A stretch of 64,000 nucleotides of DNA, taken from positions 186,001 through 250,000 of the forward strand of contig NZ_JACJOT010000008.1 in the NCBI RefSeq assembly GCF_014695715.1. Reading direction: 5' to 3'. Below are positions 1 through 64,000 of the stretch, in pieces (positions within the stretch are counted from its first letter, which is position 1; the number at the start of each line of letters is the position of its first letter). Both the position numbers and the translations under genes were made by a program. Source of the stretch: Microcoleus sp. FACHB-68 (GTDB lineage Bacteria; Cyanobacteriota; Cyanobacteriia; Cyanobacteriales; Oscillatoriaceae). A model generated the notes under the pieces. It had not been told where the DNA came from. It did not search any database and saw only the letters and a program-made list of their open reading frames with translations.

Positions 1-195
1 TATATAACTTACACAATCTACTGAGGCCGGGTTTTAATTTATCGTCTCAGATGACATAAGATTTTAGTTCTAACCTTTTTCAGTCTGCCCAATAAGTGTC
101 GCTCCATAGCAACCGCCGCAAAGTTGTCTACAAATTGTCTCCTTTCACCGGCACAAACCGCGCAAACAATCATAGATTCTGAGACAATCAGAGTT

Positions 196-350
196 GTCAT
201 GGTCATTGGTCATTGGTCATTGGTCATCAGTCTTGGGTAATGACTGATGATTGACGGTTCATCGTTCATGCCAGCAATGAACAATGAACAATGAACAATG
301 AACAATTAGAAATTAGCAAGCTCACAACTGACAAATGACAAATGACAATT
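196..350. repeat. Heptamer tandem-repeat cluster upstream of ilvD
   Basis: Three successive runs of 7-bp units are visible: TGGTCAT units around 196-230, AATGAAC units around 275-306 and TGACAAA units around 327-350. This is the pattern of cyanobacterial short tandemly repeated repetitive (STRR) sequences. The last run continues into the start codon region of ilvD, so the first codons of that gene are themselves repeat sequence. The rest of positions 1-195 shows no gene. Confidence 0.85.
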
Positions 351-2020
351 TGAGAAGCAGCGTTGTGACCCAAGGTGTGCAGCGTTCGCCAAACCGGGCA
401 ATGCTGCGTGCCGTTGGGTTTGGTGACGGAGATTTCACGAAACCGATTGTGGGAATTGCCAATGGTTACAGCACGATCACACCGTGCAATATGGGATTGA
501 ACCAGTTGGCGCTGCGGGCTGAGGCAGGAGCGCGGGCTGCCGGTGCCATGCCCCAGTTATTTGGCACGATTACGATCAGTGATGGCATCTCGATGGGAAC
601 AGAGGGGATGAAATATTCCCTGGTATCGCGGGAGGTGATTGCAGACTCGATAGAGACAGTTTGTAATGGCCAAAGTATGGATGGGGTGCTCGCGGTTGGT
701 GGCTGCGATAAAAATATGCCAGGGGCGATGATTGCGATCGCTCGTTTGAATATCCCCGCAGTTTTTGTCTACGGCGGCACGATTAAACCAGGCCATCACA
801 ACGGACGGGATCTGACAGTTGTCAGTCCTTTTGAGGCTGTGGGTGAATACAGCGCCGGCAAAATTGATGAGGCAGAACTACTGGAAGTCGAGCGTAAGGC
901 TTGCCCCGGTGCCGGTTCTTGCGGCGGTATGTATACGGCTAATACCATGTCTTCTGCATTTGAGGCAATGGGAATGAGTTTGATGTACTCTTCCACGATG
1001 GCGGCTGAGGATGCAGAAAAAGCAGACAGTGCAGAAAAGTCGGCATTTGTTCTGGTTGAGGCAATCAAAAACCAGATTTTGCCCCGTCAAATTTTGACTC
1101 GCAAGGCGTTTGAAAATGCGATTTCGGTGATTATGGCCGTGGGTGGATCTACAAATGCAGTGCTGCATTTGCTGGCAATTGCCCATGCGGTAGGTGTCGA
1201 GTTAAAGCTTGAGGACTTTGAAACGATTCGCGCCAAGGTGCCGGTGTTGTGCGATCTCAAGCCGAGTGGTCGCTATGTTGCAACAGATTTGCATAAAGCC
1301 GGCGGGATTCCGCTGGTGATGAAAATGCTGCTAGAGCACGGCTTACTGCACGGAGATGCGCTAACTGTAACCGGCAAGACGATTGCAGAACAGTTGGCAG
1401 ATGTCCCATCTGAACCGGCAGCCGGTCAAGATGTGATCCGTCCTTGGAATAATCCGCTTTACGCTCAAGGGCACTTGGCAATTCTCAGCGGAAATCTGGC
1501 GACAGAAGGCGCAGTTGCCAAGATTAGCGGTGTCAAAACTCCTAGTATCACCGGCCCTGCACGCGTGTTTGAATCAGAAGAGGAGTGCTTGAAAGCAATT
1601 ATGGCCGGCAAAATTCAAGCCGGTGACGTGCTGATTGTTCGCTATGAAGGGCCAAAAGGTGGGCCAGGAATGCGAGAAATGCTGGCTCCTACCTCGGCGC
1701 TTATCGGTGCCGGCTTGGGAGATAAGGTGGGGTTAATTACTGATGGCCGGTTTTCTGGGGGCACTTATGGCTTGGTGGTTGGCCATGTCGCACCCGAAGC
1801 CGCCGTTGGGGGGACAATCGCCCTGGTTCAGGAAAACGATAGCATTACCATTGACGCCCGTACCCGTTCGTTACACCTTCATGTACCTGATGAAGAATTA
1901 GAGCGCCGGCGCAGTGCTTGGCAGCCGCCTAAGCCCCGCTATACAAGCGGTGTGCTGGCTAAATACGCCAAGTTGGTTTCTTCCAGCAGTGTTGGGGCGG
2001 TTACGGATTTAGGTTTATAG
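335..2020 (+). CDS. ilvD: Dihydroxy-acid dehydratase
   Basis: This enzyme dehydrates 2,3-dihydroxy-isovalerate and 2,3-dihydroxy-3-methylvalerate to the 2-keto acids of valine and isoleucine biosynthesis in the cytoplasm, using an iron-sulfur cluster. The 561-residue protein has the usual IlvD/Edd family length and contains the cluster-binding motifs [10 protein letters not shown] and [15 protein letters not shown] plus the GRFSGGT motif near the C-terminus. The start at 335 fits the family N-terminus (residues [20 protein letters not shown] follow directly). The ATG lies inside a TGACAAA heptamer array and has no clear Shine-Dalgarno sequence. It stands alone, convergent with the next gene on the minus strand. 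leuA, from the branched-chain amino acid pathway as well, lies 1.4 kb away but in the opposite orientation. Confidence 0.97.
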
Positions 2021-2144
2021 GGGAATTGGGAATGGGGCATTGGGGATTGGGGATTGGGCATAGGAGGGAGTGCTGAGTAAGAGAGGGGGACAGTATTCTC
2101 TATATTTATTAACCATTCCCCATGCCCAATGCCCCATGCCCTCT
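2021..2144. repeat. GGGGATT/GGGCAT-type tandem repeat between convergent genes
   Basis: The left part carries repeats of a G-rich 7-bp word (variants of TTGGGGA and TGGGGCA) and the right part (about 2110-2140) carries the complementary type (variants of TGCCCCA), so the RNA from either strand could fold. The same repeat family recurs at about 47740-47811 and 61040-61095. It separates the stop codons of ilvD and the downstream minus-strand gene and may act as a terminator, which is an inference. Confidence 0.75.
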
Positions 2145-3188
2145 TTAATTATCTTTCAGCAGAATTTGCCGCAACCGTTGTGGCAGCAAGCGAAAGATCA
2201 AGCGCTCGATCTTGGGACGCCGGCATTGAGACAAAAGTCCTAAAGAGATAATGGCAATCCCCACAACCGTCAGGGTAAAGGGAGAAAAGACGGAGTCTTG
2301 AAAAATTTGATAGGCTAGGTTGCTGAGATATCCCAAAACGCCCATCCCGCCAAACAACAAAAACACTCGCCGTTTTAATAGTGCTGAGAGGACGATTAAT
2401 CCGCCATTAATTAGGCAGTAAAGGAATCGCTGCAAATCGCTGTCTCCTCCCATGAGCGATAGGGCAATCCAGAAAGAAAGTAACCCGAATAAATATAGCC
2501 AAAAAGCATAATCTTCTTGACCTCTTTTAGTGTGAAGATCGACCCAATAAGCAACGACTAAACACGCTAATCCAAACCATAATCCAACCAGCAGTTGCTG
2601 TTCCCAAGTAAACGCTATCTGCCCAAACAGCAAAGGCGTTAAATCCATCGACATATACCAGAGGGAGAAGGTAATGGGAGCGCTCAGAAAGGGAAATGGG
2701 ATAGCTTTGAGAGCGACTGCGCCGGCTAGGATGGTTGCCAGTTCTAAGAGGAACCGGCTGCCTTTAACCCAAATATAGTAATCTTGGTAATTGCCGGGAT
2801 TGCCTAGTGGCCAAATTCCCAGCCATCTTTGCAGGCTATATGTTGCGAGAGGGGCAAGACAAACGGCTATCGTTACCAGCAAGCCGCCCAGAACTTTCAG
2901 GTTTTTTTTGTACCAAAGAATAGTGCCGGCAAGGAAAAAGCAGAGGATGTAGAAGCTTGCTGTTAGACACACCCCGCCACTGCCAAAGGCTTCTTCAGCG
3001 AGAAGCATGAACCAACCCATCGCACAGATGACGATGGCGGCACCAAAGGAGTAGGCTGCATTCGCCATGCCAAATTGTGAGCGGCTCTTGTTGCGCTCTG
3101 AGAGTGCCTCCCAGAGCGCTTCTGCCTGTTCAGGGGCGATAAGTTCCTGGGAGGCAGCCCATTGAAAATCCTCTTTGGATACTTTCAT
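2145..3188 (-). CDS. Polytopic membrane protein, DUF2157-like
   Basis: This 347-residue integral membrane protein has no assignable function. The N-terminal 35 residues form a short soluble helix-rich segment (WAASQELIAPEQAEALWEAL) like the SHOCT-like/DUF2157 N-terminus, where a short helix precedes a bundle of membrane segments. After it come about eight to ten hydrophobic segments (for instance around residues 45-65, 75-95, 100-120, 150-170, 195-215, 225-245 and 255-320), ending in a basic tail. The DUF2157 relation rests on architecture rather than on a diagnostic motif. The gene stands between the leuA terminator and ilvD and has its own start, with no operon partner visible. Confidence 0.7.
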   Translation of the reverse strand: MKVSKEDFQWAASQELIAPEQAEALWEALSERNKSRSQFGMANAAYSFGAAIVICAMGWFMLLAEEAFGSGGVCLTASFYILCFFLAGTILWYKKNLKVLGGLLVTIAVCLAPLATYSLQRWLGIWPLGNPGNYQDYYIWVKGSRFLLELATILAGAVALKAIPFPFLSAPITFSLWYMSMDLTPLLFGQIAFTWEQQLLVGLWFGLACLVVAYWVDLHTKRGQEDYAFWLYLFGLLSFWIALSLMGGDSDLQRFLYCLINGGLIVLSALLKRRVFLLFGGMGVLGYLSNLAYQIFQDSVFSPFTLTVVGIAIISLGLLSQCRRPKIERLIFRLLPQRLRQILLKDN

Positions 3189-3395
3189 TTGTCAAAGTTT
3201 CAGTGTTCAAGGTCAGCTTCCAGCAATTTTTAATTTTAAAGAACTAAACGGAACTGTACCCAAAAGCTGCCGGCCTTTAATCAATTTTAGATTTTAAAAA
3301 ATGTCAAAGCCAGTAGAATCCTCTTTCTAATAGGGTTTTAGCGTTTGTTAGCAGATTTAAGCTTAACTTTGCCCCACCGGCTTTGAGGAGAAAGC

Positions 3396-3420
3396 AAAAA
3401 GGGCGCAGTTAATTGCGCCC
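3396..3420 (-). terminator. Rho-independent terminator of leuA
   Basis: On the minus strand a 7-bp perfect stem, GGGCGCA/TGCGCCC, with a 6-nt loop is followed by TTTTT. It lies 34 bp beyond the leuA stop codon. Confidence 0.85.
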
Positions 3421-3453
3421 CGGTTAGTGTTGTCTTGTCAGTCTAAAAGAAGT

Positions 3454-5070
3454 TTAGGAGTGAGTTGCAGTTGCTCTCTCTGATGCCTCACCGGCTGCCG
3501 GTGCCGGCTGCAATGCGACGTAAAGCCGGTTGAGGGCATTTACATAAGCATGAGCGGAAGCGACGATAATATCAGTGTTGGCCGATCGCCCAGAGAACAC
3601 GCGCTCTCCATGCTTTAGACGAATTGTCACTTCTCCAAGGGCGTCAATGCCGGCAGTTACAGACTGCACCGAAAACTCAATCAACTGATTCGGCACATTC
3701 ACCACGCGGTTAATCGCTTTATACACAGCATCCACGGGACCTGTACCAATGGCTGCATCGGTTAATTCTTCGCCTGTCGGTGTCCGCAGCGTCACGGTTG
3801 CTGTGGGACGAGCACGATCTCCGCAGGAAACCTGAACCAATTCCAGACGGAACATTTCAGGCGGTTGTTGAATTTCATCATTAACAATCGATTCGAGATC
3901 CCAATCGGTAATCTCTTTCTTTTTATCCGCAACGGTTTTAAACTTGATAAACGCGTTATTTAGCTCGGTTTCTGACAGTTCAAAACCCAATTCTTTGAGG
4001 CGGGTTTGGAAGGCGTGCCGGCCAGAAAGTTTACCCAAAACAATTTGATTCTGGGTCAGCCCAATCGATTGGGCGTCCATGATTTCATAAGTCAATTTGT
4101 TTTTGAGAATGCCATCTTGGTGAATCCCTGACTCATGAGAAAAAGCATTTGCCCCAACAATTGCTTTATTCGGCTGCACCAACATCCCGGTGAGGCTAGA
4201 AACCAAGCGGGATGTTTTGTAAATTTGCCGCGTGTCAATATTCGTGAGAGGCGCTTCAGAATCAGCCGGACGCCCTAAGAAGGGATTAAAATACTGACGC
4301 CGGACGTGTAAAGCCATCACCAATTCTTCCATCGCCGCATTACCGGCGCGTTCACCGATGCCATTGATGGTACATTCTAACTGCCTTGCACCGTTCTTTA
4401 CGGCTTCTAGAAAGTTGGCAACTGCTAAACCTAAGTCATTATGTCCGTGAACGGAAATAATTGCTTGGTCGATGTTGGGGACATTTTCTTTAATTCCCCG
4501 AATGATCGCCCCAAATTCCGAGGGAGTGGTGTAACCGACGGTATCTGGAATATTCACGGTTGTTGCGCCGGCAGCAATGGCTCGTTCTAATACCTGATAC
4601 AAAAATTCTGGATCTGATCTGCCGGCATCTTCTGGCGAAAATTCCACATCCTCGACAAAAGTTTTGGCGTAGGCAACCATTTCTTCGGCAATCGCCAGCA
4701 CTTCTGCGCGGGTTTTCTTGAGCTTGTATTCTAAGTGAATATCAGACGTGGCGATAAACGTGTGAATCCGCGCATGAGCTGCCGGTTTCAAAGCGTTTCC
4801 AGCGGCTTCAATATCTTTTTTGGTAGCTCTAGCTAAACCGCAAATAATCGGCCCATCTTCTGTTCCCACCAGTTGGGCGATTTTCTGTACGGCTTCAAAA
4901 TCACCCGGACTGGTAAAGGGGAAGCCGGCTTCAATCACATCCACGCCCAGTCTGGCTAATTGTCGAGCAATGGTTAATTTTTCATCCACATTTAAGGTGG
5001 CTCCAGGGGACTGCTCCCCATCCCGAAGTGTCGTGTCAAAAATGATAATTCGGTCTTGTGTTGGTTTCAT
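3454..5070 (-). CDS. leuA: 2-isopropylmalate synthase
   Basis: LeuA condenses acetyl-CoA with 2-ketoisovalerate, the first committed step of leucine biosynthesis. The 538-residue protein has the TIM-barrel catalytic domain first: the signature [16 protein letters not shown] at about residues 11-26, the metal-binding HGHNDLG at about 208 and [17 protein letters not shown] just after. The C-terminal 160 residues are the LeuA allosteric domain that binds leucine in the family. Both length and motifs match long-form (LeuA type 1) enzymes. The last residues are Ala/Glu-rich and look like a variable tail. The upstream 100 bp (5071-5171) contains T-rich repeated TTTTGTCT words on the plus strand, and a strong terminator follows the gene. 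Confidence 0.97.
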
Positions 5071-5171
5071 TTCAATTACCTCTTCTAGCTTGAGCTTTTT
5101 GTCTTGTGTATTGTCTCTTTTGTCTGGAATCTTGTGCCTTTTATCCTTAATAAACGAGCGAGGACGGGAAT

Positions 5172-5693
5172 TTAATAATCTATCTTTTCTATATGGTCGC
5201 GAATTTCGTTGAGATCGATATACCGATCTGTTGCATTCCGCAGTTCCCTAGCAATCATTCCTTCTGTAGACACTACGGTGATATGAGTATTTTTGGAGCG
5301 CAGCAGTTCAATTGCTCGTTCAAAATCTCCATCTCCACTAAATAGAACTACTCGGTCATATTGGTCAACCGTATTAAACATATCAACAACAATTTCTATG
5401 TCTAAATTTGCTTTTTGTGAGTAGCGTCCGGAGGAGTCATCGTAATATTCTTTCAGAATTTTTGTGCGGACAGTGTACCCCAAACTAATTAATGCGTCTC
5501 GGAACCCGCGCTGATCTTGGGGATCTTTCAGACCTGTATACCAAAAAGCATTGATTAGTCGCACCTCTGGCTGTTCACTTCTGAAATATTCCAACACTCT
5601 TCTGGGATCGAAAAACCACCCATTTTTTTGTTGAGCGTAGAACATATTGTTTCCGTCTACAAAAATAGACAGACGGTTCATTGAATAATTCAT
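5172..5693 (-). CDS. NYN domain protein, LabA/DUF88-like
   Basis: This 173-residue single-domain protein belongs to the NYN (PIN-like) family related to cyanobacterial LabA. The family fold is that of metal-dependent RNases, although LabA itself is known from circadian output. The acidic residues expected at the active site are visible: VDGNN near the N-terminus, the DIEIVVDMF segment at about residue 100 and [13 protein letters not shown] at about 120. The start could be Met1 or Met5 (5681); nothing in the upstream sequence decides. It lies 101 bp upstream of leuA on the same strand, without a terminator between them, so read-through is possible. RNase activity is a family inference. Confidence 0.85.
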
Positions 5694-6764
5694 AGAAAGT
5701 TAGGTCTAAAATTTGTAGAAAACTACATTAAGCAGAATAGCCTATTCTAGCAATTCCCTTTCAAAATTGGTACTTATTAATAAGTTTTTAGGGACTAGAT
5801 GTTTAACCGGCAAGTTCGATTTGGGCAAAACTGCCTGTTAATCGCACTTATGAGGGATTTTTGCTTTTCCTAGACTCGCAGTTCACTCGCTTTTGGGTAA
5901 GCGAATGAACACTTAGCTCATGATGGTAAGACGTTATCGGCTGCTAATTGAATGTAACAGAGTGCAATTCTCCTAGATATTTCAGATTTTAATTTAAGTA
6001 GCACCTTTAGGATGATAATTTTGTAACCCTTTGAGAAAGATAGATGCTTGGCAAGGCGAGAGATTTCGCACCGGCTGCGTCATCACCATCTTTCAACTTT
6101 ACCTCTAATTGACACGCTCTAACTCGCAGAAAGCCGGGGTCAGGATTTTGTCTGAGTATGCGAGTGTGTCAAACACGAGCCTGACAAAATGCTAGCCGAG
6201 GGCGCTTTTGCCGGCGCGTAGGGGCGCAAGATTGTATGTGCCCAAGAGTTACAGGTTACTTTGGCTGCTGCGATTTTCCCTTGTTGCAAGGTTAACCGTG
6301 GGGTTGCACGGGTTGGCAATGGGGGTACTGTGTATGACAACAGAACGTCCAATCTGCCAGTTTTTATGGCATCCACAGGTTACAGCCGGCGAAAACCTTG
6401 TATTTATTTTCTCATACTTTGTCTTATCGGCGAGTTCTTGCAAAAGTGCCGGTTGCAACGCTCAACCGCCAGCTTTCTCGCGTCAAAAATGAAGCAAAAG
6501 TGGGACTGGGAGGGCGGAAAACCCAATAACTAATCGGCTGTAGATGCCTGTAACCGGCGCAGTGTGTTTTATTATGGTTGCCGGCTATAAGCGCCTACTG
6601 GCCTCAGCTTGCAGCTATTGTGGGCGCTGAGGATTACACTATGAACTCGCTTTGCATAACCCGCAGCGTTTGTGATTTCGTGGAGTGATTGCCGGTGCTT
6701 CACCCCACAGATTTGATCACCATCAAATTGCTCCCTTGCACCCCTGAAATACATAGACTCAGCC
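5694..6764. other. 1.07-kb intergenic region without a convincing gene
   Basis: Several overlapping short open frames exist on both strands between 6140 and 6847, but none resembles a protein and all have poor starts. Three structured spots are visible: a hairpin at 5881-5910, an inverted repeat ATTTTGTC/GACAAAAT at 6145-6152 and 6183-6190, and GCCGG words. A non-coding RNA is possible, but no known RNA family was recognised. The right end includes the downstream region of rre1. Confidence 0.5.
5881..5910. other. Long hairpin in the orphan intergenic region
   Basis: GTTCACTCGCTT (5881-5892) pairs with AAGCGAATGAAC (5899-5910), 11 of 12 positions, around a 6-nt loop. No T-run follows on either strand, so it does not look like a simple terminator. 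Confidence 0.6.
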
Positions 6765-7421
6765 TCAAGCCATGTTGGTTTCAATCGCCCAACGCGCCAA
6801 CTCTGTGCGGTTGTGAAGACTGGTTTTGCCCAGCATATTGGAGACATGGCTTTCTATTGTCCTTTGGCTGACATTCATCACTTCAGCAATTTCACGGTTT
6901 GCCATGCCCCGCGCCACTAACTGAACGACTTTTAGTTCGGTAGGAGTTAATTCCACATCGAAGGGCACCTGAATTTTCGGCCCATTATCTCCTGCTTTGT
7001 TTTGATGATTGATCAGGCGGTTTGTGTGTTTGAGGGAAGATTCTACTTGCGCGACGAGTTCTTCTGGCTCAAACGGCTTAACCATATAAACATCAGCCCC
7101 TGTGTTTAAGCCTTTCACCTTATCTTGGCTTTGTCCTTTTGCCGAAAGGAATAACACTGGAATCCAATTTGTTTTGGGATCTTGCCGGACGTGCTGTACA
7201 AATGCATAGCCGTCCATTTCTGGCATCATCACATCACAAATAATCATGTCTGGATTTTCTTGTTCCAGAATCTCCAGCGCTTCCCGACCGTTTTCTGCTG
7301 TGATGACTTCATACCCTCGAAATTCAAGGTAATCCTTGACAAGCAAAATTAGGTTTGGGTCATCATCAATCAGTAAAAGTCGCCGTTGATCTCGTATGCT
7401 GGTTTCCTTCATACTGTGCAA
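6765..7421 (-). CDS. rre1: NarL-family response regulator, Rre1/Ycf29-like
   Basis: This 218-residue two-component response regulator binds DNA through a LuxR-type helix-turn-helix. The receiver domain (about residues 14-130) has the acidic pair at Asp19-Asp21, the phospho-acceptor Asp63 in IICDVMMPEMDGY and the conserved Lys in YMVKPFEPEE. The C-terminal HTH reads LTPTELKVVQLVARGMANRE followed by the recognition helix SQRTIESHVSNML. Near-complete agreement with my recollection of cyanobacterial Rre1 (plastid Ycf29), a heat/salt-stress regulator, supports the symbol. groESL, a stress operon, lies 1.3 kb upstream, but adjacency alone does not prove a link. Met4 (7412) is an alternative start. 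Confidence 0.85.
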   Translation of the reverse strand: MHSMKETSIRDQRRLLLIDDDPNLILLVKDYLEFRGYEVITAENGREALEILEQENPDMIICDVMMPEMDGYAFVQHVRQDPKTNWIPVLFLSAKGQSQDKVKGLNTGADVYMVKPFEPEELVAQVESSLKHTNRLINHQNKAGDNGPKIQVPFDVELTPTELKVVQLVARGMANREIAEVMNVSQRTIESHVSNMLGKTSLHNRTELARWAIETNMA

Positions 7422-7758
7422 CTCGTATTGCCTGAATTAAGGGTTTGTGTGAGCGATTTTCTTATCAGTAGAATATACGATTTCATGTCTCTGCGGCTGC
7501 ACTTGCTTTTCCTTTCTTTATCAAGGAAAAACCTCTATTTTTTTTAGATTATGCCCCTTTAAATTGAGAACAACCGTAGAGATACGGAGGTCATACACTT
7601 TACTATGGTGCTATTATATAAGATTTGGCGGTGGTTGGCTACTTTTAAGGAAATTAGGATTGAGACAGTGTGGCTGCCAGTAGATGGGAATAGGAAAAGA
7701 GAGAGGGAAAATCTTAGAGTTTTGGCGCTTAATCCCGTTGTGATTCAATCGGCGACTG
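7422..7758. other. Intergenic region upstream of rre1
   Basis: This stretch should contain the rre1 promoter on the minus strand. A small hairpin, CCGTA-GAGA-TACGG, lies at 7574-7587. No gene was seen. Confidence 0.5.
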
Positions 7759-8283
7759 TCAGAGTTTAGATGCCGGCTGTTCTGGGATCACCGGCTCAAG
7801 CGTCCCGCCATCTGCCGGTTTTTGTTCAACAGGTTGCGCTAAATCTGCCGGCACCTCAAGGGGTTGTGGCAAAGGATGCGTTAAAAAGGCATATTCTGCA
7901 ACCACCTGGTTCCCGATTAAATGTTCTTGAATAATTCGCTCGATCACTTCAGGAGTGGCATTGCGATACCAGACGCCATCTGGATAGACCACAATAATTG
8001 GCCCACACGCGCAAACTCGCAGGCAGTTGGCTTTCGTCCGGAAGATGCAGTTGGGGCGAGTTTCAGTGGGTTGATCGAGTTTTAATTGCTTTAGGCGCTT
8101 TTTCAAATACTCCCACGATTCTAAACCGGCTTCCTTTGTGCAGCACTTGGCATTGGTTTGATCGGCGCAGATAAAGATGTGTCGCTGAATTTGCGGCAGT
8201 CCCAAGCTTTGCACACAAGCTGCTAAAGCTTGGTTATTGAAAGATTCATCGCTCTGGGGTGGTTGAGTGACAGACGAAGTCAT
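7759..8283 (-). CDS. Thioredoxin-like (2Fe-2S) ferredoxin domain protein
   Basis: This 174-residue soluble protein has the thioredoxin-like [2Fe-2S] ferredoxin fold, as in NuoE-like shethna-type ferredoxins. The family's four cluster cysteines are plausible in the order [10 protein letters not shown] (about residue 39) and CLRVCACGP (about residue 89), with the typical VYPDGVWY strand and the [16 protein letters not shown] helix after it. The N-terminal 30 and C-terminal 35 residues are low-complexity (Gln/Ser and Pro/Glu-rich) and probably flexible. The redox partner is unknown. The gene is divergent from groESL, so the 430 bp between them contains both promoters. Confidence 0.85.
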
Positions 8284-8445
8284 ATTAAGCGTTCAGAGGT
8301 TAAAGGGATTTTGTTCGGGGAGTTTCTAGGGTTGAGCGAAAAGTTTTGTTTAAACCTGCCATGACTTAGAGGCAAGCGGCAGATCGCCCTCACACTGGCT
8401 CCACACGTTAAGTATTTCTACTGTATAGCCGGCATAACAGGTTAA

Positions 8446-8461
8446 GTTCGGGAACCCGTAC
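8446..8461 (+). promoter_or_regulatory. K-box upstream of groESL
   Basis: The sequence GTTCGGGAACCCGTAC matches the cyanobacterial K-box consensus GTTCGG-NNAN-CCNNAC at every fixed position. K-boxes were described for light- or heat-regulated groESL control in Anabaena. It lies 39 bp upstream of the CIRCE element. Confidence 0.8.
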
Positions 8462-8500
8462 AGAAAAATTAGTTGCGCTTTGGGCGCTGACTCAGGTAAA

Positions 8501-8527
8501 TTAGCACTCAGGAGTTGAGAGTGCTAA
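8501..8527 (+). promoter_or_regulatory. CIRCE element (HrcA operator)
   Basis: TTAGCACTC, a 9-nt spacer and GAGTGCTAA form the perfect canonical CIRCE inverted repeat, the binding site of the heat-shock repressor HrcA. It is 187 bp upstream of the groES start codon, leaving a long leader. hrcA itself is not in the window. Confidence 0.98.
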
Positions 8528-8713
8528 CTCAAGACACCAGCTCAGAAAAAGTCGCAACCCCGGAAGGATTGACAAATCGAGAAGCCCTGATAGGTATATC
8601 AGCGGTGAGTCGGTAAAATCGAGTACCAGCCTTTAAGGAAATATCGGGCTGACTTCTGAGAAAGGTGCGTTCTCAATTTAATTCAATTTAACCTGTAGTA
8701 GGAGCGAATTTTT

Positions 8714-9025
8714 ATGGCAGCTGTATCTCTGAGCGTTTCCACAGTTAAACCTCTAGCCGATCGCGTTTTTGTCAAAGTGACTGCCTCGGAAGAGAAAACC
8801 GCTGGTGGCATTCTTCTGCCTGACACCGCCAAAGAAAAGCCCCAAGTTGGTGAAGTGGTGCAAGTTGGCCCTGGCAAGCGGAACGAAGATGGCTCCCGTC
8901 AAGAGATGGAAGTCAAACCAGGAGACAAGGTTCTCTACTCGAAGTATGCCGGCACCGATATCAAACTGGGAACCGAAGAATACGTTCTGCTCTCGGAAAA
9001 AGATATTCTCGCTATCGTTTCATAG
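8714..9025 (+). CDS. groES: Co-chaperonin GroES
   Basis: This 103-residue Cpn10 caps the GroEL cavity in the ATP-driven protein-folding cycle. It has the family core [20 protein letters not shown], followed by the mobile loop with [14 protein letters not shown], and the C-terminal KDILAIVS. The ATG at 8714 is preceded by GTAGGAGCG (GGAG, 9 bp upstream), which supports this start. It is the first gene of a two-gene operon with groEL, 97 bp apart, and is controlled by the CIRCE and K-box elements upstream. Confidence 0.98.
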
Positions 9026-9083
9026 CTTTTGTTAAATGCCAGCAGTCAAATGACTGATGGCAAATGACCTCTGACAGAATTGA

Positions 9084-10763
<1,680 letters not shown>

Positions 10764-10840
10764 ATCGATAAAGTTTGGGATGCCGGCTATATGCCGGTGT
10801 CACAAAATCGTTGCTACATCTAATTTTGGGAATTTTTTCA

Positions 10841-10869
10841 GCCGCTTCTACACAGAGGCGGCTTTTTTA
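10841..10869 (+). terminator. Rho-independent terminator of groESL
   Basis: An 8-bp stem (GCCGCTTC pairing with GAGGCGGC, one G-T pair) around a 6-nt loop is followed by TTTTTTA, 77 bp after the groEL stop. Confidence 0.9.
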
Positions 10870-10992
10870 TTGGGGGTTAATTCCGCTAACGGAGTAGAGT
10901 AATGTAGGGACGTAACCTCAAACTTTAAATCATATTTAAAATAGACAAATTACTAGGTCTAATACTGAAAATATCTGTTAAACATATCAATT

Positions 10993-11973
10993 ATGGTTCT
11001 TGTAAAAGCTTTATATACGACAAATTGCGGTGCTGCCTATGCCGGCGACTCGCTGGAATTACTTGATGAGCTTGAAAGCGATTCGATAAATTTAGTCATG
11101 ACTTCACCCCCCTTTGCGCTGCAACGAGAGAAGAGTTATGGAAATGTTGATCAAGATGCTTATATAGATTGGCTTTTTGCTTTTTGTAAAAAGGTGTATC
11201 GCGTATTGGCACCGGATGGCAGTTTTGTCCTAGATTTGGGCGGCGCTTATCAAAGTAAACGTCCAGTGCGATCACTCTACAATTACCGGCTTTTGATTAA
11301 GTTATGCGATGAGTTAGATTTTCGCCTAGCTGAGGAGTTTTTTTGGTATAACCCTTGTAAGTTACCGTCGCCGATAGAATGGGTTAATAAGCGCAAAATT
11401 CGGGTTAAGGATGCTGTCAATACGGTTTGGTGGCTGTCAAAAACTGACTATCCTAAAGCTAATGTGAAGAATGTTCTGGTTCCTTATTCGGAACGCATGA
11501 AAAAACTGCACCAAAATCCTGCTAAATATTATAAGCCGAAGGAACGGCCTTCAGGTCATGATATCAGCGCCGGCTTTGCTACAGATAATGGCGGCGCAAT
11601 TCCTTCTAATTTATTGCAAATTCCTAATACTGAAAGCAACTCTCAATATATTCAGATGTGCAAGGCGGTTGGTGTTCCTGCACATCCGGCGCGGTTTCCC
11701 CAAAAACTGCCGCTATTTTTTATTAACTTTTTAACAGATCCCGGAGATACTGTTATTGATATCTTTGCCGGCTCGAATACGACTGGATATGTTGCTGAAA
11801 CTTTAAACCGGCAATGGATTGCTTTTGAGCAGAATCCTTCTTATCTAGCAACCTCTGCGTTTCGATTTATAGATAACAATCAAAATATTGAAGTTATTTC
11901 AAGCTTATTTAATACATTGATTAAAAGGCAAGAATCGATCAATATTCCAATTCATTTGCAGTTTTATAACTAA
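10993..11973 (+). CDS. Solitary DNA methyltransferase, beta class (probably N4-cytosine)
   Basis: This 326-residue SAM-dependent amino-methyltransferase acts on DNA. The catalytic motif IV is TSPPF at residues 37-41, near the N-terminus, and the SAM-binding motif I, VIDIFAGSNTTG, is near residue 255. The order IV...I defines the beta class. TSPP rather than NPPY/DPPY is typical of N4-cytosine enzymes, though some N6-adenine enzymes share SPP. No restriction endonuclease lies next to it, so it looks like an orphan, possibly regulatory, methylase of the kind common in cyanobacteria. Codon use and GCCGG words resemble the chromosome rather than the nearby island. The recognition site cannot be read from the sequence. 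Confidence 0.85.
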   Translation: MVLVKALYTTNCGAAYAGDSLELLDELESDSINLVMTSPPFALQREKSYGNVDQDAYIDWLFAFCKKVYRVLAPDGSFVLDLGGAYQSKRPVRSLYNYRLLIKLCDELDFRLAEEFFWYNPCKLPSPIEWVNKRKIRVKDAVNTVWWLSKTDYPKANVKNVLVPYSERMKKLHQNPAKYYKPKERPSGHDISAGFATDNGGAIPSNLLQIPNTESNSQYIQMCKAVGVPAHPARFPQKLPLFFINFLTDPGDTVIDIFAGSNTTGYVAETLNRQWIAFEQNPSYLATSAFRFIDNNQNIEVISSLFNTLIKRQESINIPIHLQFYN

Positions 11974-12110
11974 AAATATAGTAATCTTAAAAGAGCTGGG
12001 AACAAGCAAATAATATAATAAGCTCGCTGTTTGGGTATTTTGCCGGCTTGCCGCCATTTTCGGGAGCAAGATGCTCTCACTCCCTATATTTTGGCAAATT
12101 TGGGATACAC

Positions 12111-12926
12111 TTAACTGGCTTTCTCTGATTTTATCAGCGTTGCTAATTCTTGTAAAAGTAAGTCTTGTTCCTGTTTAATTTTGTCGAGCCGGCTCAGAAT
12201 GTTTGTCATTCGCTCTTGGCGATCACTAGAGGTATAAATTTCGTTTGAGTTTGTGGCAACTAATCCACTCGCTTTCACTTTTCCTGGAGATTTAGAACCC
12301 AAAGCAAAAATAAACTGAATGAGTTTAAACGGTGCTTGCAGGAAAAATAACCAAAGTTTTTCTGTCAAACTGGAAACTGCTTTGAGCAATCCTGAGAAAA
12401 GGAATAGAATTAAAAGTAAAATTCCGGCTGTTTGCAGGGGATGATTCACTAACCAAAAAAGTCTGGGGTGATCGTAAATCCAAGCATTGAGGGATGAGCT
12501 GATAGCTGATTGAATGCCCTCTGAAAGAGAATGGTTGAGAGATTCGGCTTGTTGAATTGTGTTTTCTAAAGATGCTTTTGCTTTGTCGGTGGCTTCGGTA
12601 ACGCTATTAACAGCTTGATTCCTTGTTTCAGTAACAGTAGTAAGAGCTTTTGCTGTGGTTTCAGACAAAGCGCCTTTGGCTTTTTCTGTTACCTCAGAAA
12701 CACTTTCGACTGCTTTATTTGTGACTTGATTGAGGTTGGTGAAAGCTTGGTTGCTTGTTTGAGTGATCGTGTCTTTTGCGTTGCCGGCAGTTTCAGATAA
12801 AGATGTTTTAGCTTTTTCAGTTACTTCGGTTACAGAGTTAAGACTTTTGCCGGCAGTCTCAGTAAAAAAATCTTTAGTCTTCTGAAAGTTTTGTGAGATT
12901 CCTTGAAGTAAGGCGATTTCTAGCAT
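12111..12926 (-). CDS. Coiled-coil repeat protein with membrane anchor
   Basis: This 271-residue protein has no recognised function. Residues 20-125 contain recurring segments of the type SVTEVTEKAKTSLSETA, varied at about 33-residue spacing (the words VTEKAK and LSETA/LSETTA recur), a LEA-like or apolipoprotein-like amphipathic helix pattern rich in Thr, Ala, Lys and Glu. A hydrophobic segment at about 155-185 (TAGILLLILFLFSGLL) is a clear membrane span, followed by a second amphipathic hydrophobic stretch. The C-terminal 40 residues form another charged coiled coil (LSRLDKIKQEQDLLLQEL). A membrane-tethered helical stalk is the simplest reading. It stands alone between two oppositely oriented neighbours. 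Confidence 0.75.
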   Translation of the reverse strand: MLEIALLQGISQNFQKTKDFFTETAGKSLNSVTEVTEKAKTSLSETAGNAKDTITQTSNQAFTNLNQVTNKAVESVSEVTEKAKGALSETTAKALTTVTETRNQAVNSVTEATDKAKASLENTIQQAESLNHSLSEGIQSAISSSLNAWIYDHPRLFWLVNHPLQTAGILLLILFLFSGLLKAVSSLTEKLWLFFLQAPFKLIQFIFALGSKSPGKVKASGLVATNSNEIYTSSDRQERMTNILSRLDKIKQEQDLLLQELATLIKSEKAS

Positions 12927-13070
12927 AAACTCATTTCTGTCTGCTCAATTTACTCTGCCAATCAAAATTCTATCCTTTTTTAAGTTTTTTAACTACAGAT
13001 AAACGCAGATGATAGCGCAGCGTGCCGGCAGGCATATACAGATTAATGTAGATGGGTGATAACTTTCAAG

Positions 13071-13104
13071 AAAACGAAAGAAGCGGATTAACAACCCGCT
13101 TCTT
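13071..13104 (-). terminator. Terminator of murE
   Basis: A 9-bp perfect stem (AAGAAGCGG/CCGCTTCTT, 13078-13086 and 13096-13104) with a 9-nt loop is followed on the minus strand by CGTTTTC. It is 41 bp after the murE stop. The adjoining 12990-13060 bp contain the word CAGATAAACGCAGAT, a common interspersed cyanobacterial repeat type. Confidence 0.7.
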
Positions 13105-13144
13105 AGATGTTTAACTAGGCTTTGAAAGAAAGCTTAGAATGCTG

Positions 13145-14644
13145 TTAGGCGATAACAGATAAACGTTCCATCAAGGCAGAACGGGCGTGTTCACGATCAT
13201 CGAAGTGAATTTTTTCGGTTCCTAGAATTTGATAGTCTTCATGTCCTTTACCGGCAATTAAAACACCGTCCCCAGGCTTAGCGAGTAAGATCGCTGCACG
13301 AATTGCAGTTGCGCGATCACCCAAGACTGCCGGCTCAGCAGATGCGGGAATGCCGGCTAAAATATCTTGCAAAATGCGTTCCGGATCTTCAGTGCGTGGG
13401 TTATCTGAAGTCACGACAACTTTATCAGCAAGTTCAGCAACAATCTTACCCATCAACGGGCGCTTGGTGCGGTCACGATCTCCGCCGCAACCAAACACAC
13501 AAATCATATTACCCGGAATAAAAGGCCGTGCCGCTTTCAGCAAATTCTCCAAACTATCTGGCGTGTGGGCGTAATCTACAATCACGCTGATATCTTGATC
13601 AGCTTTGATCTGTACCCGTTCCATCCGTCCCGGTACTCCCGAAAACTGTTCCAGTGCCTTAGCCATTTGTTGCAAGTCTAAACCGAGATGCAAACCGGCA
13701 CCTACTGCCGCCAACATATTCGCTAAATTGTACTGACCTACCAAGGGCAAATTAAATTCAGCATCTCCAGCCGGCGTGTGCAGAATTCCCTTAACGCCGG
13801 TGGGAGAGTATTTTAAATCACTTGCCCACAAATCAGCGGTAGAATCGGAAGTGCTGTAGCTCCAAACTTTTTCTGCCGGCAACTGAGCAATTAACCGTTT
13901 GCCATAAGCATCATCCGCGTTAATTACAGCACGTTTTTGCAGATAATTCGGGCTAAATAGCAGCGCCTTCGCCTCAAAATAATCTTCCATATCGCGGTGA
14001 AAATCCAGGTGATCCTGAGTCAGATTGGTAAATACCGCGACTTCAAAGGGACATCCCAGCACTCGCCCTTGTGCCAGTGCGTGAGAACTAACTTCCATCA
14101 CACCAACTTGAGCACCGGCTTTTGCGGCTGATGCCAGTTGTTGCTGCAATTCCACAGCAAAAGGCGTTGTGTGAACCGCCGTTTGCACAAAACCCGGCCA
14201 ACGCGCGTACAGGGTGCCAAATAAGGCTGTGGGCAGCTGAAGTTGGGTGGTTAAAAATTCTATCAGATGGGTGGTTGTGGTTTTGCCATTGGTGCCGGTG
14301 ACACCTACCATTTTCAACTGTTGCGCCGGCTGTCCATAAAACGCAGCCGCTACATAAGCACAGGCTTGCGTCATATCCGTTACAGGAATCACACAAGCAC
14401 CATCCACTGGCCCGTTTTTCTGGGCAGCTTGGGGCGAAACGAGGGCAGCCACAGCGCCGGCAGCCAGCGCACTCGGCCAAAAATCTCCCCCATCCACTCG
14501 CGTTCCCGGCATCCCAATAAACAAATCTCCCGGCTTACAAGCGTGAGAATTGGTCGCTAAACCCGTCACTTCAACGTCGGGAAGCATTTCTGTCGGCAAT
14601 TGCACAACGTTCGCAACACTAGCCAATAATTCGCGCAGTTTCAT
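13145..14644 (-). CDS. murE: UDP-MurNAc-L-Ala-D-Glu:meso-diaminopimelate ligase
   Basis: MurE adds meso-diaminopimelate to the peptidoglycan precursor in the cytoplasm, consuming ATP. The 499-residue protein has the Mur ligase three-domain order: an N-terminal UDP-binding domain, the ATP-binding loop GVTGTNGKTTTTHL at residues 115-128, and the C-terminal domain with DNPRTEDP near residue 415. DNPRxE is the signature for meso-DAP rather than lysine specificity. The catalytic lysine region VGVMEVSSHALAQGRV is also present. The start ATG at 14644 gives the expected N-terminus. A glutaredoxin-like gene lies 39 bp upstream on the same strand and is probably co-transcribed. Confidence 0.97.
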   Translation of the reverse strand: MKLRELLASVANVVQLPTEMLPDVEVTGLATNSHACKPGDLFIGMPGTRVDGGDFWPSALAAGAVAALVSPQAAQKNGPVDGACVIPVTDMTQACAYVAAAFYGQPAQQLKMVGVTGTNGKTTTTHLIEFLTTQLQLPTALFGTLYARWPGFVQTAVHTTPFAVELQQQLASAAKAGAQVGVMEVSSHALAQGRVLGCPFEVAVFTNLTQDHLDFHRDMEDYFEAKALLFSPNYLQKRAVINADDAYGKRLIAQLPAEKVWSYSTSDSTADLWASDLKYSPTGVKGILHTPAGDAEFNLPLVGQYNLANMLAAVGAGLHLGLDLQQMAKALEQFSGVPGRMERVQIKADQDISVIVDYAHTPDSLENLLKAARPFIPGNMICVFGCGGDRDRTKRPLMGKIVAELADKVVVTSDNPRTEDPERILQDILAGIPASAEPAVLGDRATAIRAAILLAKPGDGVLIAGKGHEDYQILGTEKIHFDDREHARSALMERLSVIA

Positions 14645-14683
14645 ATCAGTGAGTCCTCACACCACTTCATATTTTGCCTATTG

Positions 14684-14965
14684 TTAACGATTATTCGGGA
14701 AATATTTCTGTAACATTTGTGCCAACTGCCTTAAGGAAGCGCGGGGAGAAGGGCGGGGCAATGGTTCTTCGACTGCCGGCGCTTCGCTTGCAGCGGCAGT
14801 TCTGCACAGCACAGGAATCTCATACTGATACGCTTGGAACCAATCCTCACGAGTCGTAATATCCCGGATTTCCAGCTCAAAATCGATTCCTTGAATTTGT
14901 TCGAGCTTTTCTTGCAACCCCTCGCACAAATGGCAACCGGGCTTACTGTACAAAATTAAACGCAT
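14684..14965 (-). CDS. Glutaredoxin-like protein (DUF836 type)
   Basis: This 93-residue thioredoxin-fold protein has the redox motif CHLC in YSKPGCHLCEGLQEKLEQIQ at residues 6-25 and the cis-proline strand IPVLC. It resembles the glutaredoxin-2/DUF836 group, which often sits near unrelated housekeeping genes in cyanobacteria. A short Ala/Pro/Glu-rich insertion follows the cis-Pro. Its substrate is unknown. It is 39 bp upstream of murE in the same direction. Its own upstream region ends at the left direct repeat of the island (14991). Confidence 0.85.
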   Translation of the reverse strand: MRLILYSKPGCHLCEGLQEKLEQIQGIDFELEIRDITTREDWFQAYQYEIPVLCRTAAASEAPAVEEPLPRPSPRASLRQLAQMLQKYFPNNR

Positions 14966-14990
14966 ATCATTTTTGTAAATTTTGTTCGAC

Positions 14991-15080
14991 CGGCAACCGA
15001 ACGGTGTTAGATCATCCAGAATTATCAGCCTTTAATAGCCGGTAAGTAAACAAGTGCAGGATCAACTTCCGCAGAAACTC
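14991..15080. repeat. Left copy of the 90-bp direct repeat flanking the island
   Basis: The sequence begins CGGCAACCGA and ends GCAGAAACTC. Aligned without gaps to 24407-24496 it differs at 11 of 90 positions, by hand count. On the minus strand both copies encode the same protein end, VDPxxVYLPAxKG, followed by two stop codons, with the homology continuing about 30 bp past the stops. The repeat ends exactly where the inverted-repeat element begins at 15081. Confidence 0.93.
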
Positions 15081-15367
15081 AGAGGCTGTTTGTCAAGAAA
15101 ATCTCAAGGCTTTCAGAAGCGCCTACGTCAAGAAGGACAATGTAGTAAAAGTAACAAACTCAACAAGCCTACTCAAGCGGCTTAAACAATGGGGAGTAGC
15201 AGTTACTAGCAACGCTGAGGCCGGCTGCTAAAACAGATGGTAACAAGCACACAGTGCCAAGCCGCATTCGTATCCCAGAGAAAAAAACAGAGAAATCCAG
15301 ACCTCCTATGGATCTTATTCAGAAATGTTGAATCGAGATACAAAACTTTACTTCATAAACAGCCTCT
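15081..15367. mobile_element. 287-bp MITE-like or IS-remnant element
   Basis: AGAGGCTGTTT at 15081-15091 is repeated as the perfect inverse AAACAGCCTCT at 15357-15367. The flanking two bases outward extend the match (CTC/CTT). No transposase is encoded; a single open frame of about 50 codons (15082-15231, plus strand, ending NAEAGC) has no recognisable relatives. Length and ends suit a non-autonomous element or the two ends of a decayed insertion sequence; the family was not identified. It truncates the left direct-repeat gene remnant and lies just upstream of the defence-like operon. Confidence 0.6.
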
Positions 15368-15471
15368 TAGACCTGGTACGATGGGATAAAACCATTGCTG
15401 TACTTACCGCTTGTGGATCGGGATATAGGAGTTACTTCTCAAGAGTATGTTCCTATTAGAGAAATGGACAA

Positions 15472-17520
15472 ATGGATTATTTGACTTGGAATGATTTAAT
15501 CGCCTCTCATTTCTTCCAAGCAGAAATGGCGGGTAGCACAGTTTATCTGTACGTCACAGAGGAACTAATAATAGAGCTGGGTCAAACAAGGGGTGCTGAC
15601 CTTGCAGATTTTATCAAGGCAGTTAAGACTGGCCCTATTGGAGTGCATGGGAAGGGCATCTGCCAAAAAGCCTTGCAGAGCATGAATGACTGGAAGTACC
15701 GACGCGGACGAAAAGGTTATCCTCTCTACGTCGGCTATTTGGCACTGTTTGTCCTTGCTGCTGGTATAGAAGAAGATTTTGCACCCCATGCCTACTACCC
15801 TCGTTTGCGGAGATTATTGGGTGAAGAACATACATCTGGACAATATCGGGACTTTGACCAGATGGGGATACTTTGGGATGACTTAGGGCGGTGGGCGAAT
15901 GAAGACAAATTAGGTGAAGTGGGGATCTTCAATATCAACATTGCTGGAAATTGGATTCATGTTGGCAGACCGATTGCACAAACTCTTTTGACTGAGGAAG
16001 AGCGTCGCTCACTTCCCTATATTTTTGCTTCTGCTGACTTAGATCCGACTGCACCTCCCTCGGAAGAGGTGATCGCATTCCTATTAGTCAAGCACGGAGG
16101 TAAGTACCTACGAAACCAGACACTGAAATTATTAAAAGAAAGCAGCGACACCGAGGAATTACGTCAAGCGCTGCTCGGAAGAATTATTGATGAGTTACGC
16201 GAGTGGGATGGAACTGCTGAAGTGCCATCATCTGATGGAAGCAAAATTTATGGATTCTTGAAATTGTGCTGCAACCTCGATGAGAGCGCGGGACGTGCTA
16301 CCTTGAGTCTGCGTTGCACTACCAAACATGAATTTCCTGAAGATGACCTGTTTTTGTCTTTAGAAGATAATTCTCAATCCTTTTCCTGTTACGAAGATGG
16401 TGGGAGTTGGTCTTCACAATTAATATCTGAGTCAGACGGAAAACTGCTGGTAGCCTCTGAATTTGATTGGTTGAAAGATTTGCAATTGCGATCTGCTGAT
16501 TCTAGATGGTGTTTTAGACTGCCACCATCTCCGATTCGAGTATTCGTTGAGGGAGATACTGAGGGATTACCCGATCTCGTTGAAGTGCGGCAACTTCCCA
16601 CTCAAAAGACATTTTATTTAGCTGCCTATGAAGACTGCTGGGAATTACTAGAAAAATGGGGAAAATCAGAGTGCAAAGACTTTGAAACATTGCGAATCAC
16701 AGAGGGTTTACCAAGTCGATGGCGCTTCTTCAAAGCGGCATTAGCTTACAGTGACAAACTAATTAAACGTGAATATCCTGTGCTGGCGTTTCCAACCACT
16801 GTGCGACTAGAGTTGAGGGGAATACGCCTTGACAGAGGTAATAAATTCTTCAAATTTGCGCCTCCAAAAGTAGTTTTACAAGGGAAGAATGAATCAATTA
16901 AATTATATTGGAATGACAAGCTATTACATTCCAAAGACGTAGCAGATATTTATGAATTACCTACAGAAAGCACATTGGATAAACAACTACATATTGAAGC
17001 CCGTAGAGGTAAAGAAATACTTAGGCGTTGCTCTCTTTCTTGGGTTGAAGAGTTTTCTTCTGGTAGTTGTTTACCTACGCAAAAGTTAGATTGCTTTGGA
17101 AATTTTCAAAAGGATGTAGATAACAACACGGTAGGTGTGAGGGGAGCCTGGATTGAGGGTGTAGATTGCCCTCCGTTTAACTTTAATACTCTTTTGCCGA
17201 TCCAAGACGGGCAAAAAATTGTCTTTGTCGGGAAAGAAACCGGACAAATTGTCACTTGTCCCGATGAAGCACTTCCTATAGACTGGTATCCTGTTTGGGC
17301 GATCGCAAAAGGTCGTCTGCTGAATAAAGCTATGTTTTGTGGCTCCAGTCTCAAGGAATCAGAACCTCATCGCTCAACTTGCAACGACAAGAGAAAATTG
17401 CAACAATGGAAAGAAATCTTGTGGGATAGTTCTGGTCGGACTTTACCTCCTATGGAAGATAATCGTCTAAAAGATTTATGGAAAAAGTTCCAAAAGGAGG
17501 CAAAGCGTGTCAGAATCTAG
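15472..17520 (+). CDS. First gene of Druantia-like operon, unknown 682-aa protein
   Basis: This 682-residue soluble protein cannot be assigned with certainty. The N-terminal 60 residues (WNDLIASHFFQAEMAGSTVY) look like an independent module that also opens some large proteins of phage-defence loci; that memory is weak. Residues 80-250 are helical with many Arg/Glu. The C-terminal half is beta-rich with regular alternating strands (for example VRLELRGIRLDRGNKFFKF). No catalytic motif is visible. The ATG at 15472 has no strong Shine-Dalgarno sequence. The stop overlaps the next gene by 14 bp, and the third gene encodes a large DUF1998 helicase, so this is most likely a partner subunit of that complex. 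Codon use lacks the GCCGG words typical of the chromosome. Confidence 0.75.
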   Translation: MDYLTWNDLIASHFFQAEMAGSTVYLYVTEELIIELGQTRGADLADFIKAVKTGPIGVHGKGICQKALQSMNDWKYRRGRKGYPLYVGYLALFVLAAGIEEDFAPHAYYPRLRRLLGEEHTSGQYRDFDQMGILWDDLGRWANEDKLGEVGIFNINIAGNWIHVGRPIAQTLLTEEERRSLPYIFASADLDPTAPPSEEVIAFLLVKHGGKYLRNQTLKLLKESSDTEELRQALLGRIIDELREWDGTAEVPSSDGSKIYGFLKLCCNLDESAGRATLSLRCTTKHEFPEDDLFLSLEDNSQSFSCYEDGGSWSSQLISESDGKLLVASEFDWLKDLQLRSADSRWCFRLPPSPIRVFVEGDTEGLPDLVEVRQLPTQKTFYLAAYEDCWELLEKWGKSECKDFETLRITEGLPSRWRFFKAALAYSDKLIKREYPVLAFPTTVRLELRGIRLDRGNKFFKFAPPKVVLQGKNESIKLYWNDKLLHSKDVADIYELPTESTLDKQLHIEARRGKEILRRCSLSWVEEFSSGSCLPTQKLDCFGNFQKDVDNNTVGVRGAWIEGVDCPPFNFNTLLPIQDGQKIVFVGKETGQIVTCPDEALPIDWYPVWAIAKGRLLNKAMFCGSSLKESEPHRSTCNDKRKLQQWKEILWDSSGRTLPPMEDNRLKDLWKKFQKEAKRVRI

Positions 17521-18505
17521 TGATGAATTAGTCTACGTTATCTCCGCTAAACAAGAAATGTCTTGGTTAGCTTTTAAACAGGGATTTGATTCTCTTTACA
17601 CTCTTCATTTTGCAGGGAATCAATTAGAAAAAGAAGAGTTAAAAAGCAAAAGAATGGCAACGGTTCGTACCCTCAACGCATTAGCTCATTGTGAATTTGA
17701 TTTTACAGAAAATTATAGTAAGGTTTATGCAGCTCCCCCTGTATTGGTGCGATTGCCAAGTGCCGGCTTTCCTCAAGCCATTTTAGCAGGATCGCGATCG
17801 CCTACTACTATTCAACAATTATCAGATGCTTGTCAGTCTGTGGGAAATCACATCAACATTGAAATCCAAGAACAAGCGAGTGAATTAGGGCTGATACCGA
17901 AGCGAGTGGCTGTACAAGCAGAGGATGTAAGGGAATTGCAGGCGATCGCATCCTCTCTCAGCATACCTTTTATCGAAACGCCCTCAGCCTGGTCTTTGCT
18001 GCATTTTGCCGCCAGTATTGACGACTACTTAGCTACTCTCAAATGGGCTAACGCTCCAGAATTGAACTGGAAACACCAAACCTTTGAGCCTAGTTCATTA
18101 CAATTTAAAACCATCGAAAAAACCGACACTAATATCCGTATCAGCCGATACAGTCATCCCTCTCGAAACACAAAGACTTGTTATCTTTGGCAAGACGAAA
18201 TGTGTACCGAAATAGACATTGATTGGGGAAGGTATGCCGTTCTCAAAGCACTGCGGCGGAATGTCCTAATCTATGACAAATGCAGATTCACTATGGCAGT
18301 ACCAGCCAGCGCCAATCTGCCGCGACTCCTGGAAAGAGCCTTAACTCTTTGTTCCGGTTATGCAGCAACATATGTAAAAAAAATGCCGCACGATCCGCAA
18401 ATTCAGGGATTCAATTTATTTTCCGCTGTACCACCTCAAATAGCAGAAATGACCGCAGCTAAATTAGGGCAAACACTTTTGCCCCAATCTTTAAATATAA
18501 CATAG
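17507..18505 (+). CDS. Second gene of Druantia-like operon, unknown 332-aa protein
   Basis: This 332-residue protein of unknown function starts with GTG at 17507, preceded at ideal distance by the perfect Shine-Dalgarno AAGGAGG (17494-17500), which lies inside the end of the first gene. The N-terminal third is helical and may be a winged-helix (SAKQEMSWLAFKQGFDSLY then KRMATVRTLNALAHCEF). The middle holds VRLPSAGFPQAILAGSR, and the C-terminus mixes strands and helices without membrane spans. No enzyme motif was seen. Its size and position directly before a DruE-like helicase parallel DruD or DruG in known Druantia operons, but no homology is claimed. The stop TAG (18503-18505) touches the next gene. 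Confidence 0.75.
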   Translation: MSESSDELVYVISAKQEMSWLAFKQGFDSLYTLHFAGNQLEKEELKSKRMATVRTLNALAHCEFDFTENYSKVYAAPPVLVRLPSAGFPQAILAGSRSPTTIQQLSDACQSVGNHINIEIQEQASELGLIPKRVAVQAEDVRELQAIASSLSIPFIETPSAWSLLHFAASIDDYLATLKWANAPELNWKHQTFEPSSLQFKTIEKTDTNIRISRYSHPSRNTKTCYLWQDEMCTEIDIDWGRYAVLKALRRNVLIYDKCRFTMAVPASANLPRLLERALTLCSGYAATYVKKMPHDPQIQGFNLFSAVPPQIAEMTAAKLGQTLLPQSLNIT

Positions 18506-18516
18506 TGAGGGAATTT

Positions 18517-21500
18517 ATGCACGACCCAATTAACGCCTTTAACACCATCAGCGACAACTTCCTACTGTACATAAAAACCGCTTTCGGAACTCAATTTCCC
18601 GAACTAGAACGAGAACGCGAAAGACTGCTGCGCCAACCCGGTGCATTCCATCAAGAACCCTGGATTGAACCGATGCCCCGCTATCAAAGATCGGGTAAAA
18701 CTATCTATGATTTAGATATTTCCAATGTGCCGGGATTAGATGAATCAGCCCTTCAAGATTTTAAACAGCTTGCCTCCTGCGGACTTGTAGGCAATTACGA
18801 ACTGTACAGCCACCAAATCCAAATGCTGCGGCAGGCATTAGCGGGTCAAAATGCTGTAGTAACGGCGGGTACTGGTTCAGGAAAAACTGAATCTTTTATG
18901 TTACCGCTATTTGCTTACCTTGCCCAAGAATCGAGGAATTGGACTGCTCCTAAATCAGAACCAGCCTACCTCAATAACTGGTGGGAAAATAAAGATTGGC
19001 AGAATGAATGCAGCCCATTGGTGAAGACAAAAGGCAGTTTTAAGAAATCTTATCGCGTCCCTCAGAGAAGTCACGAAAACCGGGATGCTGCTGTTCGTGC
19101 CCTGATTTTATATCCCATGAATGCCTTAGTTGAAGACCAACTTACCAGGCTGCGTCGCGCTTTAGATTCTGAAGCGGCGCGAGAGTGGTTTCAAAATAAT
19201 AGAAAAGGCAACCGAGTTTATTTTGGAAGATACAACGGTGTTACACCCGTACCGGGGCATGAATACACAGAAAATCGTAAACCTAATAGCGAAAAAATAA
19301 AAGAACTGCTGGAAGCCATACAAAAAATCGAGGAATCAGCCCACCGAGCTAGTGAACACGCAAGTCAAACTGGCGATAATGATGTGAGGTTCTTTTTCCC
19401 GCGTTTAGATGGGTCAGAAATGCGCTGTCGCTGGGACATGAAAGATGCCCCGCCAGATATTTTAATTACTAACTATTCTATGCTCAGTATCATGCTGATG
19501 CGCGATATCGATCGAGATATTTTTGAACAAACGAAGCAATGGTTAAACAAAGATGGCAGCGTCTTTCATTTAATTGTTGACGAATTGCACTTATATCGTG
19601 GTACTTCGGGGACTGAAGTCGCTTATTTGCTGCGACTGTTGCTACAACGCTTGGGGCTGCATCCAGGTCATCCAAAATTGCGGATTCTTGCCTCTAGCGC
19701 ATCTCTGGAACCACACGACCCAGAAAGCTTAAAATTCCTGCTTCAATTCTTCGGTATCGAATGGGATTCCCAACAGATTATACCCGGTCATTTAGAACCA
19801 ATTCCACCAATTGAGGGTCAAGAATTTCTGGAAGCCCAACCGTTCATCTCCTTGGCATCAGCACCAGAAATAAACAATATAGAAACGTTGTCGGAAACGC
19901 CTGCATACAATGCTTGTCGCCAAATAGTGGCATCTGAAAATGCGACTGTTGGCGCTAGAATGGTCAATGCTTGTACAGTTGATGACAAAATTCGTGCCGT
20001 ATCGCTCGCTGATTTTGGTCAAAAAATGTTCGGCAATGACTTAACAAATGAAAATCTCAAACTGGCAGTAAGAGGATTGCTTGTCGCTCGCGGTTTGTCC
20101 GACCAAACATCCTTGCCATCCTTCAGGCTGCACTGGTTTTTCAGGAATATCGAGGGGCTTTGGGCTTGCACTAAACCAAATCACGGGTGTCAGGAAAACG
20201 AAATCAGTGAAAACAGACCAGTAGGAAAACTATTTGTAGAAAATCCTCCCATACTTTGCGATAATTACCGAGTTTTAGAAGTTCTTTATTGCGAACAGTG
20301 CAAAACTGTATTTCTTGGGGGAAACAGGCTAACCAGACAGAATAATGGCGGATGGGAACTTTTGCCTACAGAACCAGATATTGAGGGGATTCCTGATAGA
20401 CAAGCTGGAAAATTTCTCGCTCGGAGGACGTACAAAGAATTTGCTGTATTTTGGCCGTCCAGACAGAGCGATATTGATGAATATGCGAAGGGTTGGGGAC
20501 AGTCTAAAAAAGCAGAGTCAGGTTGCTGGAAGAAGGCATGGCTAGATACTCGCAGCGGTATAGTTAGTTTAGGCGACCCTCATTCCTCTGATGACTTAAC
20601 AGTAAAAGGCTATATTTTTTATCGACCGAACCTGTTACCAGAGGAACAGGAAAAAGTTAAAGCTTTGCCTGCGGTTTGTGCTTGCTGCGGTGCTGACTAC
20701 AGCAAGCGACTGTATCAAAAATCTCCAATCCGTGGCTTCAGAACAGGTTTTTCTAAAGTGAGTCAACTGCTGTCTAAAGAACTGTTTTATCAGCTACCAG
20801 AAGACGCGGAATCCCGCAAATTAGTAGTGTTTTCTGATAGTCGTGAAGATGCCGCTTCTATATCCAATGGAATTGAGCGATCGCACTATGACGATCTAAT
20901 ACGAGAAGCACTTTTTGATGAACTTGGACAACTCGCAATCGGAAAACCCCACCTGTTAGAAGATATTCAACAATACGGTCAGCCTGCTCGTTCTGAATCT
21001 ATGTTTTTTGTTCAACGTCACCCCAATATAGTAAGCGAGTTAGAGGAAAAGCTTGAATTAGCTAACTCGACCTGGCCAGCAGAACTTTCGCCTGTGGTAG
21101 TAAAAAACTTGCAGGAAGATCGAGATAACGCTCAGAAGGTACTCAACGAAATCCAGCAAATAGGCAATACCCGCACAGTTCCTCTCAGAATACTGTTTGA
21201 AGGCGACAATCAAGAGCCTGGTTTGCTCATGCAGCGATTGAAAGTTTTGGGGGTCAATCCTGCGGGTAACGATGTCGATTACCAGGAATTTAACTACGAC
21301 AGTAACTGGCATCATTGGACAACATTATTTGATTTTTCCTCTGATACCGCAGGGTGGAAATCTGATTTATCTTCTGGCGCAGAGGAAAGGCGAGAAAACA
21401 AACTCCGATCCAAAGTCAAATCAGAGGTTTGTGACACCGTTTTTAGTCGCCTATACTTTGGCATGGAAGCATCGGGTTTGGGTTATATTCGCCTGAATTT

Positions 21501-24204
21501 ACCTCAAAATCAGAGTGAACATTTAGCAACTAAATGCGGACTTTCAATCTCAATTTTTGAAAGCATATGTGATAGCTGTTTGCGAATTTTAGGTGAATTG
21601 TACAGGTATCCGCAAGAACCTCAAGATTATCCGTTAGATGACTGGAAAGACTGGGGTGATGCGCGGTCAAAATTTCGTAAATATATTAAAGAGTGTGCAA
21701 AAGCTTGCGGAATTTCAGAACAGGAATTGCAGCAGGCATTAAAATCTGCCATTTGCGAATGCGGTCAGCACCACCACTTTAAACTTAATCCCCGGCATTT
21801 ATCTGTACGAGTTGCAGTGTCCGATGACCCGGTGTGGCAGTGCGATTCTTGCCAGCGCCCTCACCTGCACAGTGCAGGAGGTATTTGTACTAATTGTTTG
21901 GCAAATTTATCAGCGGAACCTAATAAAATATGTGCAGATTTATACGATCGCAATTATTTCGCCACCCAAGCTGTAAATAAGCGTCAACCGTTGCGGTTGC
22001 ACTGCGAAGAGTTGACCGGACAAACGGACGATCAAGCTGAAAGACAGCGACATTTCCGCAACATCATCGTGAATTTTGGCGAACAAAAAAGAGATTTTAT
22101 CCCAGCGGTAGATATCATAGATATTTTGAGCGTCACTACCACAATGGAGGTGGGAATTGATATTGGCAGTTTAATGGCTGTTGTGATGGCAAATATGCCG
22201 CCGATGCGCTTTAATTACCAGCAGCGTGCGGGTCGCGGGGGTCGCCGCGGTCAGGCTTTCGCGATCGTACTTACTCTCTGTCGGGGTCGATCGCACGATG
22301 AATTTTATTACCGCCACCCTGAAAAAATTACGGGCGATCCGCCACCAGTTCCTTTTCTTTCTATGTCACAGGTTGAGATTGTGCAACGCCTCCTAGCCAA
22401 AGAATGTTTGAGACGTGCATTTAAGGATGCTAGTGTCACCTGCTGGGAAGTAGAAAAAAAACCGGACAGTCACGGTGAATTTGGAACGCTTAAAAAGTGG
22501 AAGGAAACGGAAGAACGCCGCGAACAAGTTCGTAATTGGTTAGAGCAATCAAAGGAAGTCACCGAGATCATAAATTCTCTGCTAGTCGGTGTTGAAGGTA
22601 TCGATCGCAACAAACTTGAAGAGTATGCACGTCAGGATTTGTTTAAAAAGATTGACGAGTGTGCCAATAACTTAGAATTGACTGGAGATGGATTGGCAGA
22701 ACGCCTTGCTGAAGGCGGGGTTTTGCCAATGTACGGGATGCCCTCAAGAGTGCGTGATTTGTATCATCACGATCCGTCCCGAAAACAAAAAGTTCCTACT
22801 ATCGATCGAGATTTAGATTTAGCTGTCTCTGAATTTTCCCCTGGTTCAGAAAAAACTAAAGATAAGCGCATTTATACTGCGATCGGGTTTACAGCATCGT
22901 TAATTCCCGACACTAAAAACGGGTTGGTTCCTGCTGGCGAACCTCTGAGCGATCGCCAATGGATGTTAAGATGTCAGCGGTGCCAACATACGGACACTTC
23001 TAAGACAACCTTTGAAGATACAATCTGTCCGAAATGTGCGGCAACTGAGGAAGAGGGATTTCGAGTTTTTCAGTGGGCTGTCCCTTTAGCTTTCCGGACC
23101 AGCCTCAATCCTGGGGCTGACGCTAAAGATGAATACGATGCGTTAATTACAGGTGCAGCCAGCGTAGCCGAATCACAACCTCAAGATTTTGAGTTAGTAA
23201 ATAAGACAAATACTCAGACAGCTTTTTCTGAATCCGGCCGCGTTTTCCGGGTGAATGACAATCGAGGACAGCTATTTAAGGGAGCAATCGGAAAAGCAAC
23301 ATTTGGAAGCGGTGATAAACTGTTACCAGATCAGTGGATTGATGAGCGATTTCAGAATAAAAATAATGTGAAGTTTAAACAGCAAGGCGAGTCAGAGCAA
23401 ATTGCGATCGTTGCCCCAAAAACCACTGGCGTACTACGGATAAAACCCGCTGCTGTACCGGATGGATTGTGCCTCGATCCTATTGCACGCGGTTCCGCTG
23501 TCAAAGCTGCTTTCTACTCAGCCGCTTTTATGGTTCGTGCTGTAGCAGCACAGGAGTTAGACATCGATCCTGAAGAATTAGATGTGAGCGGTTTGCGACA
23601 GGCTGAATTAGAAGATACTGGGGAAAAAGTAGGAGAAATTGTAATTAGCGATCGGCTTGCTAATGGCTCTGGCTTTACCTACTGGCTAGATAAGCACTGG
23701 GAAGACATCCTTTTAGACAAAATTCTGAATTCTCAAAATAGCTTTGCTGAGGCGATAATGTCACCAGAACACCGCCAAAAATGCGACTCTTCTTGTTACG
23801 ATTGCTTGCAGCAGTACCGCAATATGAACTATCACGGTTTGCTGGATTGGCGTTTGGGGCTTTCCCTACTGCGGGTATTAGCTAATAGTGATTTTCGTTG
23901 CGGATTGGATAACGATTTTTCTACTCCTGATTTGGAAAATTGGGTACAGACAGCAACTAAACTGCGTGATACATTTTGTGCATCGTTTAGCCACTGTTCT
24001 CCAGAACAATTTGGCATTTTACCAGGTTTGGTAGTAGGTGAGAAAAGAGTTATTATAGTTCATCCTTTATGGAATCAAAACAACAGTATTAGTTTATTGG
24101 CTGATGCAATTGCCACCGTAGAAGCTTCCACCCAGATTCGATATCTCGATTCCTTCAATCTCCTGCGTCGGCCAAGTTGGTGTTATCAATCGCTAGGTAA
24201 TTAG
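18517..24204 (+). CDS. Giant DEAD/DEAH-like helicase with DUF1998 C-terminus, DruE-like
   Basis: This 1,895-residue superfamily 2 helicase has a C-terminal DUF1998/MrfA zinc-binding (MZB) region. Counting from the upstream GTG at 18505, motif I is AGTGSGKT at 121-128, motif II DELH at 359-362 and motif III SSAS at 397-400. Motif V/VI is at about 1211-1247 (MEVGIDIGSL, NYQQRAGRGGRRGQ). Putative zinc ribbons occur around 720 (CACCGADYSKR), 1085-1135 (CECGQHHH, CDSCQ, CTNC) and 1490 (CQRCQH, CPKC). The C-terminus has the DUF1998 pattern CDSSCYDCLQQYRNMNYHGL. Helicase and DUF1998 fused in one ~1,900-residue chain is the hallmark of DruE; DISARM splits them into DrmA and DrmB. GAGGGA before ATG 18517 supports that start over GTG 18505. 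Confidence 0.88.
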   Translation: MHDPINAFNTISDNFLLYIKTAFGTQFPELERERERLLRQPGAFHQEPWIEPMPRYQRSGKTIYDLDISNVPGLDESALQDFKQLASCGLVGNYELYSHQIQMLRQALAGQNAVVTAGTGSGKTESFMLPLFAYLAQESRNWTAPKSEPAYLNNWWENKDWQNECSPLVKTKGSFKKSYRVPQRSHENRDAAVRALILYPMNALVEDQLTRLRRALDSEAAREWFQNNRKGNRVYFGRYNGVTPVPGHEYTENRKPNSEKIKELLEAIQKIEESAHRASEHASQTGDNDVRFFFPRLDGSEMRCRWDMKDAPPDILITNYSMLSIMLMRDIDRDIFEQTKQWLNKDGSVFHLIVDELHLYRGTSGTEVAYLLRLLLQRLGLHPGHPKLRILASSASLEPHDPESLKFLLQFFGIEWDSQQIIPGHLEPIPPIEGQEFLEAQPFISLASAPEINNIETLSETPAYNACRQIVASENATVGARMVNACTVDDKIRAVSLADFGQKMFGNDLTNENLKLAVRGLLVARGLSDQTSLPSFRLHWFFRNIEGLWACTKPNHGCQENEISENRPVGKLFVENPPILCDNYRVLEVLYCEQCKTVFLGGNRLTRQNNGGWELLPTEPDIEGIPDRQAGKFLARRTYKEFAVFWPSRQSDIDEYAKGWGQSKKAESGCWKKAWLDTRSGIVSLGDPHSSDDLTVKGYIFYRPNLLPEEQEKVKALPAVCACCGADYSKRLYQKSPIRGFRTGFSKVSQLLSKELFYQLPEDAESRKLVVFSDSREDAASISNGIERSHYDDLIREALFDELGQLAIGKPHLLEDIQQYGQPARSESMFFVQRHPNIVSELEEKLELANSTWPAELSPVVVKNLQEDRDNAQKVLNEIQQIGNTRTVPLRILFEGDNQEPGLLMQRLKVLGVNPAGNDVDYQEFNYDSNWHHWTTLFDFSSDTAGWKSDLSSGAEERRENKLRSKVKSEVCDTVFSRLYFGMEASGLGYIRLNLPQNQSEHLATKCGLSISIFESICDSCLRILGELYRYPQEPQDYPLDDWKDWGDARSKFRKYIKECAKACGISEQELQQALKSAICECGQHHHFKLNPRHLSVRVAVSDDPVWQCDSCQRPHLHSAGGICTNCLANLSAEPNKICADLYDRNYFATQAVNKRQPLRLHCEELTGQTDDQAERQRHFRNIIVNFGEQKRDFIPAVDIIDILSVTTTMEVGIDIGSLMAVVMANMPPMRFNYQQRAGRGGRRGQAFAIVLTLCRGRSHDEFYYRHPEKITGDPPPVPFLSMSQVEIVQRLLAKECLRRAFKDASVTCWEVEKKPDSHGEFGTLKKWKETEERREQVRNWLEQSKEVTEIINSLLVGVEGIDRNKLEEYARQDLFKKIDECANNLELTGDGLAERLAEGGVLPMYGMPSRVRDLYHHDPSRKQKVPTIDRDLDLAVSEFSPGSEKTKDKRIYTAIGFTASLIPDTKNGLVPAGEPLSDRQWMLRCQRCQHTDTSKTTFEDTICPKCAATEEEGFRVFQWAVPLAFRTSLNPGADAKDEYDALITGAASVAESQPQDFELVNKTNTQTAFSESGRVFRVNDNRGQLFKGAIGKATFGSGDKLLPDQWIDERFQNKNNVKFKQQGESEQIAIVAPKTTGVLRIKPAAVPDGLCLDPIARGSAVKAAFYSAAFMVRAVAAQELDIDPEELDVSGLRQAELEDTGEKVGEIVISDRLANGSGFTYWLDKHWEDILLDKILNSQNSFAEAIMSPEHRQKCDSSCYDCLQQYRNMNYHGLLDWRLGLSLLRVLANSDFRCGLDNDFSTPDLENWVQTATKLRDTFCASFSHCSPEQFGILPGLVVGEKRVIIVHPLWNQNNSISLLADAIATVEASTQIRYLDSFNLLRRPSWCYQSLGN

Positions 24205-24235
24205 AACGAAACTATAAAATTTTGGTGTTGATTTA

Positions 24236-24337
24236 ATGAAAGTATTTTTCTATGTTCAGCATAGCCTGCGAACCCTGCTGGTACTGACTGTGCTTGCTTC
24301 GAGCTTCCTTTTGCTTCTCTGTAGTTTGCTGGAATAA
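24236..24337 (+). CDS. Possible 33-aa hydrophobic peptide
   Basis: This short frame starts 31 bp after the helicase stop and encodes a basic N-terminus, a strongly hydrophobic core (LLVLTVLASSFLLLLCS) and only three further residues. It could be a lipoprotein signal peptide stub, a small toxin-like or holin-like peptide, or chance. No Shine-Dalgarno sequence is clear. A run of eight T follows at about 24368-24375. Confidence 0.25.
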   Translation: MKVFFYVQHSLRTLLVLTVLASSFLLLLCSLLE

Positions 24338-24406
24338 TTCTTAGAATTCCCGTGTGTTGAGCAGGTCTTTTTTTTAGGTTACGTGCAGTTCATGTCTATT
24401 GACTGT

Positions 24407-24496
24407 CGGCAACCGAACAGTTTCAGATCATCCAGAATTATCAGCCTTTAACTGCCGGTAAGTAAACAACGGTCGGATCAACTTTCGCTGAAACTC
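24407..24496. repeat. Right copy of the 90-bp direct repeat flanking the island
   Basis: This segment aligns gap-free with 14991-15080 in the same orientation, 79 of 90 bases identical. Differences in the minus-strand reading frame are mostly conservative (Glu/Lys, Ala/Thr, Leu/Val, Ile/Val). It lies inside the longer pseudogene remnant at 24441-24695 and extends past its stop codons. Confidence 0.93.
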
Positions 24497-24695
24497 TCGC
24501 ACCTGAACGGCTGCGCCTGTGATCTCACCTGTTTCCGGTGAAAACTTTGATGGAATAAAACTTACGATTACCCTCTAGGAAATCTTTTGGGGATCTGTAA
24601 CGCTGACATATTTAATTTTATTAACGGGTGTATCAGTCGGATCGCAGCGATCACCACCCGCCCAATCACGGATAATTGCTGGTTTTAGCACAGGA
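24441..24695 (-). pseudogene. Decayed C-terminal gene remnant at right island edge
   Basis: On the minus strand a protein-like reading can be followed for about 85 codons: KPAIIRDWAGGDRC, TDTPVNKIKYVSVTDPQKIS, a TAG stop (24575-24577), RVIVSFIPSKFSPETGEITG, AAVQVR, then a probable 2-bp (GA) insertion near 24495-24499, then VSAKVDPTVVYLPAVKG and a double stop. One nonsense codon and one frameshift mark it as broken. The family was not recognised. The last 17 codons are duplicated at 14991-15080 on the other side of the island, so the island sits between two related copies of this gene. Confidence 0.55.
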
Positions 24696-24703
24696 AAATT
24701 CTT

Positions 24704-25507
24704 ATGAACAACTTGAATACATCCGAAAAAGAAGCGTTCAAGCAAGAACGGCGCGAGGTTCTGGAACAGTTAGAAGACTGGCTGGAAACACCCATGCTAA
24801 TCCTTGGCTTTGTGTGGCTGGTGCTGTTAGTTATTGAGCTGATCTGGGGTCTAAATCGCCTGCTTGAAGTCATCAGCAACGTTATCTGGATCGTCTTCAT
24901 CTTGGACTTTGCCATGAGATTTAGCCTCGCCCCCAATAAACTCGCCTATGTGCGAAGCCACTGGCTAACAGCGATTTCTCTAGTGCTGCCGGCGTTGCGC
25001 GTTTTCCGAATCGTGCGCGTTCTCCGCTTGGTACGGGCTAGCCGGGGGCTGCGGTTGGTGCGTGTGGTGAGTTCGCTTAACCGGGGAATGCGTGCCCTCA
25101 GCGGCAGTATGAACCGGCGCGGGTTCGGCTATGTTGTCCTACTGACTCTGGTTGTGACACTGGTGGGGTCAGCAGGAATGTACGCACTTGAAAGCAATCT
25201 TCCTGATGGACAAGGCTTGCAAGACTATGGTGAAGCGCTGTGGTGGACGGCAATGCTGATGACCACGCTAGGTTCGGAATACTGGCCAAAAACGCCAGAA
25301 GGTCGCGTGCTCTGCTTTATCTTGGCGCTGTATGCTTTTGCCGTGTTTGGCTATATCACGGCAACGATTGCCACATTTTTTGTAGGGCGTGATGCGGAAA
25401 ACGAGGAGGGAGAGTTAGCGGGGGCTAAATCGATTCAGGCGCTTCATGCTGAGATTGCCGCCTTACGTGCTGATATCGCACTTTCCCGCCAGAACCCTCT
25501 AGGATGA
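24704..25507 (+). CDS. Voltage-gated-like ion channel with unusual filter
   Basis: This 267-residue inner-membrane channel has the six-transmembrane voltage-gated layout. S1-S3 lie at about residues 28-105; the S4 segment is rich in regularly spaced arginines (RVFRIVRVLRLVRASRGLRL), S5 is at about 145-165, the pore loop at about 170-195 and S6 at about 200-225, followed by a short coiled coil (IQALHAEIAALRADIAL). Where K+ channels have TVGYG, this one reads TTLGSEYWP. The glycine and a following Glu suggest altered, perhaps cation-nonselective or Na+/Ca2+-type, permeation. Ion selectivity is inference. It lies just outside the right repeat of the island, with a terminator 21 bp downstream. 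Confidence 0.88.
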   Translation: MNNLNTSEKEAFKQERREVLEQLEDWLETPMLILGFVWLVLLVIELIWGLNRLLEVISNVIWIVFILDFAMRFSLAPNKLAYVRSHWLTAISLVLPALRVFRIVRVLRLVRASRGLRLVRVVSSLNRGMRALSGSMNRRGFGYVVLLTLVVTLVGSAGMYALESNLPDGQGLQDYGEALWWTAMLMTTLGSEYWPKTPEGRVLCFILALYAFAVFGYITATIATFFVGRDAENEEGELAGAKSIQALHAEIAALRADIALSRQNPLG

Positions 25508-25527
25508 TGCGTTACTGCTTACAAAAC

Positions 25528-25564
25528 AAAAGGCAGCCGCGTGATTCGCTACTGCCTTTTTTGG
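25528..25564 (+). terminator. Terminator after ion channel gene
   Basis: A 9-bp perfect stem AAAAGGCAG/CTGCCTTTT with a 15-nt loop is followed by TTGGG; the stem itself ends in the T-run TTTTTT. Confidence 0.85.
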
Positions 25565-25626
25565 GCTTCTATGAGGCTAAGTTTGAAACTGCCGGCTCAC
25601 AACTTAGCCGGTAAATCAGCGATGGC

Positions 25627-26040
25627 TTACCAGCGGCCTTCCTGATCAGCGGGGTCGCCGTAAGGATCTTGGCTAGCTGGGAGCACGTTACCGAATCCAT
25701 CGTCAACATAGCCGCTATCCGCTGGGTCGCCATAAGGATCTTGGCTGGCTGGGATCACGTTCCCATATTGGCCGCCGTATTGATCCGCTGGATCGCCATA
25801 AGGATCTTGGCTAGCCGGGATCACGTTACCGAATTGGCCGCCGTATTGATCCGCTGGATCGCCATAAGGATCTTGGCTGGCGGGGATGACGTTGTCATAG
25901 TTTCCGTAATCAGCCGGATCACCATAAGGATCTTCACTGGCTGGACGTACCTGCCGATCGTCGTAAGAGCCATCTTGATCAGATTGCTGATCGCCATTGC
26001 CGAGGGCATCCTTCATCAATCGCAAAAATCCATCTACCAT
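25627..26040 (-). CDS. Repeat protein with five ASxDPYGDPAD units
   Basis: This 137-residue hydrophilic, very acidic protein of unknown function starts with the short helix VDGFLRLMKDALGNG, then Gln/Asp-rich sequence. It ends with five copies of the 11-residue unit ASQDPYGDPAD (first copy ASEDPYGDPAD), usually preceded by NVIP and separated by Gly/Tyr-rich linkers of 9-14 residues. There is no signal peptide and no cysteine. The Asp/Pro/Tyr/Gly make-up suggests a disordered, possibly calcium-binding or scaffold chain, which is inference. A lipoprotein gene lies 123 bp upstream in the same direction, so the two may form an operon. Confidence 0.75.
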   Translation of the reverse strand: MVDGFLRLMKDALGNGDQQSDQDGSYDDRQVRPASEDPYGDPADYGNYDNVIPASQDPYGDPADQYGGQFGNVIPASQDPYGDPADQYGGQYGNVIPASQDPYGDPADSGYVDDGFGNVLPASQDPYGDPADQEGRW

Positions 26041-26163
26041 GATTTATCTCCGTTTTTGTTTTTAAAGTGTTGTAAAACGGCTATTTGAGGGATATCTCCC
26101 GCTTGTAAATAGCCGTCTTCTTTCCTTTGTTTCTCGTCCCTTTTCGGGCGCTTGCTGTCAAAA

Positions 26164-26658
26164 CTAATACTGCTGTGCTGGAACTGGGGCGGAACCCAAG
26201 CCGGTGAGATCGCGGCCTGTAGGCTGGTTGTTATAGCCTTGGAAGTCACGATATTGTTGCGCCTCTGCCTCTGGAACTTGAATTCCACCCTGAGGCGGCG
26301 TTACCCAGTGGGGGCGATTTTGGGCGTCGCGGTAATAAACGCGTCCGTTTTTAGAAAGGTAATACTGTCCCTGCGGCCCTTGGCCTTTGGCGTTCTTTTG
26401 CTGGTTGTAGAGATAGTAAAGAGCGGCTGCGCCGGCCAAAATTGCTACTTTTTGGGTATTCGATAATCCCTGACGCGCCCTAGGTTGTTGTGGAGAATTG
26501 TAGGGGACTGATCCACCACGGGTGTCGTCAACTGGCGGTGGCGGTGCGGCTGTTTGCGAAGAGCAAGCTGTAAACAGCGGAAGCGCTAGTAAAGCTGTCA
26601 GCAGCAGCGCTAGTGGACGTAGAAATTTTCTGCCCTGTGAATAATGTGTTATTTTCAT
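26164..26658 (-). CDS. Putative lipoprotein with low-complexity C-terminus
   Basis: This 164-residue lipoprotein has a signal peptide ending in the lipobox LFTACSS (lipidated Cys at about residue 32). A Pro-rich linker follows, then a short hydrophobic segment (VAILAGAAALYYLYNQQ) and a small domain with the motif RVYYRDAQNRPHWVTPP, which recurs in cyanobacterial hypothetical proteins. The tail is Gln/Tyr/Gly-rich. Function is unknown; a cell-envelope location is expected. It precedes the DPYGDPAD repeat gene on the same strand. Upstream lies nearly 600 bp of AT-rich DNA. Confidence 0.75.
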   Translation of the reverse strand: MKITHYSQGRKFLRPLALLLTALLALPLFTACSSQTAAPPPPVDDTRGGSVPYNSPQQPRARQGLSNTQKVAILAGAAALYYLYNQQKNAKGQGPQGQYYLSKNGRVYYRDAQNRPHWVTPPQGGIQVPEAEAQQYRDFQGYNNQPTGRDLTGLGSAPVPAQQY

Positions 26659-27246
26659 CGGCTCTCGTATTCACTCTACGTTACAGGACGCCATGTTTAG
26701 GCGCTATCTTAATGAGCCAGGGCTATTGAATAATAATTCCCCAGCCTAAATCCAAAGAATTTGCTAATTGCCGGCAACACCGCAGGTGCAACATTTCCGG
26801 TTCCATTTAATCTTGCTCGACTTTGCCGATCCTTCCATCCCGCTCTAGGCATAACTACTTTTTAAGGTTTCATCCCTGAGGAATATACAAGAATTAATGA
26901 TGAGTTCGCATATCAATTTATTTTATAATTTAAGCTTTAAAATTCAAGCTTATTTACTTTGAATATTAGTTGTAAATAATAAATTAATTTAATTTAGTTA
27001 GATATTTTATTTTATTTTAATCAACAGAAAAGCAAGTTTTAATGAATTATAATACTTTGAGTGAGCAAGATGCCCACATACCCAAATTTTTAGAGGATTT
27101 ATTACCTAAATTCTAGCCCAGGATGGCACGCTGCGAATTGCGCCCATCCTGGGCTATTTGCAAAAACGGGTGACGACTATTAGACACCGGCAGGTTTTAA
27201 AACCTAAACATCAACGTTTGCAAATCATCAAAAATCCAACACATTT
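26659..27246. other. 588-bp AT-rich intergenic region
   Basis: The left half should hold the lipoprotein promoter (minus strand). Positions 26880-27060 are extremely AT-rich. A 24-codon micro-ORF occupies 27042-27116 (plus strand, MNYNTLSEQD...LPKF) and ends inside a strong hairpin at 27114-27156. No recognisable gene was found. Confidence 0.5.
27114..27156. terminator. 13-bp perfect hairpin, probable terminator
   Basis: TAGCCCAGGATGG (27114-27126) pairs perfectly with CCATCCTGGGCTA (27144-27156) around a 17-nt loop. It lies 90 bp after the stop of the minus-strand phytyltransferase gene and overlaps the stop of a plus-strand micro-ORF. There is no long T-run on either side, so a role as RNA stabiliser is also possible. 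Confidence 0.55.
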
Positions 27247-28242
27247 TTAAGCCAAAAAACAGGCGGAAGGAAATATCAGATATTCCAAGAAAAAGAGTTT
27301 CCAAATAAATTGGTAAAACTGTGCGATTTCGGCTTTATCTCGCAAATCTACCTGCTTGCTGCGCCACCACATCAAACTCAAGGCAATCAGATGCGTGATG
27401 GTTAAGAATAGCGGATTAACGCTCGGCAACCAAAGCCAACCGGCAAGCGTGAGGGAAAGGTAGCAGACGGTTAACACCCATCGGGCAAGATTAAATACTG
27501 CCGGCGCACCCATTTGCAGGGTAAAAGTGGTGATGTTGTATTGCCGATCACCTTCCATATCGGGGATATCTTTAAAGATGGCAATTGCAAAGGTAAAGAC
27601 CAAAATAAACAGCGTCAGCGCCCAAATCGTGGGGGGAATGCTCGGGACGCTCAGCTTTTCTAACTGCAAGAACACCCAGTTAAAATGAAGAAACAAGCCT
27701 AAATTAACAACCACTCCCCGGACGGTAAAAATACAAAAAGATGCCCAAAAGGGAAAGCGTTTTAAGCGCACCGGCGGCAGGGAATAAGCCGTTCCCAAGG
27801 CTAAACTGATACTCACCATGCCCAACAACCACGGCCCTAACAACAGTGCCAGCAGCAGGGCTAGAATGCCGGTAATTGCCACAATCAGCTGGGCTTGCCG
27901 GCGCGAAAACTCACCGGCAGCTATCGGCAAATGTGGCTTATTAATTTTGTCAATTTCTACATCTTCTAGCTGGTTTAGCCCGACAATGTAAACATTGCCA
28001 CACAGACAGGCAATCCAAGTGCCGAAGAGTTGCACCCACGGGATGCCGGTGAAACCAGTGCCGGTGTTTTCAGCATAAGTGATTGAGTACAACGCCAAAA
28101 CACTCAGACTCGTGCCAACAATTGTGTGGGGGCGAGAGAACTTCCAGAAGGCATAAAGCGAGGAAACTGATTGCTGTAAAAAGCCAGGTTTGGAAGACTC
28201 AGGTTGTGAAGTTGGAGATTTTTGAGAAGAAATCTGGCTCAT
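27247..28242 (-). CDS. hpt: Homogentisate phytyltransferase
   Basis: This 331-residue UbiA-family prenyltransferase with about eight or nine membrane spans joins homogentisate to phytyl diphosphate, the committed step of tocopherol synthesis, in the thylakoid or inner membrane. The first aspartate-rich motif NQLEDVEIDKINKP is at about residue 105, and the second region DIPDMEGDRQYNI is at about 225. The soluble N-terminus (about 35 residues) is Ser/Gln-rich. The sequence closely matches the cyanobacterial Slr1736 pattern as I recall it (WKFSRPHTIVGTSLSVLALY). The ATG at 28242 is followed by a typical N-terminal extension; no upstream partner gene is linked. Confidence 0.93.
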   Translation of the reverse strand: MSQISSQKSPTSQPESSKPGFLQQSVSSLYAFWKFSRPHTIVGTSLSVLALYSITYAENTGTGFTGIPWVQLFGTWIACLCGNVYIVGLNQLEDVEIDKINKPHLPIAAGEFSRRQAQLIVAITGILALLLALLLGPWLLGMVSISLALGTAYSLPPVRLKRFPFWASFCIFTVRGVVVNLGLFLHFNWVFLQLEKLSVPSIPPTIWALTLFILVFTFAIAIFKDIPDMEGDRQYNITTFTLQMGAPAVFNLARWVLTVCYLSLTLAGWLWLPSVNPLFLTITHLIALSLMWWRSKQVDLRDKAEIAQFYQFIWKLFFLEYLIFPSACFLA

Positions 28243-28470
28243 GGACGCCCTAAATGATTATTTTTGCCTAATCTTAAGTTTAGGGGCGCGTGGCAATGCT
28301 TCTCTACATCTGTTGCGTCTGCTTTTTAGCGTTAAGGCGTTAGGCAAGCTGGAATCTTTCAACCGCAGCCTCTAACAGATGCGGCTTAAGAATTCTGATT
28401 GGGTTAGAACTACGCTCAAATAACTCGATGCAAGGCTCGATCTCAGCGTTTTGCCGGGTATTTGTGGCTG

Positions 28471-30123
28471 CTATTCCAATTGGGGAATCAGTTGCAGTGG
28501 GCCGAGTCCGAGGTCTTTGGCTGACAGTGATCTCACTTCAAACAAAGCCAGCATATCTTTAAGCTTGGGATTACCCCGCGAAGCACCTGTCAGCCCTTGG
28601 GCAATTATTAAGCCACAGTAACCCTTCGTTTTTTTACAGCGCTGATCCCACTTTTTGCGGGCAGCGACGTGAACTGGATCGTCTTCAATAAATTCACCAA
28701 ACAGGTGCAACTGACCATTGCCCGTCTGTAAAATTCCCAGATCGTAGACAACGTCTTCAAATGAGTCTTCTCCGCGATTAAAGCAAATTGCCTTTAACCC
28801 GCCGGCATCTTGCAATTGCTGAATCATCGCTTTGGCTTTGGGGCGCGAGGTTTGAATCATTACCACCGGCAGCCCTTCGCCGGCAGCGGTGACTGGGCCA
28901 GATTGATAGCACTCAACGCCGCTGCGAAGAAATTCCACGGTGTCCCAAGGCACTACACCCAAACTCAGAAATGAATTTGCCGGCACCAAGTCATCTCGCA
29001 GCAGGGGTTGGCCAGCCTCAAAATCCTCATCATCTTCTTCGTCTGCAGCGTTGGCCATTTCCAATAGTTCGCTTTCCAACTCAGGCTGGGTGGCAACTTT
29101 AACGGAGATGGTTGCAGGTTTGGCATCATCGACTGCCGGTAGAGGAATGCGATAGCGGCTGTTTAACTTCGGCAACGCCTCCCCTCCCAGTTTTTGACGT
29201 GAAGCCCGCCAAAAGCGATGCAGGGCTTCAAGTGCCACCCAAACCGTTAGCGCCTCTTCCTCGTAAAGAAACGAGCGCAGCCCTTCGAGTGGGTGGAGGT
29301 TGCCAAAGCTTGGTTGAATTTCAGATAGGGGCAGATCGGCGAGATCAAAGTCGTCTTCATACTCATCTGCGACATCGCCAATACTTTCAAAACTCAGAAA
29401 CAGGCAGTCTTGACCGAGGAAGGCTTCTTCAAGCTGGTTGATAGACTCATTCGCCAAAACCCGCTGTCGAAAGCGCTTGAGCGAATCGATGGAACGATAA
29501 AGCAAAATTCCATAATCGACGCCCAGCATTCCCAAAACGCAGAGATATAGAGTATCGATGTCCCACTGGTTGAGTTCGACCGATAGAATTTGGTGATCGC
29601 CTAGTAACTCCCAAGGTGCGTCGCGCCAAATATCATAAGCTTTCTGAGTTAAAACTTCAGCATACTGAGGCGGCAGATGGGGCGGCTTGGTGCTAACAAC
29701 GTCTTGAAATCCTCTGAAGATTTCGTCAATCAGAGGTAATTCTGGTACATACTCAATGGTAATATCCAGCTCTTGCAAGACACCCCGTAGGTAAAACTTC
29801 AGTTCTCGGTCTTTGACAACAATTTTTTGAGGTCGAGCCGGCTGTGCGGGACTGTGGGGGTGTTCGATCGCCCGCAGCAATGTCCGAACGATCGCTTCTG
29901 GGCCGGTATCAATTGTCACCATATCCATCGCCCGAACAAATCCTTGTGAACCATCCACCCAAAGAATGCACTCACTGGTGCCGGCTGATGCAGAAACTGG
30001 GTCTGCCCACTCTTGGCTCATAGCATCTTCAGCCGATAAGGGGCGACGATCACCCTCCCACACGCTGGGAATTTGCGGTAGATTTTGCAGGCGACGACGG
30101 GTAGAGTGATTGAGAGCTGTCAT
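28471..30123 (-). CDS. Conserved cyanobacterial protein, DUF6930-like
   Basis: This soluble protein of about 550 residues is conserved in cyanobacteria and has no known function. The frame is open to 30231, but Met at 30123 gives the typical beginning TALNHSTRRRLQNLPQIPSV and is preferred; the upstream 36 residues look non-native. The middle contains DLADLPLSE and very acidic loops (NAADEEDDEDFEAG). The C-terminal third, from about residue 430, reads GLPVVMIQTSRPKAKAMIQQ and ends with the KKWDQRCKKTKGYCGLIIAQ segment. There is no membrane segment. The gene is divergent from the SufA-like gene, 318 bp away. Confidence 0.8.
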   Translation of the reverse strand: MTALNHSTRRRLQNLPQIPSVWEGDRRPLSAEDAMSQEWADPVSASAGTSECILWVDGSQGFVRAMDMVTIDTGPEAIVRTLLRAIEHPHSPAQPARPQKIVVKDRELKFYLRGVLQELDITIEYVPELPLIDEIFRGFQDVVSTKPPHLPPQYAEVLTQKAYDIWRDAPWELLGDHQILSVELNQWDIDTLYLCVLGMLGVDYGILLYRSIDSLKRFRQRVLANESINQLEEAFLGQDCLFLSFESIGDVADEYEDDFDLADLPLSEIQPSFGNLHPLEGLRSFLYEEEALTVWVALEALHRFWRASRQKLGGEALPKLNSRYRIPLPAVDDAKPATISVKVATQPELESELLEMANAADEEDDEDFEAGQPLLRDDLVPANSFLSLGVVPWDTVEFLRSGVECYQSGPVTAAGEGLPVVMIQTSRPKAKAMIQQLQDAGGLKAICFNRGEDSFEDVVYDLGILQTGNGQLHLFGEFIEDDPVHVAARKKWDQRCKKTKGYCGLIIAQGLTGASRGNPKLKDMLALFEVRSLSAKDLGLGPLQLIPQLE

Positions 30124-30441
30124 AGACTCAGTCAACTGGATGAGGGAACAATCATACATGAGGGAGTGGCGAGAAGCCGCAGTTTTTGATAAGTCACTTC
30201 CTGCTGCGGGCCGTTTTTGAAGTTGATGCAATAGCTGTTCAACTTGCCTGCCGGCACTACCCTATTTCCTTACGGTTGAAGACTTTAAGCAACTGGATAG
30301 ACTTCAACTTACTATTACCAGCATAGAGAGTTTTTTGCCCCTGCAGTCTGCCAAAAGTCTACAATCTCCGAGTTCTCGATAAAATAGATGGACAAGCTCA
30401 AGCAGCCTGTATCATCTCGGCACAAGGAGTCGTGTAAACCA

Positions 30442-30798
30442 ATGACACAAGCAACTCAGTCTCAACAACGGGGTATCCAAATTACAGAAACCGCCTTGCA
30501 GCAGGTTAAGTCACTGCAGCAAAGCCAAGGCAAGGAACTCTGTCTGCGTGTGGGAGTGCGCCAAGGTGGCTGCTCAGGGATGTCCTATACGATGGATTTT
30601 GAGGATCTCAGTAATATCCGCGAGGATGATGAGGTTTTTGACTACGATGGCTTTAAAGTTATCAGCGACCGGCGCAGCCTGCTATATCTCTACGGTCTAG
30701 TGCTTGACTACAGCAATGCTATGATTGGCGGTGGCTTTCAGTTCACCAACCCGAATGCCAATCAGACTTGTGGCTGTGGCAAGTCATTTTCTGCTTAA
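30442..30798 (+). CDS. Iron-sulfur cluster assembly protein, SufA/IscA family
   Basis: This 118-residue A-type Fe-S carrier has the three conserved cysteines in GGCSGMSY and CGCGKSF at the end. It delivers or scaffolds [2Fe-2S]/[4Fe-4S] clusters in the cytoplasm. The ATG at 30442, preceded by AAGGAG (30424-30429), gives the normal family length. An in-frame ATG at 30388 would add 18 residues without family support. No other suf or isc gene is adjacent, which is usual for cyanobacterial sufA/iscA. A TPR gene follows 127 bp later on the same strand. Confidence 0.93.
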
Positions 30799-30924
30799 AT
30801 TGAAACCCAACCTCCTTGAAATTGGAGCATAAGGTTTGGGGAATTGAGCATTGAGAATTATTTCTACATTTTCTCTGCACAATTCTCCCCGCTTCCCCTC
30901 TTTCCTCTCTTTCTTTATTTTCCT

Positions 30925-31347
30925 ATGACTCAAACTGCTGAAACGCTTTTTACTGAAGGAATAGACCGCTATAAAGCCGGTGAAGGCCCAGATACGCTGA
31001 TTCCAGTTTTTAAAGATATTTGCGAACGCGCCCCTAAAAATAGCCCCGCTTGGACGTGCTTGGCGTGGCTTTATCTGTTGGATAATAAGGCCGCTCAAGC
31101 TTTTAAGGCTGCTCAGAAGTCTGTCAAGTTAAATCCGCATGACGCTCAATCTAGAGTCAATCTCGCGATTGCAATGCTTGAAAGTAAGCAAAAAGGCGTG
31201 CGGCAGCACATCGACATGGCGCAGCAATTAATCATGGTTTCTTCAGAATTGCGGGATGAAGTTAAAGACAATCTTGAAGAAGGATTAAGTAGAAAAGCGG
31301 ATTGGGATAGCTTGAAGCGCGTCAAAGCGTGGCTATTTGAGGGTTAG
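30925..31347 (+). CDS. TPR-repeat protein
   Basis: This 140-residue protein has tetratricopeptide-like helical repeats: ALFTEG-type opening (ETLFTEGIDRYKAG), then AWTCLAWLYLLDNKAAQAFK and AQKSVKLNPHDAQSRVNLAI, which is a canonical TPR. The start at 30925 is chosen because the upstream in-frame sequence is low-complexity T/C-rich DNA. A role as a small protein-protein adaptor is a family inference. It follows the SufA-like gene and could share its transcript. Confidence 0.85.
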   Translation: MTQTAETLFTEGIDRYKAGEGPDTLIPVFKDICERAPKNSPAWTCLAWLYLLDNKAAQAFKAAQKSVKLNPHDAQSRVNLAIAMLESKQKGVRQHIDMAQQLIMVSSELRDEVKDNLEEGLSRKADWDSLKRVKAWLFEG

Positions 31348-31348
31348 G

Positions 31349-31375
31349 CCGGCACAAATTGAAGGCCGGTGCCGG
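31349..31375 (+). terminator. Possible terminator after TPR gene
   Basis: A 7-bp stem CCGGCAC/GTGCCGG with a 13-nt loop begins 2 bp after the stop codon and is followed by TATTTATC. The T-run is poor. Confidence 0.4.
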
Positions 31376-31479
31376 TATTTATCCCTAAATTTATTCTATT
31401 GTGTAGGAATTGTAATAATTCCTTACTTAAATACACGTAAAAAAAGTGAAATCTAATGATAAGATTTTATGAACCGAAG

Positions 31480-31498
31480 GATAAAAGAATCTTTTATC
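31480..31498. promoter_or_regulatory. Palindrome upstream of the 64-aa ORF
   Basis: GATAAAAG-AAT-CTTTTATC is a perfect 8-bp inverted repeat 44 bp before the ATG at 31542. It could be an operator or a leader hairpin. Confidence 0.45.
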
Positions 31499-31541
31499 TC
31501 GTCTTTCAAACATTTTGTACATCATCCGGAGTTAGACTACC

Positions 31542-31736
31542 ATGACTAATGAAAACGTTGAAATCAAACCAGAAACCCGCAACCACAAAGGATTCTTCAT
31601 TCAAGAAGCTGCTTACAAGCTGATGGGCATTGATGAGTCCGGTTGGGCATTAATTTGCATTGATGACGCAGTTTGCCATTATGTTGACCCAGACAATCTT
31701 CAAGCACCAAACGAATCAGGCGGCAGCTTCGAGTAA
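31542..31736 (+). CDS. Small acidic protein, 64 aa
   Basis: This 64-residue acidic protein of unknown function contains one well-ordered block, GFFIQEAAYKLMGIDESGWA followed by LICIDDAVCHYVDP, flanked by polar tails. Cys residues at about 46 and 52 are present. The upstream sequence CCGGAGTTAG gives a reasonable ribosome site (GGAG, about 13 bp before the ATG). Codon pattern and neat ends support a real gene. There are no neighbours in operon distance. A palindrome lies upstream. Confidence 0.6.
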   Translation: MTNENVEIKPETRNHKGFFIQEAAYKLMGIDESGWALICIDDAVCHYVDPDNLQAPNESGGSFE

Positions 31737-31929
31737 GCAGACGTCTATGCCACCAGAAGGATTTTTCTCAATATCTTTGGATTGGACGGCTGTACTTGCT
31801 TAAAGTGCAGCCAAATTTTTTGAGAAAACGCTATCAATCAAAACTATTTTAGCTTAATTGAAACGAGCTGAACAAAAGTTAAAGCCTTAATTTTTGGCAG
31901 TTTATTTAAAAACCTAACAAAAATTAATA

Positions 31930-32436
31930 TTAACCATTATCATTGAGCCGGCAACGCCCTTGTGTCTCGCACTCAATTCGCTTCTGGCGATTGCTAACAA
32001 TTGTTGCTAAATTTGGTCGCCCAGTCAGACTCAGCCGGTAATCTGCCCAAATTTCATATAACTTATCAACAATTGCCCCAATCACCGGCAACTTGGTAAC
32101 GGCATAAATCCAACCCATTCCCAGGATTTCATAGACGCGGCGGAAGACTTCCACATTCTTAATAACCGTCCCGTCAGGAAGCACCGCATGGATTCGCCCC
32201 ATTGCTGTTTCAAAATCAACCCCGCCATGCGCTTCTGGGGTGTAGTCATCGTCAGCAATGTCCACAAACGCCACCAAACCTCGACCGGCATCCCGTCTCT
32301 GCAAGAAATTCACCTCTCGCAAACACAAAGGACATTGACCGTCGTAGAGTAGTTCAATCTGCCATGATGGCGAACTGGACTGGGTTTGAGTCGTCACTTC
32401 AACGGATTCGGGGAAGTCAGTCTTAGACGGAGGCAT
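31930..32436 (-). CDS. DCC-family thiol-disulfide oxidoreductase-like protein (DUF393)
   Basis: This 168-residue protein has the family signature YDGQCPLCLREVNFLQRRDA (Asp-Cys-x-x-Cys arrangement) near residue 31, as in the DCC family predicted to have a thioredoxin-like fold. The remainder follows the family order, with FVDI, a GVDFETAMGRIHAVLPDG strand pair and the YEILGMGWIYAVTKLP helix. A Cys pair near the C-terminus (IECETQGRC) is extra. Function in the family is unproven. It stands alone. Confidence 0.88.
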   Translation of the reverse strand: MPPSKTDFPESVEVTTQTQSSSPSWQIELLYDGQCPLCLREVNFLQRRDAGRGLVAFVDIADDDYTPEAHGGVDFETAMGRIHAVLPDGTVIKNVEVFRRVYEILGMGWIYAVTKLPVIGAIVDKLYEIWADYRLSLTGRPNLATIVSNRQKRIECETQGRCRLNDNG

Positions 32437-32577
32437 CGGCAGTTCTCACTTAAAATATTCCTCAAATGAGGAGAAACACACACACTCAATTATTGTTTTC
32501 ACCGGCTTTAGATGTACAGTGACAAATTACTGAACACTGTACATCTAGGCTTTACTTTCACTCTAACGCGTTACGCC

Positions 32578-33951
32578 CTACTTCACAATTTCATTACTCG
32601 AAGTTTTGCTGGTTTTACTGGGGTTGGGAGTTAACTCCGCTGGGGGTGATTGAACCGCACCCCAATCAATTAACAAACGATTGAGAAGCACTTCTTGTTG
32701 AGCGCGAAATTCATCCTGATTTTCTCCGCCATTCATAATCGCAACCCAGACAGAACCGAGCTTTTGAGTGGGCATGGCACCGGCTAAAGAACTCACCCGA
32801 TTTAAGGTGCCGGTTTTCAGAACAGTATAGGCAGGAATTTTGCGAGCTTCTAAGACGCCTAAATCTTTACCGGCAATCGCAAATACATCGGCAATGGTCA
32901 TCTGATAAGGCTGCAAATACCGCTCAATTGCCTGAAACATTCCCACGGCTGCGCGAGGAGAAATTCGATTTTCTTCACCCAATCCAGAACCATTGATTAG
33001 TTGAATTTCTTCCGCCGGCACTCCGGCTGCTTCCGCTGCTTTTTGGGCAACGGCTTTTGCACCGCCGGCAGAATCTGCTAACATTTCAGCCATCAAGTTG
33101 TTACTGTACATATTCATCTTTTTCAGCAGTTCTGCAACTGGAAAAGAAAGATGCCGCACTAAAGGCTTGAATGACTCAGGAGGAGAAGAGATAACTTGCA
33201 CTGAACCATCAATTGCAACTTCAGGTCGGGGGGTTCCTTGAGGTAACGTTAAATATTGATCTTCCGCTTCCGCCGGCCAATCTTGAGAATTCAAGCCTTG
33301 TTTGAGAAAAGTCCCAGATGTCTGCGGTTTTGGCTCAAAGTTCATGTAAAAATTGCCGGCGATCACCAAATTGCCGGTCACTCGCTTAATACCCATCTGA
33401 TTTAAGGTATTACCTAAAGCAATTGCTTCTTCCCAAACAAAGAAAGGATCTTCTCCTCCTTGAATGACCAGATCGCCTTTTAATACCCCATTTTCAATCG
33501 GGCCGGTTGCGCCAATCAGCGTTACAAATTGATGCTCTGGGCCGAAAGTTTGCAGCACAGCTAGGGTTGTTGCCGCCTTTGTAACTGAAGCTGCCGGTAA
33601 AGGAACGGTGCCTTGATGATTCGCTAAAAGCACTTTGTTTGCTTCAATCCACACGCCTTGCTTTTCTTTAGAAAATCCTTGAGCAGCGAGTTTATTGACA
33701 TATTCCTCAATTTTTTTGTCTGTAACAGAGTCTGGATTATCTGGTGATAAAGCCTTATTGACAGGTTGTGTAAGACTTATCGGCTGTGACCCAGTATTCT
33801 CTGCACTTCCTGCGTTATTTCCTAACGGTTGAGTAGCGTCAGACTGAACTGAGACTGAAGCCGCGCCGGATGGATTAGAAGGAGAACATCCAGCTACAAG
33901 CGCTAAGATTCCTACAGACAAAACCGCCGTCAAAGATCCGATTTTTAGCAT
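32578..33951 (-). CDS. D-alanyl-D-alanine carboxypeptidase / endopeptidase, PBP4 (S13) family lipoprotein
   Basis: This 457-residue penicillin-binding protein of family S13 trims peptidoglycan peptides in the periplasm. The three active-site motifs are present in order: SVTK (in AASVTKAATT), SNN (in MYSNNLMAEML) and KTG (in LKTGTLNRV). The start at 33951 yields a clean lipoprotein signal, LKIGSLTAVLSVGILALVAGCS; a longer reading from 34005 would overlap the kinase gene upstream by 17 bp and spoil the signal. A Ser/Gln-rich linker of about 60 residues joins anchor and enzyme. It sits directly downstream of a Ser/Thr kinase on the same strand and is probably co-transcribed with it, suggesting kinase-linked cell-wall control (inference). 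Confidence 0.9.
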   Translation of the reverse strand: MLKIGSLTAVLSVGILALVAGCSPSNPSGAASVSVQSDATQPLGNNAGSAENTGSQPISLTQPVNKALSPDNPDSVTDKKIEEYVNKLAAQGFSKEKQGVWIEANKVLLANHQGTVPLPAASVTKAATTLAVLQTFGPEHQFVTLIGATGPIENGVLKGDLVIQGGEDPFFVWEEAIALGNTLNQMGIKRVTGNLVIAGNFYMNFEPKPQTSGTFLKQGLNSQDWPAEAEDQYLTLPQGTPRPEVAIDGSVQVISSPPESFKPLVRHLSFPVAELLKKMNMYSNNLMAEMLADSAGGAKAVAQKAAEAAGVPAEEIQLINGSGLGEENRISPRAAVGMFQAIERYLQPYQMTIADVFAIAGKDLGVLEARKIPAYTVLKTGTLNRVSSLAGAMPTQKLGSVWVAIMNGGENQDEFRAQQEVLLNRLLIDWGAVQSPPAELTPNPSKTSKTSSNEIVK

Positions 33952-33988
33952 TGTTTCTTGGGATTTAGACAAAATAGAAAGAAAAACT

Positions 33989-35566
33989 TTAACAGCCATT
34001 AACACCTTCTCTGATATTCAACCATTGTTGCTGCAAATCAGTTTCGGTTGGAAGAATTTTTCTCCCTCCTAACTCAGGATGTCTTTGATAAAAAATGTAA
34101 TCAACGACCGCCGCACATTGTCTGATTTGCGCCCATTCTTGTGCTAAATATGTTTCATTTGGCTGGATTTTTCTCCCTGCTAACTCAGGATATCTTTCGG
34201 AAAAAATTCTGTCTGCTATATTATCTAATTCTTTGGCAGTTGGCACCGCCGGCACGGGAGGAGTTGCAATGGGGGTGACGGATGGTGCCGGCATTACAGG
34301 GGGATTTGGAGAGGCAACCGGCGCGGGATTGGCTGGCGTAATCTCTGGAGAGGGAACCGGCGCTGTATTGATAGCTGCGGCTGCCGGCATCATCGGTGGA
34401 TCTGGAGAGGGAACCGGCGCGGGAGTTACTGGAGTTGGATCTGCAGAGGCAACCGGCGCGGGAGTTACTGGAGTTGATTCTATCGCCTCTTCAGATTTTG
34501 GTGCCGGTGATGGAGATGCTGCCGGTTGCACAACCACCGCCGGCTGCTGACTTTTTGCTAAAAATACGCCCGTTATCACCGACGCACCCACTAGCAAGCC
34601 GGCAACGAGGACATTTTTTAATCTACCTCCTGTTTGGGCGACATGAGTAGCCGGCTGGACTGTTTGGGGTGGTGCTGGGGAAGGAATTGTTGCTTGAGGC
34701 GGGGTTGGCGGTAATGTCACCATCGTTGCGGCAACAGTTGCGGAATAGTGCAAAGCATTGAGCATTTCCCTGGCTGTGGGGTAGCGCTGCTGGGGATGGG
34801 ATTGAATCGCCTTATCTAAGACCGTAACCAGCGCCGGAGTTACATTTAAAGCGTGCCGGTGCCACAGAATTTCGCCAGTGTGCGCGTCTGAATCCAATTG
34901 TTGCGGAAGTCTGCCGGTGAGCAAATAAATCGCCGTTAAGCCTAATGCGTACAAATCACTAGAATACACCGGCTTACCGGCTGCTTGCTCTCCTGGCATG
35001 AAACCGGGCGTTCCAATCGCAATCGAGCGGCTAGAGTTTTCTTGAGAACTCAACTCTGTATTCATCGTTTCCTTCACCGCGCCGAAATCAATCAGCACCG
35101 GCAAGCCATCCCGCTGTCGCCAAATAATATTATCTGGCTTGATATCCCGATGAACAATTCTTTTAGTGTGAACATAATCGAGCACGGGCAGAATATTAGC
35201 GAGAAGCGCCCTCACCGAACTTTCGCTGAGTAATCCAGCGGTTTTTAGCTTTTTTGTCAGGGTTTCGCCCTCAACCCACTCTTGCACCAAGTAAAATTGA
35301 GCGGCTTCTGAAAAGTAAGCATATAACCGGGGAATCTGAGGGTTGCTATCACCCAATTCTTCTAAAATTGCGGCTTCTCGCTGGAAACGCTCTTGAACAA
35401 TTTGGTTGATTTGGGGGTTATTCGTCACCGGCTTGAGTTGTTTAATCGCACACCGACGTGCTGATGGCATTTGGGTATCTTCTGCTAGAAAGGTTTCGCC
35501 AAACCCGCCGCTTCCTACTGTTTGCAGGATTTGGTAGCGATTGTTTAACAGTGCCGGTGCGATCAT
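33989..35566 (-). CDS. Ser/Thr protein kinase with Pro-rich linker and C-terminal tandem motif
   Basis: This 525-residue Hanks-type kinase has the glycine loop GSGGFGETFLAED at 18-30, Lys42 in AIKQLKP, the catalytic HRDIKPDN at 139-146 and DFG at 160-162. A transmembrane segment (NVLVAGLLVGASVITGVFLA) follows at about 320, so the kinase is cytoplasmic and the rest is extracytoplasmic. Next comes a Pro/Ala/Ser repeat region (units like PVASADPTPVTPAP) of about 90 residues. The end carries two copies of a ~40-residue unit: IFSERYPELAGRKIQPNETY...QEWAQIR and IFYQRHPELGGRKILPTETD...QQWLNIR. It is divergent from an FHA-domain ABC transporter and upstream of the PBP4 gene, a plausible signalling group. 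Confidence 0.93.
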   Translation of the reverse strand: MIAPALLNNRYQILQTVGSGGFGETFLAEDTQMPSARRCAIKQLKPVTNNPQINQIVQERFQREAAILEELGDSNPQIPRLYAYFSEAAQFYLVQEWVEGETLTKKLKTAGLLSESSVRALLANILPVLDYVHTKRIVHRDIKPDNIIWRQRDGLPVLIDFGAVKETMNTELSSQENSSRSIAIGTPGFMPGEQAAGKPVYSSDLYALGLTAIYLLTGRLPQQLDSDAHTGEILWHRHALNVTPALVTVLDKAIQSHPQQRYPTAREMLNALHYSATVAATMVTLPPTPPQATIPSPAPPQTVQPATHVAQTGGRLKNVLVAGLLVGASVITGVFLAKSQQPAVVVQPAASPSPAPKSEEAIESTPVTPAPVASADPTPVTPAPVPSPDPPMMPAAAAINTAPVPSPEITPANPAPVASPNPPVMPAPSVTPIATPPVPAVPTAKELDNIADRIFSERYPELAGRKIQPNETYLAQEWAQIRQCAAVVDYIFYQRHPELGGRKILPTETDLQQQWLNIREGVNGC

Positions 35567-35945
35567 CGCAGTTTTTGGGGTAAAAGTTTTCCTTTGAAGA
35601 TAGCATTCTGTATAAGAAACAGCTACCCGTTAACGGCAAAGTTAACATATTCTGTAAATTGCCTAAAAATTTAATATTTACAACGATAGAAAATTGCCTC
35701 TTATAAAGTTTTCTGAGGAAAGTCTGGATTAAAAGATGTGAGAGGCTTTGAGCTGTATTAAAAAGTTAGATTATTGAAGTTTTTGTCTTAAAAAAAATTA
35801 TTTTTTTATAATTAAATCGATTAAAGTTAAGTGAGTTATTATTAATTTATCAAAGATTTGCCAAAATTCAAACTTTTATCAAATTATAGCCTTGAGCGGT
35901 AAGCATCTCATTTAAAATCAAAAATATAAAAAATTTAGAATCAAT
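35567..35945. other. 379-bp divergent promoter region, AT-rich
   Basis: This is the shared intergenic region between the Ser/Thr kinase (minus) and the FHA-ABC transporter (plus). It is strongly AT-rich from about 35640 to 35940, with no gene and no GCCGG word. Confidence 0.6.
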
Positions 35946-38318
35946 ATGACCGGCAACACAGAACAGTCAACCATTATTAGCAAGTATCCATACTTACAGC
36001 TCAACAATCAGGGGCATCTAATCAAACTGGAACTGAAGCAAGACCGGCATATTTTGGGACGTGCGCCAGAACAGGCGGATCTGTTGCTTCCGCCAGATTG
36101 GCGAGTGATTTCTGCTTGTCACGCCGTACTTCGCAAAGCCGGTGATGACTATTGTATTTATGACGGCGACACTCAAAATCCCAGTACGAACGGATTGTTT
36201 CTTGATCGCACGCGCATCACCCCGTCAGAAGGGCATCATCTGAAGGATGGCACTGAGATTCGCATCGGTCAAGATCCGCGCAACCAAATTTTGCTGACTT
36301 ATTTTAATCCCTTCAGCCGGCAGCCTCTCACACCACCGCGAGAGCAATTTGTGGTGCTGAAAAATCGCTCTGTTTTGCTCGGTCGCGATCCAAGTGCGAC
36401 ATTGCAGCTAGACGCCCCGACTGTATCGCGCCGGCACGCCACGATTGAACCCGCCGCTCAGGGAGGCTACCAGCTGCAAGACTATAGCGCCAACGGCGTG
36501 TTTGTAAACGGGCAAAAGGTAACGAATTCAGCGCATCTAGCAGAAGGCGCAACGGTTCGGATCGGGCCGTTTACCCTCGTTTTGCGGGGTGATCGGCTGG
36601 AGGTACTGGATCAAGGCAATCAAATCCGTTTGGATGCTGAAGGTTTGGCGATTCAAAACCGGCTGGATAACATCTCCTTGGCGATTGAACCCGGTCAATT
36701 TGTGGCTTTAGTTGGGGGGAGTGGTGCCGGTAAATCAACCTTGATGCGAACGCTACTGGGAATTGAGCAGACGACTGCCGGCAAGGTGTATTTAAACGGA
36801 GATGATCTGCGAACCAACTTCAACATCTACCGCACGCAAATTGGCTATGTGCCGCAAGACGACATCATTCACCGGGAATTGACGGTGGCAGAGGTGCTGA
36901 CTTACGCCGCACAGTTGCGACTGCCGCCGGATCTCGATGTCACAACGGTTGTGGAAAAGACGTTAGCAGATATTGAAATGTCCCATCGCCGCAGCGCTTT
37001 AGTAAGCGATCTCAGCGGCGGTCAGCGCAAACGGGTGAGTATTGGGGTGGAATTGCTAGCCGATCCAAAGCTTTTCTTCTTAGATGAACCGACTTCGGGA
37101 CTCGATCCGGGGTTGGATAAAAAGATGATGTTGCTGTTACGAAAACTGGCAGATCAGGGACGCACAATTGTGCTTGTGACTCATGCAACTGCGAATATTA
37201 AACTCTGTGATCGCGTGGTTTTTCTGGGTCGCGGCGGGCACCTCTGCTTTTTTGGCCCTCCGAAAGAAGCCTTTGACTTTTTTGAGGTCAAAACTGAGGA
37301 TTTTGCGGATATTTACAACAAGTTAGAAGAAAACGACAAAGCACCGCTAGCGTTTGCGAGCCGGTTCGGTCAATCGCCTTATTATAAGCAGTATGTAGAG
37401 AATCACCTTAGCCGGCCTGCCGGTCAGCCGCAACAGCCTGCCGGTGTGGTTGCCAAACAGGTGAATCCTTCCCCATTCAAGCAGTTATCGCTCCTCGCTC
37501 AACGCTATTTTAAGTTAACTGGACGAGATCCTGTGAATTTAAGTTTAGCGCTTTTAACTGCTCCAATTGGCATTAGTTTAATAACCCTAGCGATTCGAGA
37601 TAAAAATCCTTTAATTCTGGGAGATGAACCCGATCCGACTTTAGCGCCTTTAGCGTTACGAGTGTTATTTGTCTTTACCTGTGCCGCCATTTGGGTGGGA
37701 CTTTCGACTTCTCTACAAGAGATTGTTAAAGAATCGGCAATTTATTTGCGGGAACGGCTGGTAAATTTAGGGTTGTTTCCTTATTTGGGTTCTAAAGTCT
37801 TAATTTTAGGCGGCTTAGCACTGCTGCAAACACTGTTAATGGTCGGGGTAATTCTAATTGGGTTTAAATCTCCCCAACCCGATTTAATTTCGTGGCCGGT
37901 GGGTTTAGGAATCACAACGTTCCTGACTTTATTAACGAGTATGAGTCTGGGATTAATGGTTTCAGCTATCGTTAAAAATGGCAGTCAAGCGAATAGTGCT
38001 TTACCGCTGTTATTACTGCCTCAGATTATTTTTTCTGGGGTTTTGTTTAAGATGGAAGGTTTGGCCAGTAAGCTTTCTTGGCTGATGTTAAGCCGGTGGT
38101 CTGTGGGCGCTTATGGGGCGTTAGTGAATGTGAATGGGATGGTTCCTGAACCGACTAAATTGCCCGATGGCAGTACAATTCCGCAGCCATTTGAGCCAAG
38201 TGCTGTTTACGATCCAACGTGGGAAAATTTAGGTTTAAATTGGGGTTTGCTGTGTTTGCATACAGCGGTTTACTTAGGGGTAACGTGGTGGATGCAAAAG
38301 CGTAAGGATATTTTTTAA
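35946..38318 (+). CDS. ABC transporter (ABCG type) with two N-terminal FHA domains
   Basis: This 790-residue half-transporter has the order FHA-FHA-ATPase-membrane domain. FHA1 (about 20-105) reads ILGRAPEQADLLLPP...CHAVLR; FHA2 (about 125-215) reads LLGRDPSATLQLDAPTVSRR with the phosphothreonine-binding GR, SxxH and N residues. The ATPase has Walker A GGSGAGKST at about 257-265, signature LSGGQRKRV at about 357 and Walker B LFFLDEPTSGLDP. The C-terminal 250 residues carry about six spans of the ABC2 type. FHA domains bind phosphothreonine, and the divergent neighbour is a Ser/Thr kinase, so kinase-controlled export is likely (inference). Substrate unknown. Confidence 0.93.
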   Translation: MTGNTEQSTIISKYPYLQLNNQGHLIKLELKQDRHILGRAPEQADLLLPPDWRVISACHAVLRKAGDDYCIYDGDTQNPSTNGLFLDRTRITPSEGHHLKDGTEIRIGQDPRNQILLTYFNPFSRQPLTPPREQFVVLKNRSVLLGRDPSATLQLDAPTVSRRHATIEPAAQGGYQLQDYSANGVFVNGQKVTNSAHLAEGATVRIGPFTLVLRGDRLEVLDQGNQIRLDAEGLAIQNRLDNISLAIEPGQFVALVGGSGAGKSTLMRTLLGIEQTTAGKVYLNGDDLRTNFNIYRTQIGYVPQDDIIHRELTVAEVLTYAAQLRLPPDLDVTTVVEKTLADIEMSHRRSALVSDLSGGQRKRVSIGVELLADPKLFFLDEPTSGLDPGLDKKMMLLLRKLADQGRTIVLVTHATANIKLCDRVVFLGRGGHLCFFGPPKEAFDFFEVKTEDFADIYNKLEENDKAPLAFASRFGQSPYYKQYVENHLSRPAGQPQQPAGVVAKQVNPSPFKQLSLLAQRYFKLTGRDPVNLSLALLTAPIGISLITLAIRDKNPLILGDEPDPTLAPLALRVLFVFTCAAIWVGLSTSLQEIVKESAIYLRERLVNLGLFPYLGSKVLILGGLALLQTLLMVGVILIGFKSPQPDLISWPVGLGITTFLTLLTSMSLGLMVSAIVKNGSQANSALPLLLLPQIIFSGVLFKMEGLASKLSWLMLSRWSVGAYGALVNVNGMVPEPTKLPDGSTIPQPFEPSAVYDPTWENLGLNWGLLCLHTAVYLGVTWWMQKRKDIF

Positions 38319-38394
38319 AATTCCTGGCAATAACAAAAAGAGGGAAAAGCAGCCGGCTTGTAAATTCTCGCTTGTTTCCATACAAAAAGGAAAC

Positions 38395-38430
38395 TCTCCA
38401 TATAGGGTCATCAGTGACTTTATATGGAGA
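38395..38430 (+). terminator. Bidirectional hairpin between convergent genes
   Basis: TCTCCATATA (38395-38404) pairs perfectly with TATATGGAGA (38421-38430), with a further GTCA/TGAC pairing inside the loop. ATTTTA follows on the plus strand. It separates the transporter from the nuclease gene. Confidence 0.6.
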
Positions 38431-38484
38431 ATTTTAAAAATTCAATACGCTTGCTCTGGTAAAGACGTGCTATCTCACATCCTA

Positions 38485-39180
38485 TTACGAAGCCATTAAT
38501 TGCCTTTTTCGCCAGAATTGGGCAACTTTTTGCTGCCACCGGCACCAATATTTAGTCAGCTCTTTACCCTCGAATAAGGTTACTTCAGCCTCATCCGGAG
38601 TCACGACAACTAAGAAAGCGTGTTTGAGCATTAAACCATACTGCCGGTTTAATGCACCACAATAAGCGGCTAGCTGCAAGGGTTCATCGTAAAGAGGCTT
38701 AATTCTATCAGCAAATTTGAAGTCAATTACACAGGGAATATCATAAAAATTGGCAACACAATCAACTCTGCCGGCATATCCTTCGTAGTAGTGGAAAACA
38801 TTGCCCTCAACGAGTTTAACCTCATTGATTTGTTGCAGTAATGGCAGCAAATGCTCCCAGTGGGGTTTAATAAGTTCAGGGCAGGGTATATTTTCATTCT
38901 GAAAGTAGCATTCAAGATGCCGGTGTCCAAGTTTTCCGCGTTGAATCGCCGTGCTAATAATTTGGCTAGCTGTTGCCAATCCGACTTGCTGCCGCCAACG
39001 CGAGAGTCGGGCTTTGTCTGTCGGTGTTTTGGTTGCTTCTAGGATAAAGTTATAACTTGGGAGCCGGTTGCCACGGCTATCGGCAAGATATCCGATGCCA
39101 TTTTCCCGTAGGGGTTTTGCTTCGTAGCGGGTTAAGGGTTTATCAGACCAAATTTTTCGTTCAGTAGATTGTTGCATCAT
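38485..39180 (-). CDS. PD-(D/E)XK nuclease, Cas4/MGME1-like
   Basis: This ~231-residue nuclease-like protein of the PD-(D/E)XK superfamily has the expected core in order: a helix with GKLGHRHLE (residues about 75-85), the catalytic strand pair GYAGRVDCVANFYDIPCVIDF-K (Asp, then Asp-x-Lys) and the QLAAYCGAL helix. These match Cas4/RecB-type and MGME1-like exonucleases. The frame is open to 39390, but the region upstream of 39180 is low-complexity and overlaps the divergent gene; MM at 39180/39177 gives the natural start. It shares a 190-bp intergenic region, carrying a phased GTAGG array, with an ATPase operon on the other strand. Confidence 0.82.
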   Translation of the reverse strand: MMQQSTERKIWSDKPLTRYEAKPLRENGIGYLADSRGNRLPSYNFILEATKTPTDKARLSRWRQQVGLATASQIISTAIQRGKLGHRHLECYFQNENIPCPELIKPHWEHLLPLLQQINEVKLVEGNVFHYYEGYAGRVDCVANFYDIPCVIDFKFADRIKPLYDEPLQLAAYCGALNRQYGLMLKHAFLVVVTPDEAEVTLFEGKELTKYWCRWQQKVAQFWRKRQLMAS

Positions 39181-39252
39181 AATGGTTTTAACTCCATTGG
39201 GTTTACTAACCAAACCATAATTTCTTAACAGCGGAGTTGTCAGTACGAAAAA

Positions 39253-39322
39253 GTAGGGAAATTGAATTGTGTACTTTTTGTAGGAAAAAGTAGGTTTATG
39301 TAGGTTTGTAGGAAAATGTAGG
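39253..39322. repeat. Helically phased GTAGG array
   Basis: GTAGG occurs at 39253, 39280, 39290, 39300, 39308 and 39318, i.e. with start-to-start spacing of 27, 10, 10, 8 and 10 bp, flanked by A/T-rich tracts. Near-10-bp spacing puts the units on one face of the helix. It lies between the divergent nuclease (start 39180) and ATPase (start 39372) genes and is a candidate operator or protein-loading site. Confidence 0.7.
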
Positions 39323-39371
39323 CTTGTGAGCGCAGAAGCTTGAAAAATTTTTATTAAAATCAAGGTGAAGC

Positions 39372-40475
39372 ATGACCCCCGAAGAAGCATTTGAGTTTGT
39401 GAATGGGTTATTTATAGAGAAAAATCAACCCAAATTAAGGCCAGTGGAGAAAGCCGTTTTTATAGGAATTTATAATAATTTTACTTATCCGGAAATTGCT
39501 AACGAAACCTGCTGGACTTTTCAATATATAAAAGAGACTGGCCCAAAATTATTTAGAAAGCTAAAAGAAATTTTAGAAATCGACGTTGACAAATATGATT
39601 TTGTATCAGAAATTGAGAAACTCTGGAAACAGCACTCTGAGAACAGCCAATCTTCCCAAAAACCACTTACGGAACTACCCAATGTAGCCGTTCAAGAGAC
39701 GCTGCCTCCAGCTTTTCCATCACAGTCAGAAGCAAGTTTAATCGCTAAAAAAAAGCTTTGTAACCCCTTTATCCCTTTAAATGCCATAGTTGATAATCCT
39801 CAACAGTTCTTTAACCGGCACCGTGAGATCGAGCGAGTATTTGAGCTTCTTAACAGCAATAGTAGCGTTGCCTTGATAGGAGAAGAAGGTATCGGCAAAT
39901 CTTCTCTGCTAATAGAAATTTGTCGGCAGTCAGAAAATCGCCTCTTATCGCCGCGCCAGCCGATTTACTTAGACCTGAATCCACTTCATAATGAAGATGA
40001 ATTCTACAGCGCTTTGTGCGATGAGATTGGGATTTCTAAAAGCAAAGGATATCCCCTAACTCGCGCTTTGCGACAGCATCAAGATCGATTGTTGCTAACT
40101 ATCGACAATGCGGGAAAGATGATAGGCAAAGGGTTTACTCGTAACCTCCGTGATCATTTGCGCGGTTTGGCTGAGGGAAGTGATGCACCTTTGCGGCTGA
40201 TTTTATCTGCCGGCGAACCCCTTGCTCAGCTTTTTAAAGAGAGTCAGGAACAAAGCAAAACATCACCATTTTCTGGCATTTTCCGAGATCAAGACATCAA
40301 ACCTTGGGATGAAGCGACTGCTCGTACATTTATTGAAAGCCGGCTTAAGACAACTTCTGTGCATTTTACTGAAGAAGAAATAACTCAGTTAGTGCAAAAA
40401 AGTGCCGGCCATCCTCGGCAACTGATGCAAGGGTGCTATCGAACTTATGCGCGATACATGGAGCAACTGCAATGA
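39372..40475 (+). CDS. P-loop ATPase with vMAP-type N-terminal HTH
   Basis: This 367-residue protein has two parts. Residues 1-90 (TPEEAFEFVNGLFIE, then TYPEIANETCWTFQYIKETG) match the helix-turn-helix N-terminus known from cyanobacterial vWA-MoxR-associated (vMAP) and NACHT proteins. From residue 145 there is a AAA/STAND-type ATPase: FFNRHREIERVFELL, Walker A GEEGIGKSS at about 175-183, the Walker-B-like strand RLLLTIDNAG and a sensor region LRLILSAGEPL. It ends with the PRQLMQGCYRTYARY helix. No effector domain is attached, so it may sense and hand on to the next gene, whose ATG overlaps its stop (ATGA at 40472-40475). Confidence 0.82.
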   Translation: MTPEEAFEFVNGLFIEKNQPKLRPVEKAVFIGIYNNFTYPEIANETCWTFQYIKETGPKLFRKLKEILEIDVDKYDFVSEIEKLWKQHSENSQSSQKPLTELPNVAVQETLPPAFPSQSEASLIAKKKLCNPFIPLNAIVDNPQQFFNRHREIERVFELLNSNSSVALIGEEGIGKSSLLIEICRQSENRLLSPRQPIYLDLNPLHNEDEFYSALCDEIGISKSKGYPLTRALRQHQDRLLLTIDNAGKMIGKGFTRNLRDHLRGLAEGSDAPLRLILSAGEPLAQLFKESQEQSKTSPFSGIFRDQDIKPWDEATARTFIESRLKTTSVHFTEEEITQLVQKSAGHPRQLMQGCYRTYARYMEQLQ

Positions 40476-43090
40476 GCCAACATCAAAGTCCTGTTCCCCA
40501 GTTAGATTTGGCTCCCAAACTAAAGCGCCCTCTCTCATTGTGGAATCCCCTTGATTACTTACGGTTGCTATACTGGGTGTTTTTCTTCCCCCAAGCGTTG
40601 CAGTGGTATGTCGAAACCTTTGGAAATACGCTTGTTCTCAAAGGCAAAATGACTTGGCAAACGCGATGGGAGTGGCTGCGCCAAAATCCTATCGAGCTTC
40701 ACTTCTTTTTACAAGGGTTATTGCTGACTGTTATAACGCCATTAATTGTAGGTGTACCACTTCAAGAAATAGGCATCCCCCTTAATGGGTCATACGTGAC
40801 AGCTGGTGTGGCGTTTGGCGTGGCGTTTGGCATAGCGTTAAGTGTGACGGGCGGCGTGGCGGTTGGCGTGGCGTTTGGCGTGGCATTTGGTGTGGCGTTT
40901 GGCGTGGCGGGGGGCGTGGCGGGGAGCGTGGCATTTGGTGTGGCGTTTGGCACGGTGCTAGGCGTGGCAGCAGGCGTGGCATTGAGCGTGGTGTTGGGTA
41001 TGGCGGGGGGCGTGGCGTTAGGCATGACGGGGGGTGTGGCATCGGGTGTGGCGGGGGGCGTGGTGGCAGGCGTGGCCTATGGCGTGGCATCGGGCGTGGC
41101 GATACTCCGTCCTGAAAGTTGGCTTTTGAATCTACCGCTCGTGCTGTTACAACCCCAGAATGAACGCTGGCGGTTTTCCCGTCTTACTCTACTTCCTCTA
41201 ATTCACCTCTCCTTCTATCTAAAAAAGTGGCTGCAACAGGATTGGGAGAGGGGGCTGGATAATGTCAATCAACTGCTGAAGTATACGCTTCAGTTCATCC
41301 CTGTTATCAAGGCAGTTAACCACGTACTAGCGGAAACACCGCCAGAGGAAGTTATCTGTCGCGTCACTAAACTGGCTGAAGCTCCCTATGATTGGGACTT
41401 AGTGTATTTTGTCTCCGCGTCTTTAAGTGAAAATATAAAGTCAAAGGTTGTGGCCGGTTTCTTTCTTGTTCCGCCTCCCTGGAAGCGGCAGATCCAGGCT
41501 CGTCTTTTAACAGAACCCCGTACAGACACACCCGCGCGTGCGGCTGCGGCTGGTTTTTGCCACTTATACAAATTCGAGCCAGCAAAAGCAGCCGAAGCTT
41601 TTGCCGTCGTGCGTTTTCTCCCTGATGGAGCCGAACTATTAACCTTAGCTGAAACTCTAACAGCCTTTTACCGCATTGAGTCTCTAGACGATCTGGCGCT
41701 GATTGAATTGCCCAATCCTCCCCAGGAACCCCTACTGCGTCCAGCTACTTGGAAAGCGATTGCTAGCTTGCGTCGAGTTGCTGAGGATTTCCGGGCTGTT
41801 CGGGGTAGCGTGTCTCGCTCGATCCGCTCTTTCGCCCTCAACCGAGCATTAGGAGAGCTTAAAAGCATTTTAGACGCAGGCGACTGCTTGCCCCAAGCAG
41901 AGCGAAAGCTAATCCTTGACATTGCTGAAGCTTTACAAGAATTGCTGCTGAAGGTCGCTACTGAAGTCGGGGAAATATCCATCACTGAACCTGTCCGCAA
42001 TCCTTATGTTGTGGGCGATCCAGTGCAGGGGAGGCTTTTTGTGGGACGGGAAGATACGATCAGACAGCTAGAAGAGTTGTGGGTATTGGGCAATCAACTA
42101 CAGTCTGTGGTTCTTTTCGGTCATAGGCGAATGGGCAAAACTTCTATCCTCAAAAATGTGGCAAACTGTCTTGGATCTGGGGTAAAAGTCGCCTACATCA
42201 ACTCGTTAAACCTGGGAGATATCTCTCAGGGAGTTGGGGAAGTGCTGATGGCAATCAGCGATGAGATTTCTCGGACGGTCAACCTCCCACCCCCTGCGGA
42301 TGCGGATCTGCTAAATCTTCCCACCCGCACATTTGAACGCTATTTGAAACAAGTTGAGGCAAATCTAACCGGCGGCTTAATTATTGCCTTAGATGAATTC
42401 GAGAAAATCGAGGAACTGATAGAAGCCGGGAAAATCTCGAAAGATTTTATGGGAGTTCTGCGGGGGATGGTGCAAATGAGTCCGCGAATTGCTTTTGCAT
42501 TTGCCGGCCTTCATACCCTCGAAGAAATGACAGCAGATTACTTCCAACCCTTCTTTGCTAGTGTCATCCCGATTAAAGTTGGCTTCATGGAACCTGCGGC
42601 AACCGGCTACCTTCTCGCTAACCCGGATGACGATTTCCCCCTCGACTACAAACCAGAAGCGCTGGATTTGATTTATGAACTGACTGTCGGCCAACCTTAT
42701 CTCGTCCAGTTGATTGGATTCGGACTCGTTCGCCGCTATAACGATCAAGTATTTGAAATCGGACACCCCCGCGAGCCAATTTTCACCGTAGATGATGTGG
42801 AAACAGTCATTGATGACCCTGAATTCTTTACCCGGGGACGCTACTACTTCACCGGCGTTTGGGGTCAAGCCGCGCAGGGTGCAGTCCACCAGCAAGCAAT
42901 CCTAAAAGCACTCGCCCCTCACCCGGAAGGATTGAGCCTAGAAGCGTTAGCTGAGACTGCCGATATTGATGAAACAACATTAGGCGAAGCCCTCAAGACT
43001 CTCACACGCCATGATGTCGTTGAAGAAAAGGAGAGCCGGTGGCAGATCATTGTGGAACTGTTCCGCCGGTGGGTTTTAGATTATGTTTAA
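40472..43090 (+). CDS. Membrane STAND-like ATPase with Gly-Val-Ala ladder
   Basis: This 872-residue protein is translationally coupled to the preceding ATPase by an ATGA overlap; upstream in-frame Met at 40433 lies inside that gene and is not used. Residues 20-100 have hydrophobic segments. Residues 110-213 form a ladder of GVAFGVAFG-type units, a run of overlapping GxxxG glycine-zipper motifs. Residues 250-500 are helical. The C-terminal ATPase has the VGREDTIRQLEELW opening, Walker A FGHRRMGKTS at about 549-558, Walker B GLIIALDEFEKIEEL at about 635-649 and a winged-helix end (SLEALAETADIDETTLGEAL). Sensor-ATPase plus membrane zipper suggests a regulated membrane-disrupting effector; this is inference. 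Confidence 0.82.
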   Translation: MSQHQSPVPQLDLAPKLKRPLSLWNPLDYLRLLYWVFFFPQALQWYVETFGNTLVLKGKMTWQTRWEWLRQNPIELHFFLQGLLLTVITPLIVGVPLQEIGIPLNGSYVTAGVAFGVAFGIALSVTGGVAVGVAFGVAFGVAFGVAGGVAGSVAFGVAFGTVLGVAAGVALSVVLGMAGGVALGMTGGVASGVAGGVVAGVAYGVASGVAILRPESWLLNLPLVLLQPQNERWRFSRLTLLPLIHLSFYLKKWLQQDWERGLDNVNQLLKYTLQFIPVIKAVNHVLAETPPEEVICRVTKLAEAPYDWDLVYFVSASLSENIKSKVVAGFFLVPPPWKRQIQARLLTEPRTDTPARAAAAGFCHLYKFEPAKAAEAFAVVRFLPDGAELLTLAETLTAFYRIESLDDLALIELPNPPQEPLLRPATWKAIASLRRVAEDFRAVRGSVSRSIRSFALNRALGELKSILDAGDCLPQAERKLILDIAEALQELLLKVATEVGEISITEPVRNPYVVGDPVQGRLFVGREDTIRQLEELWVLGNQLQSVVLFGHRRMGKTSILKNVANCLGSGVKVAYINSLNLGDISQGVGEVLMAISDEISRTVNLPPPADADLLNLPTRTFERYLKQVEANLTGGLIIALDEFEKIEELIEAGKISKDFMGVLRGMVQMSPRIAFAFAGLHTLEEMTADYFQPFFASVIPIKVGFMEPAATGYLLANPDDDFPLDYKPEALDLIYELTVGQPYLVQLIGFGLVRRYNDQVFEIGHPREPIFTVDDVETVIDDPEFFTRGRYYFTGVWGQAAQGAVHQQAILKALAPHPEGLSLEALAETADIDETTLGEALKTLTRHDVVEEKESRWQIIVELFRRWVLDYV
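40799..41102 (+). repeat. 12-bp coding tandem repeat (GGCGTGGCGTTT type)
   Basis: About 300 bp consist of degenerate 12-bp units built around GGCGTGGCG(T/G)(T/G)(T/G). Each unit encodes Gly-Val-Ala-x, so unit gain or loss keeps the frame. It encodes the glycine-zipper ladder of the ATPase gene. Confidence 0.9.
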
Positions 43091-43235
43091 AAACCTGCAA
43101 GGACTTGATAAAAAATCCGTTGCATTTCCGTCAATATTAGCCAGAAATTTATCGTTAATTGAGGGAAAAATAACAAGCTGACAAGGGGGTAAAGTTGAAT
43201 TCATTTCCCTTTTTACCCCAAATTTCCTAAAAATT

Positions 43236-44096
43236 TTACTGTTCGCCCCTGCTATCCAACCAAGTTATTAAATCCTGATTTTCTTGAAAATCCAACAATG
43301 CTTCACCCAACTCTTCTAATTGAGAAATCGATAATTTCTGAAGCCGGTCTTGTACAGCCGGTTGAATTGCACCCAGCCGGCGAGTAAGCAAACGCATAAT
43401 TAGCGCTAATTCTCCCTCCTGCCGGCCTTCCTCACGCCCTTCTTGTCTTCCTTGTTCTAAACCTTGCCGCAGAATTCTTTGATAAATTACAGATTCTTGC
43501 ATATACCTCTCTCCAAACAGTTGGTCAATTAACGCTTCATCAAAACGCAAGCCGGCAAGTACCGTCACACTTGCTGATAAATTTTGCCGCTGTTGGGGTT
43601 CTTCAATTCTAGCAACCTGTAGTGCTACTCGCTCTAATAAAGCATTGGGCGACTCGCTTCTTGCTAAACAAGCCAGTGGCAATAAAGCGGGATTTGCTAA
43701 CAGTGGATCGGGATCTTGCTCCCACAAACGGATGACTCGATAGCGGTGTCTGGTATTGGGTGCCTCAAATAGCTCTGTAAACACAATTTCAGAGGTTGTG
43801 GCTTTTAAAAAAATCACCACTTGCTCGATATCAGTTCCGTACTGCCGGCGAAGCCTCACCCAGTAGTCCAGCATTCGGAAAGGAATTGCCGGCTTTGATT
43901 CCGGCAAAGTTTGAAATTCTAGATGCAAAATTTGGTCATCAATTTGCAGCAAAATAATCGCATCAGCGCGAATCGGTTCTACGCTTAATTCAGTTTTAAG
44001 AATCTGGATATCGGTCACTTCTTTTGAGAGCAACCAGCGAACAAAAGCACCCGGTTCCTGTTCAGCTAAATATTTGCAGATATTATCAATCGTCAA
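43236..44096 (-). CDS. Rpn-family putative nuclease/transposase with DUF4351 tail
   Basis: This 286-residue protein of the Rpn/YhgA-like PD-(D/E)XK group is widespread in cyanobacteria. The N-terminal core has RADAIILLQIDDQILHLEFQ, giving the Asp and Glu-x-Gln variant of the nuclease motif, followed by RMLDYWVRLRRQYG. The C-terminus has the family's Arg/Glu/Gly-rich stretch QGRQEGREEGRQEGELAL and the DUF4351-like ending LSISQLEELGEALLDF. Family members promote recombination or act as mobile-gene-associated nucleases; function here is unproven. It is convergent with the ATPase operon and separated from it by 145 bp. Confidence 0.87.
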   Translation of the reverse strand: MTIDNICKYLAEQEPGAFVRWLLSKEVTDIQILKTELSVEPIRADAIILLQIDDQILHLEFQTLPESKPAIPFRMLDYWVRLRRQYGTDIEQVVIFLKATTSEIVFTELFEAPNTRHRYRVIRLWEQDPDPLLANPALLPLACLARSESPNALLERVALQVARIEEPQQRQNLSASVTVLAGLRFDEALIDQLFGERYMQESVIYQRILRQGLEQGRQEGREEGRQEGELALIMRLLTRRLGAIQPAVQDRLQKLSISQLEELGEALLDFQENQDLITWLDSRGEQ

Positions 44097-44137
44097 TTTT
44101 AAACAAATTCTCCTTAAAATTTAGGATAAGTGTGCCG

Positions 44138-44165
44138 GTAGAGACACGATGAATCGCATCTCTAC
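44138..44165. repeat. Palindromic GTAGAGA interspersed repeat
   Basis: GTAGAGA and TCTCTAC flank CGAT-GA-ATCG, so the 28-bp segment folds into a stem with 11 of 13 pairs. The word GTAGAGACGCGATTCATCGCG-type is a common interspersed repeat in cyanobacterial genomes; this copy is slightly degenerate. Confidence 0.6.
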
Positions 44166-44249
44166 AAGTTATTCAAGTTTTCCAAATAAGGGGTTTAGTA
44201 TAAAAGCTATTTTCAATCTTCATAACTAAACCCCTCAATTCTTCCTGCT

Positions 44250-45650
44250 TTACTCTGCGGCATCCCCACCGACAACAACATTGCGGAGGCGCAAACTTGG
44301 CCCACCACAACCTACCGACAAGCCACTTTGGCCGCCTTTCCCGCAACCGCCGGACTCATCCCAGTAGAAATCATCCCCAATGGCTTCAATATCGGCCAAA
44401 GTGGTAAACACATTTCCAGAAAGCGTTACATCGCGCACAGGCTCTGCTAATTCGCCATTGCGAATCATCCACGCTTCACCGGCACTAAAGGTAAACATCT
44501 CCCCATTGGTCATTCCTCCCAGCCAGTTCCGGGCATAAACACCCTCTTGAATATCTGTAAACAAATCTGGCACTGCTGTATTGCCCCGCTCAATCCAGGT
44601 ATTAGTCATGCGGACAATGGGAGGATAGTGATAACTCAAACAACGGGCGTTGCCGGTGGCTGCTTCTCCTAACTTTCCAGCCGTCTCGCGGGAGTGCAAC
44701 CGGCCTACTAAAACCCCATCCTCAATGAGCTGGGTTGTGCTTGCCGGCGTTCCTTCATCATCGTAAAAATAACTCCCGCGATGGCCTTCCGGAGCGGCAC
44801 CATCAAAAATTTGCAACTCTTTTGGCCCAAACCGGCGGCCTAATGTCATCACCTCCAGCAAATCCGGATTCTCATACGTCATATCCGCTTCCGAGAGGTG
44901 CCCAAACGCTTCATGGACAAATAAACCGCTGAGAATCGGGTCAATCACCACTGTGTAAGTATTGCCCTTCACAGAGGGCAAAGAGAGCGCCTGCACAGCC
45001 CGTTCTGCCGCGCCGCGCACTTGATCGTCTAGGGTGGTCATATCTTCATACGCCTTGCGCGATCCCGTGGTTTCACGGCCCGTTTGCACCGTGCTGCCGG
45101 CCCTGGCAGTGGCCGCAAACCGCATTTCCATATCCACCCAAGATTGTTCCAAAACCGTGCCTTCTGAGGTCACCAGGATGATTTTCTGGGCGCTGTCGCT
45201 GTAGCGTACAGACGTGGTGGTGATGCGTTGGTCAACACTGCGAAGAATTTCCCCATAGTGATCGCACAATGCTTTCTTTTGGGTGAGGGAAATCCGGCGG
45301 GGATCAGTGCCGGTCATCGGCAACTGGCAAATCGCTTGCACCGGCATCACCTCGGCCAGCAGGGTTTCTTCATCCCCCACCAACCGGGCGGCTGCGATCG
45401 CTTCCTCAATTCGTTCTGCCAACGTCCCTAACTGATTGAAACTGGCAAAGCCCCAACCACCCTTATGGCAAGCCCGGACTTGCCCGCCAATCGACACCCC
45501 TTCACTGAGGGTTTCAATCTTTTCTCCCCGCAAAAAAATATCAGTGCCTTCAGATTCCTCCAATCGAATCGCCAAATAATCCACATGAGGTGAGAAGCGA
45601 GCCATCAAGTCAGACAGCAAATTTTTAGCGTCATTTAGCAAAGTAGACAT
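44250..45650 (-). CDS. tldD: TldD family metalloprotease
   Basis: This ~466-residue protein of the TldD/PmbA (TldE) family forms a zinc metalloprotease that degrades small unfolded peptides and matures some peptides in Enterobacteria. The zinc motif HEAFGH is clear (VHEAFGHLSEADMTYENPD), and the C-terminal substrate region GGMTNGEMFTFSAGEAWMI follows. The start at 45650 (MSTLLNDAKNLLSDL) is preferred; the frame is open 13 codons further. Cyanobacteria often have the partner tldE elsewhere; it is not in the window. The gene is divergent from the histidine-kinase-like gene. Confidence 0.92.
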   Translation of the reverse strand: MSTLLNDAKNLLSDLMARFSPHVDYLAIRLEESEGTDIFLRGEKIETLSEGVSIGGQVRACHKGGWGFASFNQLGTLAERIEEAIAAARLVGDEETLLAEVMPVQAICQLPMTGTDPRRISLTQKKALCDHYGEILRSVDQRITTTSVRYSDSAQKIILVTSEGTVLEQSWVDMEMRFAATARAGSTVQTGRETTGSRKAYEDMTTLDDQVRGAAERAVQALSLPSVKGNTYTVVIDPILSGLFVHEAFGHLSEADMTYENPDLLEVMTLGRRFGPKELQIFDGAAPEGHRGSYFYDDEGTPASTTQLIEDGVLVGRLHSRETAGKLGEAATGNARCLSYHYPPIVRMTNTWIERGNTAVPDLFTDIQEGVYARNWLGGMTNGEMFTFSAGEAWMIRNGELAEPVRDVTLSGNVFTTLADIEAIGDDFYWDESGGCGKGGQSGLSVGCGGPSLRLRNVVVGGDAAE

Positions 45651-45916
45651 GAGCGACGGCCAGTTAAATGAACTGCCTTCATTTTGCAACAGCGCAAGGG
45701 AGATTGTCCTGATTGGGACTGATGAGCAATTGGCCCATGCACGGAGATTGCGACTAATTAGTTCGGTTCTTCGACTGTCCTTAACTGAAAAATACCGATA
45801 CTCTGAAGGAGAAGGGTTCTGCCCCCTTGCCCTACAGACGTAATTGAGTTATCGGTTTTACTATTTTGAAGAGCGGTTCTGCTACTAATTGCAATCTGCC
45901 AAGAGGGTTTACTGCT

Positions 45917-47686
45917 ATGGATCAATGGTTTTTACCGGCCCTCAGTGAGGTTTTATCCCTTACCGGGGCAGAGTGTGGATTTGAAGCGGTGGCGGGTGGT
46001 GGAGATGTTGCCGGCAATGTCTCTTTAAATCGCAACCGGCACCGTTCTGCCGCTGAGGCTACTCAGCAACGCCTCAAGGCGGAACGGGAATGGTGCGGTG
46101 CCGTTGCCGCACTTAACTGTCTTTTGCAACAACAATTGGCCATAACTGGGCCGGCCACAATTAAACATCCTGCGATTGGCCAAGAAGCAAGCCACGCCCA
46201 AGATTTTGACCCATCACACGGCTTGATCTTATCCGGGCCGATGCCGGTGTTGACTCACCCAGCCCTTGTTTCCCGTGTGGCGTCTTGCACATTCACTTCC
46301 GATCCGCTCAACCCAGCCCTTTGGTTACTGGGAGAACGCAATCGGCACAGTATGCCCCTGCTGCCACTCCCGGAAGGATGCGCTGCCCCGGCTTCTCGTA
46401 CCCGTTCATTGGTTCCCTTACTTTCAGATGACCCTTTGTCAGATGAACAGTTTTGTGTGGTATTAACTCACAAATTGAGTCTGGTGATGGTTCTGGGCGT
46501 GGACAGCAACGGGGAACCGGCGTTTCAGTTTTCTTTTGACCCGGAAGTGGTTGCACAAGCTTGGCATTCGCTGCGTCCCCGCGTGTTACTGGCCGGCAGT
46601 AATGCTCAGTTGAGCCAGCTGGATGATTTAATGGAGCGGTTTGCGCCGGCAGCCCCAGACTACAAAACTGTGATGCAGTTTAGCCGGCTGCTTCTGAAAT
46701 ATATGCCGGAGCCGGTTGAGTGGGAAAACAGTCGCTCAGACTCCCCAGTGCGTTTGCTATCGGCGGCAGTACACGACTCGCAGCCAGTAGCCACTGTAGA
46801 GGCAGCCGGTACATCCAGCAAATCGGCTTGGCGTTCGCGTAACGCTAATCGCAGCCATTCCGACTCTGCCGGTTGCGTGAATGAGCGTACCAAGAGGCCG
46901 GCTGCTGTGAAAACAAACTTAAATCGAGAAACCCTTGAGCAGCGCCTAGAGCATCTAGCCGGTGGAACCGGCACGGCAGCGAATGAGCGATCTCAAGCGC
47001 AGGATGTGGAATTGCTGCAAGCGATCGCCCACGAAGTTCGCACGCCTTTGGCGACAATTCGCACTTTAACTCGCCTATTGCTAAAACGCCGAAACTTAGA
47101 GCCAGAAGTGATTAAGCGTTTGGAAATGATTGATCGCGAGTGTAGCGAACAGATTGATCGTTTTGGTTTAATTTTCCGCGCTGTGGAATTGGAAACTTCT
47201 GAAACAAAACGAGCGCCGGTTCATTTAACATCTACTCCCCTGACGCAAGTTTTCGACAGTTGCATTCCTCGGTGGCAAAAACAGGCAAGCCGGCGAAATC
47301 TCACCCTAGATGTCGTTTTGCCGCAGAAGATGCCCTCGGTAGTGAGCGATCCGACAATGTTGGATCAGGTACTCACCGGCGTAATTGAAAATTTCACCGC
47401 CAGTCAGCCGGCAGGAGGTCATGTGGAAGTGCAAGTGATGCTAGCCGGTGATCAATTAAAAGTGCAGTTGCAATGTCAAACCGGCAGTGAAAAATTGTCG
47501 GCAAATGCCTCAACTTCACCACTTAAATCGATTGGTCAGTTGTTGGTATTTCAGCCAGAAACCGGCAATCTCACACTCAATCTCTCGGTCACAAAAAATC
47601 TCTTTCAAGCCCTAGGCGCAAAACTAATCGTGCGACAAAGACCTGAACAAGGCGAAGTGCTAACGATTTTCCTGCCCCTAGAATAG
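45917..47686 (+). CDS. Sensor kinase with intact His box but degenerate ATPase domain
   Basis: This 589-residue protein has an N-terminal sensor region with the segment EQFCVVLTHKLSLVMVLG, similar to that of the neighbouring DICT kinase. Its HisKA box has His372 (codon 47030-47032) in AIAHEVRTPLATIRTLTRLL. The following ATPase region has lost key motifs: the N-box reads GVIENFTASQPAGG, no DxGxG motif is present, and the G2 region reads GNLTLNLSVTKNLF. ATP binding therefore looks lost, while dimerisation and phosphotransfer through His should remain. It resembles a histidine phosphotransferase such as ChpT in logic. The Met start at 45917 follows a poor leader; Met at 45866 is possible. It is convergent with its paralogue at 47812. 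Confidence 0.85.
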   Translation: MDQWFLPALSEVLSLTGAECGFEAVAGGGDVAGNVSLNRNRHRSAAEATQQRLKAEREWCGAVAALNCLLQQQLAITGPATIKHPAIGQEASHAQDFDPSHGLILSGPMPVLTHPALVSRVASCTFTSDPLNPALWLLGERNRHSMPLLPLPEGCAAPASRTRSLVPLLSDDPLSDEQFCVVLTHKLSLVMVLGVDSNGEPAFQFSFDPEVVAQAWHSLRPRVLLAGSNAQLSQLDDLMERFAPAAPDYKTVMQFSRLLLKYMPEPVEWENSRSDSPVRLLSAAVHDSQPVATVEAAGTSSKSAWRSRNANRSHSDSAGCVNERTKRPAAVKTNLNRETLEQRLEHLAGGTGTAANERSQAQDVELLQAIAHEVRTPLATIRTLTRLLLKRRNLEPEVIKRLEMIDRECSEQIDRFGLIFRAVELETSETKRAPVHLTSTPLTQVFDSCIPRWQKQASRRNLTLDVVLPQKMPSVVSDPTMLDQVLTGVIENFTASQPAGGHVEVQVMLAGDQLKVQLQCQTGSEKLSANASTSPLKSIGQLLVFQPETGNLTLNLSVTKNLFQALGAKLIVRQRPEQGEVLTIFLPLE

Positions 47687-47697
47687 CGACTGACAGA

Positions 47698-47811
47698 GGC
47701 GAGTGCTGAGTTGTGAGTGGTAGAGAGGGAGAGCGGCTAAAAATGCCCCATGCCCCTACCTTTAGGTTGGCGAAGCCTTGCCCCATGCCCCATCCCCAAT
47801 GCCCAATCCCC
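47698..47811. repeat. TGCCCCA-type tandem repeat between convergent kinase genes
   Basis: Degenerate 7-bp units (TGCCCCA, TGCCCAA, TGCCCCT) occur around 47740-47811, preceded by GAGTGCTGAG. They belong to the same family as the repeats at 2021-2144 and 61040-61143, and they separate the stops of the two convergent sensor-kinase genes. Confidence 0.75.
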
Positions 47812-49542
47812 CTATTCTTTATGATAAATCGGCAGCAAAACGTTAAAAGTCGAACCCTGACCAAGTTGGCTTTTAACGGAAATTGAACCACCGCAGCGCA
47901 GCAATAACTGTTGCACAATCGTTAAACCTAAACCGGCACCGCCCGGATCGTCATCGACGGCTTGGCGAACGCGATAAAATCGTTCAAAAATTTTGTGAAG
48001 TTCGCTAGCAGGAATGCCGATGCCGGTGTCGCGAAATTCTAATTGGATATAATCTCCCTGCTGCTTTGCCTGCACCCAAACTTGACCGCCGGTGGGGGTA
48101 AACTTGATGCCATTATGCAACAAGTTGATCGCGATCTGCTTCAGCCAGGGACGCAAACAGGAAACGGGGGGCAAGTTGTCTGGGATTGTGTAAGCTAGCA
48201 TCACGCCTTTTTCTTGGGCTAATGGCTGGTAGGTACTGACAACCCCAGGCACCATTTCTGCCAAATACAAAGCTTGCATCGCTGCATGATCTACCAAATG
48301 ATCGAGCCGCACCAGTTCTAGCAAGCCGTTGATCAGCGAAGTTTGGCGATCGCACTCGGTATTGAGCAGTTGCATATACCGATCACGCTGAGCCGGCTTG
48401 AGGTTGGGGGAACCCAGCAGGGTGAGTGCTGTTTTCATATTGGTTAAGGGTGTCCGCAGTGCCTGACCCACATTGCTGAGAAATTCGTCTTTCAGGTGCA
48501 TCGATTCCAGCAACTCTTGGTTTTGCAGTTGCAAGGCTTCTGCATCGACTGCGTGCTGCCGGTAGTGGGTGATACTGCGCCAAACTTCTTCTTGCTGCTG
48601 AATTTGTTTGGCCCATAAGTGCCCTGCGTGAGATGCAAACAAAGAAGTTTTTGTCAAGTCAGAGGATGGGAAACGCAGAAACAGGGAATCCCAATTTTTT
48701 AAGAGTTCGTCAGTGGTGACAGAAACCGACGTTGGGATTTGTGCTAGAGGGATTGTTCCTACGGTTGGCTGAGCGGTTGGGAGAGTTTTTGACGGGCTAA
48801 TGGTAGCGATATGTCGCAAGCCGGCTAATACGTGTTCAACTGCCGGCGCGTCTGTAGAGCAAATTGCTAAAAGTGGTTGTTTACGTTCCGAATTGGTCTC
48901 TGTGGCGTCCACCGGCAGCCGGATAGATCGAGGCCGGTGGGCCACGATCACGCTACAAAATTGCTCTGAGAGGACGAAGATAAAATATTCCCGTCTTAAA
49001 GAAGATTCAGCCGGCACATTCAGTTCAAAACTTGTTGAGGTTGCCGGTGCCGGTGTGCTTTGTCTCGCCTTATCCTGAATCAGGGATGTCTCGCTGTCAG
49101 CGATTGGCGCAGACTGCCTGTGCGTCTGGAATTCAGATGTTGGGCGGGAGTATCTTTGCTTTGCCGGTGGCGATTCGAGTTCTGCTGGGTGCGATAATAT
49201 TTCCCCTGAATTGTCAGAATTATCCTCATCTGCCAGACTGGCTGCATTGCGCCCAGAAAGGTTGCAAACATAAATTCCTTGACAAACTCCACTTTGCCGG
49301 TAACGCTCAAGCTCAGCTTGCCACGCATTCCCGCGCGGGAGTTTGACTAATAATGTTGCCGGTATCTCTTGATCAAGCAACAAGTCAATCAGCGCATCTA
49401 CCATAGATTTGAGCGTCGCCGGACTGACTTGCAAGGCATGGGGCGGCTGCTGGGCGCTGAGGGCTAGTTCGTACAGGGAGATGTCTTGAGCTGGTGATAA
49501 ATTCATTGACTCAGGAAGAAAAAGGCCGGCGATATTTGGCAC
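47812..49542 (-). CDS. DICT-type sensor kinase with intact ATPase but Gln in place of the His
   Basis: This 576-residue protein has an N-terminal DICT-like sensory region (SLYELALSAQQPPHAL at the start; REYFIFVLSEQFCSVIVAHR about residue 190), a HisKA-like helix and a complete HATPase. The ATPase motifs are intact: N-box INLLHNGIKFTPTGGQV, G1 DTGIGIP, F-box FERFYRV and G2 GGAGLGLTIVQQLL. The phosphoacceptor position of EFLSNVGQALRTPLTNMK is Gln360 (codon CAG, plus-strand 48463-48465) where family members have His in SHELRTPL; a single base change separates them. It cannot autophosphorylate in the usual way. The convergent paralogue at 45917 has the reciprocal defects. Met at 49506 is an alternative start. 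Confidence 0.85.
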   Translation of the reverse strand: MPNIAGLFLPESMNLSPAQDISLYELALSAQQPPHALQVSPATLKSMVDALIDLLLDQEIPATLLVKLPRGNAWQAELERYRQSGVCQGIYVCNLSGRNAASLADEDNSDNSGEILSHPAELESPPAKQRYSRPTSEFQTHRQSAPIADSETSLIQDKARQSTPAPATSTSFELNVPAESSLRREYFIFVLSEQFCSVIVAHRPRSIRLPVDATETNSERKQPLLAICSTDAPAVEHVLAGLRHIATISPSKTLPTAQPTVGTIPLAQIPTSVSVTTDELLKNWDSLFLRFPSSDLTKTSLFASHAGHLWAKQIQQQEEVWRSITHYRQHAVDAEALQLQNQELLESMHLKDEFLSNVGQALRTPLTNMKTALTLLGSPNLKPAQRDRYMQLLNTECDRQTSLINGLLELVRLDHLVDHAAMQALYLAEMVPGVVSTYQPLAQEKGVMLAYTIPDNLPPVSCLRPWLKQIAINLLHNGIKFTPTGGQVWVQAKQQGDYIQLEFRDTGIGIPASELHKIFERFYRVRQAVDDDPGGAGLGLTIVQQLLLRCGGSISVKSQLGQGSTFNVLLPIYHKE

Positions 49543-49671
49543 CCTGATGGCACGAATCGAGGCGCAATCGTGATGCGACCTTGATTTTCTCTCGGCTGGA
49601 ACTCAACTTAGTTTAGCAAGGTTCGAGAACGACCGGGATGACAAATTGCCTAAATCTTTTAACATTTCGAC

Positions 49672-50931
49672 TTAATTAGAAATTTCTTCACCCACAAGTT
49701 GCGCGAGTTTTTGTGCCGCACCGGCATCCCCTCTGACACTGCGAAGACGATCTCGCATCGCGTCCAATTTTTCCGGATGGTTGAGGAAATCAATCACCAT
49801 TTCAGCAACGCTTGCCGGCTGCAATTGCCCCACTAATTCTGGCACGATTTCCGCTTTTGCCCAAATATTCGGCCAAGCAAATAAACGTCCTTGCCGCAAT
49901 ACGATCCAGTTAATTGCTTTAGCAAAAGCTGAACCCACTCCCGGCAAATTTGCTAACAACCCCGGTAAGCCATCCCAAGCCCGCATCGCATCTAATTCTT
50001 GGGTGGGAATTAACACAATCATTGGTACAGCCAGAGAACCGAGTTCGGCAGTATTTGCACCGACCGTTGTTAAACAAAGCCGGCATTGCGAGAGCAAATC
50101 ATAAGCCGGTGCAGTTGTATGAAGTTCGACTTGCAAGCCGGTGCCGGTGATTAAAAAGTATGAAGAATCCTCATCCTTAAATTTTAATTTTGCAGACGCC
50201 CATCCCAATTGCTCAATTAGGGGGTTTTGTTGAGGATCGCCAAACCGCGCCAAGGTTGGTAAATCCAAGGTAGGCGCAACGGGAATCACAAACCGTGTTT
50301 GAGGGTTGATTGCATGAACTTTCTCGGCAATTGCTAACAGTAACGGCACTCCTTGAGAAAGTTTTGCCGGCTTCGATCCGGGAAGGAGTCCGATTAATTC
50401 AATGGTATGGGAAGAATCTTTAATTTCTTCTGTTGCGATTTCTTTAGAAACTTCTGCCATTAAATCACCAACGACGGTAAATTTATGGGCGTATTTTGCG
50501 GGGATGCCGGCAATAATTTCAGGCTTCATTACCCCAAATCGGTCTATCCAGCCATGCCATCGGGCATCCCATTCCGCATAAACAACGGTACGATAATCCA
50601 GCCGGTGACCAATGATCACCGGAAAAATTTGATCGCCACCGAGAAAGATTACAATGCCCGATTCTCGCCAATCCCAATTTTCTGCGGTTTTTCCCAAAAG
50701 TAAAAACTTCCAAAAATCTTTTGCCGCTTGAACTCGGTCTATTTCCGGATAGGAACGGGCAATTTCAACTTCTTTGCCGGTAGCATGAGGACACGGAGAC
50801 AAAACGACAGAAATGCGAATTTGTGAGCGATCTTCGCCCATTTGCTGCCGCAGTTGTTGCACCACAGGTCGCACCCAAGTCATCAATTCTCCAGGGCCAT
50901 TGGAGAGAATTAAAATATCAACTGCCGGCAC
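49672..50931 (-). CDS. LpxB-like glycosyltransferase (lipid-A-disaccharide synthase related)
   Basis: This 419-residue protein is of the GT-B type related to LpxB. It opens with VDILILSNGPGELMTWVRPV, the typical N-terminal Rossmann strand and Gly-rich loop, and has GIGLLPGSKPAKLSQG-like sequence (LIGLLPGSKPAKL) at about residue 200 as in nucleotide-sugar glycosyltransferases. The C-terminal domain has CLTTVGANTAELGSLAVPM. It differs enough from authentic lpxB that cyanobacteria usually carry it as a second, plant-related paralogue; the substrate is unknown. It is 33 bp downstream of a barrel-like gene on the same strand and may be co-transcribed with it. Confidence 0.8.
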   Translation of the reverse strand: MPAVDILILSNGPGELMTWVRPVVQQLRQQMGEDRSQIRISVVLSPCPHATGKEVEIARSYPEIDRVQAAKDFWKFLLLGKTAENWDWRESGIVIFLGGDQIFPVIIGHRLDYRTVVYAEWDARWHGWIDRFGVMKPEIIAGIPAKYAHKFTVVGDLMAEVSKEIATEEIKDSSHTIELIGLLPGSKPAKLSQGVPLLLAIAEKVHAINPQTRFVIPVAPTLDLPTLARFGDPQQNPLIEQLGWASAKLKFKDEDSSYFLITGTGLQVELHTTAPAYDLLSQCRLCLTTVGANTAELGSLAVPMIVLIPTQELDAMRAWDGLPGLLANLPGVGSAFAKAINWIVLRQGRLFAWPNIWAKAEIVPELVGQLQPASVAEMVIDFLNHPEKLDAMRDRLRSVRGDAGAAQKLAQLVGEEISN

Positions 50932-50964
50932 TGAAAAGCCTCCTTTTACGAATTAATGACTACA

Positions 50965-52986
50965 CTAAAATTGGAGGGGAAACAGCAATCCCGCCCCTAC
51001 CGCTATATCATTATCCTCGCGCACTCGCAGAGTCTGAAACGGTGAGGAACCGACCCGATTTGTTAGGTACAATTCAACTTGAGGCCCAAGATTCCTGGTT
51101 ATCGGCCAGTTAAATAAAGATGCGGCATTCCAGCGCACCCCTAAAGCCCAAGGAATCAGATTTTTGCGGTCATCATCGACTAAGGCATTGCCATCGCCTG
51201 TTAAATTGAAACCGGCTTCCGCAATTGCCGTGAGATTTTGACCCAAAGGAACCGATCCGCCGACATTAAAGCCGGCAATTTCTAATCCATTTCGCTGTAC
51301 ATATCCCAAGGTTGGCGTTAACCAAACTGCACTACCATTTTCTAACTGATAGTGCATGGGTGCAGACAGAGTAATCAATAAACATTCCCCGTCGTTCCCC
51401 ATAACTCCACCGTTATCGGAACAAGTTTCACTGCTGAAAACAAATCCTTCTTCCTCCAAGCCTCGATTTTCTAATTCATTGCCGTTTCCGCTCAACAAGT
51501 TGAGTATGACATTATTTGACTTGGAAACTGTTACCAAACCGCTTAAGGTAAACGGATCGCCATCTGCTTGATGCAAAAAGCGAATTTTTCCACTAAGTCC
51601 TATCTCTGATTCGTCTGTATCTCCAGAAACAGAATCTATAAATCCCCCAATTTCAAAATCGTCTAAAAGTCCGTACTGAATCGAGGCCAATAACCCTTGA
51701 CTACCTGCTTGTAGCGTGGTAATCAATTGCTGATTTGCAATCGTTCCTCCATCCAAAAAGCCAAACCCAGCAGGAATAAAAGGAGGCGGATTTTGTGTGT
51801 CTCCAAAATGCTGTGGATACTGGCGATTTGCAGCAGTAAAAGCGGGTAAAAACGTTATCCCTAAACCCAGAGAAATAGACTCTCGATCTGCAATAGCTGA
51901 TAAAGCGCCGGTGTTACCCAGCGTGTTAGAAATAAATAAATCGGTTGCCAGCCTGGGGTTGACTAAATACCGCAAGCCGGTGTTAAAAGCAATATTACGC
52001 GCGGGACGTCCTGTATCTTGATTAAGGCTATTATTTCCAGTAAAGGGAATAAATGTATCTCCCCAGAGGATGAGTCTGGGGTTAACCTGATAGCTGACTG
52101 CGCCGGCTAAACCTAAAGTTGTGCTAAAAGAATCATCGTCATTGTCTGGAAGCCTGCGAAAATACAAAGCATTATCTTCTGGCAAAAAAGCAACTTTTGG
52201 AGATAAGGTGAATTGCCAGCGATCATCTGTTTTTACAGTAAAAGGTAATTCTAAAGAAACAACAAGTTCTTGCGTATTGCTTCCCTCGGTTAATGCCTGA
52301 TTTTCACTACTAAAAAATTGGTAAGATCGAATTCCTCTAGAAACAGCTATCACGCCACTTAACGCCGAATTGCCTTCAGCATTTTGCCAAATTCGCTGTT
52401 TTGCTTGTAAGGTCAATTCTTGAAAGAAATTCCCACTCCCATTAGCAGTTGTTCTGCGAGCTTGTAAGTCTCCTTGCTCACCAGGCCCAGCATTATCAAC
52501 TGTCTGAGCGTCAAGGGTAATTTCTAAGTTATCTGTTGCGCCCCAACTAATTGCAAAAGTTGGTTGTCCTGTCAATCCAACATCACTCGCTGAACCGGCA
52601 GGAAAGGATTGACGATAACGAAAATTAGTAAGGATTTCTCCCCGCTGTAAGTGATGAGCTGTGGTTAAAACGGTGGGGCGACTTCTTAAAACATCTCCGC
52701 GCAATCCCGACTGTGGGGCAGGTTCAATAATAACGGCGTCCTCGCCGGCTCGGTTAATGGGTAAAGTTTCTAATTCAAATTTTTTCTCAGGAGGGAGGGG
52801 TTGCACTGTCGGAATTAACTGAGCAGATAGTTCAGGCAAAATAGCGCTATTTACCTTAACATCTTGATCCATTGATGCTATTTTTTTAGGAACCTGACCC
52901 ACATCTTCGGTATCTGCCAGTACAGCGCTAGACATAACTCCTAGCCATAAGGAAACAGAGCATGAAATTAATCGAGCAAATGTCAT
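50965..52986 (-). CDS. Secreted beta-barrel-like outer-membrane protein
   Basis: This 673-residue protein of unknown function has a signal peptide (LISCSVSLWLGVMSSAVLAD, cleavage near residue 24) and then an Asp/Pro-rich linker of about 90 residues. The remainder is a series of alternating amphipathic strands ending in aromatic or hydrophobic residues (for instance ILTNFRYRQSFPA, LTLQAKQRIWQN, SLGLGITFLP), ending with AVGAGLLFPLQF, the aromatic C-terminus typical of outer-membrane barrels. Two Cys sit in CSDNGGVMGNDGEC. No enzyme motif is visible. A transporter or porin-like role is inference. Confidence 0.72.
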   Translation of the reverse strand: MTFARLISCSVSLWLGVMSSAVLADTEDVGQVPKKIASMDQDVKVNSAILPELSAQLIPTVQPLPPEKKFELETLPINRAGEDAVIIEPAPQSGLRGDVLRSRPTVLTTAHHLQRGEILTNFRYRQSFPAGSASDVGLTGQPTFAISWGATDNLEITLDAQTVDNAGPGEQGDLQARRTTANGSGNFFQELTLQAKQRIWQNAEGNSALSGVIAVSRGIRSYQFFSSENQALTEGSNTQELVVSLELPFTVKTDDRWQFTLSPKVAFLPEDNALYFRRLPDNDDDSFSTTLGLAGAVSYQVNPRLILWGDTFIPFTGNNSLNQDTGRPARNIAFNTGLRYLVNPRLATDLFISNTLGNTGALSAIADRESISLGLGITFLPAFTAANRQYPQHFGDTQNPPPFIPAGFGFLDGGTIANQQLITTLQAGSQGLLASIQYGLLDDFEIGGFIDSVSGDTDESEIGLSGKIRFLHQADGDPFTLSGLVTVSKSNNVILNLLSGNGNELENRGLEEEGFVFSSETCSDNGGVMGNDGECLLITLSAPMHYQLENGSAVWLTPTLGYVQRNGLEIAGFNVGGSVPLGQNLTAIAEAGFNLTGDGNALVDDDRKNLIPWALGVRWNAASLFNWPITRNLGPQVELYLTNRVGSSPFQTLRVREDNDIAVGAGLLFPLQF

Positions 52987-53487
52987 AAACTTAAGCTTTT
53001 AGATAAGATAAATGGATGTTGGATACTGTATCTGCTTAGATATACCCGCTTTACCTCTGCTAACTGGATTGCGATGGTGTCCTCTTTTGTAGGAAGTGGT
53101 TAACTAGCAGCGTTCCGCACTGGATCTGCACGTAATCAGCGCTCTCATGCGGCAATGCCCGAAGTTACTCTACCGCAATCAGTATGCCTTGAGCTTAAGC
53201 GGACAGAGGCGGTGGCATTCTTTAAATGGGCAAATCCCTGGGCCGGCCAACCGGCACTCGCCAACTCTTCAGGATTAATCGAGACGCTGAAAATATCAAG
53301 GGCGATGCACCCATTACAATCCTGAGTTTTGGCTGTTTTGCTGCCGGTACAAGATCGCTTTGTTCCCAGTCGAGTTCCCCAATTGTTAAATTTGCCAGAC
53401 AGATCGAGTGACCCAACAAGATGCGAAAATACGTTTTTGGCACAAACTTGTTCAACCGGCATTGGGTTTTGAGGAGCGTGTAAAGCT
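52987..53487. other. 501-bp intergenic region, no gene seen
   Basis: The left part must hold the promoter of the minus-strand barrel gene. A 158-codon minus-strand frame covers 53145-53621 but lies antisense to the ankyrin gene start and has no protein character. The region from 53150 to 53480 has moderate GC and may be decayed coding DNA, but no frame could be followed. Confidence 0.45.
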
Positions 53488-53970
53488 ATGACAGATTTAA
53501 TCGAAGCAGCAAAAAGCAGTGACGCCCCTACCGTCCAAGCCTTGATAGACCAAGGGGCGGATGTGAATGGCACAGATGCAGAAGGATTGAATGCTTTAAC
53601 TGCCGCAGCGGAAGCCGGCAATGCTGAAATTGTGCAAACCTTGCTCGCTGCCGGTGCAGATGCAAAAGCCGGTGATGCCGATGGCTGGACAGCGCTGATG
53701 AGTGCGGCGGCTGCCGGCCATCTTGAGATCGTTCAGCATTTGCTAGCAGCCGGTGCTGAAGTCAATGCCAAAACTAACTTTGGCTTAACTGCCTTGATGA
53801 GTGCTGCCGGTAGCGGACACGCCCAAATCGTGGAAAGTTTACTAGAAGCCGGTGCCGATCTCAAGGCCAAAGACAACAACACCATGACTGCCCTCGTTTG
53901 GGCCTCCCAAGAAGGTCACCCGGAAGTGATCAAGATCCTCAAACAAGCTCGTGAGCGCCAGTCTACCTAA
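53488..53970 (+). CDS. Ankyrin-repeat protein
   Basis: This 160-residue protein consists almost entirely of about four and a half ankyrin repeats. Each has the TALMSAAAAGHLEIVQHLLA and AGADVNAKD-type ends (for example NALTAAAEAGNAEIVQTLLAAGAD, at about residue 35). There is no other domain. The ATG at 53488 follows GAGGAG (53471-53476) with a slightly long spacer of 11 bp. Such single-domain ankyrin proteins act as protein-binding adaptors; the partner is unknown. It precedes chlH on the same strand by about 300 bp with repetitive DNA between. Confidence 0.92.
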   Translation: MTDLIEAAKSSDAPTVQALIDQGADVNGTDAEGLNALTAAAEAGNAEIVQTLLAAGADAKAGDADGWTALMSAAAAGHLEIVQHLLAAGAEVNAKTNFGLTALMSAAGSGHAQIVESLLEAGADLKAKDNNTMTALVWASQEGHPEVIKILKQARERQST

Positions 53971-54273
53971 ACTTTTGTAAAGGAAAAGATGAGTAGTTAT
54001 TTACATAATTTGTAAATAAATGTAAATAAATATTGAGAGTTTTTTGTCGAATTGTGTCAGATAACGGCCAAAACCCTCATCAGGTGGTCATTTTCTGCTA
54101 AAAAAACTCATGTGCCATTTTTTGAAGTGCTGAGTGCTGAGTGCTGAGTCAGCAAAGTTGGAAGGTGTCAAGCAACCCGCCCCACCTGCCGACGCTGTTC
54201 CTCAAGACTCAGCATGAAGTCATCAGCACACAGTCCTGAGAAGAGAACGCGCATCGTAAAGGAGCCTACCTGA
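53971..54273 (+). other. 303-bp leader region of chlH with a TGAGTGC repeat
   Basis: The stretch contains TAAATAAATG-type AT repeats (54010-54035), three units of TGCTGAG (54127-54150) and a likely promoter region for chlH. The sequence AAGGAGCC lies just before the chlH ATG. Confidence 0.6.
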
Positions 54274-57200
54274 ATGTTCACTCACGTCAAGCCCACCATT
54301 CGACACATCGCGCCTGACAACCTCCAAGGGCGAGCCTTACTCAAGGTGGTCTATGTCGTGCTAGAAGCCCAGTATCAGAGCGCTTTGTCTGGGGCGGTTC
54401 GTTCGATTAACCAGAACAACCCCAACTTAGCGATCGAAATCAGTGGCTATCTGATCGAAGAATTGCGTGACCCTGAGAACTATGAAAACTTGAAGCGGGA
54501 TCTTGCCGGTGCCAATGTTTTTATCGCATCCCTGATCTTCATTGAAGACTTGGCCGATAAAGTCGTTGAGGCAGTGGAACCCTACCGCGATGCCTTGGAT
54601 GTCGCCGTAGTCTTCCCCTCCATGCCGCAGGTGATGCGCCTGAACAAGATGGGCAGCTTCTCGATGGCTCAACTGGGTCAGTCGAAGAGTGCAATTGCAC
54701 AATTCATGAAAAAACGCAAGGAGCAATCCGGCTCATCCTTCCAAGATGGAATGCTGAAGCTGTTGCAGACCTTGCCGAAAGTTTTGAAATACCTGCCAAT
54801 GGACAAAGCGCAGGACGCCCGCAACTTCATGCTCAGCTTCCAATATTGGTTGGGAGGTTCTTCCGAGAACTTGGAAAACTTCCTGCTGATGCTGGCAGAT
54901 AAGTATGTCTTCAAAGGCAACAAGCTGAGCTTTCAGGAGCCGGTGGTTTACCCAGATATGGGTATCTGGCACCCCTTGGCACCGAAGATGTTTGAGGAAG
55001 TCAGAGATTACTTTAATTGGTACAACAGCCGTACAGACATCTCTACTGACCTGAAAGACCCCCTAGCGCCTTGCGTAGGCTTAGTGCTACAGCGCACCCA
55101 CCTTGTCACCGGCGACGATGCCCATTATGTGGCAATGGTGCAGGAACTCGAAGCAATGGGGGCGCGAGTGATCCCCGTGTTCGCCGGCGGCTTAGACTTC
55201 TCCAAGCCGGTGGAGGCTTATTTCTGGGAAGTTGGGGCTAAAGGCGTTGCACCGTTACCCTTGGTGGATGCCGTGGTTTCCCTCACCGGCTTCGCCCTAG
55301 TCGGCGGGCCGGCGCGTCAAGACCACCCCAAGGCCATCGACTCCCTGAAGCGCTTAAACCGGCCCTACATGGTGGCGCTGCCTTTGGTCTTCCAAACCAC
55401 GGAAGAGTGGGAAAATAGCGACTTGGGATTGCACCCGATTCAAGTGGCATTGCAAATTGCCATTCCCGAACTGGATGGCGCAATCGAACCGATTATTCTC
55501 TCAGGCAGAGATGGCACAACCGGCAAAGCGATCGCTTTGCAAGATCGCATTGAAGCCGTCGCTCAACGGGCCATGAAATGGGCGAACCTGCGCCGCAAGC
55601 CCAAATTAGACAAAAAAGTTGCAATTACGGTCTTCAGCTTCCCGCCCGACAAAGGCAACGTGGGAACCGCAGCTTATCTCGATGTGTTCGGTTCCATCTA
55701 CAAAGTCCTGGAAGCTTTACAGCACAACGGCTATGACGTGCAAGGGTTGCCAGAGTCCGCCGAGGCGCTGATGCAAGAAGTCATCCACGACGCCACGGCA
55801 CAGTACAGCAGCCCAGAACTGAATATTGCTTACCGGATGTCGGTTCCGGAATATGAAGAACTGACGCCCTACTCCGAACGCTTGCACGAAAACTGGGGTC
55901 CACCTCCGGGACATCTCAACACCGATGGGGAAAACTTGCTCGTTTTTGGCAAACAATTCGGCAATGTGTTTATCGGCGTTCAGCCAACCTTTGGCTATGA
56001 AGGCGATCCGATGCGCTTGCTGTTCTCTCGTTCTGCCAGCCCTCATCATGGATTTGCCGCCTATTACACTTATTTAGAGCGGATTTGGGGCGCGGATGCG
56101 GTGCTGCATTTCGGCACTCACGGTTCCCTGGAATTCATGCCCGGTAAGCAAATGGGGATGTCTGGGGATTGCTATCCCGACAGCTTGATTGGCAAGATTC
56201 CGAATTTGTATTACTACGCAGCGAATAATCCCAGCGAAGCCACGATTGCTAAGCGCCGTAGCTATGCCGCGACGATTTCCTACCTAACGCCGCCGGCAGA
56301 AAATGCAGGACTTTACAAAGGCTTGCAAGAGTTGAGCGAGTTAATTGCCTCTTATCAAACTTTGAAAGATACGGGGCGCGGGATTCCGATTGTCAGCACG
56401 ATCATGGATAAGTGCCGGCTGGTGAATTTGGATAAGGATATCGCCCTGCCTGACATTGAGGCCGCAGACATGACTGCGCTGGAGCGGGATAATATTGTCG
56501 GTCAGGTGTATCGCCGGCTGATGGAAATTGAATCTCGCTTGTTGCCTTGCGGGTTGCACGTAATTGGTAAGCCGCCAACCGCAGAAGAAGCGATCGCCAC
56601 GCTGGTGAATATTGCCAATCTTGATCGTGAAGACGAGGAAATCGTTTCTCTCCCCCGAATTATTGCCAATAGCATCGGGCGCAAGATTGAGGATGTTTAC
56701 CACAATAACGATAAAGGCATTCTTGCCGATGTCGAGTTATTGCAAAACATCACAATGGCAAGCCGTGCGGCTGTTGCGGCTTTGGTGAAAGAGCAAACCG
56801 ATGCGGATGGACGCGTTTCTTTGGTTTCCAAGCTCAATTTCTTTAATATGGGCAAAAAGGAACCTTGGATTGAAGCGCTTCATGAAGCCGGTTATAAAAA
56901 GGTCGATCCTGAACTGATTAAACCGCTGTTTGAGTATTTGGAATTCTGCTTGCAGCAAGTTTGTGCCGATAACGAATTAGGGGCACTGCTGCGGGCGTTG
57001 GAAGGCGAATATATTTTACCCGGCCCAGGCGGCGATCCGATTCGTAACCCGGATGTTTTGCCCACCGGCAAGAATATGCACGCCCTCGATCCCCAATCAA
57101 TTCCTACAGCAGCAGCGGTCAAATCGGCAAAAATTGTCGTAGACCGGCTGTTAGACCGGCAACGGATGGATAATGGCGGAAATTACCCGGAAACGATTGC

Positions 57201-58254
57201 TTGCGTGCTTTGGGGAACCGACAATATCAAGACGTATGGGGAATCTCTCGCCCAGATTATGTGGATGGTGGGCGTGAAGCCGGTTCCCGATGCTTTGGGA
57301 CGCATCAATAAGTTGGAATTGATTTCCCTCGAAGAATTGGGACGCCCTCGGATTGATGTGGTGATCAACTGTTCTGGTGTTTTCCGCGACTTGTTTATCA
57401 ACCAGATGAATCTGTTGGATAAAGCCGTGAAGATGGCAGCAGAAGCAAATGAGCCGGTGGAGATGAACTTTATCCGCAAGCACGCGATGAAGCAAGCTGA
57501 GGAAATGGGCATTAATCTGCGGCAAGCGGCAACGCGAGTGTTTTCTAATGCCTCCGGTTCTTATTCTTCTAACGTCAATTTGGCGGTAGAAAATAGCACT
57601 TGGGAAAGCGAATCTGAGTTGCAGGAAATGTACCTGACTCGCAAATCCTTTGCGTTTTCTTCAGATAATCCCGGCACGATGGAACAAGATCGGCAGATTT
57701 TTGAATCCACTTTGAAAACGGCTGAAGTAACGTTCCAAAATCTGGATTCTTCTGAGATTAGCCTGACCGATGTTTCCCACTATTTCGACTCTGATCCCAC
57801 CAAGGTTGTGGCGACTTTGCGCGGAGATGGCAAGCAGCCGGCCTCCTTTATTGCCGATACCACAACGGCAAACGCCCAGGTGCGGACGCTATCAGAAACG
57901 GTGCGTCTGGATGCACGGACGAAGATGCTCAATCCGAAGTGGTATGAGGGAATGCTTTCCCACGGCTACGAAGGGGTGCGGGAACTCTCGAAGCGTCTAG
58001 TTAATACAATGGGGTGGTCTGCGACTGCCGGCGCTGTAGATAACTGGGTGTATGAGGAAACCAATGAGACGTTCATCAAAGATGAGGCGATGCAGCAACG
58101 CTTGATGAATCTCAATCCTCACTCATTCCGCAAGATGGTGACTACGCTTTTAGAAGTTAATGGTCGCGGTTACTGGGAGACAAGTGAGAGCAATTTAGAC
58201 CGCTTGCGCCAGTTGTATCAGGAGGTAGAAGACCGGATTGAAGGGGTAGAATAA
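54274..58254 (+). CDS. chlH: Magnesium chelatase subunit H
   Basis: ChlH is the porphyrin-binding subunit of Mg-chelatase, which inserts magnesium into protoporphyrin IX with ChlI and ChlD, the first step specific to chlorophyll. The 1,326-residue length is normal for the family. The conserved CobN/Mg-chelatase motif [20 protein letters not shown] lies at about residue 612, with the [20 protein letters not shown] segment just before it. The N-terminal ChlH domain covers about 1-160. The ATG at 54274 is preceded by AAGGAG (54259-54264), which fixes the start. chlI and chlD are not in the window. A terminator follows 15 bp after the stop. Confidence 0.98.
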
Positions 58255-58268
58255 TTCTAAGATTTGTG

Positions 58269-58296
58269 AGGCCGGCAAGATGCCGGCCTTTCTATT
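58269..58296 (+). terminator. Terminator of chlH
   Basis: A 9-bp perfect stem AGGCCGGCA/TGCCGGCCT closes a 3-nt loop and is followed by TTCTATTT. It begins 14 bp after the stop codon. Confidence 0.88.
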
Positions 58297-58427
58297 TAGA
58301 ACCAAAATTTGCAACGGTTGATATCATATAAGCAGAGGAATAGCAGGATTGGATTATTATCTGACCCTGATTGTCCTTATAATCTCTCTATTGAGCTGTG
58401 TTGCTAGATTCTAGAGTGTGATTTTCT

Positions 58428-58895
58428 ATGAATATTCGAGAAGCGCAACTTGAAGATATTGAAACACTCTTCAATATTAGAACTAGCGTCATCGAAAACT
58501 ATCAGTCTCTTGAAGAGTTAGCTAGTCTGGGAGTTACTCCGGAGACTATTGCTAATATGTTGCAAACGGACTGTCGAGCTTGGATTGCTGAAATTGATGC
58601 AATACCGATTGCTTTTTCAATGGCGAATGTAGCGGAAAAAACGATATTTGCTATGTTCGTTCTGCCATCTTTTGAGGGTCGTGGTGCAGGACGTACTTTG
58701 ATGCAGGAAGCTGAAAAATGGTTATGGCGTCAAGGAGCTAAAGAAATTTGGCTACTGACAGGCAACGATTCAAATTTAAGAGCTTATGGATTCTATCTCC
58801 ATCTCGGTTGGACACCCGTAGATATACAGCCTGATGGACAAATCAAATTTATTAAACGTATAGTTATAGAAACAGAAACTTTACTGAAAGGTTAA
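58428..58895 (+). CDS. GNAT family N-acetyltransferase
   Basis: This 155-residue acetyltransferase transfers an acetyl group from acetyl-CoA to an unknown amine. The acetyl-CoA binding motif A is FVLPSFEGRGAGRTLMQEA at about residues 80-98 (RGxGxA-type loop), followed by IWLLTGNDSNLRAYGFYLHL, the motif B region with the typical YGFY. The N-terminus NIREAQLEDIETLFNIR is also typical. It lies 24 bp upstream of a Uma2 gene on the same strand, so the two may be co-transcribed. Confidence 0.93.
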   Translation: MNIREAQLEDIETLFNIRTSVIENYQSLEELASLGVTPETIANMLQTDCRAWIAEIDAIPIAFSMANVAEKTIFAMFVLPSFEGRGAGRTLMQEAEKWLWRQGAKEIWLLTGNDSNLRAYGFYLHLGWTPVDIQPDGQIKFIKRIVIETETLLKG

Positions 58896-58919
58896 TACTG
58901 AATCTAAAATTAAAATGAT

Positions 58920-59495
58920 ATGACTGCATTAACTGTTAACTTCAACTCAATTATCAAACTGACAGATGAGCAATTTTATCAACTCTGTCAGGATAACAAC
59001 GATCTGAGGTTTGAACGCAATGCTGAAGGAGAATTAATTATCATGCCGCCGGCAGGAGGAGAAACCAGCAACCGCAATGGTAGACTAACCCAGCAGTTAA
59101 TGAATTGGACAGATACAAATGGCACCGGCATTGCTTTTGACTCCTCCGGAGGCTTTAAATTACCGAATGGTGCAGATCGTTCCCCTGATGCTTCTTGGGT
59201 AAAGTTAGAACGTTGGAATGCTTTAACTTCTGAGCAACAAAAGAAATTCCCTCCAATTTGCCCTGATTTTGTCGTTGAGTTACTTTCTCCAAGTGATAGC
59301 TTGAAAGACACTCAAGATAAGATGAAGGAGTACAGGGAGAATGGCGCTCTTTTGGGTTGGTTAATTAATCGGAAAAACCGGCAAGTGGAAATTTACCGTC
59401 CTGGTGAAGAAGTTGAGGTGCTTGATAATCCTGAAAGGTTAGCAGGAGAGCCGGTTCTCCCTGGTTTCGTGCTGAATCTCGAATTAATTTGGTGA
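58920..59495 (+). CDS. Uma2 family protein (DUF820), copy 1
   Basis: This 191-residue protein has the PD-(D/E)XK endonuclease-like fold of the Uma2/DUF820 family, expanded in cyanobacteria. The conserved order is ERNAEGELIIMPPAGGETSN near residue 35, RSPDASWVKLERWNAL at about 96, CPDFVVELLSPSD (Asp and Glu of the motif) and LLGWLINRKNRQVEIYRP (Lys). Members occur in large numbers and no cellular role is settled. It is about 24 bp behind a GNAT gene. A second paralogue lies at 62423. Confidence 0.92.
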   Translation: MTALTVNFNSIIKLTDEQFYQLCQDNNDLRFERNAEGELIIMPPAGGETSNRNGRLTQQLMNWTDTNGTGIAFDSSGGFKLPNGADRSPDASWVKLERWNALTSEQQKKFPPICPDFVVELLSPSDSLKDTQDKMKEYRENGALLGWLINRKNRQVEIYRPGEEVEVLDNPERLAGEPVLPGFVLNLELIW

Positions 59496-59682
59496 TTGCT
59501 AAAATCTATTACAGGTTTTTGAATTAAATAGAAAAATAAAATTTTAAAACCTTACTAGAATATTAGGAGTGTTTCGATATCCCACTTACTAAATATGTAG
59601 AGCGAGTTGAAGTAAAGCAAAACCCAACCGGCATCCCGTACTGTTAGGTTTACTATCTCAACCCGCCCCACCGGCAACACTT

Positions 59683-59937
59683 TTATTTTTCAGATTCGAC
59701 GGGTTGCCAAACAGGAAATGGATCAAATGCTGAAGGATTCATTAAATTAACTGGACCCAAACCGGCATCCGCCCCTATATAAATTTCACTATAGCCATCG
59801 TTAGTAGATGTAACAGTCATTTTAGAAGAAGTTGGATTTTGTGCCTGTCCTGGCTCCTGACTTCCCCAAATTACTAGAAGCATCACCAACACAAACAAGC
59901 CAACAAAAGCCCCGAATTTATCAATCAATCTACCCAT
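59683..59937 (-). CDS. Small single-span membrane protein, 84 aa
   Basis: This 84-residue protein is anchored by one hydrophobic segment (FGAFVGLFVLVMLLVIWGSQ) near the N-terminus, with a polar C-terminal part containing GYSEIYIGADAGLGPVNLMN and ending in acidic residues. No domain was recognised. A stand-alone position with a Met start and a clear transmembrane segment supports a real gene. Function is unknown. Confidence 0.65.
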   Translation of the reverse strand: MGRLIDKFGAFVGLFVLVMLLVIWGSQEPGQAQNPTSSKMTVTSTNDGYSEIYIGADAGLGPVNLMNPSAFDPFPVWQPVESEK

Positions 59938-60085
59938 CTTAGAATTTTCTCACCCAATTTCTATTAGTGGACGCACAAAGTAAAGATGTTGTTACATCTA
60001 AATCGAAAGATTAAGGCGTCTTTATCGCCTTGGCGGTTCCCATAAAATAAAAGTGACTTGTCCTCACACCTGATCCCACCTGACT

Positions 60086-61039
60086 ATGAAAGCACTTTGG
60101 CTGGAAAACAACCAACTGCAACTTCGCGATAACCTTCCCATTCCCGAACCCCCTGCCGGCGAAGCACTTGTGCGCGTTTTGCGTGCCGGCATCTGCAATA
60201 CTGACATCGAACTCCTCAAAGGTTACTACCCTTACACTGGCATCTTAGGTCATGAATTTGTCGGTGTGGTAGAACAAGGGCCAGAAAATTTATTGAACCA
60301 GCGGGTGGTGGGAGAAATTAACGCAGTTTGTGGCAAATGCCGGTTCTGTCGTAGTGGACAACCCACCCACTGCGAAAACCGTACCGTCCTTGGCATCGTT
60401 AACCGCCACGGTGCGTTTGCAGAGTATCTAACGCTGCCGGCACAGAATCTGCATCCCGTACCGGATAATGTTGCCACAGATGTTGCGACATTCACAGAGC
60501 CGGTGGCTGCTGCCTTGGAAATTCAGCAACAGGTGCCGGTGCGTCCCGATCATCAAGTTTTGGTTGTAGGGGATGGCAAACTGGGGCAACTGGTGGCACA
60601 GACACTCGCACTCACCGGCTGTGACCTCTTAGTAATTGGACGTCATCGTGATAAACTACAAAACTTGGAGGCACGCGGGATCAAAACCGGCCTCGCCGAC
60701 GCTGTTACAGACCGAACCTTTGACATCTCCGTTGAATGCACCGGCAACCCAGAAGGATTTGCGATTGCCCGTCGCGCCTTACGTCCACGCGGCACCCTCG
60801 TCCTTAAAAGCACCTATGCCGGCCACCTAACCTTCGATGCTTCCTCTTTAGTCGTCGATGAAATTACCCTCATCGGCTCCCGATGTGGCCCGTTTCCTCA
60901 AGCTCTCCAGTTATTATCGCAAAATGCCGTGGATGTCAAGCATCTAATCCACGCTCATTATCCTTTAGATGAAGCCCTCACAGCCTTTGACCGTGCCCAG
61001 CAGAAAGGGGTTTTGAAAATTTTGCTCGATATTGGTTAG
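60086..61039 (+). CDS. Zinc-type medium-chain alcohol dehydrogenase
   Basis: This 317-residue MDR superfamily oxidoreductase uses NAD(P)(H). The catalytic zinc ligands are plausible at GICNTDIELL (Cys, about residue 37), GHEFVGVVEQG (His-Glu at about 58) and the Glu in FTEPVAAAL. Four structural-zinc cysteines are in CGKCRFCRSGQPTHC at about 89-103. The NAD-binding loop is VVGDGKLGQLVAQTLAL. It is somewhat shorter than typical alcohol dehydrogenases of 340-350 residues but complete. The substrate is not deducible. There is no operon partner; a G-rich tandem repeat follows its stop. Confidence 0.92.
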   Translation: MKALWLENNQLQLRDNLPIPEPPAGEALVRVLRAGICNTDIELLKGYYPYTGILGHEFVGVVEQGPENLLNQRVVGEINAVCGKCRFCRSGQPTHCENRTVLGIVNRHGAFAEYLTLPAQNLHPVPDNVATDVATFTEPVAAALEIQQQVPVRPDHQVLVVGDGKLGQLVAQTLALTGCDLLVIGRHRDKLQNLEARGIKTGLADAVTDRTFDISVECTGNPEGFAIARRALRPRGTLVLKSTYAGHLTFDASSLVVDEITLIGSRCGPFPQALQLLSQNAVDVKHLIHAHYPLDEALTAFDRAQQKGVLKILLDIG

Positions 61040-61143
61040 GGGCATGGGGCATGGGGCATTGGGCATGGGGCATTGGGCATGGGGCATTGGGCATTACTCC
61101 CCTTCTCCAAATCTCACCCACTCAGCACTCAGCACGCAGCACT
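61040..61143. repeat. GGGGCAT tandem repeat and CACTCAG repeat
   Basis: From 61040 to about 61095, seven-base units GGGGCAT and TTGGGCA alternate seven to eight times. From about 61118 to 61143 units of CACTCAGCA follow. This is the largest copy of the repeat family also seen at 2021-2144 and 47740-47811. It lies between two convergent genes. Confidence 0.85.
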
Positions 61144-61148
61144 CAGCC

Positions 61149-61451
61149 CTACTCCTCCATCTCTATTCCGTATCTCAGGTGCATGGTTGGCCGGTAGTCG
61201 GGACAGCCAATTGCATCCTCAGTTAAGGCATTCGTAGGGCGCACGGGACACTTGAGCCGGTAGTCGTTGGTAAAGAATACACAGTTAGCACAAGGAATTT
61301 GGTGCATACGCTTGGCTCTAGACATTCCATCAGCGGCGGCGCTGTAGAGACTCCAACCGGCAATAATCACCACCGCCCAAGCGCAGACAAAGCAGATCGG
61401 CACCAAAAACGGCTGGATAGCTTGAATCAGAAAGTACAGTAGTTGAAACAC
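61149..61451 (-). CDS. Conserved cyanobacterial membrane protein with Cys-rich tail
   Basis: This 100-residue protein has two overlapping hydrophobic segments at the N-terminus (FLIQAIQPFLVPICFVCAWA, then VVIIAGWSLYSA), followed by a soluble tail with cysteines in CANCVFF, KCPVRP and IGCPDY. The spaced Cys could bind a metal or an Fe-S cluster at the cytoplasmic side, but no family name was recalled. The Met at 61451 is followed by a normal membrane N-terminus. It is convergent with the dehydrogenase. Confidence 0.7.
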   Translation of the reverse strand: MFQLLYFLIQAIQPFLVPICFVCAWAVVIIAGWSLYSAAADGMSRAKRMHQIPCANCVFFTNDYRLKCPVRPTNALTEDAIGCPDYRPTMHLRYGIEMEE

Positions 61452-61637
61452 GGCAAAATCTTTTTATGAAAGAATAAACATCATAAGTGAGATTCATCCC
61501 TCATATTAATACAACAAATTAGATGGAGTGATGAATTGTAAAAAAGAGCTAAAATCCCATCGGATAACCGGGGTTTTATGGCATGATGCCCAAGTAGATC
61601 GATCTATAGCTCTTAAACAGACCACAGGAACGCTGCT

Positions 61638-62276
61638 ATGACCCTGCGCTTAGGTGATACCGTACCCAACTTTACTCAAGCTTCGACCCACGGCGACATT
61701 AATTTTCATGAATGGGCCGGCGATAGCTGGGTGGTGCTATTCTCCCACCCCAAAGACTTCACGCCGGTTTGCACAACCGAACTCGGCGAAGTCGCCCGCT
61801 TGAAACCCGAATTTGACAAGCGCAACGTTAAAGCGCTCGCTCTCAGCGTTGATGACGTTGAATCTCACAACGGCTGGGTGGGAGACATCGAAGAAACCCA
61901 AGGGACAGCCCTCAACTACCCCATCTTGGCAGATCCAGATCGGAAGGTTTCTGACCTTTACGACATGATCCACCCCAATGCCAACAATACCTTAACAGTT
62001 CGCTCGGTTTTCATCATTGACCCCAGCAAGAAACTGCGTCTAGTGTTCACCTACCCGGCTAGCACAGGACGCAACTTTGATGAAATCCTGCGGGTGATTG
62101 ACTCACTGCAACTGACTGACAACTACAGCGTTGCCACTCCCGCCAACTGGAAAGATGGCGAAGATTGTGTGATTGTCCCTTCTATCCAAGATCCAGAAGA
62201 GTTGAAGGAAAAATTCCCCAAAGGCTACACCCCATTGAAGCCTTACTTGCGGATGACTCCTCAGCCAAACAAATAG
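61638..62276 (+). CDS. 1-Cys peroxiredoxin (Prx6 type)
   Basis: This 212-residue thiol peroxidase reduces hydrogen peroxide and organic peroxides. The peroxidatic Cys is in SHPKDFTPVCTTELGEV at about residue 46, and no resolving Cys is at the typical C-terminal site, which gives the 1-Cys type. The family C-terminal extension (ATPANWKDGEDCVIVPSI) is complete. The upstream sequence ACAGGAACG before the ATG gives a modest ribosome site. It is most like Slr1198-type cyanobacterial Prx. It stands alone. Confidence 0.95.
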   Translation: MTLRLGDTVPNFTQASTHGDINFHEWAGDSWVVLFSHPKDFTPVCTTELGEVARLKPEFDKRNVKALALSVDDVESHNGWVGDIEETQGTALNYPILADPDRKVSDLYDMIHPNANNTLTVRSVFIIDPSKKLRLVFTYPASTGRNFDEILRVIDSLQLTDNYSVATPANWKDGEDCVIVPSIQDPEELKEKFPKGYTPLKPYLRMTPQPNK

Positions 62277-62320
62277 GCCATAGGGCAATGCCCGTGCCGG
62301 TTTAACCAAAGTAAAATGTT

Positions 62321-62342
62321 GTAGGGTGGGCGTTGCTCACCC
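62321..62342. repeat. GGGTGGGC...GCTCACCC interspersed palindrome
   Basis: GGGTGGGC-GTT-GCTCACCC forms an 8-bp stem with one mismatch and a 3-nt loop. The word TAGGGTGGGC...GCCCACC is a recurrent interspersed repeat in cyanobacterial genomes; this copy is near the peroxiredoxin gene end. Confidence 0.55.
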
Positions 62343-62422
62343 CGCAATATTTTTATTTTGTTCTGTCGCCGGCAGCCCCGATTGATCCGAAGCAAACTCA
62401 TCTGAAATTTGAGCGAATCATC

Positions 62423-63004
62423 ATGCTTTCATCTCCGATTGTGTTGCGGATGCCACCCGAATTGCAAATGACAGATGACCAGTTTTTTGAGTTCTGTCAG
62501 ATTAACCGCGATTTAAACATCGAACGCAATAAAACTGGAGAATTGCTGATTATGTCTCCAACCGGCGGAACCACAGGCAATCGTAATTTCAATATTGCTG
62601 TACAGCTCGGAATTTGGGCAGAGCAAGATGGCACGGGGATTTGTTTTGATTCTAACAGCGGATTTAAGCTATCAATGGGTGATAAGTCGCCTGATGCTTC
62701 GTGGATGAAGCTAGAGCGGTGGAACGCTTTATCAGAAGAACAGCAAGAAAAATTTGTACCCATTTGTCCAGATTTTGTCCTTGAATTACGTTCAGCTTCT
62801 GATAACCTGAAACCGTTGCAGGAAAAAATGGAAGAATACATCAGGGAACCTGGATGTCAGCTAGGATGGTTGATTGACCGCAAACACCGGCAAGTCTACA
62901 TCTACCGTCCGGGACTGCCAACGGAATGTTTAGAAAATCCCGATACCGTCAGCGCAGAGCCGGTATTGCCAGGATTTGTTTTAAATATGAGCAAAGTTTG
63001 GTAA
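62423..63004 (+). CDS. Uma2 family protein (DUF820), copy 2
   Basis: This 193-residue paralogue of the gene at 58920 has the same order of motifs: ERNKTGELLIMSPTGGTTGN, KSPDASWMKLERWNAL, CPDFVLELRSASDNL and LGWLIDRKHRQVYIYRP. The Met at 62423 is preferred because the upstream in-frame segment (from 62333) is compositionally odd and covers the interspersed repeat. The two copies share a common plan but differ at many positions, so they are old duplicates rather than a recent gene conversion. It is followed by cysK. Confidence 0.9.
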   Translation: MLSSPIVLRMPPELQMTDDQFFEFCQINRDLNIERNKTGELLIMSPTGGTTGNRNFNIAVQLGIWAEQDGTGICFDSNSGFKLSMGDKSPDASWMKLERWNALSEEQQEKFVPICPDFVLELRSASDNLKPLQEKMEEYIREPGCQLGWLIDRKHRQVYIYRPGLPTECLENPDTVSAEPVLPGFVLNMSKVW

Positions 63005-63100
63005 CTGAAATTTCGCCCTTTTGTTAAAAGGATTTTTTTTTCGAGTTTAAGCGCCTAATCAATTAATATTTTTAAAGAAAACAATTTAGGAAACCGCAAA

Positions 63101-64000
63101 ATGGATATCAAAACCGGCTTTATCGGGGCAGTAGGCAACACACCATTAATTCGGATCAACAGCGTTAGTGAAGAAACCGGCTGCGAAATTTTAGGAAAAG
63201 CAGAATTTCTCAATCCGGGTGGCTCGGTGAAGGATCGGGCAGCTTTATATATTATTGAAGATGCTGAGAGAAAAGGCTTATTGAAACCAGGCGGAACCGT
63301 TGTTGAAGGAACCGCCGGCAACACCGGCATCGGTTTAGCGCACATCTGCAACGCCAAGGGTTACAAATGCCTGATTGTAATTCCAGATACACAATCTCAA
63401 GAGAAAATTGACGCATTAAGAACGCTGGGTGCAGAAGTGCGAACCGTGCCGGCGGTTCCTTATAAAGATCCCAATAACTATGTAAAACTCTCCGGCAGAT
63501 TGGCATCTGAAATGGAAAATGCCATCTGGGCAAATCAATTTGATAATTTAGCAAATCGGCTGGCGCACTATGAAACAACCGGCCCGGAAATTTGGGAACA
63601 GACAGCCGGTAAAATCGATGCTTGGGTAACAGCAACTGGCACCGGAGGAACCTTTGCCGGTGTTGCAATGTTTCTCAAAGAAAAGAAGCCGACGATTAAA
63701 AATATATTAGCCGATCCAATGGGTAGCGGACTCTATAGCTACGTTAAAACCGGCGAAATTCACACAGAAGGCAGCTCGATCACCGAAGGCATTGGCAATA
63801 GCCGCGTCACCGCCAATATGGAAGGAGTTCCCATCGATGATGCGATCCAAATTGATGATCATGCAGCTGTGCGAGTGATTTACCAACTCCTCAAAAAAGA
63901 CGGCTTATTTATGGGAGGATCGGTAGGGATTAATATCGCGGCTGCGGTAGAATTAGCGAAACAAATGGGTCCAGGTCACACGATTGTAACCGTACTCTGC
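63101..64000 (+). CDS. cysK: Cysteine synthase A, truncated by the window end
   Basis: CysK makes cysteine from O-acetylserine and sulfide with pyridoxal phosphate. The 300 codons visible from ATG 63101 run to the window edge without a stop. The PLP lysine is in PGGSVKDRAALYII (about residue 44), the substrate loop is EGTAGNTGIGLAH at about 70 and the phosphate-binding loop is TATGTGGTFAG at about 180. The TAGNTG rather than TSGNTG variant is used by a cyanobacterial CysK subgroup. The ATG is preceded by TTAGGAAACCG, a modest ribosome site. Only the C-terminal end is missing. Confidence 0.95.
   Translation, partial: MDIKTGFIGAVGNTPLIRINSVSEETGCEILGKAEFLNPGGSVKDRAALYIIEDAERKGLLKPGGTVVEGTAGNTGIGLAHICNAKGYKCLIVIPDTQSQEKIDALRTLGAEVRTVPAVPYKDPNNYVKLSGRLASEMENAIWANQFDNLANRLAHYETTGPEIWEQTAGKIDAWVTATGTGGTFAGVAMFLKEKKPTIKNILADPMGSGLYSYVKTGEIHTEGSSITEGIGNSRVTANMEGVPIDDAIQIDDHAAVRVIYQLLKKDGLFMGGSVGINIAAAVELAKQMGPGHTIVTVLC

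Follow-up and report, generated by a model that had tools for sequence, protein, structure and literature searches.

The 64,000-nucleotide stretch of DNA analysed here, called the window, carries two convergent genes for histidine kinase-like proteins A and B, separated by a gap of about 125 bases. Protein A, encoded on the forward strand (45917..47686), is 589 residues long and is composed of a DICT-like N-terminal segment, a DHp domain, and a degenerate ATPase domain. The DHp domain carries His372 (codon CAC, 47030..47032, forward strand) in the sequence AIAHEVRTPL. Residues 438-589 (47228..47683, forward strand) have an ATPase-type fold without the DxGxG or GxGLG boxes. In Pfam, A matches HisKA with 31 bits, and its HATPase_c score of 16 bits lies below the cut-off of 26. 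The DICT family PF10069 has no Pfam match in A over the curated cut-off, and the DICT-like segment was recognised only by profile alignment with B.

Protein B, encoded on the reverse strand (47812..49542), is 576 residues long and consists of a DICT domain, a DHp domain, and an intact ATPase domain. The DICT domain spans residues 21-203 (48934..49482, reverse strand) and matches PF10069 with 106.4 bits against a cut-off of 23.8; this family also scores above its cut-off in the B proteins of six genomes. HisKA and HATPase_c match B with 41 and 94 bits, respectively. The phosphoacceptor position of the DHp domain is occupied by Gln360 (codon CAG, 48463..48465, reverse strand), placed in VGQALRTPL. 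The HATPase_c domain, residues 465-572 (47827..48150, reverse strand), retains the boxes DTGIGIP and GGAGLGL. The motifs are thus split between the proteins, with the acceptor histidine on A and the ATPase boxes on B.

A profile alignment with hhalign pairs residues 158-268 of A (46388..46720, forward strand) with residues 166-319 of B, covering the DICT region of B plus residues beyond it (probability 96.7, E 4.4e-10). The predicted models of the two proteins resemble each other, without being identical, in the succession of strands and helices across this EQFC segment. The convergent arrangement, the two complementary losses, and the common EQFC segment had all been described in an earlier note on this DNA, and each is borne out. 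Its view of A and B as paralogues has to be qualified for the DHp-ATPase region, where phylogeny places them in separate, well-supported clades that are not each other's nearest relatives. One of the 64 rows of this tree, HK_L160, is tagged as another kinase and is really an A.

Conservation of the losses and the DHp signature

The census of A covers 99 distinct sequences scoring at least 140 bits, the A of the window included. The His, Glu, and Thr of the HExxT motif are each present in 99/99 of them, and the ATPase G boxes in 0/99. For B, 132 candidates with at least 170 bits were reduced to 125 by removing rows whose final 180 residues were identical; this set includes the B of the window (L062) and a near copy (L009). 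The phosphoacceptor position of these 125 sequences is Gln in 113, Arg in 7, Leu in 3, Glu in 1, and His in 1, the last from genome G024. The count of a single His depends on the 170-bit cut-off, as the next kinase, L197 (169.4 bits), has a His; L197 falls outside the B clade in the DHp-ATPase tree. Both ATPase boxes are kept in 123 of the 125 sequences, and the N-box Asn is found in all 126 rows of the B alignment, which counts the window twice. Neither protein combines an acceptor histidine with ATP-binding boxes, as a canonical HisKA-HATPase kinase does: the boxes are missing from every A, and the B site is other than His in 124/125. Orthologues with a His in B or intact boxes in A, which the earlier note had named as an observation that would speak against it, are confined in these two censuses to the one sequence from G024.

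In the genome of the window, the phosphoacceptor histidine is kept in all 65 confidently scored kinase rows. The sample was drawn from at least 151 ATPase places and comprised 88, of which 86 were scored and the 65 above 12 bits counted; the Hik2 row (L436) was chosen deliberately, A and B both lie outside the sample, and rows L385 and L405 overlap and have an identical box. Among the 21 rows below 12 bits, the box could be read in 18, each of which has His (HEINNP type), and could not be read in 3. No publication on a His-less DICT kinase was found in a literature search conducted mostly at the level of titles and the first lines of abstracts, with few subscription journals covered.

A further similarity lies at the positions +10 and +11 past the phosphoacceptor site. 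They are Arg (90/99) and Thr (97/99) in A, Lys (125/126) and Thr (124/126) in B, with the window again counted twice, and Arg (18/21) and Thr (20/21) in Hik2. The Thr at +11 occurs in none of 24 other kinases, some of which are orthologous to each other. Within the genome of the window, a basic residue at +10 together with Thr at +11 is found in one of the 65 rows, Hik2, and taken singly, Thr at +11 occurs in 4 and a basic +10 in 10. The signature is common to A, B, and Hik2 and is missing from the other 64 own-genome rows. The B sequences form one clade, and their agreement in the signature therefore amounts to one event. The positions +8, +11, and +15 are among those altered in rewired HK853, going by the titles of PDB entries 4jas and 4jau, with His260 taken from 6rh8.

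Identity of protein A and the basal gene cluster

Hik34 is described, in a passage of PMC4390874, as possessing a HisKA motif only, with no ATP-binding motif and no transmembrane domains. Protein A has the same make-up of a HisKA motif alone and no ATP-binding motif, and in the A of an S. elongatus-sized genome HisKA is likewise the sole Pfam match. The gene order in that genome is A, a UvrD-type helicase, hisD, rpsT, a tatD-type gene, and rpoB, which places A fifth before rpoB. As rpoB is Synpcc7942_1522, counting back points to Synpcc7942_1517 for A, which we take to be Hik34. We infer that A is probably Hik34; this name, like Hik2 and Rre1 below, was assigned from published descriptions, domain composition, and the order of genes, rather than from a named sequence. 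Given its agreement with the published account of Hik34, A is unlikely to represent a new ChpT-like protein. Pairings with Rre1 have been published for both Hik34 (PMC3264485) and Hik2 (PMC13421787). Autophosphorylation in vitro has been reported for Synechocystis Hik34 (Slr1285), even though it has no ATP motifs (PMC3264485, and a portion of PMC4390874), whereas no ATP site is discernible in A.

The gene next after A in basal cyanobacteria encodes a short Hik2-type kinase in 8/8 genomes of three families, and a REC-LuxR regulator of the Rre1 type comes next in 3/3 of those with enough flanking sequence. The kinase beside A falls in the Hik2 clade of the DHp-ATPase tree (15 rows, support 100/99), whose rows received this label on the basis of H-box, domain content, and spread rather than a named record. 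The basal Hik2-type copies are open frames of 213-350 residues, and no GAF sensor domain was found in the two that were scanned. In each of the 11 further genomes searched, the cluster regulator has one best orthologue, at 56-71% identity, and the runner-up reaches at most 50%. An orthologue is thus present in 12/12 genomes, the G021 copy having one internal stop.

Because of this order of A, Hik2-type kinase, and Rre1-type regulator, our data suggest that A belongs to the Hik2-Rre1 hub. Hik34 has been a puzzle: although described as lacking ATP motifs, this histidine kinase influences heat-shock genes and has Rre1 as its paired regulator. The basal cluster points to a role for Hik34 as one subunit of the Hik2-Rre1 system rather than as an independent kinase.

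Distribution of A and B

Protein A was matched in 278 of 290 genomes of the class and B in about two fifths of the 290, and many A-bearing genomes have no B-type match. The distribution of B falls within that of A, which is the older and wider family, and the two losses are not a strict pair. A rough Fisher test of co-occurrence (134, 144, 1, 11) gave p 0.007, but it takes no account of kinship and uses hand-estimated counts, and is not relied upon. The earlier note had proposed an obligate heterodimer in which B phosphorylates A. The word 'obligate' finds no support, given the many genomes with A and no B and the basal A genes placed beside an intact Hik2-clade kinase. Of the co-occurrence in relatives for which it had called, the conservation of both losses holds; the pairing is not strict, as B is missing in many genomes where A persists.

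By hand count, A lies within 10 kb of B in 22 of about 120 genomes in which both places are known, a minority pattern found in several families. Locus L010 of Oscillatoria PCC 10802 carries both genes. The two genes do not form one operon, as they are convergent. No promoter- or terminator-like sites were found around the gap between them, which says little.

Proposed division of labour and comparison with known systems

In the explanation that we favour, and whose chances we put at about even, A serves the conserved cyanobacterial Hik2-Rre1 stress hub as its Hik34-type subunit, and B, a DICT kinase without the His, works there in trans. Protein A has no recognisable ATP site but has a conserved His and HExxT, the latter named as a phosphatase motif of HisKA proteins in a section of PMC3591291, so it should rely on an ATP-competent partner. 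A would take phosphate from this partner, or return phosphate through it, and would pass phosphate to Rre1 or remove it from Rre1. Ancestrally, this partner would be Hik2. B would be a further, lineage-restricted partner, a DICT kinase that retained its ATPase boxes and gave up its own His. Without that His, the ATPase of B could act only on the DHp domain of a partner, presumably by contacting A or possibly Hik2, or else B would act on the same regulator in some way other than as a kinase. Against this explanation we count the report of Hik34 autophosphorylation, the absence of B where A persists, the convergent genes, a gene other than A as the more common neighbour of B (see below), the His-bearing B of G024, and the occurrence of single +10 or +11 features elsewhere.

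In a rival reading, B would be a dedicated phosphatase or a nucleotide-sensing brake on the response regulator. The His-to-Gln change would block the kinase state, and nucleotide bound by the conserved ATPase would serve only to fix the phosphatase conformation, without any transfer of phosphate from B to A. Glu directly follows the site in 118 of the 125 B sequences and Thr stands at +4 in most boxes inspected, so that the ExxT part of the motif outlives the His, and the common +10/+11 signature fits docking on the same regulator. NarX provides a precedent, as Gln substitutions in it keep phosphatase activity. In the B of the window, however, Gln360 is followed by Ala, as in 4/125 sequences in all; the acidic residue is gone while the ATPase boxes are intact. 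We consider this role rather unlikely.

An unlikely reading is that B is an allosteric partner resembling DivL or RetS, whose DHp domain pairs with Hik34 or Hik2 and switches their states, with ATP bound and no phosphoryl transfer. Kinase-regulating partners of this kind exist, DivL-CckA and RetS-GacS being examples given in a section of PMC12189002, and the predicted models count structures of DivL and of RetS or GacS among their better matches. This ranking, however, reflects only the common HisKA/HATPase fold, to which the structure comparison of A (residues 353-589 alone) was restricted, and the retention of DxGxG and GxGLGL in nearly all B sequences suggests more than a scaffold.

It is equally improbable that A and B are functionally unrelated, have separate partners, and are adjacent as the remnant of an old block of A, B, murE, and a glutaredoxin-like gene. 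In 59 of the 121 cases with upstream sequence, a Mur ligase gene (murE) precedes B on the same strand at a distance of no more than 1.5 kb; it is the commonest B neighbour found, commoner than A. At loci L012 and L013, A and murE are present with no B within the 6 kb examined. The stronger linkage of B to murE weakens adjacency as proof of an A-B partnership. The common N-terminal segment, and a DHp signature seen among the 65 own-genome rows otherwise only in Hik2, speak against unrelated genes. Recent mutation or sequencing error as the source of the losses is refuted by their conservation in both orthologue censuses and has a negligible probability.

More tentatively, we speculate that cyanobacteria use a natural split HisKA kinase in heat and redox stress control. 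Hik34 would be an obligate acceptor and phosphatase subunit, supplied by Hik2 throughout and, in many lineages, also by a His-less DICT kinase, B, serving only to phosphorylate the histidine of another protein. The B family would be a natural case of an ATPase kept across a large part of the class with its own phosphorylation site given up, and would make in-trans signalling testable by simple reconstitution.

ChpT and Spo0B resemble A in joining a DHp histidine to a degenerate ATPase-like domain, and they take their phosphate from a receiver domain. A differs from them by its DICT-like segment and by having no known receiver donor. Hik2, the chloroplast sensor kinase type, holds both halves of the kinase chemistry in one protein, unlike A or B; it is paired with Rre1, a homolog of Ycf29 according to a passage of PMC2677595. 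DivL, called a catalytically inactive pseudo-histidine kinase that toggles CckA, and RetS, which partners GacS by heterodimerisation (both in a section of PMC12189002), differ from B, which keeps both ATPase boxes and carries a DICT domain. The ChrS pseudokinase of Corynebacterium glutamicum has no working ATPase domain and acts beside its intact paralogue HrrS, as stated in an excerpt of PMC9491836. ChrS is, however, an evolved laboratory mutant with a dispensable His, whereas A is old and its His invariant. In CheA3-CheA4 of Rhodobacter sphaeroides, the acceptor His and the kinase function reside on two proteins, neither of which autophosphorylates alone, according to a section of PMC3591291. 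A and B share this separation at the level of motifs, but the CheA3-CheA4 pair is of the CheA type and arose by domain loss, whereas A and B keep all their domains and have lost residues.

Conserved losses in the two convergent kinases

Protein A (45917-47686, forward strand) and protein B (47812-49542, reverse strand) are encoded by convergent neighboring genes in a cyanobacterial genome of 6.5 Mb. The closest named locus among those compared is from a Microcoleus vaginatus MAG, which has both genes at ~94% identity. A TldD/PmbA-type gene (44250-45689, reverse strand) is divergent from that of protein A; a tldD match is present in 12 loci examined, including the window's own. The protein encoded at 40433-43090 (forward strand) contains a long repeated Gly-Val-Ala-rich stretch (GVAFGVAFG...) followed by a longer region. 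In the Pfam scan, protein A has HisKA above and HATPase_c below the cut-off, and protein B has DICT, HisKA, and HATPase_c all above it. The earlier note described protein A as retaining His372 and lacking the DxGxG and GxGL boxes, and protein B as having Gln360 at the phosphoacceptor site next to an intact ATPase; re-reading of the proteins and codons reproduced these residues.

Neither loss is peculiar to the window. Protein A has a match in 278 of the 290 class genomes compared (E 1e-20 or better). His372, Glu373, and Thr376 are invariant in all 99 distinct sequences, the window's included, and none of the 99 has a DxGxG or GxGLG box in the ATPase region. Twelve genomes give no match to protein A (G016, G034, G047, G058, G060, G061, G080, G088, G090, G098, G251, and G264); several of them still give a Hik2-type match, and G264, a fragmented assembly, has a B-type match.

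B-type genes occur in about two fifths of the 290 genomes, as read by eye from the match tables; the tally of 273/290 for the B query counts ordinary kinases too. The phosphoacceptor site of 125 distinct B sequences is occupied by Gln in 113, Arg in seven, Leu in three, Glu in one, and His in one; 123 of the 125 retain both ATPase boxes. The Gln codons (CAA in 61, CAG in 52) are one base away from His codons. The sole His, encoded by CAT, is in genome G024 (L078:1063-2760), whose two sampled genus-mates have Gln; this protein constitutes a natural control. Seven B-type proteins combine Arg at the site with intact ATPase boxes (L206-L210, L285, and L288). The B protein of the window has also lost the Glu that follows this position and has Ala instead, a residue seen there in 4/125 sequences. 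The B set was delimited at 170 bits, and a His-bearing kinase just under this cut-off (169.4 bits) lies outside the B clade in the tree. As a background, kinase rows were sampled from the genome that contains the window: all 65 that scored confidently have His, and so do 18 low scorers whose box could be read. Assembly G275 carries two distinct B-type genes (L220 and L221), a case of either duplication or contamination.

Families of proteins A and B

The B proteins form a single clade (support 100/99), and their DICT domain is above the cut-off in all six B-bearing genomes of the 12 searched for it. The N-terminal segment that the earlier note held to be common to proteins A and B is borne out when their profiles are aligned (probability 96.7, E 4.4e-10). 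In the AlphaFold models (mean pLDDT 77 for protein A, 81 for protein B), strands and helices succeed one another in much the same order in this part, with one extra strand in B.

Protein A is probably Hik34, judging from its HisKA-only make-up, the published description of Hik34, and its position before rpoB. We take Synpcc7942_1517 to be Hik34. In a presumed S. elongatus genome, protein A has HisKA alone in Pfam and is encoded by the fifth gene ahead of rpoB; since rpoB is listed as Synpcc7942_1522 (PMC3025956), protein A would be Synpcc7942_1517. Hik34 is described as unique among 47 Synechocystis kinases in having a HisKA motif only, without an ATP-binding motif or transmembrane domain, and as acting on heat-shock genes (PMC4390874). 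The reported in vitro autophosphorylation of Hik34 at normal temperature (PMC3264485, PMC4390874) counts against a simple reading of protein A.

Probable place of protein A in a Hik2-Rre1 assembly

Protein A appears to belong to an ancient Hik2-Rre1 assembly with a broader distribution than protein B, as indicated by gene order in basal (early-branching) cyanobacteria, the Hik2 clade, regulator orthologues, and published Rre1 pairings. Directly after protein A, and on the same strand, all eight basal genomes tested encode a short kinase whose His and ATPase are both intact; these genomes belong to three families and presumably include Gloeobacter and the Synechococcus JA group. The models of A and B found no such kinase beside A in the 1.5 kb flanks of the other 22 loci. 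A REC-LuxR response regulator is next in all three loci with enough flank; the tandem of A, short Hik2-type kinase, and regulator spans L152 7381-9941, where the open frames overlap, L153 5479-8754, and L154 6026-8912.

The short kinases and the rows called Hik2 form one clade (support 100/99), in which the basal copies branch around Hik2. The Hik2 label is based on the H-box, GAF-HisKA-HATPase make-up, and spread; GAF is above the cut-off in one of two Hik2 rows scanned and absent from two basal short-kinase copies scanned. The Hik2 query matches 262/290 genomes at 1e-20, picocyanobacterial copies being too diverged for it, and Hik2 is stated to occur in all cyanobacteria (PMC4751278). In each of the 11 further genomes searched, among them picocyanobacteria, the regulator has a best orthologue of 56-71% identity; in the three basal genomes, the copy in question lies inside the cluster. 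Rre1, described as a LuxR/NarL-type regulator homologous to Ycf29, has been paired with Hik2 and Hik34 (PMC13421787, PMC3264485, PMC2677595).

Link between proteins A and B

Gene order gives mixed evidence for a link. The earlier note proposed an obligate heterodimer with protein B phosphorylating protein A, and suggested checking whether the pair co-occurs in related genomes. Of about 120 genomes with both positions given, 22 have the two genes no more than 10 kb apart (hand count), against a random expectation of ~0.4 that ignores relatedness, and many assemblies are fragmented. An obligate pairing is not supported, since protein A is far more widespread than protein B. In 59/121 loci, B is preceded on its own strand by a Mur ligase gene; a glutaredoxin-like gene, a Mur ligase (murE-like) gene, and B are in tandem at L262:5718-9359, L271:2384-5875, and L258:13316-16886. 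Loci L012 and L013 contain A and murE, with B absent within the stretch examined. Given this arrangement, the adjacency may also stem from an old gene block from which B was later lost.

The signature of the DHp helix is better evidence than gene order. Counted from the His site, position +10 is Arg in 90/99 A, Lys in 125/126 B, and Arg in 18/21 Hik2 rows, and position +11 is Thr in 97/99, 124/126, and 20/21, respectively. Thr at +11 is present in 8/8 basal kinases versus 0/24 other kinases. In the window's own genome, one of 65 rows combines a basic +10 with Thr at +11, namely Hik2, which was deliberately put in the sample; Thr at +11 alone occurs in 4/65 rows and a basic +10 alone in 10/65. 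Position +11 is, according to structure titles, among those altered in the rewired HK853-RR468 interface. Residues of this kind set regulator specificity. Since B is one clade, its agreement with the signature represents one event, not 126.

Most likely, going by sequence, protein A (Hik34) would provide the Rre1 hub with a DHp that serves as acceptor and phosphatase, with Hik2 as its general ATP-competent partner and protein B as an additional partner with an ATPase but no acceptor. Protein B may instead act as a phosphatase locked out of the kinase state, or as an allosteric partner; structure searches with the models confirm a common fold only. That B is unrelated to A would fit the old gene block, and is opposed by the helix signature and the related N-termini.

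Searches of an open-access library yielded no report of a conserved His-less, ATPase-intact, DICT-bearing kinase family. CheA3-CheA4 is described as a split kinase, and as of 2013 the split-kinase candidates comprised 1556 of 42417 HisKA proteins in SMART, those without HATPase, 711 of which have a phosphatase motif (PMC3591291). DivL, RetS, and a ChrS mutant are reported to partner other kinases or to modulate them (PMC12189002, PMC9491836).
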